Source: a virus
DNA length: 43,064 bases
IMG/VR virus record: IMGVR_UViG_3300033153_002893
Span: 1 to 43,064 of that record
Strand: one strand, 5' to 3'
Within the stretch, counting starts at the first letter, position 1, and each line of letters begins with the position of its first letter. Below, piece by piece: positions 1 to 43,064 of this stretch. The position numbers were made by a program, and so were the translations under genes. Below the pieces are notes generated by a model, which saw only the letters and a program-made list of their open reading frames with translations, was not told the DNA's origin and made no database searches.

Positions 1-75
1 CAAATCGTCGGAGTTTTTGGCGCTGTTAGAACTGAAGGTGTCTTAATCCAGAAACTACAGACTACACCTGTATAA
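1..75 (+). CDS. Major capsid protein, 3' end (redundant partial copy)
   Basis: The frame is open from base 1 and encodes the last 24 residues of the capsid protein, ending with TAA at 73-75. It duplicates the end of the complete capsid gene at 42135-43025 because of the contig overlap. On the circular map, the capsid gene is followed after 12 bases by the 165-aa gene. Confidence 0.95.
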   Translation, partial: QIVGVFGAVRTEGVLIQKLQTTPV

Positions 76-114
76 TAGGAGGGACTCATGGCTGTTGAAG
101 ATAAATATGTAAAC
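1..114. repeat. Terminal direct repeat, left copy (assembly overlap)
   Basis: These 114 bases are identical to 42951-43064. The repeat runs from the last codons of the capsid gene to the first nine codons of the next gene, so it interrupts coding sequence and carries no packaging-end feature of its own. The simplest reading is that the contig is circular or circularly permuted with a true unit of 42,950 bp. A real short terminal repeat of the virion DNA is possible but unlikely at this position. Confidence 0.95.
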
Positions 115-585
115 ACAGAGTTGATTGCTGGGAAACTAGCTAATTCAGCTTTAACTAGAGGTGCGGATACCATTACATTAGTAACTACTTTTGAAGTAGC
201 AGCTGCTGATGACGATGGTTCAGTATTCCGTATCGCCCAGGGGCTTAGCCCTAATCTTATTCCAGTAGATATCAAAGTCTTAAATGACGCGCTTACTGCT
301 GGAGACGATTTTGATTTAGGCCTGTATGAGCAAGGAGTAGGTGGGACTGTTGTAGACAAAGATGTGTTTGCTGATGGTCTTGATCTTTCTTCTGCGCATA
401 TTTTTGGAGCATCTCTTGATGGACTAGTAACAGTAGACGTAGCGAACGCTACTAAACAGTTATTTGAACATGCAGGACATACTCTAGCGACTAAGAAAGA
501 AGGTTACGATCTTGCGTTAACTGCTAATACAGTAGGTACTCTTGCAGGTACAGTTACTGTTATTGCAACGTTTATTCAGGGTTAA
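88..585 (+). CDS. Capsid-adjacent virion protein, probable head decoration or minor head protein (165 aa)
   Basis: This gene lies 12 bases after the major capsid stop and has a strong AGGAGGG site ahead of its ATG. The protein is acidic and rich in Ala, Val, Thr and Asp, with alternating beta-type segments, no signal peptide and no membrane segment. I recognise the general look of a coat-adjacent phage protein (VAAADDDGSV near residues 36-46) but cannot name a solved family. Its position after capsid and before a strong hairpin suggests co-expression with the coat protein at high level. A decoration or head-stabilising role is inferred from that position only. Confidence 0.72.
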   Translation: MAVEDKYVNTELIAGKLANSALTRGADTITLVTTFEVAAADDDGSVFRIAQGLSPNLIPVDIKVLNDALTAGDDFDLGLYEQGVGGTVVDKDVFADGLDLSSAHIFGASLDGLVTVDVANATKQLFEHAGHTLATKKEGYDLALTANTVGTLAGTVTVIATFIQG

Positions 586-613
586 TAACTAGAGATAATT
601 AAAAGGTGGTGTC

Positions 614-640
614 CATCCCGCTACTCTCCGTAGCGGGATG
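614..640 (+). terminator. Strong hairpin after the capsid/165-aa unit, probable terminator
   Basis: Arms 614-624 (CATCCCGCTAC) and 630-640 (GTAGCGGGATG) pair perfectly over 11 bp around the 5-base loop TCTCC. The arms are GC-rich within an AT-rich genome. The hairpin sits in the 84-base gap between the 165-aa gene and the next gene. The following bases (CCATCTCTTT) are pyrimidine-rich but not a clean T-run, so termination may be partial; an mRNA-stabilising 3' structure is the alternative. Confidence 0.7.
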
Positions 641-669
641 CCATCTCTTTCACATTTAAGGGGATTGAT

Positions 670-1146
670 ATGAGAAATATTTTCATTTTTTTACTAGTGT
701 TTTTTTCGATCAGCTTCACTTCTTTAGCAGAGACTCCTGCGGGAACGGTTGTTGATATTGTACAAATAACAGATACCGACGGTATCGCAGTAGCTTCTAC
801 AGCTACAGTTTATTCTAATTCTTTCCCTCTTCCCAGACAAGCTAGTTTTGGTGTTCTATTACGGATAGCTTCTAGTGGAACGGTTGATGTGCTAGTAGAA
901 TTAGAACAAAGTAATATTCGACCGACGACTGAAGGGTCAGCTGATACTACTAATTACGCAGAGGCTCAAGATGTAGATGGGGATGCTATTAGTGCGATAG
1001 CGACGATAACTGATGAAGTAATGCATGTCGTAAATTTTGCGCCCGTAGCAACGGGTTTTGCACGTTTAAAAATCACAGGACAAGGATCTAATGACGCGTC
1101 GACTGTAATAGCGGTAGCTCAATTATATTATGTAAAGGGGCAGTAA
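670..1146 (+). CDS. Putative virion protein with Sec signal peptide (158 aa)
   Basis: Residues 1-20 form a classic signal peptide: an Arg near the N-terminus, a Phe/Leu/Ile-rich core, then SLA before the predicted cleavage at ETPAG. The mature part (about 138 aa) is beta-rich. Segments such as FGVLLRIASSGTVDVLVELEQ resemble small phage structural proteins I have seen annotated, but I cannot name the family. The ATG has AAGGGGAT upstream. It is the first gene after the capsid-unit hairpin and is followed directly by two more signal-peptide genes. Export of a virion protein would be unusual; the signal could instead serve as a membrane anchor. Confidence 0.72.
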   Translation: MRNIFIFLLVFFSISFTSLAETPAGTVVDIVQITDTDGIAVASTATVYSNSFPLPRQASFGVLLRIASSGTVDVLVELEQSNIRPTTEGSADTTNYAEAQDVDGDAISAIATITDEVMHVVNFAPVATGFARLKITGQGSNDASTVIAVAQLYYVKGQ

Positions 1147-2982
1147 ATGCATAAGTATTTATTAATCTTTTTTATATGTTTCGTTTCCGAAGTTTTTGGA
1201 GCTGCTTTCACACTAACACAAACAGGTAATTTCAATGATGGTGCTACGTGGGGGAATACTTCCCCTGGAGTTGCTGGAGTAGACTATCCAGATCCTGCCG
1301 GTGGTGATACGTTTCTATTAAATAATGGAAGTATAGCAACTATTACAAGTGGCTATACAACTATTACAAGCGGAGTAATTGATAATGGAACACTAACAGT
1401 TGACGGAACTTTAACGCTCGATGCTGATATAGATTTTATTGATAATAACTCAGTATTAAATGGTACAAGTGGGACTATTAACCTTGGGAATTTTAATTTT
1501 GACGTAGGTGGTCAATATTGGAAAACTTGTACAATATCAATTTCAGGAACTTCAAGTGATAGATTTTTAATTAATTCTACTGGCGGGGGTATAGGGGCGG
1601 GATATTATTGGCATTGTTCTTTTTATATGTCATTTGTAACTTTTGATGGTTTAACTAGGTTCAGCACATATAGAAATGCCGATGTGGTTGTGGAAGATTG
1701 TATCTTTACTAATTTTAATGGGGTTTTTGCCCCTTCATCTGCTAGTGAATCTATAAATTATGACTTTATTTTTAGGAGATGTATTTTTGATGAGTGTATT
1801 GGAACATCAGGGAGGATTGAGTTCGGGGACTATGGGTATAAAGGTCTTGATGGTTCTGGAACAGGAGAAAAGATTGTTGAAGAGTGTGTTTTTATTGATG
1901 GAAGCCAAGTCTGGCTTGGTGCGGGAATACCTTATGAGAGAAATGTCTTTTACTTGACTACTTTTTATCAACATGATGCAACTGATGGTATTGAGTTTGA
2001 TACAAATTTATTTTATCAAATAGACGATGATGCAATCCCTAATGGGAATATTACATACAATAATAACTATATCTATGTAGAAGCGAGTAACCCCCATGTT
2101 ATATCTGGGGCAAATGCCACATCCTCAAATCCAGCTCCTATGATAGTAAAAAATACTATTTTTGAAATACACCATAACGATTCCCCTAGTGATGCGAGCG
2201 ATGTAATTATTCTTTGTAAACAAGATATAGTATTTCAAATCCATAATAATATACATTTAGAGCATACAAGAGGGTATCTAATTAATGCTTTAGGTAGCGC
2301 CCCTGTACTTGGTGATTTATACGTTTATAATAATACATATTATGGTGATCATTCAAATGCTTTAAACTATCCTAGTTTAGCAAACACTGAGGGTGGTGGG
2401 ACTTATGCAGGGGATAATGTAGAATTTTATAATAATCTGTCTTATAATACAGATGGGACAACAACAGGTGTAAATTTAATAGATTTTGGAGACGTTGGTA
2501 CAGCTGACCAAGCAACTTACCTTGATTATAATGTTTGTTATGATTATTTGGAAACTATTGATATTTACCATGATGCGGTTATAACAGGAAAAACATTTGG
2601 AGATGACGGATTTGGCGGTAATGATGCTCACGGAATAGACCCAGGATTTGTAGACCCAACAAGAGATATGGCAACGTGGGATGCGTATAATGGAGGCGTA
2701 GGAACTGCCGCTAATGCTGCATTAGAAATGGCTAAGTTAAATGATTCTGATTTTGATGATAACTATACAGTAGCTAAACTTATGGAGTGGGTTAGCGCAG
2801 GATTTGCGCCAACTAATAGCGCAGTTTCTACGTTAAGCAACACGGGTTCTTATGTAGGGGCTATAGAGCCTTTAATATCAGATGGGATCACCGGAGGAAG
2901 TGGTTTCCGAGGTGGAGGTTATCGAGGAAACTCTTATGGTAATTTGAGAGGTTACGCAGGAGGTGGGTATGCGGGTAATTAA
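1147..2982 (+). CDS. Exported beta-helix-like protein, possible spike or fibre-type virion protein (611 aa)
   Basis: The N-terminus (MHKYLLIFFICFVSEVFGA) is a signal peptide with likely cleavage around FGA. The following part (TWGNTSPGVAG, then short Thr/Asn/Gly/Ile-rich strands up to about residue 115) resembles the opening of a G8 or pectate-lyase-like right-handed beta-helix. The long middle is rich in Asn, Asp, Tyr and Phe with repeated V/I-x-N-N-x-Y patterns, again like beta-helix coils. The last 25 residues are Gly/Arg/Tyr-rich (RGGGYRGNSYG). The gene begins one base after the previous stop with AAAGGGG upstream. It may be a receptor-binding or glycan-binding spike; no catalytic motif was recognised. 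Confidence 0.65.
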   Translation: MHKYLLIFFICFVSEVFGAAFTLTQTGNFNDGATWGNTSPGVAGVDYPDPAGGDTFLLNNGSIATITSGYTTITSGVIDNGTLTVDGTLTLDADIDFIDNNSVLNGTSGTINLGNFNFDVGGQYWKTCTISISGTSSDRFLINSTGGGIGAGYYWHCSFYMSFVTFDGLTRFSTYRNADVVVEDCIFTNFNGVFAPSSASESINYDFIFRRCIFDECIGTSGRIEFGDYGYKGLDGSGTGEKIVEECVFIDGSQVWLGAGIPYERNVFYLTTFYQHDATDGIEFDTNLFYQIDDDAIPNGNITYNNNYIYVEASNPHVISGANATSSNPAPMIVKNTIFEIHHNDSPSDASDVIILCKQDIVFQIHNNIHLEHTRGYLINALGSAPVLGDLYVYNNTYYGDHSNALNYPSLANTEGGGTYAGDNVEFYNNLSYNTDGTTTGVNLIDFGDVGTADQATYLDYNVCYDYLETIDIYHDAVITGKTFGDDGFGGNDAHGIDPGFVDPTRDMATWDAYNGGVGTAANAALEMAKLNDSDFDDNYTVAKLMEWVSAGFAPTNSAVSTLSNTGSYVGAIEPLISDGITGGSGFRGGGYRGNSYGNLRGYAGGGYAGN

Positions 2983-4294
2983 ATTCTTACTTATTTTTTT
3001 ATTCACCATTAACATCTTTGCCGGGTATAGTCAATCTCAGAGAACTAGGTCTGTACAGAACCCATTACCTATAGATGGGGATAGTGTTTATTGGAAAGAT
3101 ATAGATATTAGCAGATCAGATATGGGGGATTTTAGTGGTTCAATAAATGACTTATTTATTGATTTACATACTCAAGTAATTAATACCACTAGTGATAATC
3201 CTAAGAGTTTAATAATTTATTTTAAACGAGGGGTAGTATCTAATTCAGTAGCCATAGGTAATTCAGGTAGTGGTACTTTTAGTAATGTTATAGTTAAGGT
3301 TGCAGGTAGTGGAGGCATATACATCCCTATGGTAGACCAAAGTAGTAATGATACCAAGTATACTGGACGTAGTTATCTTTTCCCTTTTACTCTTGGGTTT
3401 ACTTCTATAAAGCTAGAGTTTCACACTACAGACACTATTAGTATTTCTAATTGTTCAGTTGGAAAAATTAGTAACACTTTAGCTAGATTACAAGCAGTCA
3501 AACCAGACTATTCAGTTACTGATATTAATGCAACAACAGGTGGGAATTTAAAAGTAGCCATTGAAGAACTAGAACTTGAAGCTCAGACCCCTTTCTTATT
3601 GCGAGTTGCTAAAGGTGAGATTACTGGCCATAGTATAATATCAAAGTTTGGACAAAATAATGATGTAGGGACGGGTTCTTATGAGGATGTGTGGGATGGT
3701 GGAGGCACTTATAATTATCCAACTGATAGTACTGCTCCAATTACAAAATTAGTAGCCCATAATGCGGCTGATACAGAACCCATAGAAATTCAAGGCTTAG
3801 ATATTAATGGTGATTTATCTGTTCAAACTAGAACTTTAACAGGATTAACAGCAGTAGATTTAGACCCAGATTTATGGAGAGTTTTCAGATTAAAAAATGT
3901 AGGTACTTCTGATTTAGTTAGTGATGTTTGTGCAATAAATGATGGCGATACAGTTGACTATGCTTGTATTAATAATGGTAATAATCAGACACTAATGGCT
4001 TTATATACCATCCCTAATGGTAAAATAGGCTACTTACTCCAAGGAACTAATAGCATAATAGGGACTAATAGAGGATATAGTATTGATGGTAAATTATGGA
4101 TGAAGCCCTATGGATTAGTGTTCCAGTTAAAGAGGACTTTTGGGTTGTCTAGTGATGGCTCTGGATTTATTAAAATGCCATTTCCTTTACCGGGAGCTAT
4201 CCCAGCTAAAACTGATATTAGAATTAGCGCAATAAGTAGTGCGGCAGGTGGAGGGTTAAACACAACCTTTGAAATACTTTTAATAGACGATTAA
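2969..4294 (+). CDS. Virion structural protein with N-terminal signal peptide (441 aa)
   Basis: The ATG at 2969 is preferred over an in-frame GTG at 2963, because AGGAGG (2958-2963) then lies five bases upstream. It overlaps the previous gene's end in another frame, suggesting coupled translation. Residues 1-18 (RVIKFLLIFLFTINIFA) form a signal peptide. The part from about residue 205 to the end, with IWDGGG-type (VWDGGGTYNYPT), LWRVFRLKNVG and YTIPNGKIGYL segments, matches a motif pattern I know from virion proteins of marine podoviruses and other phages. An N-terminal export signal on such a domain is odd. Function is inferred as head or tail accessory protein. Confidence 0.7.
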   Translation: MRVIKFLLIFLFTINIFAGYSQSQRTRSVQNPLPIDGDSVYWKDIDISRSDMGDFSGSINDLFIDLHTQVINTTSDNPKSLIIYFKRGVVSNSVAIGNSGSGTFSNVIVKVAGSGGIYIPMVDQSSNDTKYTGRSYLFPFTLGFTSIKLEFHTTDTISISNCSVGKISNTLARLQAVKPDYSVTDINATTGGNLKVAIEELELEAQTPFLLRVAKGEITGHSIISKFGQNNDVGTGSYEDVWDGGGTYNYPTDSTAPITKLVAHNAADTEPIEIQGLDINGDLSVQTRTLTGLTAVDLDPDLWRVFRLKNVGTSDLVSDVCAINDGDTVDYACINNGNNQTLMALYTIPNGKIGYLLQGTNSIIGTNRGYSIDGKLWMKPYGLVFQLKRTFGLSSDGSGFIKMPFPLPGAIPAKTDIRISAISSAAGGGLNTTFEILLIDD

Positions 4295-4304
4295 GGAGAA
4301 TAAA

Positions 4305-4958
4305 ATGGCTACAGCAACATCTGATGTAGATATATGTAATTTAGCGATGGATTTATTAAACGACGCTAATCCGATTATTAATATATCAGCACCTACAACT
4401 AGCCATGAAGAAGTTTGTGCTAGATGGTATGATGTAACTAGAAGAAAACTACTTCGTAAAAATATGTGGAATTTTGCCAGGGGCAGATATCAAGCTTCCC
4501 GAGATAGTATCGATCCAATTTTTGGGTATGCAGATGCCTATAATCTACCAAATAATTGGCTCAGATTAATTGCTTTTGACGGAGAAAATAATCTTAGTAC
4601 AACTAGGGCATTAGGTGAAATAGATTTTGAGATCGAAGGTAATCAAATTTTATTAAATAACAGCGGGGCTGCATCTATTAATCTTCAGTACATAAAAGAT
4701 ATTACAGACGTATCAAAATTTGATGCAATTTTTGTTGAGTTATTTGCAACTCAATTAGCTATTAATATGGCTTTTAAATTAACTATAAAAAATACTGTTG
4801 TAACTAGGTTAAAGATTTTATTAGAAGGTCTAAATATTGAAGCAGCAGCTATTGATGGCCAAGAAAGACCTCCAAGAGTAATAGAGCATAGTAAATTTGG
4901 TAATGCACGTAGACGAGTTCGCAGGGGTAGTTCTGCGTCACAATTTATAGAGTGGTAA
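4305..4958 (+). CDS. Tail tubular protein A-like (T7 gp11 type; 217 aa)
   Basis: The protein begins with an adaptor-type helical segment (DVDICNLAMDLLNDANPI) followed by RRKLLRKNMWNFARGRYQAS, a pattern typical of T7 gp11/tail tube A proteins. It connects the portal to the tail nozzle. T7 gp11 is 196 aa, so the length fits. It is followed after three bases by the tail tubular B gene in the same order as in T7. The ATG at 4305 follows AAGGAGAATAAA. Confidence 0.85.
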   Translation: MATATSDVDICNLAMDLLNDANPIINISAPTTSHEEVCARWYDVTRRKLLRKNMWNFARGRYQASRDSIDPIFGYADAYNLPNNWLRLIAFDGENNLSTTRALGEIDFEIEGNQILLNNSGAASINLQYIKDITDVSKFDAIFVELFATQLAINMAFKLTIKNTVVTRLKILLEGLNIEAAAIDGQERPPRVIEHSKFGNARRRVRRGSSASQFIEW

Positions 4959-4961
4959 TTT

Positions 4962-7295
4962 ATGGGTAATATGACAAAAGCTTTTATGAATTTCTCTGCT
5001 GGAGAACTTTCTCCAAAAGTGCAAGGCAGAGTTGATCTAACTATTTTTCAAAATGGTTGTAAGAGGATGCGTAATTTTATTGCAGAAACTCAAGGTGGTG
5101 TTCGATTCAGAACTGGAACTAGACATGTGATGCATACTCGATTAAATCAGTTAGCTGTTCTTATTCCATTTCAATTTAATGATATTCAGTCATATCTGTT
5201 GGAGTTCACCGATCAGAAGATGAGGGTGTATAAGGATGAAGGTATTATTGTAGAAGGTGATAAAACTATAACTGGAATTACTCAAGCTAATCCTGGAGTG
5301 TTTACTAGTGCTAGTCATGGATACAGTAATGGTGATGAGGTTTTTATTTTTGATGTGGTAGGTATGACTGATTTTAATGGTAAATCTTTTTTAATTGCCA
5401 ACCAGACAACTAATACTTTCACCTTACAAGATATAGATAGTAATGATATAGATACTACAAGTTTTGATGCGTATGTTTCAGGGGGAGTAGCTGCCCGAAT
5501 TGTTGAAGTTGATACGCCATATTTAGAAGCAGAATTATTCGAAATCAAATGGGCGCAAAATGCAGATGTAATGTACATGGTACACCCTAATCATGAACCT
5601 AGAAAATTAACTAGGACTAGCCATACTAGCTGGACATTAACTACATATACTAGAACTTATTCAGGATCAGATCCTTTCGGTAGCGCAGGTAATTACCCGA
5701 GTACTGTTGCTTTTGCACAATCTCGTTTAGCTATGATGGGGACTGATAATGCACCAGAGACAGTTTGGTTCAGTATGTCCCCAGATACTTCAGGTAATCC
5801 ACGATATGATAATTTTACAATAGGTACAAATCCAGATGATGCACTAGCTTTTACTCTAGCCCCTAATCATACAGGGAAAGTAGATACGATTCAATGGGCA
5901 GTAATGACATCCTTATTTATTGCGTTAGGTACTTTTGGCGGGGTCTCTAAAATGACAGGTAGTAGAGATGATGAACCTATTACCCCAACTTCTATTCAAG
6001 TTAAACCATTAAATGCCCCAGGGGTTAAAGATGTACCTCCAGTTACAGTAGGGGGTATTACAATTTATATCCAACAAGGTGGGCTAATTATTAGATCTCT
6101 TGAGTATGATTCATTAGAAGCGGGATATCAGGCCATAGATAGAAACCTGGTTTCTGACCATATGACAGGGGATGGCATAGAACAGATTGCTTTTCAAAAT
6201 GCTAGACCGGATGTTTTATGGGCAGTTAGATCAGATGGTAGATTAATTGGATTAACTTTTAAATCTAAGGAAGATGTTTCAGGCTGGCATCAGCACGTCT
6301 TAGGAGGTACTGACGCTAAAGTTTTATCAGTTGGAGTTATACCCCAAGTAACTAAATATGACCAGGTATGGGTCGTCGTAGAGAGAACTATTAATGGTGT
6401 AACTAGAAGATACGTAGAATTTTTTGAAGATGAAATTAATTATCCTGATCGTATTGATTTTTTTACAGATAAAGATTCTGCTATTGATGATCGTACAGCT
6501 TTTTATAATGCAATATTTGAAAAACAAAAAGAATATTTTCATGTAGATAGTGGGCTATCTTATGTAGGTACTGATCGAGGTGAAGCGGCTGCTGCCAACT
6601 TAACCATAAGCGCAGTTACAGGTGATTCTATTACTATAACTGCTTCAGCAGCTGTTTTTATCTCAGCAGATGTAGGAAATCAGATCTGGAAAAAAGCCAT
6701 TAACGGTATTGGTCAAGGTCGAGCAGTAATAACAACTTTTGTTAGTTCAACTGAAGTTACTTGTACGGGCTTATCAGATTTTGATAATATAGATTTGATT
6801 AACTCGGGTGATTGGTTTATCACAGCTAGTTCTATTTCAGGACTAGATCATTTAGAAGGTGAAGAAGTTACTATTATTGCAGATGGAGGAACACATGCAA
6901 AAAAGACGGTTTCAGATGGTAGTATTACTCTTGACGCTGAGTATAGTACATTTCATATTGGTTTGGGCTATTGTGGCCTTATAGATAAAATTTTAGAATT
7001 TGGAGGCGACCAAGGTATTCAACATTCTAAAATGAAAAATGTAAGTGGTTTAGGGATTAGGTTTAATGGCGCACTAGGCGCTCAATATGGAACAGATATG
7101 TATCAACTAGAGCAAATCTATGATAGAGATCCAACTCATTTTATGAATAGGCCACCACCTTTATTTTCAGGAGTTAAATTATTGTATTATAACGATTCAT
7201 TTGCTAGAGACAAACATTTGATAATTAAACAGGATAACCCACTACCTTGTGGGATCCAGTTAATAGACGTTTTTGCTGAGGTAGTAGATGAATAA
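4962..7295 (+). CDS. Tail tubular protein B-like nozzle protein (T7 gp12 type; 777 aa)
   Basis: The N-terminus (FMNFSAGELSPKVQGRVD, then NGCKRMRNFIAETQGGVRFRTGTRH) is the hallmark opening of T7 gp12-like stabilisation/nozzle proteins. Residues up to about 500 follow that family, including a DIQSYLLEFTDQKMRVY stretch. The length (777) is close to T7 gp12 (794). The protein forms the hexameric nozzle at the distal end of the short tail. Its last 8 bases overlap the next gene. Confidence 0.9.
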   Translation: MGNMTKAFMNFSAGELSPKVQGRVDLTIFQNGCKRMRNFIAETQGGVRFRTGTRHVMHTRLNQLAVLIPFQFNDIQSYLLEFTDQKMRVYKDEGIIVEGDKTITGITQANPGVFTSASHGYSNGDEVFIFDVVGMTDFNGKSFLIANQTTNTFTLQDIDSNDIDTTSFDAYVSGGVAARIVEVDTPYLEAELFEIKWAQNADVMYMVHPNHEPRKLTRTSHTSWTLTTYTRTYSGSDPFGSAGNYPSTVAFAQSRLAMMGTDNAPETVWFSMSPDTSGNPRYDNFTIGTNPDDALAFTLAPNHTGKVDTIQWAVMTSLFIALGTFGGVSKMTGSRDDEPITPTSIQVKPLNAPGVKDVPPVTVGGITIYIQQGGLIIRSLEYDSLEAGYQAIDRNLVSDHMTGDGIEQIAFQNARPDVLWAVRSDGRLIGLTFKSKEDVSGWHQHVLGGTDAKVLSVGVIPQVTKYDQVWVVVERTINGVTRRYVEFFEDEINYPDRIDFFTDKDSAIDDRTAFYNAIFEKQKEYFHVDSGLSYVGTDRGEAAAANLTISAVTGDSITITASAAVFISADVGNQIWKKAINGIGQGRAVITTFVSSTEVTCTGLSDFDNIDLINSGDWFITASSISGLDHLEGEEVTIIADGGTHAKKTVSDGSITLDAEYSTFHIGLGYCGLIDKILEFGGDQGIQHSKMKNVSGLGIRFNGALGAQYGTDMYQLEQIYDRDPTHFMNRPPPLFSGVKLLYYNDSFARDKHLIIKQDNPLPCGIQLIDVFAEVVDE

Positions 7296-7740
7296 ACTTT
7301 TAAAAATTGTCCCTTTTAAAATAGAGCATATAAATATGATTGATGTTAGAGAGTATGAGGCTAATACTGAATTTAAGATTATTCAGGCAGATAAAGGAAT
7401 CGCTGAAGAGATCGAGTTAAACCAAAATGCTTTTACTATTTTTTATAAAGGAATTATATTAGCCTGTTGGGGGTATACTTTAATGCGAAAAGGAGTTTGT
7501 GAAATCTGGACTATTCCTTCTAAACATATTAAAAAGTATGGCCGAGTATATGCCAAAACAACTAGAGAACAATTTTTACGTTTTGAAAAGATTTATAATT
7601 TTCATAGGATCCAAATTACAACTAAAGCTGATAAATGTCACGAAAGATGGTTAAAGTTTTTAGGATTTCATAAAGAGGGAATTATGAAAAAATATGCAGA
7701 GAATGGAGATGATTTTATAATGTGGGGGAGGACTAGCTAA
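7288..7740 (+). CDS. GNAT-like internal protein (T7 gp13 / DUF2833-like; 150 aa)
   Basis: The fold pattern is that of a compact acetyltransferase-like protein. A beta strand (CEIWTIPSKHIKKYGR) precedes a helix, and the end CHERWLKFLGFHKEGIMKKYAENGDDFIMW is the usual C-terminal GNAT signature. Phage members of this type sit between tail tube B and gp14-like proteins and are often called internal virion protein or DUF2833. The gene starts inside the previous gene (8-base overlap) and ends in a TAATG junction with the next. Catalysis is not established. Confidence 0.72.
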   Translation: MNKLLKIVPFKIEHINMIDVREYEANTEFKIIQADKGIAEEIELNQNAFTIFYKGIILACWGYTLMRKGVCEIWTIPSKHIKKYGRVYAKTTREQFLRFEKIYNFHRIQITTKADKCHERWLKFLGFHKEGIMKKYAENGDDFIMWGRTS

Positions 7741-8330
7741 TGAGTTCAGGTGCATCTTGGATGACTAGATCTATAACGTCTTATGGGAAATATAAAACTG
7801 CGGAGTCAAGTGCAGAACGACAGACGAGACTAGCAAAAGATATTCAAACAGAAGAAGGTATCTTAGCAGGTACTGAATTTTATCTTGGGGAAATGAAAGA
7901 CCTTGACGCTCAATTTGCAGCAGAGATGAAAGAGATGGCTTCTAGTATGGAAGCAGCAGATGTCTATGTTGAGGCAGGTAGGACAGGTAAAGAAAATGAT
8001 CGAGCGATTAGAGGTATTCAATTACAATACCGTATGAATGGGGTGGAAATGTCAGGATCCCCACTCTTAGTTATGGAGAAAGCTAGAAAAGATAGTGAGA
8101 TGGAATTAGAGGCGATGGAAACTCGAGCAGAAAATATCTTAAAATATGGTAAGTTTGAAGCTACACAAATGAGGATGAGAGGAAAAGCTGAATTAACTAG
8201 GGGGAGATTAATTGGGGAAGCTAGGATACGAGCAGCAAAACTAGATTACCGAAGTAGGAAACGATTAATTCATGAAGAAAAGATGGCCTCGTGGACAGAT
8301 TTTATGGGTGAGTTTTCTTCTTTTGCATAA
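7740..8330 (+). CDS. Internal virion protein B-like (T7 gp14 type; 196 aa)
   Basis: An Ala/Glu/Arg-rich, almost wholly helical protein with heptad-like runs (QFAAEMKEMASSMEAADVYVEAGR; MELEAMETRAENILKYGKFEATQMRMRGKAELTRG is its centre). It has the same length as T7 gp14 and the same place, between a gp13-like gene and two large internal proteins. The segment MNGVEMSGSPLLVMEKA is characteristic of gp14-type phage proteins. It is expected to be ejected into the host envelope to form part of the DNA-translocating channel. Its ATG overlaps the preceding stop (TAATG). Confidence 0.78.
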   Translation: MSSGASWMTRSITSYGKYKTAESSAERQTRLAKDIQTEEGILAGTEFYLGEMKDLDAQFAAEMKEMASSMEAADVYVEAGRTGKENDRAIRGIQLQYRMNGVEMSGSPLLVMEKARKDSEMELEAMETRAENILKYGKFEATQMRMRGKAELTRGRLIGEARIRAAKLDYRSRKRLIHEEKMASWTDFMGEFSSFA

Positions 8331-8345
8331 CATAAGGAAAAAGAG

Positions 8346-10154
8346 ATGGGCAAAATATCAGAATTTCATAGAAAGCAACTCGTTTCAAGGAGAGTACAAT
8401 TACCTGGGGCGCCAGGCGTAGGTGCAATCATTGGTGGCGGAGCTAGAGAAGCTTCTCAAATTATGGTACAGGCTAAACAGAGAGCTTTCTCAGCTGAACA
8501 ACAAGTAGGACGAATAAAGTCAGCGGCCATTGGTAGACTTGGTGGGGCGGTTACTAGAGGAGTTATGCAGTTAGAAGCATCTCAAAGGGTGAGTAGATCA
8601 AAACAGGAGCAAGAACAAAAACTAGCTATAGCTGCTAGTTCTAAAGCCGGGGCTGAAGCCAGAGAAGGTGAGTTAATGGCCGCCAAATATCGAGCTAGAA
8701 AAACTGAAGAAATTAGAAGAGCCTCTTATGCTGCTTCTTTAAAACAAGATCAAATTAAATTAGCTCAAAAAAAGATTACTGATACTACAGAAGCTAATCT
8801 GGCTAATACAAATTTTGATGCGGATCTCTCTAAAGTTACACAAGATATCCAATCAAAATACGCTAAATATCCTGCCCATTATTTAAACGCAGTGAATCAA
8901 AAAACAAATGATCTCCAAAACAAGTATAGCACTAGCGGATCTAACCCAGAAATACAACATCAGATTAATACATATATTAATCAAGCTACAGCTAAGGCAA
9001 GAAAAGCTAATGATACTTGGGTGCATGATACTAAACTATCTTTAGCGGGTGAGCATATGAATGAGATAGCTAATAATTTAACTAATGAACTTAGTCAAAC
9101 TAGCACAAATGAAGAATGGTTTGGGGTGGTGCAGAAAACTTTTAATATAGTTTCGGGTAACTCTGGGGCAGCAATAAAAAATCGGAATAAATATTATAAT
9201 AATGTTATAATAAATGGGACAAAATTAAAACTGCAAAGAGAAGCTAAAACAGATGCTAGAGTAGCTGACCAGAAATTAAATGATCCTAATTTTTTAAAAA
9301 ATATGGAAGCGGCTAAAGTTCCTTGGGCTACTTCTGATACAGATGAAGTACAGGCAAAAATTGATAAACAAAAAGCAAAACAATTAGACGAAAGATTATT
9401 TGAATCAGCAATGGAAAGAGCAGGAGGTCAAAATAATCTTACCTCAGGATTAGTAGATGGAGATGTAGACATTGTAGAGTTTGAGCAAGAAATTTTAAAT
9501 AAGAAAGCACTAGGGCAAGATACTTCTGGACTAGAAGCTTTTAGAAATCATTGGTTGAATACATCTAACAAAACTGTTTTAAATGCGGTAGATGGAGTAA
9601 ATGATTATTCAGAAAAATTTAATGCACGATTGAAAGAAAGCCAAGGTTGGTCTGATTATTCAGTTATTCAAAATCTTGGAGATAAGCAAAGTGAACTTAT
9701 GCGAGCTTTTTACCAAAATGAAATTACTCCATTACAATACCAACTTCTAAATAAAAATTTAATGGAACCCTTAATTGAAGCGATTAGATCTGGGGATGGG
9801 GAATGGACTAAAACTAAAACTACTTTTGAAAAAGCATATAGTGAAATATATGATATTTTTAAAAAGAAAGGGAAGACTAAAAAAGGTACAGCAGAATACG
9901 CACATCTCCAGGCTTCAACTTATCTTAATTTCTTAGATGATTTTAGAAAGAAAAAAGAAGAAACAGGTGGAGAATTAGATGAAAAAACTTTTAATAAATT
10001 ATTGAATACCCATAAGGCTCAAGCTAAAGCTAGACTTAATCCAGGCATAGCCCATTTATGGGGTAAAGGTGGCCTTGTTCGATCCGGGGATTATGTTTTA
10101 ACTTTAGATGAAAACCTGAATGTAATAGGAAAGAAGAAAATTACAAATGAATAA
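8346..10154 (+). CDS. Large internal virion/ejection protein (T7 gp15 position; 602 aa)
   Basis: A highly charged helical protein rich in Lys, Ala, Gln and Asn with long coiled-coil-like stretches. It has no signal peptide and no membrane segment. It sits where T7 encodes gp15 (747 aa), after the gp14-like gene and before a very large protein. I see no catalytic motif. The role as ejection/DNA-translocation protein rests on position, size and composition. The ATG follows AAGGAAAAAGAG, and the last 8 bases overlap the next gene. Confidence 0.7.
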   Translation: MGKISEFHRKQLVSRRVQLPGAPGVGAIIGGGAREASQIMVQAKQRAFSAEQQVGRIKSAAIGRLGGAVTRGVMQLEASQRVSRSKQEQEQKLAIAASSKAGAEAREGELMAAKYRARKTEEIRRASYAASLKQDQIKLAQKKITDTTEANLANTNFDADLSKVTQDIQSKYAKYPAHYLNAVNQKTNDLQNKYSTSGSNPEIQHQINTYINQATAKARKANDTWVHDTKLSLAGEHMNEIANNLTNELSQTSTNEEWFGVVQKTFNIVSGNSGAAIKNRNKYYNNVIINGTKLKLQREAKTDARVADQKLNDPNFLKNMEAAKVPWATSDTDEVQAKIDKQKAKQLDERLFESAMERAGGQNNLTSGLVDGDVDIVEFEQEILNKKALGQDTSGLEAFRNHWLNTSNKTVLNAVDGVNDYSEKFNARLKESQGWSDYSVIQNLGDKQSELMRAFYQNEITPLQYQLLNKNLMEPLIEAIRSGDGEWTKTKTTFEKAYSEIYDIFKKKGKTKKGTAEYAHLQASTYLNFLDDFRKKKEETGGELDEKTFNKLLNTHKAQAKARLNPGIAHLWGKGGLVRSGDYVLTLDENLNVIGKKKITNE

Positions 10155-13100
10155 TGATATTTATAATCCAGAGAATTGGACAGCCGTTGCTAATGCAGAT
10201 GACGCAGGTACAATTCAAACTCAGGAAAAATTAGAGTCAACTGGTTATCTCCCAGCTGATACTCCTGAAGTTAATATAGAAGATTTTGAACCTGTACCAA
10301 AAGATTTTAAACCGGAGCCAGAGCCAACATCTTTAAATTCTTTTATAGCTGGTAGTATTTGGGACGCGGCAGTGGAGTTCGGCACAAAAATTATTATGCC
10401 AGAAGACTCTTTTGATAGATTTATTAAACCAGAAGAACAAGAAAAATTTAGAGAAGTTCTAGCTGAGGCTAAAGATATAACTAAAAGACTTCCAGAATCT
10501 CTAGCGCAGGTAACTAGTCAGAGAATAGATGAGTTAAGCGACATGTCTATTAAAAGAATTGCTAAGGGTATTGGCCAACCTATCGCGCGTACAGTCGAGG
10601 GTATGGGCGGTATGTCTCAAATTTTATCTGAATCTTTTACCAGGATAATGAGAGATAATCCTAATTTTGCAGCTACTTTACGAACTACTATGGATTTAGC
10701 CCCTGGGATGGCAGGGGTTATAGGTGCGTCAGAAAAACTCACTGAGATTTTTGCAAAAAACTCTTTAGGGGAAGCACTAGCTCATTTCGCGGGTGACGTA
10801 GCTGATGAGATGGTAGTAGATGATCCACATATTTTTGATAAATTTTTAAATGGAATAGGGTATGCAGCCACTTTTATTGGTACAGGCACAGGTGTAGCCG
10901 GAGTAGGTAAGCTTTTAGGGATGGCGCCTAAAGTAGCTAGTATGTTAAGTTTGACTACAGCTACATATTTAGAATCTAGTTTAGAAGGATACTTCGCTCA
11001 TCAAGACGCGCTAGCTACAGGTCTGTATACTGAAGAAGAAGCACAAAACGTAGCATTAAGAGTATTCAGTATGAATGGAGTATTAAATGCTTTCTTAAAT
11101 AAATTTGAAATGTTTTTTGTCCCAGATGCTAGAGGAACAAAAGCTGTTATGAAAACTATGGTAGCTGAACCAGCGCAAGAGTTTTTACAAAAAGTAGTTA
11201 GTGATACTCAAGTACATGGTAAAATAGATTTAGCTGCGGCCACAGAAGAAGGTATCTACGCTTTCTTTTCTACAGCAGTTATGGGTATGGCTTCTCATGT
11301 CTCAAGGAGCTATCGCCAAACTAGAGTGCGTTTAATGGGACTAGATAAATTAGTTCAGGATCAGATTACTTTGGTTAACGAAACTCCGATAAAAACTTTA
11401 AGTGAAGGAGAAGCTGGTGTTGAAATAACAGCAGAACATAAAACTGATGTTGTCCAAATGATTTTAAAACAGAAAGAAATAATAGCAGAAAATATTAAGA
11501 AGCAGGGAAAGGCTGAAGCATTAGGCAAAGAAGTTGTTCCTCTTAAACCAAAAATAGAAGCTAAGGGTTTAAAAGAAATTAAACAAAAGAAAGAAGAAAT
11601 CAAAGGCCGTAAGACTAAACTAGCTAAAGAAACTAAAATAATTGAAGCAGGTATTGAGCATCTTGAAGTAGAAATCTCCGAGAGAATTAGAGAAGGTAAA
11701 CCAACTAAGAAACTAGAAAACCAAAGAGCTAAACTAGATGCTAAATTAGATACGATCTTAGACGAACAAGTAGAACTAGAATTTACTCCAGAAGAACAAA
11801 TAGAAATAGCTAAGTCAAAAGATGTAGAAGTGAAAGCACAAGTATTGCAGAAAGCTAGAACTAGGGTAGTGAAAGAACGCTTAACAACTTATCAAAAAGG
11901 TTTTAAAGAAGGGAAAGTTACTTCCATAAAAGAATTTAAAAATATCCTTAAAGATATGAATAGGTTAGTAAAAGAATCCAGTTTGAAAGGAACTCAAAAA
12001 GCCCAGATGATTAAGGCTATGCAGCAGATTAAAACAGTAGATCAATTCAATAAAAAGATAGGAGCTTTCCAGGACAGGATCACACAACTGGAAACTCAGG
12101 TTAAAAAAAGAGAATTGATTAGCGACTTTAAAAAACTTACTGATCCTAAAGCTATTGCTAAATTTCATCCAGAGTGGAAAAAGGAGTTATTAAAAATTAC
12201 AGATGAATTTACTGGAGTTAAACGAACAGATAAAAAATTAGCTAGTCTATATGAGATGGCAGTAGAAGTAGAAAAGAATGAGAACCACGCTTTTTCTAAA
12301 GCCCAATTAGCAGATATAAAAGAGATGCATAAAACACCATTAGCCGATCTAACTTTAGAACAGCTTAGAAATGTGCATGATATGGCTCTGTTCTTATCTA
12401 AGATGAATGAAGAAAAAATGCAGATGTTAGCTAGAGGTAAATTAGCCAAAACAAATGACGTGATCTTAGAAGCAACTGATAACGTAGAAGAACAAGATAG
12501 ATATAATAATTTATTAACTAGAGAGCAATCTGAAGATGCTCAACAAAAGAAAAAAGTTACTGATAAGCTAGGTAGAACTATTAATGCAGATAAATTAAAT
12601 CTGGCTAGTATCGCCCGAAAATTAGATGGAAAGCAAAAAGGAATAGTTCAAGATATTTTACATGACCAATTACTAAAAGGATTGAAAAAACAATTAGGTT
12701 TACGACATTCAGCAGAGATGTTTTTGGCAGATAGACTTGGTGATCTCAGAACTAAGATTGATAATTTTAGTACGTACTTTGAGAAGAACGCAAAGAAAGT
12801 AGATTATCAATGGGTAAATTTTACTAATGGAAAAAGAAGAATTAATCCTGCACAAAGAATAGCTTTATATTTAACTTCTCTACGACTAGAAGGTAGGAAA
12901 CATTTAACTGAGGGAGGATTCTTTGTTGGTGAAGCACAAGAAGCTCTAGTCTTGACCCAAGAAGATCTCGAGATGATCCAGGATCAAGTCAGAGCTAACC
13001 CTAAAGAATTAAAAGTAGCTGAAGCTATCTATGATTATTTTAATACAATGCAAAAAGCATTTTTGAATGAAGCCTCTGTTGAGATGCTAGGATATGAAGT

Positions 13101-14640
13101 AGCCATTGCAGAAGATTACTTTCCTTTATCGGTACGAGAAGCAGTATTAGAAGTAGACCCAACTGACCCCCAGAGAATCCATTATGCAAAAAGTTCTTTG
13201 TTTGGTTTAGGAATGTTGAAAGCTACAGTCGAATCAGGGAAAGCTATTGAGATAGGAGATGTATTTCAGATATGGGATAAGAGCGTACATCATTCTACTG
13301 CATTTGCAGGACTAGCTAAACCATTACAGTCAGCTAGAACCCTGATGAACCAAAGTACACACGCAACTCTTACTGAAATAGTTGAGGGCGTAGAAAAAGA
13401 AACAACTATACCAAATCCTTTTATCACAAAACTTCGTGAAGCTGGTTTAGAAAGTTATGAGAAAAATATTAATGCACTATTAAATAAAATTGAAGGTGAC
13501 AACGTAGAGTACTCTCGAACGGATAAATTGATTTCTAAAATGGCTAGAAATATTGATGCGGCTATTTTAACAGGTAGTATCATAGTTGGAACTAAACAGG
13601 CTTTGTCTTTTCCATACGCGGCTCTTTATGTAGACAATAAATATTTAGTAAAAGCTTTAGCTAAATTTGTTACACCAAAAGTAAAAGAAAGAATGTCTAA
13701 GCACCCTTTATTCTGGGACAGATTACGAGGACATGTTACTCAGGAGATGGGGGATATATCAGACGTAGGGGCTGTTAAAAAATCAGTTACAGGTAAATCT
13801 TTATTTAGCGATAAGTATTCAATCTTGATGAGAACTAGTGACATGGCAGCGATAGGCAGGATCTATTTAGCAGTTGAAATGGAAACTAGAGATATGTTTC
13901 CTAATGTAAAAGGTGATGAGTTTGACGATCTAGTTGGTGATAGAGCCTGGGAAGTTGTAAGAAAATCTCAACCAACTTTTCATAACATAGATCGTAACGT
14001 AGTTACCGCCTCTACTGATTTATTTAAAAAACATTTCTTAGCTAAATTTACCAGCCAAACTATGAAGATTGGCCAGATGGCTTCTGAGATGTATGAGGAT
14101 TTCCAGAACGTTCCATACTCTGCAAAATCGGCTAGTAAGTTTATTAGTAAATTAGTTTACCTTCGAGTAGCTATGGCTTCTATGATTGGTTTAGTGTCCT
14201 CAGGATGGAGGCAATTACGTGCGCGTGAGAAAAAAGATCTAGAAGATTTTCTCTGGGATTGGGCAGTTGAATCGTTTTTAAATTCTTTTGGAGATTTTGT
14301 CATTATAAATAAAGCAGCTAGGGGGCTAGTACAATTATCTAAAAAATATGTTTTTGATATGAAAAATGCTTCTTTTATTGAAGCACCTATGATAGACGTT
14401 ATGGCCACTGGTTTACAGGCTAGTTATGACTTAACTATGATGATTAAAAATTTAATAACTAATGAAGTTTATGGTAAACGACATAGTAAAGCTTATCAGA
14501 AGAAATGGAAAACTAATATGCAAGACCTTATAGAAAATACAGCTGATGCAAGTTTTAAATTATGGGGTAAGCCTTTCTATGGATTATGGCAAACTGGTGA
14601 AGGGATTAAAAATATTTTTACTAAAAAGAAAAGGAGTTAG
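10147..14640 (+). CDS. Giant internal virion/ejection protein (T7 gp16 position; 1497 aa)
   Basis: The largest gene in the window. The N-terminal 70 residues are acidic and Pro-rich. Residues of about 230-270 contain Gly/Ala-rich hydrophobic stretches (IGTGTGVAGVGKLLGMAPKVAS), then a long Lys/Glu coiled coil spans roughly 440-680. Hydrophobic helices recur in the C-terminal third. This mix suits an ejection protein that crosses the host envelope, as T7 gp16 does. I could not find the lytic transglycosylase motif seen at the N-terminus of T7 gp16, so a peptidoglycan-cutting activity is not supported. The stop is TAG, inside the next gene's ribosome site. Confidence 0.7.
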   Translation: MNNDIYNPENWTAVANADDAGTIQTQEKLESTGYLPADTPEVNIEDFEPVPKDFKPEPEPTSLNSFIAGSIWDAAVEFGTKIIMPEDSFDRFIKPEEQEKFREVLAEAKDITKRLPESLAQVTSQRIDELSDMSIKRIAKGIGQPIARTVEGMGGMSQILSESFTRIMRDNPNFAATLRTTMDLAPGMAGVIGASEKLTEIFAKNSLGEALAHFAGDVADEMVVDDPHIFDKFLNGIGYAATFIGTGTGVAGVGKLLGMAPKVASMLSLTTATYLESSLEGYFAHQDALATGLYTEEEAQNVALRVFSMNGVLNAFLNKFEMFFVPDARGTKAVMKTMVAEPAQEFLQKVVSDTQVHGKIDLAAATEEGIYAFFSTAVMGMASHVSRSYRQTRVRLMGLDKLVQDQITLVNETPIKTLSEGEAGVEITAEHKTDVVQMILKQKEIIAENIKKQGKAEALGKEVVPLKPKIEAKGLKEIKQKKEEIKGRKTKLAKETKIIEAGIEHLEVEISERIREGKPTKKLENQRAKLDAKLDTILDEQVELEFTPEEQIEIAKSKDVEVKAQVLQKARTRVVKERLTTYQKGFKEGKVTSIKEFKNILKDMNRLVKESSLKGTQKAQMIKAMQQIKTVDQFNKKIGAFQDRITQLETQVKKRELISDFKKLTDPKAIAKFHPEWKKELLKITDEFTGVKRTDKKLASLYEMAVEVEKNENHAFSKAQLADIKEMHKTPLADLTLEQLRNVHDMALFLSKMNEEKMQMLARGKLAKTNDVILEATDNVEEQDRYNNLLTREQSEDAQQKKKVTDKLGRTINADKLNLASIARKLDGKQKGIVQDILHDQLLKGLKKQLGLRHSAEMFLADRLGDLRTKIDNFSTYFEKNAKKVDYQWVNFTNGKRRINPAQRIALYLTSLRLEGRKHLTEGGFFVGEAQEALVLTQEDLEMIQDQVRANPKELKVAEAIYDYFNTMQKAFLNEASVEMLGYEVAIAEDYFPLSVREAVLEVDPTDPQRIHYAKSSLFGLGMLKATVESGKAIEIGDVFQIWDKSVHHSTAFAGLAKPLQSARTLMNQSTHATLTEIVEGVEKETTIPNPFITKLREAGLESYEKNINALLNKIEGDNVEYSRTDKLISKMARNIDAAILTGSIIVGTKQALSFPYAALYVDNKYLVKALAKFVTPKVKERMSKHPLFWDRLRGHVTQEMGDISDVGAVKKSVTGKSLFSDKYSILMRTSDMAAIGRIYLAVEMETRDMFPNVKGDEFDDLVGDRAWEVVRKSQPTFHNIDRNVVTASTDLFKKHFLAKFTSQTMKIGQMASEMYEDFQNVPYSAKSASKFISKLVYLRVAMASMIGLVSSGWRQLRAREKKDLEDFLWDWAVESFLNSFGDFVIINKAARGLVQLSKKYVFDMKNASFIEAPMIDVMATGLQASYDLTMMIKNLITNEVYGKRHSKAYQKKWKTNMQDLIENTADASFKLWGKPFYGLWQTGEGIKNIFTKKKRS

Positions 14641-14642
14641 GG

Positions 14643-15758
14643 ATGACAGTTAATACAACAACCAACCGAGCTAGAGAATCTGGGAATGGTGTTAAAACTG
14701 AATTTGATTTTAGTTTTAAAGTATTCAAAGCCGCAGATCTAGTTATTTATAAAATTGATACCACAGATGAATCATCTACAACCTTAGTTCTTAATACAGA
14801 TTACACAGTTAGTCTTAACACTGTCACAGATGGTGGCACAGTCACTATCATTGGTGACGTTTTTACTTCTGATGAAGATATTTTAATTCTTCGTGAAGCA
14901 GAACTAAAACAAGAATCTGATTTTCCAGTGGCTAATACTTTTCCAGCTGAGTCAGTTGAAAATGCTTTAGACTTAGCCATGATGATCTTACAACAGTTGA
15001 ATGAGATCATAGATAGATCCATTACTCTAGCGGTAACTTCCTCTACAACGGGAGTTACTTTACCAGAGCCAGAGGCGGATAAAGCAGTAAAATGGAATAG
15101 TGCAGGAACCAATTTAGAAAATTCTGAGTACGACCCAGATGCAGCTGGTGACTCAGCCGTAGCTAGTGCAGCTAGTGCAGCAGAAAGTGCAGTTAGTGCG
15201 GCAGCAGCTTTAGTTAGTGAAAATAATGCAGCAACTAGCGAAGCTAATGCAGCAGCTAGTGCAGCCAGTGTTAATCTACCAAGTATTGATGCTGGAGATG
15301 CAGGAAAAGGGGTAATGGTAAATTCAGGAGGAACAGGGTATGAATTAACTGATTTTTTCCCTTCCGGCGGGATTATTATGTGGAGTGGTTCAATAGTAAG
15401 CATCCCTACTGGATGGGTTCTATGTGATGGGAATAATTCAACACCAAATCTACAAGATAAATTTATTGTTGGTGCTGGAGATACTTATGCAGTGGATGGT
15501 ACAGGCGGAACGGTTTCACATAACCATACAGTTGATAGCCATTTACATACAGTAGATCCACCAAATACAACTTCAGGGAGTTCTAATAACAACGAGGGAT
15601 TTGATAGAGTTAATACTTTTCCTGATGCTTATGCAGTTACTAGTCATACTCATAATGTTAATATTGCTCAGTTTAATTCTGGAAGTGCAACTCCTGATAC
15701 AGACGCAGTAGACAACCTTCCACCATACTATGCACTTGCATACATAATGAAATCATAA
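14643..15758 (+). CDS. Tail fibre with T7-type N-terminus and tail-collar C-terminus (371 aa)
   Basis: Residues 1-150 match the virion-attachment domain of T7 gp17-type fibres (TTTNRARESGNGVKTEFDFSF; later ESVENALDLAMMILQQLNEI). A short Ala/Ser shaft follows (about 170-215: repeated ASAA units). The C-terminus has a tail-collar domain (IIMWSGSIVSIPTGWVLCDG), several His-x-His motifs that may bind metal, and a final PPYYALAYIMKS. The fibre is short compared with T7 gp17 (553 aa). It is the main candidate for host receptor binding. The ATG follows AAGGAGTTAGG. Confidence 0.88.
   Translation: MTVNTTTNRARESGNGVKTEFDFSFKVFKAADLVIYKIDTTDESSTTLVLNTDYTVSLNTVTDGGTVTIIGDVFTSDEDILILREAELKQESDFPVANTFPAESVENALDLAMMILQQLNEIIDRSITLAVTSSTTGVTLPEPEADKAVKWNSAGTNLENSEYDPDAAGDSAVASAASAAESAVSAAAALVSENNAATSEANAAASAASVNLPSIDAGDAGKGVMVNSGGTGYELTDFFPSGGIIMWSGSIVSIPTGWVLCDGNNSTPNLQDKFIVGAGDTYAVDGTGGTVSHNHTVDSHLHTVDPPNTTSGSSNNNEGFDRVNTFPDAYAVTSHTHNVNIAQFNSGSATPDTDAVDNLPPYYALAYIMKS
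15160..15270 (+). repeat. Imperfect 9-bp coding repeat for the Ala/Ser fibre shaft
   Basis: The unit GCTAGTGCA (Ala-Ser-Ala) recurs in exact and degenerate form through this stretch of the fibre gene and encodes the AASAASAA-type shaft. Such tracts can expand or contract by slippage, which would alter fibre length. Confidence 0.6.
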
Positions 15759-15768
15759 GGAGAATAAA

Positions 15769-16044
15769 ATGTTAGACGCTATTATAGATAATAATTTAGG
15801 TGATTTAGATAAAGCTCAGATACTTAATTTAACGTTATGTCCAGTTGCTAAACGAGCAGATTTAATGCTTGCCACTGGTTATGTAAATACAGGTGATGAA
15901 TTTATAGCAACAGGTCAATCTAGTTACCGATTAGAAGGAGAAATGTATGACACTCTTTTATCTAATCTTAAAATAAATTTAGATAAACTAGATTTAAACA
16001 AAGTTTTATCTGAAGCTAAAAAACCTGTTATTAATAAAAAATAA
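15769..16044 (+). CDS. Hypothetical protein after the fibre gene (91 aa)
   Basis: I do not recognise a family. The protein starts with an acidic helix (MLDAIIDNNLGDLDKAQ), contains no membrane segment, and ends in a Lys-rich tail. It has an AAGGAGAATAAA ribosome site identical in sequence to the one before the tail tubular A gene (4293-4304). It lies between the fibre and the lysis-type genes, where fibre chaperones and small accessory proteins are common; that role is only a guess. Confidence 0.6.
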   Translation: MLDAIIDNNLGDLDKAQILNLTLCPVAKRADLMLATGYVNTGDEFIATGQSSYRLEGEMYDTLLSNLKINLDKLDLNKVLSEAKKPVINKK

Positions 16045-16054
16045 GGAATAAAAT

Positions 16055-16414
16055 ATGACAGGGACGGAGGTAGGTCTGATGACTAGTATAGGGGCATTAT
16101 TTTTAAGCATGTTGGGTCTAGGGTATAAAGTAGCTTCTGCTAAAATAGACCATGATGTTAACGCAGAAACTAAAATTAATAAGATATTTCTGCGCATGGA
16201 TGAAAAATGCGTCAATATGAAAAAAGAAATTAAGGATGAACATGTCACTGGAGAAAGATGTTTTTTACAATATAATCAGGCTATAACAATGATGAAAGAG
16301 TTGAAACAAGATAATAAAGAACAGCATGAAGCAATAGGAGGTACCCTAAAAGAATCTCTAGCCAAAATCGAATCTCAAATGTTACAGATAACAAAAGGAT
16401 TTAATAATGATTAA
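16055..16414 (+). CDS. Small single-pass membrane protein, holin or inner-spanin candidate (119 aa)
   Basis: Residues of about 7-28 (GLMTSIGALFLSMLGLGYKVAS) form one hydrophobic segment. The rest is charged and helical, with a coiled-coil-like C-terminal half (MKELKQDNKEQHEAIGG). One N-terminal membrane helix plus a coiled coil resembles inner spanins or some small holins. The next gene, overlapping by 8 bases, encodes an NlpC/P60-like hydrolase, which supports a lysis cassette. No outer-spanin lipoprotein was found nearby. Confidence 0.6.
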   Translation: MTGTEVGLMTSIGALFLSMLGLGYKVASAKIDHDVNAETKINKIFLRMDEKCVNMKKEIKDEHVTGERCFLQYNQAITMMKELKQDNKEQHEAIGGTLKESLAKIESQMLQITKGFNND

Positions 16415-16943
16415 ATCAGGGGACATTATTTTATTTGAGGGGCGAGGAATTATTTCTAGGCTAATCCGCTGGGTATGTCGAGATGATGAAAGCCACATAG
16501 GTCAGGCATATCGAAATGTTAAAGGTGGTTTATTTCTTTATGACTCAACTACTTTATCTGGAAAAGATGGAGTTAAACTAAGACTACTTAGTGAAGTAAT
16601 AGAAAACTATAATGGGGTTGTAAAAATAAGACCAATATCTAAACCTTTTACTGAATTGCAAATGGTTTTATTTAGAAAAAATATAGCCGTTAATATAGGA
16701 AAAGGCTATGAAGAATCTAAACTAGAATTATTATTAGCTGCTATAGGGAGATTTATTGGTATAAAAGTTCAACAACCTAGTGGAACACTCTATTGTTCTG
16801 AATTAGTAGCTAGTGTCTTTAGAGACCTTGGTTTTATTGACCATGATAAAGCTTTAACTCCGTCAGATTTTTCAGAAGGTAAAGACAAGTATCTAGAATT
16901 AAAGCATATTACTTTAGGTAAAGAGATAATTTTAAAGGAGTAA
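16407..16943 (+). CDS. Permuted NlpC/P60 (YiiX-like) papain-fold hydrolase, probable lysis enzyme (178 aa)
   Basis: The order of catalytic motifs is that of the circularly permuted NlpC/P60 group: His30 in ESHIGQAY comes first, then Cys130 in LYCSELVASVFRDLGF. The opening SGDIILFEGRGIISRLIRW is typical of YiiX/YebB-like members. These enzymes cleave peptide or acyl-amide bonds, in some cases in peptidoglycan. No other endolysin-like gene was found in the window and the gene follows a holin-like ORF, so it may be the endolysin. It is the last gene of the rightward block. Confidence 0.78.
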   Translation: MIKSGDIILFEGRGIISRLIRWVCRDDESHIGQAYRNVKGGLFLYDSTTLSGKDGVKLRLLSEVIENYNGVVKIRPISKPFTELQMVLFRKNIAVNIGKGYEESKLELLLAAIGRFIGIKVQQPSGTLYCSELVASVFRDLGFIDHDKALTPSDFSEGKDKYLELKHITLGKEIILKE

Positions 16944-16952
16944 GATGTGGAG

Positions 16953-17020
16953 AGATGGAACCGAATTAAAAACCATTTAAAATGTATTAAAAATTATATG
17001 GTTCATATCTGGTTCCATCT
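16953..17020. repeat. Nested inverted repeat at the convergence of the two gene blocks
   Basis: The outer arms 16953-16962 (AGATGGAACC) and 17011-17020 (GGTTCCATCT) are perfect complements. Inside them, 16971-16976 (AACCAT) and 16998-17003 (ATGGTT) pair again. The element fills most of the 105-base gap between the converging blocks (16944-17048). It could end transcription from both sides, although no long T-run follows. No gene is visible in the gap. Confidence 0.6.
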
Positions 17021-17048
17021 GAAAGGTGTCTTTAGAGATCTTCTTTTT

Positions 17049-17375
17049 CTATAAGGTGTAGGCCACTAATCCTTTCCTACGTATAGATTTAGATATCAAT
17101 AGGAGATTTTTATGTAGTTTATATTCAGCTCTCAAAAGTGCCTTTGTGATAGACCCAAAACAACTTGTAAAACTTTCATCATCAATTTTTTCTGGGAGAG
17201 GTAAACTCACTGCAAACCGTATTAACTTTGGGAAAGGCCTAACTGTTTTTAATGTGATTTTGCATAGGGGGTTTTCTAGAGTACATACACAAATTAACAT
17301 TTTAATATCAACGAGATCAGGTCTATCCTTTAATGTAATCGTTAAATTTTTAAATTTATTTAGGTCAAGTATCAT
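17049..17375 (-). CDS. Hypothetical protein, last gene of the leftward block (108 aa)
   Basis: I do not recognise this protein. It is basic and Leu/Ile-rich, has three Cys residues in the middle (ICVCTLENPLC) and no membrane segment. The ATG is preceded by AAAGGGGA, which overlaps the end of the RuvC-like gene, and the two ORFs abut with no gap. It follows the resolvase at the far end of the early block. Confidence 0.6.
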   Translation of the reverse strand: MILDLNKFKNLTITLKDRPDLVDIKMLICVCTLENPLCKITLKTVRPFPKLIRFAVSLPLPEKIDDESFTSCFGSITKALLRAEYKLHKNLLLISKSIRRKGLVAYTL

Positions 17376-17858
17376 TTATAAATCCCCTTTACTTATAAGG
17401 TTTTTAGTTTGGTTAAATTGTCTACGTCCGTATTCAGCTATCAATAAAGCATCAGCCGTAGCTAGGTTAATAAGTATTCTATGATCTGGAAACATATCTT
17501 GCGCTACTTGTCTTAAGAATTTTTTATCACCTCTAGATAAGCACCTTAAATTTCGTTGCCAAACCATTGGTAGAACTCTTTCAAAAGGAATTTCTAACGC
17601 TCTAAGTACGCCTAATAATAAACCTTCTGCTTGACCAATTCCTTTTGAGGCGCGTACACCTCTCTTAGACCTAGGCATAGCTGGAATCTTTTCTATATAA
17701 CATTTTATTATACTGTCTTTACATTCTCGCAAGACATCGATCAGATCAGTTTCAGTTCCTTTTGTGAAACCATAGATCCGTTCTATATTTCCAGCTAGGT
17801 CTAGTACAGCTAGCCCCCCACTTTTTCCTGGGTCTAAACCTAAAATTAAATTACGCAT
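17376..17858 (-). CDS. RuvC-like Holliday junction resolvase (160 aa)
   Basis: An RNase H-fold nuclease. The first acidic residue is Asp9 in ILGLDPGKSGG, the second is Glu56 in CYIEKIPAMP, and Asp136 lies in ATADALLIAEYGRR, the three places expected for RuvC catalytic acids. The ARGVRAS/GIGQAEGLLLG region also fits phage RuvC proteins. It would cut four-way junctions made in recombination and replication before DNA packaging. Start and preceding stop share TAATG. Confidence 0.85.
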   Translation of the reverse strand: MRNLILGLDPGKSGGLAVLDLAGNIERIYGFTKGTETDLIDVLRECKDSIIKCYIEKIPAMPRSKRGVRASKGIGQAEGLLLGVLRALEIPFERVLPMVWQRNLRCLSRGDKKFLRQVAQDMFPDHRILINLATADALLIAEYGRRQFNQTKNLISKGDL

Positions 17859-18022
17859 TATTTTACCTCTTTTTTGTAATCACGAATTAATGCTCTTCCT
17901 TTTTCTAAGTGGTTTTTAATTGCGACTACCTTTTGGCTATGCCCCATCCGTTGAATAAAAGGTAATATGTCTTTTAATATCTTATGTGAATTTGCCATAT
18001 AATTAATTAATTCTTGTTCCAT
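17858..18022 (-). CDS. Small helical hypothetical protein (54 aa)
   Basis: The ATG at 18022 follows GGAGG at a good distance and is chosen over an upstream in-frame ATG (18052) that would overlap the previous gene. The protein is mostly helical (MEQELINYMANSHKILKDIL) and basic at the C-terminus. No family recognised. It is translationally coupled to the resolvase (TAATG). Confidence 0.6.
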   Translation of the reverse strand: MEQELINYMANSHKILKDILPFIQRMGHSQKVVAIKNHLEKGRALIRDYKKEVK

Positions 18023-18023
18023 C

Positions 18024-18341
18024 TTAACCTCCTGCGTCGTCGAATGATTCAATATGAATTTGGCAGATAGGACAAAACAATTTAAAATATTTATCCGATC
18101 TACAGAAATACCTCATAGGCGTCTGACAAGTTGGGCAATGTTGAATAGTCTCAGCATTGGTTGACCATCTACCAACCCACGGGTCTTTTTTATTAATACT
18201 TATTTCACATTTAAAACAGCATAGAAATTTTTCTATCTTCTTAGTTTTTCTATTTCTCTGTCTTACTTTTTTAAACTTCCCATCACATAGCGGGCAGTTT
18301 GGGTTAGTCCGCCCTGCCATTATTATATTATGCGCTGCCAT
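18024..18341 (-). CDS. Four-CxxC zinc-ribbon-like protein (105 aa)
   Basis: ATG 18341 is preferred to a TTG at 18356 because GGAGGAAATT precedes it. Four cysteine pairs are visible (CPLC, CFKC, CPTC, CPIC), consistent with two zinc ribbons, with a basic linker (RQRNRKTKKIEK). Such small proteins may bind nucleic acid or RNA polymerase, but no specific role is known. It lies in a cluster of Cys-rich proteins just after the DNA polymerase. Confidence 0.72.
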   Translation of the reverse strand: MAAHNIIMAGRTNPNCPLCDGKFKKVRQRNRKTKKIEKFLCCFKCEISINKKDPWVGRWSTNAETIQHCPTCQTPMRYFCRSDKYFKLFCPICQIHIESFDDAGG

Positions 18342-18520
18342 AATTTCCTCCACCAATCAGGTTTAAAATCTTCACACTCTCCGTGAAGATTCTTTTTATT
18401 TTTATGAATAGCTGATTCTGTTACTCCAATAAAAATACTAGGGTATTCGCAATAAGAATTCCTCCAACCCCACCAAGTATTCCCATTATATTTACACTTA
18501 TTACAGAAAACTTTTCTCAT
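18323..18520 (-). CDS. Small Cys/Trp-rich hypothetical protein (65 aa)
   Basis: Contains CNKCKYNG, a later YCEYP and GECEDFKPDWW. The spacing (CxxC, then C and C) resembles small metal-binding phage proteins with a C-terminal CxxFxP motif. The end is Trp/Arg-rich. It overlaps the start of the next gene by 19 bases. Function unknown. Confidence 0.6.
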   Translation of the reverse strand: MRKVFCNKCKYNGNTWWGWRNSYCEYPSIFIGVTESAIHKNKKNLHGECEDFKPDWWRKLWQRII

Positions 18521-18523
18521 TTT

Positions 18524-18907
18524 TCATTCTCCCCTACACCACGTCTCATGGTTTTTAATATCTTTAATCTCGTTAGTAGAAAATTCACATCCGTATTTAC
18601 AATTGTATTTCTTTTTTAGCTTATTACTTTTTTCTTTCATAGGTCTTAATTGTGCCGACCTGGAGATTTTAACTTTCTCAACAGACGTGGCTACAATCAT
18701 GCTATTTATCGCAAAGGCAGATAACATTCTGGTTAAGCGATCTGGGGCAGATGCAGTCCACCTAACCTCAGTATACTTCAGTTGTCTATGGCATACACTA
18801 CAACTTATTCTAAAGCTGTGAAGATATTCAGGTCGTGTCTCAATCAATAAGGATGTTTCTTTACAAATAGGGCATAAAGGTAAGGGCATAGGGTTAGTTG
18901 TTCTCAT
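18524..18907 (-). CDS. Double zinc-ribbon-like protein downstream of DNA polymerase (127 aa)
   Basis: The N-terminal part has CPIC and CSVC about 20 residues apart, a treble-clef or ribbon-like zinc site. The C-terminal end has CKYGC followed by H and C (NHETWC), a C2HC finger-like arrangement. The middle is a helical basic segment. The ATG overlaps the polymerase stop (ATGA), so the two are translated together. A polymerase accessory or DNA-binding role is plausible from context only. Confidence 0.68.
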   Translation of the reverse strand: MRTTNPMPLPLCPICKETSLLIETRPEYLHSFRISCSVCHRQLKYTEVRWTASAPDRLTRMLSAFAINSMIVATSVEKVKISRSAQLRPMKEKSNKLKKKYNCKYGCEFSTNEIKDIKNHETWCRGE

Positions 18908-20937
18908 TTTTTATACCTCTTTCCTTTCCAGCCTTCAGTAGCTAAAGGCAACCCTTTAGCCCAAACTGGTAATTCACACATCACCCTACCAACATAACTA
19001 GGTATAGCTTTATGAACCTCTATCACTATTTCATCATGCACTGTTAAAACTATTTCAAATCCTTGATTATCTAATCGAAGCATAGCTTCAGCTAGAATAT
19101 CTCTAGCAATCCCTTGGACTAGATTCTCTACAATCTTCCCACCCCAGGTACCAGTTCGTAAATAGCTGTTGGTTGTGCTATCAACAGACATATAACTGAT
19201 CTGTTTTTGCATAGTACCCCAACGGTTTTCCTCCCATTTAAGATCAGGATAATGGTAAGCTATATGTCTACCAGATGGTAAAATAGCTAATAAGAAATTA
19301 CCATCTAAACCCCATTTAATACCATCACAGATAACAATCTTTTTAGTTTCTAGTGCTTCTATTACTGCTTTCTCTTGACGCTTCCATAAAGCTGGTACAG
19401 TAGCATAAGTATCTCGATAAGCTTTGACTGCTCGTTTAGCTAGAGCATCGCTTACGTCCATGTTATAACCATTACAAGTCATAGCAAATTTACCTGCTCC
19501 CATACCATAACCACAACCTAAGATGGCTTGTTTACCTAACTGCCTTTCTTTAGAGTGGGTTTCTTTTGAATATCCTGATCCTCCATAAATAACTTCAGCC
19601 ATACGTGAGTATAAATCTTCATCATTACGAAACTGAGATAGCCCTAATTTATCACCAGAGAGCCAGAATAAGACTCTTGTCTCAATAGCATTATAATCTA
19701 CCGCTATTAATTTATGGTCTGGTTTAGCCACTAAACAGCTTCTTATGGTAGAGCTAAGAGTACCCATTACATTACTATATAACATTTCTAATAACTCTAG
19801 ATCTCCTGTCCTGACAATTTCAGCGGCTTGATCTGTATCTTTTATAATACCTCTAGGTAAATTTTGAACCTGAACCAACTTACCTGTCCATCTCCCCGTA
19901 CTAGCCCCATGATATAATAACGTGTCACGGATACGAGAATCTTTAGGATCGGCGGACTTTAACATAGTCTCATATTTTTTGGTGGATGATTTACTTAACT
20001 GTTGCCTAATCCTTAAAACTTCTTTTACTGCATCAGATATAAAATGAGTATCAGATAATAATTTATCGACTGTAGCTTTTTGAAGATCCTCGACTACTAC
20101 ACCTTGGGATCTAAGCCAATATTTTACTCTCTCAGTTCTAGTTACTCTGTCGACATATCCGTTAGTTAGTTGGCTAAGTCGGGCATTAAGTATATCTGTG
20201 TATCTAGCTATGATAGCTAGCGCGGACTTAACTAGAACTAGATCAACTTGTACACCTCTCATATTTATTTTCTGGTCTAGTAACCAGAGTTTTCTTTCTA
20301 CATGATTTAAGTTTGGTAAAGCTCGATCAATTTCTCGCTCTACTCTCACGTCGTCTATACAATATTTATATAACTTTTCAAAATCTTCTGGGTTCTCATG
20401 CCAGATGGCGGGGTTATGTTTAGTTGGTTTTCTTGGTTTAGCTAATTTCATCATTATGCGTTTACCTTCTAGGTCTTTCTCAATAGGAAGTCTTAAAGCT
20501 TTAGCCGCTCTATCTAACGCCCTTGGTACACCAAAGGCAGAGGCCTTAGCCATTGAACATACCCAATGCTCAGGTGTAGTAGGTGGGAAACCTAAAATGG
20601 GAGTTAAAATATTATTCCAGATTGACTGCTCAAAGAAAGCATTATGTGCTACTAAAATAGTATCTTTCAAAAAAGGGTCATTACCATATAATAGTCGAGC
20701 TTTTATTCTGAAATTCTCAACAAGATCTTCTTCGTGGTCGGCGCATCCTCCCCAGATAAAATGTTGAGCGGCTAATATTTCTTCCCATGTAATTATCTCT
20801 ACTTCCCCTTCATCAATAGCAAACGCTATACACAAAATCTCAGTGCTTGGATCTTTTGAATAAACCCAAGCACCTGATTTCCAGATATCACATTTCGATC
20901 TAGTTTCAAAATCAATATGTACTTTCCGTTTTTTCAT
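18904..20937 (-). CDS. Family A DNA polymerase with 3'-5' exonuclease (677 aa)
   Basis: Replicative DNA polymerase. The exonuclease domain has Asp9/Glu11 (HIDFETRS), the second motif near 97-103 (VAHNAFFE) and the third near 191-196 (YCIDDV). The polymerase domain shows GRWTGKLVQVQNLPRG (348-363), motif A with Asp414 (IAVDYNAIETR), motif B around 466-478 (RQLGKQAILGCGYG) and motif C with His634-Asp635-Glu636 (LTVHDEIVIEV). All key residues appear intact. The gene follows the DUF2815 and DUF2800 genes, a module found in several phages lacking a T7-type polymerase. Confidence 0.97.
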   Translation of the reverse strand: MKKRKVHIDFETRSKCDIWKSGAWVYSKDPSTEILCIAFAIDEGEVEIITWEEILAAQHFIWGGCADHEEDLVENFRIKARLLYGNDPFLKDTILVAHNAFFEQSIWNNILTPILGFPPTTPEHWVCSMAKASAFGVPRALDRAAKALRLPIEKDLEGKRIMMKLAKPRKPTKHNPAIWHENPEDFEKLYKYCIDDVRVEREIDRALPNLNHVERKLWLLDQKINMRGVQVDLVLVKSALAIIARYTDILNARLSQLTNGYVDRVTRTERVKYWLRSQGVVVEDLQKATVDKLLSDTHFISDAVKEVLRIRQQLSKSSTKKYETMLKSADPKDSRIRDTLLYHGASTGRWTGKLVQVQNLPRGIIKDTDQAAEIVRTGDLELLEMLYSNVMGTLSSTIRSCLVAKPDHKLIAVDYNAIETRVLFWLSGDKLGLSQFRNDEDLYSRMAEVIYGGSGYSKETHSKERQLGKQAILGCGYGMGAGKFAMTCNGYNMDVSDALAKRAVKAYRDTYATVPALWKRQEKAVIEALETKKIVICDGIKWGLDGNFLLAILPSGRHIAYHYPDLKWEENRWGTMQKQISYMSVDSTTNSYLRTGTWGGKIVENLVQGIARDILAEAMLRLDNQGFEIVLTVHDEIVIEVHKAIPSYVGRVMCELPVWAKGLPLATEGWKGKRYKK

Positions 20938-20944
20938 ACCTAGC

Positions 20945-21496
20945 CTATATATCTAATGGATTTAATAAACTAGGATTACTTGTGGCAGGTATACTGGTCT
21001 CAATAGCCTCAAAATCATTTTCAGCTGAAGTTCTACCAGTTAAACTTTCTCCATCATCCATCTTCATTACATTATGAAGAGCAAAAGCTACACCTTTATT
21101 TCCAGCAGTATCATAAGCATACGCCTTGATGGTGGCTATAGCATAACAACCGGCATAGAACTCATTAGGGTCTATGATCTTTTCTTTACGTTCATTGATT
21201 AAACCCGGTCTACTAGACTCCTGACTAGAAGCTGATGCATAAATCGCATCTTCATACCCCTCGTATTCTTTCTCATTACCATCTCTAAATGGGCTTCTTA
21301 AACCCTTTGGTGGCTTATCCCCCCACTTCTCCTGTTTAGCTTGATTGACAATATCAATAAGCTTAGATAGATCAGTGTCTTTTGGGAATAACATTACTAC
21401 AGAAAATTTCTTTGCTGTTTTCTGCATATTAAAAGCAGGTTCCATTACGTGTGGAAAACTTACTCTAAATTTTGGTGTTACTATTTTTTCTGTCAT
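20945..21496 (-). CDS. DUF2815 ssDNA-binding protein (183 aa)
   Basis: The opening KFRVSFPHVMEPAF, the FSVVMLFPKDTDLS strand and GLRSPFRDGNEKEYEGYE fit the DUF2815 family, OB-fold ssDNA-binding proteins of phage replication modules. The acidic C-terminal end (NDFEAIETSIPATSNPSLLNPLDI) resembles the partner-binding tail of other SSBs. It lies directly before the polymerase gene (7-base gap) and after the DUF2800 nuclease. Confidence 0.88.
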   Translation of the reverse strand: MTEKIVTPKFRVSFPHVMEPAFNMQKTAKKFSVVMLFPKDTDLSKLIDIVNQAKQEKWGDKPPKGLRSPFRDGNEKEYEGYEDAIYASASSQESSRPGLINERKEKIIDPNEFYAGCYAIATIKAYAYDTAGNKGVAFALHNVMKMDDGESLTGRTSAENDFEAIETSIPATSNPSLLNPLDI

Positions 21497-21508
21497 TTTT
21501 ATTTCTCC

Positions 21509-22654
21509 TTATATTTCGTTAAAATCATCTTGTATATTTCCAGTAATTACTTCAGGTCTTTTATCTGAAACATGAGCTACTGTTACCCCAGCTTCAGGTT
21601 TAAAAATAAATGGTGCTACATCTTTTTTACCAACTAGTTTCTCAAGCTGAGCCGGTGATTTAATTTTTGGTTTAACATATAATTCATCTTGTAAAGGTTT
21701 ACCAAAAACTCTAACTACATCATCTTCATTAATCCATTTACGATTGGATCTTTTCTTAACTAATTTATAGCCATCTACTTTTTGGCCATGTTCAAGTTGA
21801 TCTAGTAAATAGGCATCTATCTTACTGAACCAATCTAATACCATGCTCTTTTTCTCGTAAGCTTTTAATATCTGAACCATTGGTACTTGGTCAATAGCTA
21901 CAGGCACACCCGCAAAATCAGAGACTAATACTTCTTCAGCATTTTTCTTTAGTGCGGGACATATAGCCCCAGCATCACAGAATTTACACCACTTACCAGC
22001 TTTCACTATTGCCTTTGGTTTTTTAGTTTCAGCTATTCTTTTTATTAATTCCTGTTTAAATTCTTCTAGCATTTCAGCAGTAATCACCCATCTACGAACA
22101 CAGCCATCTTCATGGTTAGCTCGAGGTTGGACAATCACTAGTTCTACTTCTGAGAAATCAGAAGTCATAGCCGCACCTAGTGCATAAAATAATAATTGCT
22201 TATTACCTAGGACGTTTACTGGTACACCAGCGCCATGCTTATAATCGTACACATATAATTTTTTAAATGGTACTTCTAATAAACAATCGTTAGTCCCAAA
22301 TGCATCAGGGTCTACGTCAGTTAAAGCAAACTTAGCTTCGACTCTTAATGCTTTTCTATCCAAACCATGTTCAGCTAGATCGGCGTCGATAGTGTCTAGG
22401 TATAACTGAACTGCTTCAGCCATCCCACTAGTTACTTTTACTTCTAGGTCTTGCTCTTCTATGATCTCACCAATATAATCAAATGGATCATGCTCTTTTA
22501 AGAGGCATTGTTCACCTACCCAATGCGCTACCGTACCTTCGATAGCATACTTAGACGACTGACGTCTTTCAGGAAGCGTTGCTAATAATGCAACACTCCC
22601 TGGACAGTTCCACCATCTCGCGCATGAACTAGCACCTATTCGGCTATGCTTCAT
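21509..22654 (-). CDS. DUF2800 Cas4/RecB-like Fe-S nuclease (381 aa)
   Basis: A PD-(D/E)XK exonuclease candidate. Residues 106-139 contain EAKF, GTNDCLL and YDYKHG, the acidic and Lys positions of the Cas4/RecB nuclease core. Cys11 or Cys17 (SCARWWNCPGS) plus Cys223, Cys226 and Cys232 (KWCKFCDAGAICP) would bind a 4Fe-4S cluster as in Cas4. It probably produces single strands for recombination with the DUF2815 protein. The start overlaps the end of the previous gene by 11 bases. Confidence 0.86.
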   Translation of the reverse strand: MKHSRIGASSCARWWNCPGSVALLATLPERRQSSKYAIEGTVAHWVGEQCLLKEHDPFDYIGEIIEEQDLEVKVTSGMAEAVQLYLDTIDADLAEHGLDRKALRVEAKFALTDVDPDAFGTNDCLLEVPFKKLYVYDYKHGAGVPVNVLGNKQLLFYALGAAMTSDFSEVELVIVQPRANHEDGCVRRWVITAEMLEEFKQELIKRIAETKKPKAIVKAGKWCKFCDAGAICPALKKNAEEVLVSDFAGVPVAIDQVPMVQILKAYEKKSMVLDWFSKIDAYLLDQLEHGQKVDGYKLVKKRSNRKWINEDDVVRVFGKPLQDELYVKPKIKSPAQLEKLVGKKDVAPFIFKPEAGVTVAHVSDKRPEVITGNIQDDFNEI

Positions 22655-23054
22655 ATTTTAGTATCTCCATAGCTACCTCTTTTACGAAGTTATCATAGTG
22701 CTTTTCATCTAACTCAGCTACTTTTCCAGCGCCGTATTTCTGAAGAATTTTTTGTACTTCAGCTTTTGCATCCTTGCCTGTTGGTGTTACTACTTTGACT
22801 AGATCAAAAGCTTTATCTCTAACGTCGTCTTGCGAAAGCTTTTTTACTGGATCGGCTTCACATTGCATTGGCGGCGTAGTTAATGGAGCAGTTTCTGTTA
22901 AAGCCGGTGGCGTAGTCGCAGTAGTCTTTTTAGCTCGACTAGCCCTTTTCTTTGGGGGTGGTGACTCCATATCTAGTACCGGCTTCATAGTTAAAGCCTC
23001 TGTTAAAACCCCCATAGCTAACGTTAATTTTTCAATCTTATCTTCTAAACTCAT
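22644..23054 (-). CDS. Hypothetical protein with Pro/Lys-rich linker (136 aa)
   Basis: A short N-terminal coiled-coil-like segment (LEDKIEKLTLAMGVLTEAL) is followed by a disordered Pro/Lys/Ala/Thr linker and a C-terminal helical domain (about residues 72-135). Multimerisation through the first helix and binding through the last domain is plausible. The C-terminal part resembles small domains found beside DUF2800/DUF2815 proteins in other phages, but I cannot name it. Its ribosome site matches those of the two genes before it. Confidence 0.62.
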   Translation of the reverse strand: MSLEDKIEKLTLAMGVLTEALTMKPVLDMESPPPKKRASRAKKTTATTPPALTETAPLTTPPMQCEADPVKKLSQDDVRDKAFDLVKVVTPTGKDAKAEVQKILQKYGAGKVAELDEKHYDNFVKEVAMEILKYEA

Positions 23055-23069
23055 TTTACTTTTCTCCTT

Positions 23070-23360
23070 TTAATTTAAAAATCTATTATTATTTCTTTCA
23101 TCAACACAAACATGCACCCCTGGAACAAAAGTCAATGCTTCTGCTACTGCATAACTACCATCTGGGTTCCTTTGCTGGGTGGTTACTTGAACAACACAAC
23201 CAGTACCCACATCCATAGCTTTAGTTGACTTCATCCAACCTTGCTCTTTAGATGAGGCTTTACTAATTAATTGAAAGATGTCTCCATCACCAAAAACCAC
23301 TAGGTCTTTGATATTGGCTTTTGCTCCTCTTACCTCTGTAATCCCTAAATCTTTTTCCAT
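23070..23360 (-). CDS. Conserved-type phage hypothetical protein (96 aa)
   Basis: Contains GWMKSTKAMDVGTGCVVQVTTQQRN and a C-terminal FVPGVHVCVDERNN, a pattern I have seen in small phage proteins of replication modules. It is likely a compact beta protein without membrane segments. No biochemical role is known. The start has a GGAGAAGAGTAAA leader that is nearly identical in the adjoining genes. Confidence 0.62.
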   Translation of the reverse strand: MEKDLGITEVRGAKANIKDLVVFGDGDIFQLISKASSKEQGWMKSTKAMDVGTGCVVQVTTQQRNPDGSYAVAEALTFVPGVHVCVDERNNNRFLN

Positions 23361-23361
23361 T

Positions 23362-23631
23362 TTACTCTTCTCCTTTCTCTTGAACTATAACTTCTTCATA
23401 AGTCATTTCAAATATATCCGGTTTACATGGGTAAAACTCACCTTTCACACCTTTGATGATATAATCTCCATAGTCTGCTGTCATTTGACCTTCCAAGGTA
23501 TCTATTAAACATCCTGAGTCAGTTTGTTGACCTCCACACCAATCAGCAACCTTTTCAGCTTCTAACCCATTTCTACTATAAATTTCTGCTTCAATTACTA
23601 CTGGTTTTTTCTTATATCTTTTACCTATCAT
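23362..23631 (-). CDS. Small conserved phage protein, YKKKPVVIEA type (89 aa)
   Basis: The N-terminus YKKKPVVIEAEIY and the centre GDYIIKGVKGEFYPCKPDIFEMTYE are the recognisable pattern of a small protein common in phages of many hosts, usually annotated hypothetical. Function is unknown. It sits next to the nucleotide-modification-like gene and is followed after one base by the 96-aa gene. Confidence 0.72.
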   Translation of the reverse strand: MIGKRYKKKPVVIEAEIYSRNGLEAEKVADWCGGQQTDSGCLIDTLEGQMTADYGDYIIKGVKGEFYPCKPDIFEMTYEEVIVQEKGEE

Positions 23632-23632
23632 T

Positions 23633-23983
23633 TTACTTTTCTCCTTCTATTTTTTGTATAAACATTCCTTCCAATAGGATTGCGTAGTTAATTAAATCAC
23701 CTATTTTTTCGTCGACTAGAGCTTTATTAATACAATCTGGATTCTCCACCATATCAAAGACAGATACAATATGTTTGAGCCACATACCTCGAAGAGCCTT
23801 TTCTGGTGTGGTATGATCCATTCTTGCGGCTACATTAAAATTATGAAACCTATCACCTCCTTGTGCATATTCTTTTTCTTTATAAGCTAGTACAGCTTTT
23901 ATTTTTTCACATCTCTCTACAACTACAGTACTAAACGTAGTTTTTTTATTTTGTTCTTCTAGCTCCATACCTAAATTACCCAT
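23633..23983 (-). CDS. DUF1599-like / nucleotide modification associated domain 1-like protein (116 aa)
   Basis: The core AQGGDRFHNFNVAARMDHTTPEKALRGMWLKHIVSVFDMV and the end EKIGDLINYAILLEGMF fit the small all-helical DUF1599 (Nmad1-type) proteins, which are widespread in phages and are related to MazG-like folds. These are suspected to act on nucleotides or in base modification, without firm proof. The ATG follows AAAGGAGG. The gene overlaps the previous one by 8 bases. Confidence 0.7.
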   Translation of the reverse strand: MGNLGMELEEQNKKTTFSTVVVERCEKIKAVLAYKEKEYAQGGDRFHNFNVAARMDHTTPEKALRGMWLKHIVSVFDMVENPDCINKALVDEKIGDLINYAILLEGMFIQKIEGEK

Positions 23984-24212
23984 TCTTTCCTCCTTTAAAT
24001 AAGCTGTCCATTGCTTTCATAGCTTCCCCTATTCCTCCTGATTTCACCAGATCGTGAATAAAATCTGGCAGGTCTGGTCTTAAATCACCACACCAATCTT
24101 TTTTAGGGTCAACAATAGGAAAGCCTCCGCCTACTGGTGCGCTACGTCTACAGATATAATCATCTAAAAATAGACAATCTTTACATTTTAAATCCCCGTC
24201 TTTCATTTTCAT
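23976..24212 (-). CDS. Small Cys-containing hypothetical protein (78 aa)
   Basis: The N-terminal half has CKDCLFLDDYICRR and a downstream PKKDWCGDLRPD, a four-Cys pattern that may bind a metal ion. The C-terminal part is a Gly-rich helical tail. No specific family could be assigned. It shares short overlaps with both neighbours (4 and 8 bases), so it is part of a tightly coupled run. Confidence 0.6.
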   Translation of the reverse strand: MKMKDGDLKCKDCLFLDDYICRRSAPVGGGFPIVDPKKDWCGDLRPDLPDFIHDLVKSGGIGEAMKAMDSLFKGGKNG

Positions 24213-24604
24213 ACTGTTTCCCCTCCTAATTCTTTAAGACCTTGGACTATATGTAAAGCTAGCGACATAAGATCATCTAGCTTTTCTTTAATATTTCTCC
24301 CACTTAATGCCCCTTCTAGGGCGTCACACCCTGAACATGATCCATAACCAATTTTCACAAACCAATATCTATCGGGTTGGTAACCTTCTTCTGGAATTAG
24401 ATATAAGAGAGTCCCTTGGTAGTCCCCATCATTGATCTCTGTTATGTGCCTATCATCCATCTCATTATCAACATCTGAAAATTCAATAACCTTCTGCATA
24501 AGACACGCATAATCAATAGACTCACCTGTCTCAACTAGTTTTTTAAACAACTCTCTTAACTCTATTTTATTCTGTATAAACTGATCTACAAATTTTTGAA
24601 TCAT
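24209..24604 (-). CDS. Hypothetical acidic protein (131 aa)
   Basis: Contains TLLYLIPEEGYQPDRYWFVKIGYGSCSGCDALEG, a motif (YGSCSGCD) I recall from small phage proteins of unknown role. The N-terminus is helical. The start overlaps the SNF2 helicase stop (4 bases) and the end overlaps the next gene, so it belongs to the helicase operon. No enzymatic residues can be assigned. Confidence 0.63.
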   Translation of the reverse strand: MIQKFVDQFIQNKIELRELFKKLVETGESIDYACLMQKVIEFSDVDNEMDDRHITEINDGDYQGTLLYLIPEEGYQPDRYWFVKIGYGSCSGCDALEGALSGRNIKEKLDDLMSLALHIVQGLKELGGETV

Positions 24605-25893
24605 ACCCCTAACCTCCGTATTAGTTTTGTTTTTTTAATTAACGTTCTTACCATTACTTCTTCTATAGTTCCTTCTGCAACTAGAAAATCAACTTGCACC
24701 CCCTTTGAGTTCTGCCCGATTCTATGTAAACGATCCACCGCTTGATCCATTTCTCCTGGCGACCAACTAACCTCTGCAAACATAACATGGCTACAAACTT
24801 TTTGTAGTCCATCTATGCCTGTACCTGCGGCTTTTATATTTCCTATAAATAATTGAATATCAGAATTAATAAATTTTTCTAATGCTTCTTGTTTAGCATT
24901 AGCAGTCATACCACCAACTAGAACAACCGAAGAAGAAAATTCCTGTTGGAGTTTCTGGACAATTACTTTATGATGGGCAAAGATAACCAGTTTTCTACAG
25001 CCATTATTCAATACGTCATGTGCGTATTGAATTACTTCAGGTAGTTTAGCTTCAGCTGTTAATCGCCTAATACTAGCTAGTTGACCTAGGTTTCCACCCT
25101 CTTCAGATGCTTCTAGATCCTGTTCCAAATCTAGAACCCTATTTATAGCTGGTGTTATTGGTAGAAAAATTGTTTTGAAAATTTTATCAGGTAATTCAGA
25201 AAGAACTTCTTTTTTTAATCTACGTAAATAAAATGGTTTTATTCGATTAGCTAGCTCGTCTACATTAGATGCGCCTCTATCATTCCAAGCAAAACCATCA
25301 TAGTATCCGGCGCAAAAATAAGTAGAAAATTTAGTATAAGTATTATGTGGCTCAATTAAAGTACCGGCTAGTGTTTGGATAACTGGATATAATTCGATTG
25401 GTCTATTTAATACCGGGGTTCCAGTTAATAGCCATTTGAAATAAGAATTGCGGATGATACCTGTTTTACCGAGTACGGCATGTGTTCTTTTGCTCGATCT
25501 CGACTTTAAGTAGTGAGCTTCGTCGCAAATAACTACATGCCATTCTCTACGTAATTGTTTCTGAATTTCTGGATAGATCACTAAGTCATAATTGATTATT
25601 ACAACTTTTTTATTTGGAATAATTGCCTTACGTCCGTTAACTATATATATATTATCTTTTTGAAAGTAATTTGAGGTATCAAGGGAACCCCAGTATACTA
25701 ACTCTTTTTTCCAATTTAGTTTAACGGACGCCGGGCAAATGATTAAAATTTTATTTGCTAAAACTTCTATTGAGGCTATGATTGCTTGAACTGTTTTACC
25801 TAGCCCCATGTCGTCAGCTAAGAGAGCGTGCTTTCTTTTGGTTAAAAAAGAAACACCTTCTTTCTGAAAAGGGTATAAACTCTCCGTTGCCAT
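24601..25893 (-). CDS. SNF2-type DEAH helicase/translocase (430 aa)
   Basis: A superfamily 2 ATPase of compact phage length. Walker A is at residues 27-34 (DDMGLGKT), DEAH at 124-127, motif III at WLLTGTPV, and the C-terminal lobe has GTGIDGLQ and QAVDRLHRIGQ. These motifs define the SNF2 subgroup. In phages such proteins accompany family A polymerases and probably act in replication or recombination. All essential motifs appear present. The ATG follows GAGGACACGAAATT. Confidence 0.93.
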   Translation of the reverse strand: MATESLYPFQKEGVSFLTKRKHALLADDMGLGKTVQAIIASIEVLANKILIICPASVKLNWKKELVYWGSLDTSNYFQKDNIYIVNGRKAIIPNKKVVIINYDLVIYPEIQKQLRREWHVVICDEAHYLKSRSSKRTHAVLGKTGIIRNSYFKWLLTGTPVLNRPIELYPVIQTLAGTLIEPHNTYTKFSTYFCAGYYDGFAWNDRGASNVDELANRIKPFYLRRLKKEVLSELPDKIFKTIFLPITPAINRVLDLEQDLEASEEGGNLGQLASIRRLTAEAKLPEVIQYAHDVLNNGCRKLVIFAHHKVIVQKLQQEFSSSVVLVGGMTANAKQEALEKFINSDIQLFIGNIKAAGTGIDGLQKVCSHVMFAEVSWSPGEMDQAVDRLHRIGQNSKGVQVDFLVAEGTIEEVMVRTLIKKTKLIRRLGV

Positions 25894-25954
25894 AATTTCG
25901 TGTCCTCGTGTATACGTGTTATTAATTAATTATTACAGTATCTTAAATTTCTTA

Positions 25955-26692
25955 TCAAGCTTTATATTCAACAATATTAGAATGGCCAATTATTTCTCCA
26001 TTTTTTAATCTCAGTGTAAAAAAATACTTGATTGAATCTTTAGTTGGGAAGATACCTTTATTAAATTCATACTCGAACCCGTTACTAAAATTATGAGAAT
26101 TACAGTTACCCCTATCTACTGTACCATCTCTAAATATAGCGACAGGTACAAAAATCTCTCTGCCTTTTAGCCAATTTGCAAAAACTGAAAAACCAAAAGC
26201 AAATGGGTCTACTCCTTCACCTATATACATATCAGCCTTATTATTAAAACTTTGAAGAATATGAATAGATTTGAACCACCTAGATCTATCCTTTGAACCA
26301 TTGAAACCAGACCAATTTGCGTTTCTAACAATTTCTAGTTCTTGTGCTATTACTTGCTCTTCTGAAATAATAGGTACAGTCATTGAACCCTTAATTTGAA
26401 CGGAAGAAACTTCAACTAATTCATCTTCTACATCTAACTCAGATTCGTAAACCTCTAACATTTCAACTTTTTCTTCAATCTGCTTTTCTACTTCTTCAAT
26501 TTCTATATCTCCATACTTTTTTAAATAAAGACTAAACATATTTGGGAACTTACTTTTAAATTTCTCTAATATTCTTGTCCCTATTTTAATAATCATTGGT
26601 AAAAACAATTTTATAAGAATAGTCTCTTTTGTATTTAAAAAAGGGTCTACTAAGTTTAAGATGTCATCTGTTTTTATGTCTTTAATTTTCAT
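25955..26692 (-). CDS. Hypothetical protein with membrane-proximal helix and acidic coiled coil (245 aa)
   Basis: No family recognised. Residues of about 23-41 (TILIKLFLPMIIKIGTRIL) form a moderately hydrophobic helix. Residues 60-95 are an acidic coiled coil (IEEVEKQIEEKVEMLEVYE). A beta-rich domain runs from about 125 to the end. The ATG overlaps the stop of a 62-aa two-helix membrane protein (ATGA), so the two may function together at the membrane. This is the only long gene of the replication block with no recognisable domain. Confidence 0.62.
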   Translation of the reverse strand: MKIKDIKTDDILNLVDPFLNTKETILIKLFLPMIIKIGTRILEKFKSKFPNMFSLYLKKYGDIEIEEVEKQIEEKVEMLEVYESELDVEDELVEVSSVQIKGSMTVPIISEEQVIAQELEIVRNANWSGFNGSKDRSRWFKSIHILQSFNNKADMYIGEGVDPFAFGFSVFANWLKGREIFVPVAIFRDGTVDRGNCNSHNFSNGFEYEFNKGIFPTKDSIKYFFTLRLKNGEIIGHSNIVEYKA

Positions 26693-26877
26693 TTTCTTCT
26701 CCTATTTAAACGGTTTTTTTCTCGTTTTAAATGACATAGCCTATTTTCAACTTCACATATTATTACCAACAAGATTATTATAGCTACACTTGGGTACAGG
26801 TAGTCCATATAAGCTATACAATGGATACCAATTACTATTGTTGTTAATACTAAAATTCCATATAAAATTATTTTCAT
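26689..26877 (-). CDS. Small membrane protein with two transmembrane segments (62 aa)
   Basis: Residues of about 2-22 and 28-46 are hydrophobic helices separated by a short MDYLYP turn. The end is strongly basic (HLKREKNRLNRRRK), predicting both ends in the cytoplasm with a basic tail inside. The size and topology fit holins and toxin-like small membrane proteins, but its position in the early replication block argues against a late lysis role. It is coupled to the 245-aa gene. Confidence 0.65.
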   Translation of the reverse strand: MKIILYGILVLTTIVIGIHCIAYMDYLYPSVAIIILLVIICEVENRLCHLKREKNRLNRRRK

Positions 26878-26888
26878 TTTCTACTCTC

Positions 26889-29072
26889 CTATAAATCATA
26901 TTTATCGAATCCGATATCGACTTTTTTTTCTACATATTTTTTCTTACGAAATGCGTTTACCCCTTTACTATGATCTGGGTGTGAGTATACCCCCTTCTCC
27001 CACCCAACCGTTTTCATTACTATACTTAAACGACGTTGTTCTTTTGGTGTAAAAGTCCTTGGCGCCCCTTCTAGCGCCCCTTCGTATACCTCCATCAAAG
27101 TAACTACACTTTTATTATCTCTCTCTAGCCAATTTAAAACTGGCTCAACCCACATGTCTACAATCTGTCTAGATTTCTGAGATTCAAGAGCTTCCTGTAA
27201 TACTGCCGTATCTCTTAAATAAATAGATTCTTTTTTCTTATATCTAACTACCGCTTCAGCAAATAACTGGTCTCGATCTCTTATTAAAAAATCTATATCA
27301 ATATCTTTTTTTACTTCAACCATCCAATATCTGCGATTACCTGTCGTGTCCTGTAAATAGCCATGTCCATCTGGGTTATGTGTACCAATTAAAATAGATT
27401 GCCTTGGAAAATTCTCTGCTGATCTGGCGTAGGCTAATCTAGTCCGGTCGATACGACGAGAGAGAAAAGCTTTCATAGCTTGAGTATCACTTCTGCGGGT
27501 CATTTCTAGTTCTGGTAGTTCTAAGATCCATTTACCACGCATATGCTCAATTACATCTTTGTTCTGCGCGTCTACGTGTAACTCTCCATAAAATTCTCCG
27601 CCGAGTATTTCACATAGTGTAGATTTTTTGGTTCCAGTTTTACCTTCTAGAATCAGCATATGGTCAAATTTACAGCCCGGTTCATAAATTCTTTTTACTG
27701 CTGCAATCAAAGTTTTAGCTCCAACTGCTTTTACAAATTTGGTTCCCCTTACTTTAGCATATCTAGTTAACCAAGTATCTAATCTGTTTCGACCATCCCA
27801 CTCCAGATCATCTAAGTATTGTTTAATCGGATGATACTGATTAGCTCTAGCTAAAACTAATGCCGCTTCATGGATTAAATTTACACTTACTTCAAAACCA
27901 TGCTGACTAGATAACCAATATTTGCAGGATATCGCATCTGCATCTGACCATGCAGGTGGCATACCTGACATATGCCACTTAGCTACCTTAGTAAATTCTA
28001 TTTCTTTGCTAAAATCATTAAAACGCAAAAGATCTAATAACGGACTATCTTCTTCTAAGAAAAAACAGACTGTATTATTTAAAGTTTTACGTGGATTACC
28101 TGCTTTGTCACGTTGCCAGTTAAAAGATAACATGCCTTTATGTTCTACTGGTGCAGGAATAACTATATCTCTAAAATCGACTAACGGGTTATCACAGCCA
28201 ACAGGATTTTTACCATACTTAAAACTGTTTTCGACTTTGGCTTGTAATTCCTGTAAATCCCACGGGGGAGTACAACCGCTGTTCCATAGTTTAGCCATCA
28301 AATCAAAAGTAGTTTTCGGGTCTAGGCCTAAGTCTTTACCTTTACAAGATACCTGATAAGTAGTCATATCTCCGTTATCACCTTCAATAGCGCTAGGAGC
28401 TTCTGAGACTAGATATTTTTTAAATGTGTCGATAGTTCCTTCATCTAATAAATACTCGTCTGAGCCTTTCATATGATAATCTATATCCTGCCTCTGATCG
28501 AGTAGGTCTAATAATTTAATTGGAGCGTTTGCGATTTTATCTAAACTCTTTCTAGTAGGTATATAATATTTATAAGTCTCAGGATGTAAACAACCACAGG
28601 CCACAACTTGTTGACCGATACTCTTAAACTCGACGCCTTTAAAATCTTTAAGAGATCTACGTATATTTAATTTAGCTGGTTTTTTTAAATAAATATGTAA
28701 ACCGCCGCCACCTGTTGTAACTGTAAAACTGTCTAGTTTGCCAATTATTTTAACTAGCCTGGCTACGGGGTTATCTCCTGGAATAAAATGCCTTGGGTCT
28801 ACGTCTATGACTAGATCGTCGTCTTGAAGAACTACACCATAATTTTTATTAGCAGGGAAATTATCTGGATTACTAGTATCTAATTTATTAGTCTGCCAAT
28901 CGAATAAATAAGGGATTTTTCCGTTTAATGGTGTAAGAAAAAAACCGGCCTCTACATAAGAACGGAAAAACTTATGTAGAGTGTTGCCGGCTTCTGGGGT
29001 CGCATCAGGGGATGATGCGTTTAAATTTGTTTGGTGATTAGAGATCGCCTCGGTCGAGCCTTTTTTTGTCAT
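26889..29072 (-). CDS. Primase-polymerase fused to VapE-type helicase (727 aa)
   Basis: The ATG at 29072 is chosen over one 48 bases upstream because AAAGGGGGG lies just ahead of it. The N-terminal half is a bifunctional primase/polymerase domain: LVIDVDPRH (Asp90, Asp92), GGGGLHIYLKKP, and a CGCLHPETYKYY segment. The C-terminal half is a virulence-associated-E superfamily 3-like helicase with Walker A GKTGTKKST (about 477-485), WILELPELE (about 515-523) and GTHNPDGHGYLQDTTGNRRYW. It would prime and open the phage origin. It overlaps the HTH gene by 35 bases. Confidence 0.93.
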   Translation of the reverse strand: MTKKGSTEAISNHQTNLNASSPDATPEAGNTLHKFFRSYVEAGFFLTPLNGKIPYLFDWQTNKLDTSNPDNFPANKNYGVVLQDDDLVIDVDPRHFIPGDNPVARLVKIIGKLDSFTVTTGGGGLHIYLKKPAKLNIRRSLKDFKGVEFKSIGQQVVACGCLHPETYKYYIPTRKSLDKIANAPIKLLDLLDQRQDIDYHMKGSDEYLLDEGTIDTFKKYLVSEAPSAIEGDNGDMTTYQVSCKGKDLGLDPKTTFDLMAKLWNSGCTPPWDLQELQAKVENSFKYGKNPVGCDNPLVDFRDIVIPAPVEHKGMLSFNWQRDKAGNPRKTLNNTVCFFLEEDSPLLDLLRFNDFSKEIEFTKVAKWHMSGMPPAWSDADAISCKYWLSSQHGFEVSVNLIHEAALVLARANQYHPIKQYLDDLEWDGRNRLDTWLTRYAKVRGTKFVKAVGAKTLIAAVKRIYEPGCKFDHMLILEGKTGTKKSTLCEILGGEFYGELHVDAQNKDVIEHMRGKWILELPELEMTRRSDTQAMKAFLSRRIDRTRLAYARSAENFPRQSILIGTHNPDGHGYLQDTTGNRRYWMVEVKKDIDIDFLIRDRDQLFAEAVVRYKKKESIYLRDTAVLQEALESQKSRQIVDMWVEPVLNWLERDNKSVVTLMEVYEGALEGAPRTFTPKEQRRLSIVMKTVGWEKGVYSHPDHSKGVNAFRKKKYVEKKVDIGFDKYDL

Positions 29073-29262
29073 GTACCCCCCTTTTTTTAGCCAATGAATT
29101 TGGCCTGAAAAGCTCGTCAACGTCGTCTGGATGGAATAACCATTCCCCTCTAATCTTAAATGCTGGTATCTGGCCTGACATGGCCTTACGTCGTAGTGTG
29201 TGTTTAGAGATCCCCGTTAATCTGCTTACTTTATCCGTTTTAATAAACTCGTTAATGTTCAT
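29038..29262 (-). CDS. Excisionase/MerR-type helix-turn-helix protein (74 aa)
   Basis: The core VSRLTGISKHTLRRKAMSGQIPAFKIRGEWLF is a standard excisionase-family (HTH_17) DNA-binding fold, followed by HPDDVDELF. No integrase is present, so an excision role is unlikely. A regulator or replication initiator accessory is more plausible because it lies directly before the primase-helicase and overlaps it. A near-consensus promoter ends one base before its ATG, so an internal transcript would begin inside this ORF. Confidence 0.8.
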   Translation of the reverse strand: MNINEFIKTDKVSRLTGISKHTLRRKAMSGQIPAFKIRGEWLFHPDDVDELFRPNSLAKKRGVHDKKRLDRGDL

Positions 29263-29291
29263 AATATAAATACTCCTTTTTTTGTTGTCAA
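29256..29291 (-). promoter_or_regulatory. Sigma70-type promoter before the HTH/primase genes
   Basis: On the minus strand, TTGACA (29286-29291) is followed after exactly 17 bases by TATATT (29263-29268), 11 of 12 consensus positions. It ends one base upstream of the ATG of the 74-aa gene, and the GGAG of that gene's ribosome site lies in the spacer. Transcripts from here would start inside the ORF and mainly serve the primase-helicase downstream. Confidence 0.72.
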
Positions 29292-29311
29292 GCTTTTTCT
29301 TTATTTAATTT

Positions 29312-29938
29312 TTAATTATCAAACCAAAATACAATTCTTATTTTATCGTCTTTTCGTTTTCCATAATTCCATTTTTCTAACTGTGGTATTACGTGGTCAA
29401 AAAATTCAGCTAAATCTTGAGCTAAATTTGTTTTCCATTCTATTTGTTTATACCCTTCAATACTAGTCCAACCACACCACATATCTGGTTGCTCACCATT
29501 TACTTTAAAAATTTTATACTGCTCTGGTGAAACAAAACCTCTTTTAACTACTGTAATCTTTTCAGCGTTCTTATATGCTTCTCTAAGCTCGCCTAATGTG
29601 AAATAACTACAACTATGGCCATCCCAACAACCAAACTCGTCAAAGTCCTCTTGTAAAGCCATAGAGATATCATCTGGCAGGCCTTTAGGTTCAGCAATAG
29701 GGATTAATGCATCTCCTAAATCACATCCGGCAAAACCCTCACCATTTCTGACATCAGCTAGGTAACCAAACAATAAATAATTACGCCCTTCATATGGGCT
29801 AGCACTATCTTTATACTTATCCCCTCTAAAATGCTCACTATTTTGGTCAAAATAATCAGATGTAAAACCATCTTTACATTTAAACCATCTACCGTTCTCG
29901 TCTTTGTATTCTACATATAAATGAATATCGCAACCCAT
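29312..29938 (-). CDS. MGCDIHLYVE-type conserved hypothetical protein (208 aa)
   Basis: The start MGCDIHLYVEYKDENGRW is the signature of a family found in phages and bacteria with no assigned activity. Later segments include NYLLFGYLADVRNG and HSCSYFTLGELREAYKN. The conserved Cys-Asp-x-His at the N-terminus could be a metal or catalytic site. It is part of the accessory gene run before the replication module. Confidence 0.72.
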   Translation of the reverse strand: MGCDIHLYVEYKDENGRWFKCKDGFTSDYFDQNSEHFRGDKYKDSASPYEGRNYLLFGYLADVRNGEGFAGCDLGDALIPIAEPKGLPDDISMALQEDFDEFGCWDGHSCSYFTLGELREAYKNAEKITVVKRGFVSPEQYKIFKVNGEQPDMWCGWTSIEGYKQIEWKTNLAQDLAEFFDHVIPQLEKWNYGKRKDDKIRIVFWFDN

Positions 29939-29948
29939 AATAATCCCC

Positions 29949-30068
29949 TTATTTTTGGTTATTTTCTTTTGATTTATGATGTTGGCCGTTCATGTGATTA
30001 AACCCTCTAATCTTATAACCACATACTTTACATTTGTTAGCTTTCTTTACTTTTTTAATCTTTTCCAT
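29949..30068 (-). CDS. 39-aa zinc-finger-like miniprotein
   Basis: A short ORF in the gap between two larger genes. The ATG follows AGGAGAGAAATAAA, a strong ribosome site. The protein has CKVC followed about 12 residues later by NHMNGQHH, giving a C2H2-like set, with a Lys-rich N-terminus. The stop and start fit tightly between the radical SAM gene (one base away) and the 208-aa gene. It is probably a small nucleic-acid-binding protein. Confidence 0.65.
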   Translation of the reverse strand: MEKIKKVKKANKCKVCGYKIRGFNHMNGQHHKSKENNQK

Positions 30069-30069
30069 T

Positions 30070-30615
30070 TTATTTCTCTCCTTTTATAGCTAGTTTCATA
30101 AAAATTTCATCTTTTGGTAACGGGCAATTTTTTAACCATTTAATATTATATTTAACTTTCCAATTAATTAAATTTAAACCGGAAATATCTATTCCAGCAA
30201 AAATATTTAAACGTAGAGTTTTAACATTAGTCCGATTCATTATTAGATATAATTTTAATGAACTAGCAAACTCTTTAAATGCCTCAACATCTGCCTGTTC
30301 ATGTAAAGTGACAGTAATACCATCTAAAAAATTACTTAATAATAATTCAATAACTTTTTTATTTGGTTTAGCTGTATACATAAATACTTTGATATTGTGA
30401 TTTAACATCCTGACAGTATGCGCTATTTCTTGAACTCTATCTGGAAATAACATTGGCTCACCACCTGTCAAAATGATTTCATCATAGTTAATAAATTTAA
30501 CCATTTCGCCATGTGTCGAGATAGTTTCTAGTTTATTTAGATCCCAATCTTTATTACAACAGCCCTCACAATTTCTATTACATTTTTCAGTTATTAATAA
30601 TCGCAATTTTTTCAA
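30070..30615 (-). CDS. Minimal radical SAM enzyme (181 aa)
   Basis: The CxxxCxxC motif at Cys12, Cys16, Cys19 (TEKCNRNCEGCC) binds a 4Fe-4S cluster, and GGEP at 51-54 binds SAM, both diagnostic for radical SAM enzymes. The rest forms a short partial TIM barrel. Length is close to the smallest members such as NrdG-like activases or QueE-like enzymes, but no ribonucleotide reductase or queuosine genes occur in the window. A substrate cannot be named. Neighbouring genes lie 1 base away on both sides. Confidence 0.85.
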   Translation of the reverse strand: MKKLRLLITEKCNRNCEGCCNKDWDLNKLETISTHGEMVKFINYDEIILTGGEPMLFPDRVQEIAHTVRMLNHNIKVFMYTAKPNKKVIELLLSNFLDGITVTLHEQADVEAFKEFASSLKLYLIMNRTNVKTLRLNIFAGIDISGLNLINWKVKYNIKWLKNCPLPKDEIFMKLAIKGEK

Positions 30616-30616
30616 T

Positions 30617-30961
30617 TTATTTTTCTCCTATTTTTATGCAATATTCTGCTATCTCTGCTACAGTTAAATATCCCATAACAGTATCGCCGTAACCTTCTGG
30701 ATAAAATTCATCTGTTAGCGCCCCTTCTGGATTATGAATACCAATTTCAAAAGTATTTTCACCACACTGCGCACCATATCCGTTTATAATGCTCATATCA
30801 TATCCATTTTTAAATAGAATTAGCATCTGGTTGTGGTATAACTTACCCAATGCTCTTTCCCAACTGAATTTGACACCGGATATATAATCTGGTGCTAAAC
30901 CTAATAATGGATGGCTAGTTACAGTCTCGATAAAATAGTTTATTCCTAAAAATTCACTCAT
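30617..30961 (-). CDS. Hypothetical protein beside the radical SAM gene (114 aa)
   Basis: No family recognised. The sequence is mixed alpha/beta, with YGAQCGENTFEIGIHNPEG and a Gly/Tyr-rich TDEFYPEGYGDTVMGYLTVAEIAEYC. The gene is separated by one base from the radical SAM gene and overlaps the previous gene by 4 bases, so it could encode a partner or substrate, which is a guess from gene order. Confidence 0.6.
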   Translation of the reverse strand: MSEFLGINYFIETVTSHPLLGLAPDYISGVKFSWERALGKLYHNQMLILFKNGYDMSIINGYGAQCGENTFEIGIHNPEGALTDEFYPEGYGDTVMGYLTVAEIAEYCIKIGEK

Positions 30962-31242
30962 AATTTTAACCTCTCTTTAGCTTCTTTAAATTTAACTGGT
31001 TCCCAATCTATACAGATTTCAACGCCTCTTTCAATTAAGTCAGAAATATTAAAATAACCCCATTCTGCAAACTCGCGCATTGGCGCTAAGCTTACATAGC
31101 CAAATGCTTCACCGGTTTTAAAATTTTGTTCTACGACTAGCCAATAACTAGCGCCTGATTTATTTATACCACGATATAAATTACAGATTATTTTATCTTC
31201 TAGTTTTACATTTTCAGTTTTATATAATTCTGGTATACCCAT
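30958..31242 (-). CDS. Hypothetical protein (94 aa)
   Basis: Not recognised. A small alpha/beta protein with a strand pair (KIICNLYRGINKSGASYWLVVEQ) and a C-terminal acidic helix. Good GGAGAG ribosome site; overlaps the next gene's start by 4 bases. It belongs to the accessory run of small genes between the AAA+ pair and replication genes. Confidence 0.58.
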   Translation of the reverse strand: MGIPELYKTENVKLEDKIICNLYRGINKSGASYWLVVEQNFKTGEAFGYVSLAPMREFAEWGYFNISDLIERGVEICIDWEPVKFKEAKERLKL

Positions 31243-31244
31243 TT

Positions 31245-31526
31245 TTACTCTCCTTCATACTGCCACAAAACAGCATTACAATAATTATGCACTGCGCCAA
31301 TAGTCATTCCGGTATTATGGTCATGATGCAAATGAACCGGATAATTAAAAAAACTAGGTGGAAATAATCTTTTATTAATTGGTAAATCTCTTACATTTTT
31401 TGCAGGTTTTTCAACTAAACTAGCCCAGCAATAATAGCATTTATTATTTTGTAATTTTTTATACTCGTTTCGTATCTTTCTTTTTTCTATCCAATTTATT
31501 TTATTATAATCTACTGGCAATTTCAT
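31245..31526 (-). CDS. HNH/endonuclease VII-like protein (93 aa)
   Basis: A Cys pair (Cys30-x-x-Cys33) and, after a loop, HLHHDHNTGMTIGAVHNYCNAVLWQY (residues 65-90) follow the zinc-bound HNH/recombination endonuclease VII layout, with a HHDHNTG catalytic region and H-N-x-x-C. The family in phages often nicks DNA during packaging or recombination. The domain looks complete but is very short. Activity cannot be judged from sequence. Confidence 0.74.
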   Translation of the reverse strand: MKLPVDYNKINWIEKRKIRNEYKKLQNNKCYYCWASLVEKPAKNVRDLPINKRLFPPSFFNYPVHLHHDHNTGMTIGAVHNYCNAVLWQYEGE

Positions 31527-31537
31527 TTTTTTACCCC

Positions 31538-31816
31538 TTAAATAAATGGTTCTAGTTCTTTTTTTGGTACAGTAAAAAACACCATTGGCCTGTTATCTCT
31601 TAAAATACATTCTTTCATATTATTATATTCTCTTTCATCATAACAGATAAGCGCGGCCGTAAAAGAACCATTATCAACAAGGATAACGGCCATCAAATCT
31701 TTTTCCGCTAGCTCACTAAAACTACTTTGGATAAATACGTTTATTAATATCTGTTCACCATACGTGAATAAAAACTTTTCTTTTGTCATGTTAGGTGGAT
31801 TAATATAATTTCCCAT
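31538..31816 (-). CDS. Hypothetical protein (92 aa)
   Basis: Not recognised. The N-terminus (NYINPPNMTKEKFLFTYGEQIL) is helical; a beta hairpin (MAVILVDNGSFTAALICYDE) follows. It lies after the strong hairpin at 31839-31875 and has AACGGAGG ahead of the ATG, so its translation may be affected by that hairpin. Confidence 0.58.
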   Translation of the reverse strand: MGNYINPPNMTKEKFLFTYGEQILINVFIQSSFSELAEKDLMAVILVDNGSFTAALICYDEREYNNMKECILRDNRPMVFFTVPKKELEPFI

Positions 31817-31838
31817 TTTTTAACCTCCGTTTTGTAAT

Positions 31839-31875
31839 AGTTTGATCCAGACCTAAATTAGATCCAGATCAAACT
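31839..31875 (-). promoter_or_regulatory. 17-bp hairpin in leftward mRNA
   Basis: Read on the minus strand, nine outer pairs (AGTTTGATC with GATCAAACT) continue through two G-T wobbles and six more pairs to a 3-base loop. The same bases on the plus strand would have mismatches at those places. It lies between the 123-aa and 92-aa genes. No T-run follows, so processing by RNase III or attenuation are more likely roles than simple termination. Confidence 0.65.
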
Positions 31876-31887
31876 TGTATTAAATTA

Positions 31888-32259
31888 TTACTTTTTCTCT
31901 GAATATTTATTAATAAAATTTTCTAGTTTTCCTTCAAAAATTAGTCCTAGTTCGGAAGTATCTCTTTCCCAATCTCGAGTAATTTTATAAGCTTTTATTA
32001 TTAATTTACTGGTCAAATGATAATGGTATTCAGTGTCCCCATGCTGATCTATGTTATCGGTAAAACTAGCTCTGGGATTACCCCGTAAAAATGATTCTAC
32101 TAATCCACCCCTAGTATCTTCACATTCATTTAATCTTAACATGTCATTAAATTTTGCTGTTGCCCCTTCTGGGTAACTATCCCAATGACAATAAAAATGA
32201 TAAAGATCGTTATTTAGATCTGTTTTGTTTTCTATTGAATATGTGCCTCTAGTTCCCAT
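31888..32259 (-). CDS. MGTRGTY-type conserved phage hypothetical protein (123 aa)
   Basis: The start MGTRGTYSIENK with a following YHFYCHWDSYPEGA is a pattern I know from small phage and bacterial proteins of unknown function. The rest is alpha/beta with a His-rich DQHGDTEYHYH. The ATG follows AAAGGGGGGTG, one of the strongest ribosome sites in the region. It is followed by a long hairpin. Confidence 0.68.
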   Translation of the reverse strand: MGTRGTYSIENKTDLNNDLYHFYCHWDSYPEGATAKFNDMLRLNECEDTRGGLVESFLRGNPRASFTDNIDQHGDTEYHYHLTSKLIIKAYKITRDWERDTSELGLIFEGKLENFINKYSEKK

Positions 32260-32276
32260 TTTTCACCCCCCTTTTA

Positions 32277-32402
32277 TTAAGCTACTAAAACAACTGTTTT
32301 AAATCCGCGTTCATCTTCCATTTTACGTAAACCCCGTTCAAAATTTAGCTCAACTAGAATATTGATTCTGTCATTAAATTCTTTTAATTGTACTTCATCC
32401 AT
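32277..32402 (-). CDS. 41-aa hypothetical protein
   Basis: A short ORF with AAAGGGG six bases upstream of the ATG. The protein is a charged helix (DEVQLKEFNDRINILVELNF) with a short basic strand at the end. No family recognised. It fits exactly between the neighbouring genes, which favours a real gene. Confidence 0.55.
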   Translation of the reverse strand: MDEVQLKEFNDRINILVELNFERGLRKMEDERGFKTVVLVA

Positions 32403-32405
32403 TTT

Positions 32406-32573
32406 TTAACCCCTTTTATTTACTTTTAATATTAACCCGTATTTTTTAATAATTCTATATTCTGGTTTATAATCTAGTTTCTTAAATTTTGGTTCAATAA
32501 ATACACCAAAAATAATATCAATACTTTCTTTCAATAAAACTATTAATATTAATCCTAAAATTAAATCCCTCAT
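32406..32573 (-). CDS. 55-aa small membrane-type protein
   Basis: The ATG has AACGGAGGA upstream. Residues 4-12 (LILGLILIV) and the following IIFGVFI are hydrophobic, giving one short membrane segment, and the rest is Lys/Arg/Tyr-rich. A basic C-terminal side would remain in the cytoplasm. No family recognised. It is followed by another short gene after three bases. Confidence 0.55.
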   Translation of the reverse strand: MRDLILGLILIVLLKESIDIIFGVFIEPKFKKLDYKPEYRIIKKYGLILKVNKRG

Positions 32574-32613
32574 TCCGTTTTTTCCTCCGTTTTAGTTTAT
32601 TAAAAATTAACTA

Positions 32614-32745
32614 TTAACTTTTAAAAATAGCTCTATAAATTGACAAGCTATGAAACAATAATTTACTAAAAGTAAACCGGTTAATTTTAATCTCATAACC
32701 AATAACTTTTAAATTATTTATTATTTCTGATTTTCTACTTCTCAT
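32614..32745 (-). CDS. 43-aa basic hypothetical protein
   Basis: A short ORF with AAGGGGG before the ATG. The product is very basic, helical and hydrophobic (MRSRKSEIINNLKVIGYEIK). No family recognised. It is the first small gene after the AAA+/VWA-like pair and is preceded by a 14-bp hairpin that ends close to its ribosome site. Confidence 0.52.
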   Translation of the reverse strand: MRSRKSEIINNLKVIGYEIKINRFTFSKLLFHSLSIYRAIFKS

Positions 32746-32765
32746 TTTATATAACCCCCTTAATT

Positions 32766-32797
32766 AAGCGCTCTAATCTGATTAGACTAGAGCGCTT
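32766..32797 (-). promoter_or_regulatory. 14-bp hairpin with AATC loop after the AAA+/VWA-like genes
   Basis: Arms 32766-32775 and 32788-32797 (AAGCGCTCTA/TAGAGCGCTT) pair perfectly. On the minus-strand RNA the inner bases extend this by four pairs including one G-T, closing on AATC; on the plus strand one of these inner pairs would be an A-C mismatch. The stem ends a few bases before the ribosome site of the 43-aa gene. A terminator, a processing site or a translation control is possible. Confidence 0.62.
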
Positions 32798-32812
32798 TAT
32801 AAGATTGTTATT

Positions 32813-33691
32813 TTAACGTTTTGTAAGTTTTAGGCCTAGAGTATCAGACCATTTTAAAAGGTTTTCTTGAGCGCTCTCGTCGTCTTTAAAAGGTATCTTA
32901 TTTAATGAAGGTATATACATGTCAAAACTTTCAATTTCTTTTTTGGAAGGTGCGCCAACGTAACCGTAACCTTCACTAGCTTTGAAGCCGTGCCTTTCTA
33001 CAACTTCGACGGATTCTCTTTCTTGTAATGCAAATGTAATTCTACGTAAAAAACTAGGATGGCAAAAAGTAAAAGCCAGTTTGTCCATGTCCAATGGTTC
33101 ACGCTGGCTTTTAATATTAAAAGTTTCAGTGTAAGTATGAGAATTTTCGTTATTGTTTATATGCCTTGATCTCGATTGAGTATAGGCCACTATTTCAGTT
33201 GAAATATTAGCTAGCTGTAATAACTTAACTAGAGCGCAAATAATAGCGCCACGCCTATATATTTCAGGTTCCTGTTTATTTCCAGAAAAACCGGCGTCGA
33301 TTAATATCCTAACTAATCTAACTGGTGCTTTTTTATTTTCTTTTATGATCTTAAAAAAACAATCTGGTTTACGTTGCTGGTATCTTTCATACATGAAACA
33401 ATCACCAACTACGTCAAACATGTATGATCTAGTTATTTTATATTTATTCAAAGTCTCACTTAAAAACTGACTAGCTAGCTTATCAATCTTTTTTAAGCCA
33501 GCAGGATAACCAAACTGTAATAGATTTTTAGCTTCTTTTAGAGATTTTGTTTTGGTAAAACTGACACAAGATTTATCTTCACTAGAGCGCTTATCGATAT
33601 CATCAAAAGCCGGCTTTTTATTATCGATTGTTTCAATGATATCATTGAAACAATCATAATGTCTTTTAATATGTTTATATTTATTAGTCAT
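32813..33691 (-). CDS. DUF7192/VWA-like partner of the AAA+ ATPase (292 aa)
   Basis: The ATG at 33691 is preferred to a TTG at 33703. The central part contains FDVVGDCFMYERYQQRKPDCFF, VRLVRILIDAGFSG and YRRGAIICALVKLLQ, a VWA-like core with an aberrant metal-site motif (DAGFS instead of DxSxS). I recognise this as close to the DUF7192 phage family, from memory. It lies directly after the MoxR-like gene. AAA+/VWA pairs usually load metals or remodel protein complexes; the target here is unknown. Confidence 0.7.
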   Translation of the reverse strand: MTNKYKHIKRHYDCFNDIIETIDNKKPAFDDIDKRSSEDKSCVSFTKTKSLKEAKNLLQFGYPAGLKKIDKLASQFLSETLNKYKITRSYMFDVVGDCFMYERYQQRKPDCFFKIIKENKKAPVRLVRILIDAGFSGNKQEPEIYRRGAIICALVKLLQLANISTEIVAYTQSRSRHINNNENSHTYTETFNIKSQREPLDMDKLAFTFCHPSFLRRITFALQERESVEVVERHGFKASEGYGYVGAPSKKEIESFDMYIPSLNKIPFKDDESAQENLLKWSDTLGLKLTKR

Positions 33692-33693
33692 AT

Positions 33694-35034
33694 TTACACG
33701 CAAGCCCCTGATAACTTATTTTGAATATCTTTATTTATTCCCTTAAAGATTGTCATTTCTCTAACTTCATTTTCAGGAAAACCAACTTGTAATAACTTAG
33801 CGCCTGAAATACTAGCACGCGGACTAATTATAATATCTAGTTTTAAATCAGTTGCTTTTCTTCGCATAACCTGAACGTTGTTAACTAGTTTATCAATCTT
33901 AATTTGTAAATCGGCCGTACTAGCATATTCCATAGCCAAATTACGTTCTAAATTACTGTCATATTCCCAGTTAACAAAAGTGAATCTATCACGCGTGGCG
34001 CCGTCTAGTGCGTTCCTGCCAATATACGTAATATCACCGCCAAGCATGATTGTGTTACCCGCGGCAATCATTCTAAAATTTTCATGTTTTGGAATTTCTT
34101 TATCTGGAAAAGTACAATTGCCATTACTAGTGGCGCTATTTAAAACGCTAATAACGTTTGGATTTCCGTTGTCTATTTCGTCCAATAAGAAAACCCCGCC
34201 TGTCTCGTATGCTTTACGAAAACCCGTTGTAATATAATCTTGGCCAAACATATAGCCTAGTAAATCAGTTTTGCTTGACTGTTCACAAACTGAAATATGG
34301 TAGAAAGGCAGGTCAAGCGCTTTTGCTACTTGTGAGCAAGCGTGGGTTTTACCACTACCAGCGCCACCATAAAGAAACAAAGGCAAATTAGCAGAAACAA
34401 TCTTAATAACAGTTTCTAGGGATTTATGAGCATTCTTAATCTCAATATTAGTCTTGTCTAATGTTTTGATATTTAAAGTCTTGTTATGGCCGTTTAAAGC
34501 TTCTGTTATAAGCTTGTTGACCTGTTCAATATTAATATCGTTATTAATAGATTGAACGTTTAAAAGCTTTGCAAACGCATCAAGAGTAGATTGTGTCTCG
34601 TTATTGCCATTATCTTGGCCTTTACCATAGATAGCCCTAGTTTTGGTTTTATTAGTTTTAGGCGTTAATTGAGTTCTGGCAGTTGGCGCAGTAGGCATTG
34701 GTTGATCTTCTATGTCAGTTAGCCAAGGATTTGGCATTGAAACAGAACTAGCGCCAGATGCAGGATCAACGCCAACCGTTCTAGTTATAACTGGCCTTGA
34801 TGGCATTGGTGGTATGTTACCAGTACGGCCAATAAAACTATAAACGCAAGATTGAGAACTAGAATAATTATAAAACCGGTTATCGGCCAAGTCAAAATCA
34901 TTTAATATAACTAACATAGTTTCTCTAGAACCTTGCTTCTCTAACCAGCTTTTTGATACTTCCAGCTTTTCACATAGTTCTTTTTGCCTGATAATGGCTT
35001 TTAACTCTTTATTTGTTTTGTCTCGATAATCCAT
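33694..35034 (-). CDS. MoxR/CbbQ-type AAA+ ATPase (446 aa)
   Basis: The first gene of the leftward block. The N-terminal 215 residues are disordered or helical. The AAA+ core then has Walker A 223-230 (GGAGSGKT), Walker B VFLLDEID (281-288), sensor 1 AAGNT (324-328) and Arg residues near RDR (348-350). Segments such as KTDLLGYM and GVFLLDEIDNGNPNVISVLNSA place it in the MoxR/CbbQ group. The partner is the DUF7192/VWA-like protein next to it. It is probably expressed first after infection and may remodel a host complex. Confidence 0.88.
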   Translation of the reverse strand: MDYRDKTNKELKAIIRQKELCEKLEVSKSWLEKQGSRETMLVILNDFDLADNRFYNYSSSQSCVYSFIGRTGNIPPMPSRPVITRTVGVDPASGASSVSMPNPWLTDIEDQPMPTAPTARTQLTPKTNKTKTRAIYGKGQDNGNNETQSTLDAFAKLLNVQSINNDINIEQVNKLITEALNGHNKTLNIKTLDKTNIEIKNAHKSLETVIKIVSANLPLFLYGGAGSGKTHACSQVAKALDLPFYHISVCEQSSKTDLLGYMFGQDYITTGFRKAYETGGVFLLDEIDNGNPNVISVLNSATSNGNCTFPDKEIPKHENFRMIAAGNTIMLGGDITYIGRNALDGATRDRFTFVNWEYDSNLERNLAMEYASTADLQIKIDKLVNNVQVMRRKATDLKLDIIISPRASISGAKLLQVGFPENEVREMTIFKGINKDIQNKLSGACV

Positions 35035-35147
35035 TTTTAACCCCTTTTTGTTTAATTTGTTTAATTTCTCGTTTTTTGGTATTTTATTAAATCCGTTTTA
35101 ATCCTTTGTTTATTTAGGTTGCAGGTTACTGTCAGTTATTTAAAGTT

Positions 35148-35177
35148 AGTTTACCATAATATTAATTACTTTTGCAA
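35148..35177 (-). promoter_or_regulatory. Candidate leftward early promoter
   Basis: On the minus strand, TTGCAA (35172-35177) is followed after 18 bases by TAAACT (35148-35153), with a TGG directly before the -10 giving an extended TGn element. The AAAAATCGATTTTT palindrome begins one base beyond the -35. It lies about 110 bases upstream of the AAA+ gene. Confidence 0.5.
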
Positions 35178-35380
35178 GAAAAATCGATTTTTTTAATGTT
35201 TTTTTATTTTATTTTAAGGTAAATCTTTATAAAAGAATGTGAGACAGGTTAAAAACTAGATGGTTTTGGTGGACGTTGCGCAAAAGACATTTTATTGGTT
35301 TGCTGTAAGTTATTTAAAACAATTAGGTTCTATACTAGTATACTATAAAAATAGATATAGTATATAGATTAAGGTAATAG

Positions 35381-35405
35381 GTATATATGCATAGTGCATA
35401 TATAC
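35381..35405. repeat. 25-bp hyphenated palindrome overlapping the first iteron
   Basis: GTATATATGCA (35381-35391) and TGCATATATAC (35395-35405) are perfect inverted repeats about TAG. The TATGCA-N3-TGCATA core recurs at 36019-36033, close upstream of the rightward promoter, as a possible protein-binding site. The right arm includes the start of the first TATATACGA copy. Confidence 0.7.
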
Positions 35406-35434
35406 GATATATACGATATATACGATATATACGT
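35399..35434. repeat. Four tandem 9-bp iterons (TATATACGA)
   Basis: Copies at 35399-35407, 35408-35416 and 35417-35425 are identical. The fourth (35426-35434) differs only in its last base. Evenly spaced AT-rich repeats of this size are typical initiator-binding or unwinding elements. Confidence 0.75.
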
Positions 35435-35472
35435 TATAGAAAGTCTTGAAAATCGATTTTGACCTATAAATG

Positions 35473-35550
35473 TATTGAACTTATTGAACACAAACAACTT
35501 ACAACTCGATATTTGGCAAAAGGGCATTTTTTTGGTATTGAACCTATTGG
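35473..35550. repeat. TATTGAAC[T/C]TATTG direct repeat pair
   Basis: TATTGAACTTATTGA at 35473-35487 and TATTGAACCTATTGG at 35536-35550 differ at two of 15 positions. A candidate rightward promoter (TTGACC at 35459-35464, then TATTGA at 35482-35487) overlaps the first copy. Confidence 0.5.
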
Positions 35551-35654
35551 CGCGCAAGGGCTTAAAGCATGTTTTTTGGGGGTTGCCCTATAGAAGTGCT
35601 TGCGCTAGAACATGTTCTGTATATTGGTTATTTAGCTTATTAATCTAGTGTATA

Positions 35655-35775
35655 TTAGTTATGGCTAGCTAGTTCTAGTTATGATTAGTTATCTTGAATA
35701 TATTTATATGCATGTTATATACGTTTAGTTATTGCTAGTTAGTTCTAGTCAGCTAGTCTTGACAAACTAGCTAGT
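35655..35775. repeat. CTAG-rich imperfect direct repeats with a TTGACA box
   Basis: Two blocks beginning with TTAGTTAT and sharing GCTAG-TAGTTCTAGT then TCTTGA lie about 70 bases apart (starting near 35655 and 35725). The second ends in TTGACA (35759-35764), followed after 17 bases by CATAAC (35782-35787), a weak rightward promoter candidate. CTAG occurs many times within 120 bases. Confidence 0.5.
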
Positions 35776-35846
35776 TAGGTGCATAACATATAGATATATT
35801 CAGCTTGCATACAATTTAATTTCTCAACCCTACCCCCTTGTTTTTT

Positions 35847-35894
35847 GACCCGGGTGCGACCCAAAGGCCGCCCGTCCGCGGGGAGGGGATGGGG
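35847..35894. other. GC-rich block within the AT-rich control region
   Basis: About 38 of 48 bases are G or C, against a strongly AT-rich surrounding. It holds CCCGGG, CCGCGG, a GGGT-GCG-ACCC hairpin and three adjacent G4 runs (GGGGAGGGGATGGGG). It lies 220 bp upstream of the packaging operon. A packaging (pac or cos) site or a strand-opening signal is possible. Confidence 0.5.
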
Positions 35895-36018
35895 TTTAAT
35901 TAACCTCTCCTTCTTAGCCTTATGCTTTGTGTTCTCTCTTAGCCCTATACCTTCTTTCCCATGTATCCTTATCGTTATAAAAAAATTACAAAAAAAATTT
36001 CAAATTTTCAAATTGATA

Positions 36019-36076
36019 TATGCAAAGTGCATACAACTATTTTTATCTTGACAACAAGGTATAATTTTAGTATGTC
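36019..36076 (+). promoter_or_regulatory. Rightward promoter with upstream TATGCA palindrome
   Basis: TTGACA (36048-36053) lies 17 bases before TATGTC (36071-36076). The inverted repeat TATGCA-AAG-TGCATA (36019-36033) sits 14 bases upstream of the -35. A TATAAT at 36060-36065 is too close to the -35 to pair with it. The first gene of the packaging operon starts 37 bases downstream. Confidence 0.55.
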
Positions 36077-36113
36077 TTAATTTTAATAATAACTTAAAGG
36101 AGAGGAAGCATTT

Positions 36114-36584
36114 ATGGAAGGATACAGAGTCAAAGTTAAAGGTGAATATTTTGCGTACACAGAGAAAGGGAAAATTCTAAAACCATATGAGTTTGAAGTT
36201 ATCCTCCCAACACTGGATAGAGCGCTCCATATAATTAAATCTAAAATACTTAATCGAGTATTGAAAAAAAAGTTCGCAGACTATGCTAGCTACCGCACCC
36301 ATGAAATCATCGACAGTGAGCCTGTTGGTGATGCAGCACCAATCCAAACTAGTAATAAAAATCTAAATGTTCTCAATAAAAAACAATTGGCTAGTTACAT
36401 CAATAAAAATGAGCTACCTGTAGACCCAACCACATACAAAACCGTTGGTGAAATCAGAAAAGCTATACAAGATGCTGAGAGCAATTTAAAGACCTTTCAG
36501 GAGAAAGAGGCTAAGAGAGCAGAGGATATTGCCTTAACGAAGAGCTTAGACGCTCTGAACCCTACCTTGGCTGATGAACTCTAA
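36114..36584 (+). CDS. Hypothetical protein, first gene of the packaging operon (156 aa)
   Basis: No family recognised with certainty. The first 60 residues are beta-rich and basic (YRVKVKGEYFAYTEKGK), the middle is a Ser/Asn linker, and the end is a charged coiled coil (AESNLKTFQEKEAKRAED). The region around 90-125 (NKKQLASYINKNELPVDPTTYKTVGEIRKAI) resembles a SAP/HeH-type helix-extended-loop-helix, which in phages often binds DNA or sits in head-joining proteins. Strong AAAGGAGAGG site. Confidence 0.62.
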   Translation: MEGYRVKVKGEYFAYTEKGKILKPYEFEVILPTLDRALHIIKSKILNRVLKKKFADYASYRTHEIIDSEPVGDAAPIQTSNKNLNVLNKKQLASYINKNELPVDPTTYKTVGEIRKAIQDAESNLKTFQEKEAKRAEDIALTKSLDALNPTLADEL

Positions 36585-36978
36585 TCTCAAGATTAAACAG
36601 AATAAAAAATATACAAAAGAAGTATTAAAACAAAAGTTTTTGGATATGCTTGGTGAAGCTTACGAAGGGGATCCAACAGATCAAAGTGAGATATTGGAAA
36701 ATCCAGAACTCCTTCTAATGTCGAAAGCTGATGTTTTAATGATAAAACTTTACCAATCGGCAGTCAGGCGTAAAGAACCTGACTTTGCCGCGAGGAAACT
36801 AATCCTTGAATATACGATTGGTAAACCTAAACAGGAGATAGAAACTAAAACTTTACAAATGACTTATCAGGATTTCCTTCATCAAGTAAGTCAACAGGAA
36901 CCAAAGATAATTGAAGTACAAGTAACAGAACCAGAGCCTACACAGAACCTTACCCAAATAAACAAAGAGGATTTATAA
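36574..36978 (+). CDS. Probable small terminase subunit (134 aa)
   Basis: It lies directly before the large terminase and starts within the end of the previous gene (11-base overlap). The protein is helical and charged, with a central region (SKADVLMIKLYQSAVRRKEPDFAARKLILEYTIGKP) compatible with the helical core of small terminases, and an acidic C-terminal tail. No obvious HTH motif, so the call rests on position and size. Confidence 0.6.
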   Translation: MNSNLKIKQNKKYTKEVLKQKFLDMLGEAYEGDPTDQSEILENPELLLMSKADVLMIKLYQSAVRRKEPDFAARKLILEYTIGKPKQEIETKTLQMTYQDFLHQVSQQEPKIIEVQVTEPEPTQNLTQINKEDL

Positions 36979-36984
36979 CCAAAT

Positions 36985-38565
36985 ATGAATGGTATATTAA
37001 CCCCTGCTCAATCCCATACGCATTACCGACTTCAACATGAGCTACCATTCTATGCGAAACAAGTTTTAAAAATAAGAGATAAATTAGGCGCGTTACTCCC
37101 TTTTGGTTTTAACAAAGTTCAATTATATGTCCATCAACGTTTACAGGCTCAGATTAAATCAAGAGGTTTCGTGAGAGCTATTTTGGTTAAAGGGCGTAAA
37201 CAAGGATGCTCAACATATGTCGCTGGAAGGTATTACCATAAAGCTACTATGCAGGATGGAAGAACAGTATTTATTCTCAGTCATGAAGCTAAAACAACTG
37301 ACACCCTTTTCACTATGGTCAATCGATTTTACGATAACTCTCCAGAGTTCATGAGACCCCTCACAGACAAGCATAACACTAATCAAATGGTATTTTCTGG
37401 ACTCGATTCTAATTACACTGTAGGAACCGCAGGAAACGCTACAGTTGGACGTGGAGGAACGCCTCTACTGTTTCACGGCTCCGAAGTAGCTTTTTGGGAA
37501 AAAACAGATGATATCCGTAGTGGTATTATTAATTCTGTTCCGCGATCAAAAGGAACTGAGATTATTTTAGAGTCAACTGCAAATGGCCAGAAAGGAATGT
37601 TTTATACTATGAGTATGGACGCTCTAAAAAAGAAAGGAGATTATGAATTAATTTTTATCCCTTGGTTTTGGCAACTAGAATATCGAGCTAGTCCGAACAC
37701 CGCTACAGGAGACGAGCCTTTTACTTTAGAAGAAGAAGATCTAGAATTAAAATATTTATATGGGCTAGATAACGAGCAATTATATTGGCGTAAACTAAAA
37801 ATAATTGAACTAGGATCTCTTAAAATGTTTAAACAGGAATACCCCTGTAACGTAATGGAAGCTTTTCAGGCTTCTGGGGATTCTTTGATGGAATTAGAAG
37901 ATATCTTACGAGCTAGAAAAAGCACAGTAACAGACCCAATGGCTCCGTTAATACTCGGTGTAGACCCAGCACATAAAGGAGATAGAACTGCTTTAGTCTT
38001 AAGACAAGGTAGACAGATTCTCTGGTTTAGAACTTACGCTAAAATGGAGGCTATGCAACTAGCTGGAGTAGTCGGAGAACTAATTAATAAACATGATATC
38101 GACATGACGTTTATTGATATGGGATTGGGGTATGGCACAGTAGGCAGGCTACATGAACTAGGTTATAAATCTAAAGTGATCGGAGTATACTTCGGAGGCG
38201 GAGCTAATAGAAACGATATTTACCAGAACAAAAGAGCAGAGATGTTTTGCGAGTTTGGTGATTGGATTAAAGGAGAAGTGAATATACCGGACGACGACGC
38301 GTTTCAAATGGACTTAAGAATGATACCGGACTTCACTTTGAACAGTACACGTAAAAGAACTTTTATGAAGAAAGAAGATATCAAACTTCAAAATGGTGGT
38401 ATCTCTAGTGATATTTTCGATGCAGGGGCTTTGACTTTTGCACAACCAGTTAGAGCTAGTAAAGTTACAGGTCAGAGGTATATACCTCGAGGTACACAAA
38501 ATTATAATACAAGCCCATTAGGGACGTTGAACCGTATTCGTGGTAGGAATAAAAGGAGGATGTAA
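36985..38565 (+). CDS. terL: Large terminase subunit (526 aa)
   Basis: DNA-packaging motor. The ATPase domain has Walker A-like KGRKQGCST (69-77), and a Walker B region with Glu167 (PLLFHGSEVAFW). The nuclease domain begins at GVDPAHKGDRTALVLR (Asp327), followed by FIDMGLGYG (Asp378) and SSDIFDAG near the end. The motif HGSEVAFW and the ESTANG stretch are typical of phage TerL. The gene follows the TerS-like ORF and precedes the portal, as expected for a packaging cassette. Confidence 0.94.
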   Translation: MNGILTPAQSHTHYRLQHELPFYAKQVLKIRDKLGALLPFGFNKVQLYVHQRLQAQIKSRGFVRAILVKGRKQGCSTYVAGRYYHKATMQDGRTVFILSHEAKTTDTLFTMVNRFYDNSPEFMRPLTDKHNTNQMVFSGLDSNYTVGTAGNATVGRGGTPLLFHGSEVAFWEKTDDIRSGIINSVPRSKGTEIILESTANGQKGMFYTMSMDALKKKGDYELIFIPWFWQLEYRASPNTATGDEPFTLEEEDLELKYLYGLDNEQLYWRKLKIIELGSLKMFKQEYPCNVMEAFQASGDSLMELEDILRARKSTVTDPMAPLILGVDPAHKGDRTALVLRQGRQILWFRTYAKMEAMQLAGVVGELINKHDIDMTFIDMGLGYGTVGRLHELGYKSKVIGVYFGGGANRNDIYQNKRAEMFCEFGDWIKGEVNIPDDDAFQMDLRMIPDFTLNSTRKRTFMKKEDIKLQNGGISSDIFDAGALTFAQPVRASKVTGQRYIPRGTQNYNTSPLGTLNRIRGRNKRRM

Positions 38566-38567
38566 AT

Positions 38568-38975
38568 ATGGCGACTGATCCATCAACAATGACTCAGGCA
38601 GAAAAAGACAGAGTAACTAAGTTTGCTAAAGAACGAGGAATGGGGCAGTACAGACATGTCCCTCGAGAAGCAATTGAAAAAGAAGATTATGAGCAAAAGG
38701 CGTTAGAATATCAACAGCAGCAGCTAGAACTAGCTAAACAAATGGCTGAGCTAGAACGTTCAGCTATGATTGAAGATCAACGTAGATACGAAGAAGCAAA
38801 GGCGGCTAGAGAGAAAGAAGTAGCCGAAGCTAAAGCTAGAGATGAACAGATTGCAGCAGACGAAGAGAAAGCTTTAAAAAGTAGAAACTTAAGAAGATCG
38901 GCTTTAATTAAAACAGGTCAGCACGGAGTATTGGAAGGTGCAACAGTAGGCCGTAAAATGCTATTAGCTAGTTAA
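38568..38975 (+). CDS. Coiled-coil hypothetical protein between terminase and portal (135 aa)
   Basis: Residues of about 40-105 are a long Glu/Ala/Gln/Lys coiled coil (QQQLELAKQMAELERS; KAAREKEVAEAKARDEQ). The last 30 residues are basic with a short GATVGRKMLLAS tail. Phages with T7-gp8-type portals often have such small helical proteins here. They may assist assembly, but this is inferred. Confidence 0.62.
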   Translation: MATDPSTMTQAEKDRVTKFAKERGMGQYRHVPREAIEKEDYEQKALEYQQQQLELAKQMAELERSAMIEDQRRYEEAKAAREKEVAEAKARDEQIAADEEKALKSRNLRRSALIKTGQHGVLEGATVGRKMLLAS

Positions 38976-38989
38976 GAGGGGAAAATATT

Positions 38990-40708
38990 ATGGCTGAAAC
39001 CGAAAAAGTAAAAAGAATTAAAAATAGAAATAAAATGTTGTTATCTAAGAAAGCACCATGGCTAGACCATTTTCAATTGATTGGTGAGTATATCATGTTT
39101 CGTAAACAAAATTTTACGGGTACACCAAATGCAGGGGCTTTCTTATCTGCTGATCTTTTTGATAATACAGCGGCTAGAGCTAATAACTTAATGGCTTCTG
39201 TACTATTAGGTATGCTCTGGGGAAATGGAGCTAAGACTTTTAAATTGATAAAACCAGAGAATATTCCATTAAGTGAAGAAGTTAAAAAGTTCTATGAAAA
39301 AGCTACTACAACTATGGAAAAGAATATGAATCATGATGAATCAGGCTTGATGTCTGCTTTAGGGGAATATATGCTAGACCAGGGATCTTTCGGGACATCT
39401 GGGATAGGTACTTTTGAAGCGGATGAATTTCCTTATTTAAGGTTTGAAGCATGGGACATAAAAACTATGGCAATTAGTGAAGGAGCTAATGGTAGAGTTA
39501 ATACGATTCATAATACGAAAGAGTATACACCGAGAACGTTAGTTGATAAATATGGTTATGAAAATATCAGTAAGAAGAATAAAAAACTTTTTGACGAAGG
39601 GGATGAAGAAACTAAGATCAAAGTATTACACGCCATCGAAGAGAGAATGGTACGAGACCCTAATAAGTTTGGGGCTAGAGATATGCCTGTTGCAAGTATT
39701 CATATTGAACTGGAATCAGGAAAGATTCTAGAGGAAAGTGGATATCATGAAATGCCAGTAGCTGTAGCTAGATTTTATAAAGCTATGAATGAAACATATG
39801 GAAGAAGTCCAGGAATGGCAGCTTTACCAGATATCATTGAGATAAATGCGATATGGGAATCTTTGACTTTAGCTATCGAGAAAAAACTAAGTCCACCTCT
39901 AGGAGTCTTGAGTGATGGCCAGTTAGGCGGCGGAGTTATTAATACTACTGCTGGATCTGTGAATGTTTTTGATGTTTCTAATATGAGTACTGATAAACCT
40001 ATTTTTCCTTTGTTTACTGTTGGTGATATGAGAGAGATAGAATTTTTATTAGATAAATTAGAGAAAGCTATTACTGAAGCTTTTAATATAGATCGTTTAT
40101 TAGATTTTAATAACGAAACTAGAATGACTGCTTTTGAGACTCAAGCTAGAATGAAAATAAGAGGAGATTCTCTGGGGACTCTTTTAGCTAGACAAGAACT
40201 AGAATTGTTTACTCCAAAAATAGGTAGATCTTTTAATATCTTATTTCGTAAAGGTTTGTTTGGTGTAATAGCAGATAGTGAAGAAGAACGGTTTTTATTA
40301 GACCAGGGAATAGAACCTGAATATATTCCAGAAGCAATTGCTGAGGCTATGTTAGCAGGAGAAGAAGTATTTGAGATTCAATATATTTCTCCAGCAAAAC
40401 GAATGATGCAGTCAGAAGAAGTTCAATCTATTATGACAACTTATGAGATGCTTAATATCATAGCTCCGGTATCAGCAGACGCGGCAGATATAATTGACCA
40501 TGATAAAGCTTTAGAGAAATTACATCTCCTTACAGGGGGTGACAGCTCTATCCTGAACTCTATTGAAAAGATAGAAGGGATCAGGAAGCAGAGAGCGGAA
40601 CAAATGCAAGTCGAAAGAGAATTAAGACATAAAGAACAGATGGCTAACATAGCTCAACAGGGAGCGCAGGCAATGGCCACTGCAAACCCAACATCACAGA
40701 AAGGATAG
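38990..40708 (+). CDS. Head-tail connector (portal) protein, T7 gp8-type (572 aa)
   Basis: Matches the head-to-tail connecting family: KKAPWLDHFQLIGEYI at the N-terminus, DLFDNTAARANNLMASVLLGML near 55-75, then YGRSPGMAALPDIIEINAIWE around 270-290 and MTAFETQARMK. T7 gp8 is 536 aa. Twelve copies form the ring through which DNA is packaged and to which the tail attaches. The C-terminal end is a Gln/Glu-rich helix. Confidence 0.92.
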   Translation: MAETEKVKRIKNRNKMLLSKKAPWLDHFQLIGEYIMFRKQNFTGTPNAGAFLSADLFDNTAARANNLMASVLLGMLWGNGAKTFKLIKPENIPLSEEVKKFYEKATTTMEKNMNHDESGLMSALGEYMLDQGSFGTSGIGTFEADEFPYLRFEAWDIKTMAISEGANGRVNTIHNTKEYTPRTLVDKYGYENISKKNKKLFDEGDEETKIKVLHAIEERMVRDPNKFGARDMPVASIHIELESGKILEESGYHEMPVAVARFYKAMNETYGRSPGMAALPDIIEINAIWESLTLAIEKKLSPPLGVLSDGQLGGGVINTTAGSVNVFDVSNMSTDKPIFPLFTVGDMREIEFLLDKLEKAITEAFNIDRLLDFNNETRMTAFETQARMKIRGDSLGTLLARQELELFTPKIGRSFNILFRKGLFGVIADSEEERFLLDQGIEPEYIPEAIAEAMLAGEEVFEIQYISPAKRMMQSEEVQSIMTTYEMLNIIAPVSADAADIIDHDKALEKLHLLTGGDSSILNSIEKIEGIRKQRAEQMQVERELRHKEQMANIAQQGAQAMATANPTSQKG

Positions 40709-40712
40709 GTAT

Positions 40713-41015
40713 ATGAGGGAAAGACTACAGGAGAAACAAAATAGAGCTTTAAAAGCGTCTCAAGTAGATTATGAAAAAGCAATGAAGAAGAGAAAAGAGA
40801 TGGTGACTGAGTTATGTTTATCTCCGGCGGCAGTAGACTTTTTGAAAATGATCTATGATAGTAGCGGGTACAGTAAACATTTGTTAATGACCTCTTCTGT
40901 AAGTGGAGAAGTAAATACTTCCGCTATGGTATATAGAGAGGGTAGGAGAAGTTTATATACAGATTTAAGACAGTTTTTACCAAAAGGTATTTTAAAAAAA
41001 GTAGAAGGAGAGTAG
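40713..41015 (+). CDS. Hypothetical protein between portal and scaffold (100 aa)
   Basis: Not recognised. A basic helical N-terminal half (QEKQNRALKASQVDYEKAMKKRKEM) is followed by an alpha/beta end with YREGRRSLYTDLRQFLPKGILKK. Small ORFs at this position are common in podovirus genomes. The last bases lie three bases before the scaffold gene. Confidence 0.58.
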   Translation: MRERLQEKQNRALKASQVDYEKAMKKRKEMVTELCLSPAAVDFLKMIYDSSGYSKHLLMTSSVSGEVNTSAMVYREGRRSLYTDLRQFLPKGILKKVEGE

Positions 41016-41018
41016 TAA

Positions 41019-41852
41019 ATGACAATTGATTCAGTAAACATTCCAGCAAACGTAGTAACAGATCCGCCTCCAGGTGCGGACGTGGTAACAGATCCACCAC
41101 CTTTTAGAGATTCAATTCCTGAAGCATATCGTGAGAAAACTTATCTCCAGGATGTAGATTCTATAGAAAAAGTTTATGCTAAACTAGACGGATCTCAACA
41201 GCTATTAGGCAAACGCCCTAATGGGATCCCAGATAAGAACGCTACAGCTGAAGATTGGAACGCTTTTTATAATAATGCAGGCAGACCAGAAACAGCAGAC
41301 AAGTATGAACTAGAAGGTTTTAAAGAAGGGCAAGAAGAATTAAGTACAGATATTAAAGCGTTGTTTCATAAAGTGGGGCTATCAGGCGAGCAGGCTAAAG
41401 AATTACAAACTGGCTATGATGGAATTATGACTAAACTAGCAGAAGGACTAGGGGCTAGTTCTGAAGCTAATGAAGCTGAGTTTAGAGAAATGACCACTAA
41501 GTATTTTGGCGACGATCAGGTAAAAATAATAGCTACGGCTAATAAGTTATTAATGGAAAGTATACCTGCTGATTTAAAACCACATTTAGAAAAACTAGAT
41601 AATACTTCACTAGTTATAATGGCCTCTGCATTAAATAATATTCAGAAAAGATATATTGGCGAAGATAGGTTATCTCCTCGTGATGACGCTGGAGCTGGTG
41701 GAGGTGGGGAAACTCAGGCAGAACTACAGGCAGCAGCTAGAAAAATTATGAATCAACCAGGATATGAAGATAGTTTTCATCCAGACCATGCAAAATTAAT
41801 TGCAGCTAAAGATGCTATTTATGAAAAAATAGGTGCAATGCTTAAAAAATAA
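41019..41852 (+). CDS. Scaffold/capsid assembly protein (277 aa)
   Basis: An acidic helical protein lying directly before the capsid gene. The N-terminal Pro/Asp repeat (VTDPPPGADVVTDPPP) is low complexity. The centre (PEAYREKTYLQDVDSIEKVYAKLDGSQQLLG; WNAFYNNAGRPETADKYEL) is a widespread phage scaffold pattern, and the C-terminal end carries a short helix after a Gly-rich linker (DDAGAGGGGETQ), which often binds coat protein. Replaced or removed on head maturation. Confidence 0.85.
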   Translation: MTIDSVNIPANVVTDPPPGADVVTDPPPFRDSIPEAYREKTYLQDVDSIEKVYAKLDGSQQLLGKRPNGIPDKNATAEDWNAFYNNAGRPETADKYELEGFKEGQEELSTDIKALFHKVGLSGEQAKELQTGYDGIMTKLAEGLGASSEANEAEFREMTTKYFGDDQVKIIATANKLLMESIPADLKPHLEKLDNTSLVIMASALNNIQKRYIGEDRLSPRDDAGAGGGGETQAELQAAARKIMNQPGYEDSFHPDHAKLIAAKDAIYEKIGAMLKK

Positions 41853-41855
41853 TGC

Positions 41856-41884
41856 TTGACAAGATAGTAATATTTTGATACAGA
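41856..41884 (+). promoter_or_regulatory. Candidate promoter of the capsid unit
   Basis: TTGACA (41856-41861) begins four bases after the scaffold stop, with TACAGA (41879-41884) 17 bases downstream. The same CTTGACAA box is found at the rightward promoter and before the HTH gene. The -10 is weak; the TATAAA at 41885-41890 is too far from the -35 (23 bases). Confidence 0.5.
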
Positions 41885-41897
41885 TATAAATGCGAAA

Positions 41898-41973
41898 GTA
41901 AGTTACTCTCTAGTAGCTGGTAGCCTCTGATCCAGGCATACAGGGTTCGATTCCCTGCGGGTGAGTGACTTAC
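41898..41973 (+). ncRNA. tRNA-like structure in the capsid leader
   Basis: An 11-bp closing stem (41898-41908 GTAAGTTACTC with 41963-41973 GAGTGACTTAC; one G-T) encloses a perfect T-arm, CAGGG-TTCGATT-CCCTG (41941-41957), and an anticodon-like arm GCCT-CTGATCC-AGGC (41923-41937). A D-like arm CTA-GTAGCTGG-TAG (41910-41923) overlaps it, so both cannot be full length. The stem is longer than an acceptor and five bases remain unpaired, so it is not a normal tRNA. It resembles phage tRNA-like leader motifs (TLS-type). Confidence 0.62.
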
Positions 41974-42134
41974 GATTGCGCCATTTATGGACACCTACTA
42001 ACGTAGCCCATACATCATAGTAGTTCTATGTAAGGACGCTCCTTGTAAAAAAGCCAGGCAATGCCCAACCTAGTTGGATACCATTACCGAAACTAACCGT
42101 TTTTGTAATTGTAACGACTAAAGGAGGGCTAACT
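41974..42134 (+). promoter_or_regulatory. Structured capsid 5' leader with anti-SD segment
   Basis: After the tRNA-like element come compact hairpins: CTAC/GTAG (41995-42006), CATAG/CTATG (42016-42030), AAGGA/TCCTT (42032-42044), CCAAC/GTTGG (42065-42077) and AAAC/GTTT (42090-42102). CTCCTT (42039-42044) is complementary to AAGGAG (42121-42126) of the capsid ribosome site. The AAGGA hairpin and an SD-blocking pairing are mutually exclusive. Confidence 0.55.
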
Positions 42135-43025
42135 ATGGCTTCACCACTAGATCCGACGCAGATTATCCAATTTTCTGACATGGTGCATAACAAAGCACAG
42201 CAGATAAAAGCACGTATGCGTCCACATGTAAAAATCAAAAAGATGAGCGGAGATCTATTCGCCTATGATGGGCTAGGTCAAATCGAAGCTCAGGAAATTT
42301 CCGGCAGAGTTCAAAAGACTCAATTCACTGATATTGAACACTTGAGACGTAAGATCTCTCGTAGGAGATTCGCTGTTACTATTCCTATTGATGGAATGGA
42401 AGTCGCTGGAGCTTTACTTAATCCAGAAGCACCTTATGCAGAAGTCTGCGTAAAAGCAATGGAAAGAATGTTTGACAGAGTTGTTGTTGGCGCTTTCTTT
42501 GCTGATGTCTACACAGGTAGAGATTTTGAAACTACTGTTAATTTTGCGACTGACGGCGGTTTTACTGTTGATGCTACAGCAGGTTTGACTTATGAAAAAC
42601 TTCTTGAAGCTAAACAGAATTTCTTAGATGCAGACGTAGGTACTGACTCTCAAGAAACTATCGTGATGGGTATTGCGGGTGATGAAAATACAGCTTTATT
42701 AAAAGAAGCTGAATTAATTCACGGTGACTATTCTAGAGAATACGTTATCGACCAGGGCGATATCACTAAAGCTCTTGGTATGCAGTTAATCAAGTTCGCA
42801 GGAGCCGTTCAGAATCCTATTCTAAATGTTACTTCTGGTTCAGTCCGTGAGTGTTTTGTGGCCTCTACTAGAGGAATTTGTGTCGGTATGTCTCAAGATG
42901 TGAAAGTATCTATCAAAGACAGATCTGACTATGTTGACACTACTCAGGTTCAAATCGTCGGAGTTTTTGGCGCTGTTAGAACTGAAGGTGTCTTAATCCA
43001 GAAACTACAGACTACACCTGTATAA
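42135..43025 (+). CDS. Major capsid protein (296 aa)
   Basis: The N-terminal part (IIQFSDMVHNKAQQIKARMRPHVKI) and RRKISRRRFAVTIPIDGMEVAGALLNPEAPYAEVCVKAMERMFDRVV fit a phage coat-protein pattern of the HK97-like group found in podoviruses. The C-terminal half is beta-rich (GAVQNPILNVTSGSVRECFVASTRGICVG). It follows the scaffold gene, has a strong AAAGGAGGG site, and precedes the 165-aa virion protein. The long separate leader points to high, independently controlled expression. Confidence 0.88.
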   Translation: MASPLDPTQIIQFSDMVHNKAQQIKARMRPHVKIKKMSGDLFAYDGLGQIEAQEISGRVQKTQFTDIEHLRRKISRRRFAVTIPIDGMEVAGALLNPEAPYAEVCVKAMERMFDRVVVGAFFADVYTGRDFETTVNFATDGGFTVDATAGLTYEKLLEAKQNFLDADVGTDSQETIVMGIAGDENTALLKEAELIHGDYSREYVIDQGDITKALGMQLIKFAGAVQNPILNVTSGSVRECFVASTRGICVGMSQDVKVSIKDRSDYVDTTQVQIVGVFGAVRTEGVLIQKLQTTPV

Positions 43026-43064
43026 TAGGAGGGACTCATGGCTGTTGAAGATAAATATGTAAAC
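42951..43064. repeat. Terminal direct repeat, right copy
   Basis: Identical to 1-114; see the left copy. It includes the last 24 codons of the capsid gene and the start of the 165-aa gene. Confidence 0.95.
43038..43064 (+). CDS. 165-aa virion protein, first nine codons (redundant partial copy)
   Basis: The ATG at 43038 and the following eight codons duplicate 88-114. The complete gene is at 88-585 because of the circular overlap. Confidence 0.95.

Follow-up and report, generated by a model that had tools for sequence, protein, structure and literature searches.

Why does a stretch of RNA resembling part of a tRNA stand in front of a phage capsid gene, and does it regulate that gene? The window, by which we mean the whole stretch of viral DNA analysed (43,064 nucleotides), carries an identical 114-base direct repeat at its two ends (1-114 and 42951-43064), and the record therefore represents the complete circular map, some 42,950 bases long. 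The gene behind the leader encodes the major head protein (phrog_3437, E 1e-35). Relatives of this protein were found in 27 phage records, most of which belong to HTVC010P-type Pelagibacter phages; the closest (50% identity) is in MW202485, a freshwater genome. HTVC010P-type phages have been described as among the ocean's most abundant, and we know of no account of how they set their capsid output.

An earlier note on this DNA had described a tRNA-like fold located after a promoter candidate and before the capsid gene, and the leader does lie between the two. On its 5′ side, TTGACA (41856-41861) is separated by a 17-nt spacer from a weak TACAGA (41879-41884), behind which comes TATAAA (41885-41890); on its 3′ side is the phrog_3437 gene. 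No promoter was called in the window leader by a consensus scan. In relatives, TTGCAT/TTGACA...TATAAT-like motifs are found directly 5′ of the conserved element described below. Transcription would start at about 41891-41898, which would make the tRNA-like domain the very 5′ end of the transcript. The reading that we favour, with a probability of roughly 0.6, is that of a composite cis-regulatory capsid leader, in which a conserved core tunes translation and the tRNA-like domain is a lineage-specific addition on the 5′ side. Positions are collected in Table 1.

Table 1. Features of the capsid leader and their positions in the window.
Feature	Positions	Strand	Basis
Promoter candidate	41856-41897	+	inspection by eye and analogy with relatives; putative
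Closing helix, 5′ strand, GTAAGTTACTC	41898-41908	+	pair probabilities of folded fragments
D-loop-like AGCTGGTAG, without a normal D-stem	41914-41922	+	sequence; alignment to the Rfam tRNA model
Anticodon-like arm, GTAGCCT-CTGATCC-AGGC-a-TAC, with GAT where the anticodon would be	41920-41941	+	sequence and folding
T-arm, CAGGG-TTCGATT-CCCTG	41941-41957	+	sequence; tRNA model; identity with phage tRNA-Ala
Closing helix, 3′ strand, GAGTGACTTAC	41963-41973	+	folding
Conserved capsid-leader element, putative two-module riboregulator	41986-42092	+	covariance models R1 and R2; covariation
Module 1, TAT-GGACACC-TAC-TAAC-GTA-GCCC-ATA; A.C wobble, CAC bulge	41986-42012	+	comparison
Module 2, mirror image, AAT-GCCC-AAC-CTA-GTT-GGATACC-ATT; A.C wobble, TAC bulge	42060-42085	+	comparison
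Weak anti-Shine-Dalgarno candidate, CCTAGTTG	42069-42076	+	pairs with 42115-42124 (CGACTA-aa-GG)
Shine-Dalgarno sequence, AAAGGAGG	42120-42127	+	sequence
Major capsid protein gene, HTVC010P family	42135-43025	+	phrog_3437, E 1e-35

The tRNA-like domain

The fold announced for 41856-42134 is real, but its tRNA-like part makes up the first third only (41898-41973), the rest of the leader holding a different, conserved structure. In this domain an 11-bp helix surrounds two arms, one anticodon-like and the other a perfect tRNA T-arm; the parts listed in the earlier note were all recovered. The T-arm has a 5-bp stem that is Watson-Crick throughout and a loop that follows the TTCRANY criterion of tRNA. 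Its letters are those of phage tRNA-Ala T-arms, blastn matches showing identical stretches of 19-20 nt within annotated phage tRNA-Ala genes. The anticodon-like arm has a core GCCT-CTGATCC-AGGC (41923-41937) and extends to 7 bp with a bulged A, and the closing helix (GTAAGTTACTC / GAGTGACTTAC) comprises 11 bp with one T.G pair. The pair probability of this helix was 0.99-1.0 in fragments ending at 41985, 42025 and 42134, 0.87 in a fragment ending at 42095, and 0.62 when coding sequence to 42160 was added. The T-stem reached 0.4-0.8 in an energy fold of the whole leader, where the tRNA-like domain competes with other pairings.

The domain is not a tRNA gene. ARAGORN at default settings made no tRNA call for the leader; the score of 27 obtained at the domain with relaxed settings (-ps50) was discarded as meaningless, because 211 calls were then made across the window. 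The Rfam tRNA model (RF00005) gave 14.7 bits against a cut-off of 29, with E 0.08 for the genome, which refutes a plain tRNA; the domain was nevertheless the sole match to this model among the matches listed for the genome. Similarity to tRNA lies in the sequence and loop of the T-arm, the 7-nt anticodon-like loop with T33 and the D-loop-like AGCTGGTAG. In contrast with tRNA, the domain lacks a D-stem (3 bp at most, by eye), encodes no CCA end after the T-arm, and has a longer helix in another register. The tRNA acceptor register (41903-41909/41958-41964) would hold 4 Watson-Crick and 2 wobble pairs out of 7 and measure 63 nt, versus about 75 usually, and over the whole domain it is out-competed by about 10 kcal/mol (-15.1 for the tRNA register versus -25.6 kcal/mol for the extended helix). 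The acceptor geometry and the D-arm thus depart from tRNA, as the earlier note had seen. The top-scoring family for the domain, at 16 bits, was mascRNA-menRNA (RF01684, MALAT1), which likewise combines a reduced D-arm with an intact T-arm; it is eukaryotic, the domain falls far under its cut-off of 42.5, and the likeness is one of shape only.

These results bear on the proposal that the domain recruits tRNA-handling enzymes or marks the RNA for processing, which fared poorly given the out-competed acceptor register and the missing CCA end. A functional tRNA mimic, by which RNase P, RNase Z, EF-Tu, a modifying enzyme or a synthetase would control the capsid mRNA, could build on the presence of both T-loop and D-loop consensus sequences, on the identity of the T-arm with tRNA-Ala T-arms and on the single tRNA-model match among those listed. 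With an acceptor register of 4 Watson-Crick and 2 wobble pairs, no D-stem, a short length and scores under every tRNA cut-off, we consider such a mimic unlikely.

Could the resemblance be accidental? Of 20,000 dinucleotide-shuffled versions of the leader, 19 contained a T-arm of this kind, and not one also had a helix of 10 bp or more around it. Given the T-arm, a helix of at least 10 bp in the same geometry formed in 75 of 20,000 randomised flanks. Lone T-arms are not rare in 43 kb (five in the window, both strands counted), so that what is improbable is to find the combination within this leader. An accidental domain is unlikely. In particular, the coinciding of a T-arm, a hairpin and an inverted repeat in a non-conserved stretch would agree with the lone T-arms found in the window and with the absence of the domain from every related leader, but it is highly improbable in view of the shuffles (a T-arm frequency of 19/20,000 multiplied by a helix frequency near 0.004).

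Independent relatives of the domain were then sought. With an exact pattern, the sole other copy in IMG/VR lay in a contig 99.99% identical to the window over 10.6 kb, and a pattern combining the T-arm with a module returned only this contig among the matches listed. No match was found by two patterns across 84,980 bacterial and archaeal genomes. By blastn, the matches in phages were confined to tRNA-Ala fragments the size of the T-arm and to unrelated stretches of 24 nt, and plasmids gave nothing matching the domain. The leaders of 35 contigs with capsid proteins 45-63% identical to that of the window do not carry it either. On this evidence from sequence comparison, the domain appears to be private to this lineage, and, since it has no independent relative, it could be neutral. 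A true tRNA-Met gene was located in MW202485 (L246) at 35738-35809, minus strand; the window has no tRNA gene.

A neutral domain might be what is left, decaying and functionless, of a tRNA gene once captured or of an attachment site derived from a tRNA. Its real tRNA sequence features would be accounted for, and a related phage does carry a true tRNA-Met elsewhere. We find this origin doubtful, as the enclosing helix of 11 bp is nearly perfect and foreign to any tRNA (0.4% by chance given the T-arm), and no matching sequence was detected by the two patterns in the 84,980 prokaryotic genomes.

Alternatively, the domain may be a separate small RNA gene, or an RNA of the DUF3800 type, parked 5′ of the capsid gene. 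DUF3800 proteins, which are associated with RNAs, are predicted to be nucleases of the RNase H fold (PMC10910872). One relative, L094, has a DUF3800-IX RNA (4621-4684, 47 bits) and a DUF3800-VIII RNA (4715-4777, 53 bits) between its scaffold and capsid genes, 5′ of its own conserved element. DUF3800-IX (RF02968) is likewise a three-way junction of similar size with an 11-bp closing helix and two hairpins. Against this, the conserved letters of DUF3800-IX are absent from the window domain and no covariance model match was obtained, no DUF3800 family matching 41800-42200 at E up to 10. No DUF3800 protein was found in the window, L094 or L092 records, and no terminator separates the domain from the capsid gene on this strand. 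We regard a parked RNA as very unlikely. The gap before the capsid gene does accept other structures too; in L105, extra hairpins were seen there by eye.

A conserved two-module element ahead of the capsid gene

Downstream of the tRNA-like domain we found a conserved element (41986-42092) that had been overlooked in the earlier reading. It is made of two modules, the consensus being 5′-GGRYANC-hairpin-GYCC for module 1 and, in reverse order, 5′-GYCC-hairpin-GGRYANC for module 2. In both, a wobble pair (G.U or A.C) comes after two G-C pairs, and beyond it lie a bulge of 3 nt and a C-G pair. In the window, GGACACC/GCCC and GCCC/GGATACC are mirror images of each other with the same type of wobble and bulge. 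The anticodon-like arm was considered as a third such module (GGTAGC...GATCC) and rejected: it is one G short and has no canonical wobble.

A covariance model trained on six other phages, window excluded (R1), gave a single match on the window, at exactly these positions (24.4 bits, E 0.006 over 296 kb). This result comes from local R1 searches, which were used in place of a whole-record search; the list of the latter did not contain weak members such as the window, probably due to a looser first look or stricter scoring. A second model (R2) was trained on 19 leaders including the window, which as a member of the training alignment scored 50.5 bits. R2 matched 32 of the 64 loci at E up to 0.4, all matches being on the coding strand directly 5′ of the capsid gene and nowhere else. 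Among them were pelagiphage types outside the training set (L057, L053, L052 and others, E 6e-6 to 0.04; also the leaders L042, L082 and L013). In the alignment, whose counts are inflated by fitting to the structure, 19 of the 24 pairs change on both sides, 90.2% of the cells form pairs versus 32-43% with partners slid by 1-3 columns, and the observed covariation scores were reached by none of 500 shuffles; the R2 matches outside training are independent of this fitting. Unconstrained folding of the whole leader gave low probabilities for modules 1 and 2, and the core element rests for this reason on comparison and not on energy.

The wobble varies in concert between the two modules. Ten genomes are G.U/G.U, six are A.C/A.C (window included) and two are mixed (L097, L107), so that the types agree in 16 of the 18 genomes in which both modules could be read; L109 is misaligned in module 2. 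Because the wobble type is shared within a genome, one partner may bind both modules, and a small motif present in two copies that vary together (G.U/G.U or A.C/A.C) would point to a dedicated one.

In the window the element ends 42 nt 5′ of the capsid start codon, and its position is the same in relatives; it is present ahead of the same capsid gene in many related freshwater and marine phages. To avoid choosing loci by their capsid gene, IMG/VR was also scanned blind to genes, with a DNA pattern of module 2 alone. At least 13 loci were R2-positive (13 of 80 among the matches listed). At least 12 of these lie 7-51 nt 5′ of a member of this capsid family (hmmsearch E <1e-78), and the remaining one among the matches listed is truncated where its stretch ends. 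Since 12 of the 13 gene-blind loci among the matches listed precede that family, we conclude that the element is tied to the HTVC010P-type capsid. At the same place, MW202485 (L004) has a deposited 30-aa "hypothetical protein", UOF77784.1 (2363-2452), which occupies the interval of the RNA element (2362-2450) and probably does not represent a gene; MW202742 has a 30-aa ORF there as well (UOF81360.1).

When the window, 16 close relatives and 15 loci of pelagiphage type were compared with Rfam 15, no family matched the element in any of them. In the literature searched, which included few subscription papers, we came across no account of structure in the capsid leaders of these phages, nor of a tRNA-like domain within one. 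This is no proof of novelty, because a 2017 survey, reportedly of 224 candidate bacterial RNAs, lies outside the literature covered.

Module 2 and the ribosome site

In several relatives the hairpin of module 2 is complementary to the Shine-Dalgarno region of its own leader. This is the case for L126 (CTCCTATG with the ribosome site CATAGGAG), L122 (TTCTTGTAATGG with CCATTACAAGGA) and L118 (ACTTCTTTAGTG with CATTAAAGGAGT). When hairpins and ribosome sites were swapped among genomes, the observed fit was reached in 0 of 5,000 permutations by duplex energy (36 leaders) and in 0 of 20,000 by helix score (17 leaders whose hairpins are longer), figures that are somewhat inflated by related sequences. 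The property is not general. The module-2 hairpins of L104, L101 and L114 do not rank their own ribosome site high, and in many pelagiphages the pairing is absent, their 4-nt module-2 loops making it impossible. Four leaders found later, without recourse to this feature, were inspected by eye: in L279, TTTATTGG is complementary to CCAATAAA, L302 shows pairing, L286 an interrupted one, and L301 none.

In L118 and L122 the same bases form the stem of the hairpin, and the hairpin and the ribosome-site pairing are therefore mutually exclusive, an arrangement that would constitute a switch. In the window, the duplex of CCTAGTTG has 7 bp with a 2-nt bulge and -4.0 kcal/mol (hairpin alone), the own site ranking 5 of 17; being so weak, this pairing is a candidate only. 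The masking by TAGCCC of module 1 of a GGGCTA located behind the ribosome site was also considered and set aside, a 6-bp match being typical of other leaders.

Proposed mechanism and genomic context

That the whole leader is a cis-regulatory RNA is very probable, and the conserved element probably controls the amount of capsid made. The earlier suggestion of a control of translation is upheld to this extent; the evidence for it comes from the separate element and not from the tRNA-like part, to which it had been attached. Phage and ribosomal-protein mRNAs have structured leaders under translational self-control. The capsid leader resembles them by its bulged helices 5′ of a structural-protein gene and by the possible masking of the ribosome site, and differs in that its element is double and mirror-image, tied to one capsid family and outside Rfam 15.

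In the composite leader that we propose, the transcript would present in order the tRNA-like domain, 12 nt, the conserved element and the ribosome site. The same partner, probably a phage protein, would act at both modules, and the core would tune capsid translation; in many relatives the module-2 hairpin could open and pair with the Shine-Dalgarno region of the same phage. As for the tRNA-like domain, whether derived from a tRNA elbow (D-loop and T-loop sequences) or convergent with one, it would most likely form a stable three-way junction at the 5′ terminus that shields this end from decay and insulates the fold of the core; we infer these functions, as we would any other for this domain. 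That host tRNA machinery (e.g. RNase P, EF-Tu) would read it as a tRNA mimic and so gate the two-module capsid switch is a long shot, under which capsid output would follow the state of host tRNA handling. If functional in any way, it would be an uncommon tRNA-shaped domain inside the mRNA leader of a dsDNA phage. A conserved RNA switch locked to the HTVC010P-type capsid gene would itself offer a directly testable handle on capsid output.

Other features of the window were recorded in passing. Contig 3300033155_001631 lacks about 103 bases at window 3033-3135 and is otherwise 99.99% identical to it. A 1.1-kb AT-rich stretch without a large gene (35035-36113), situated between leftward and rightward gene blocks, contains ATATACG repeats near 35390-35436 and a 16-nt inverted repeat (35695-35710/35787-35802), and is a possible origin or control region. 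On the minus strand at 32813-35034, a CobS-like AAA protein (phrog_249) adjoins a DUF7192 protein, and a small radical-SAM protein is encoded at 30070-30615.
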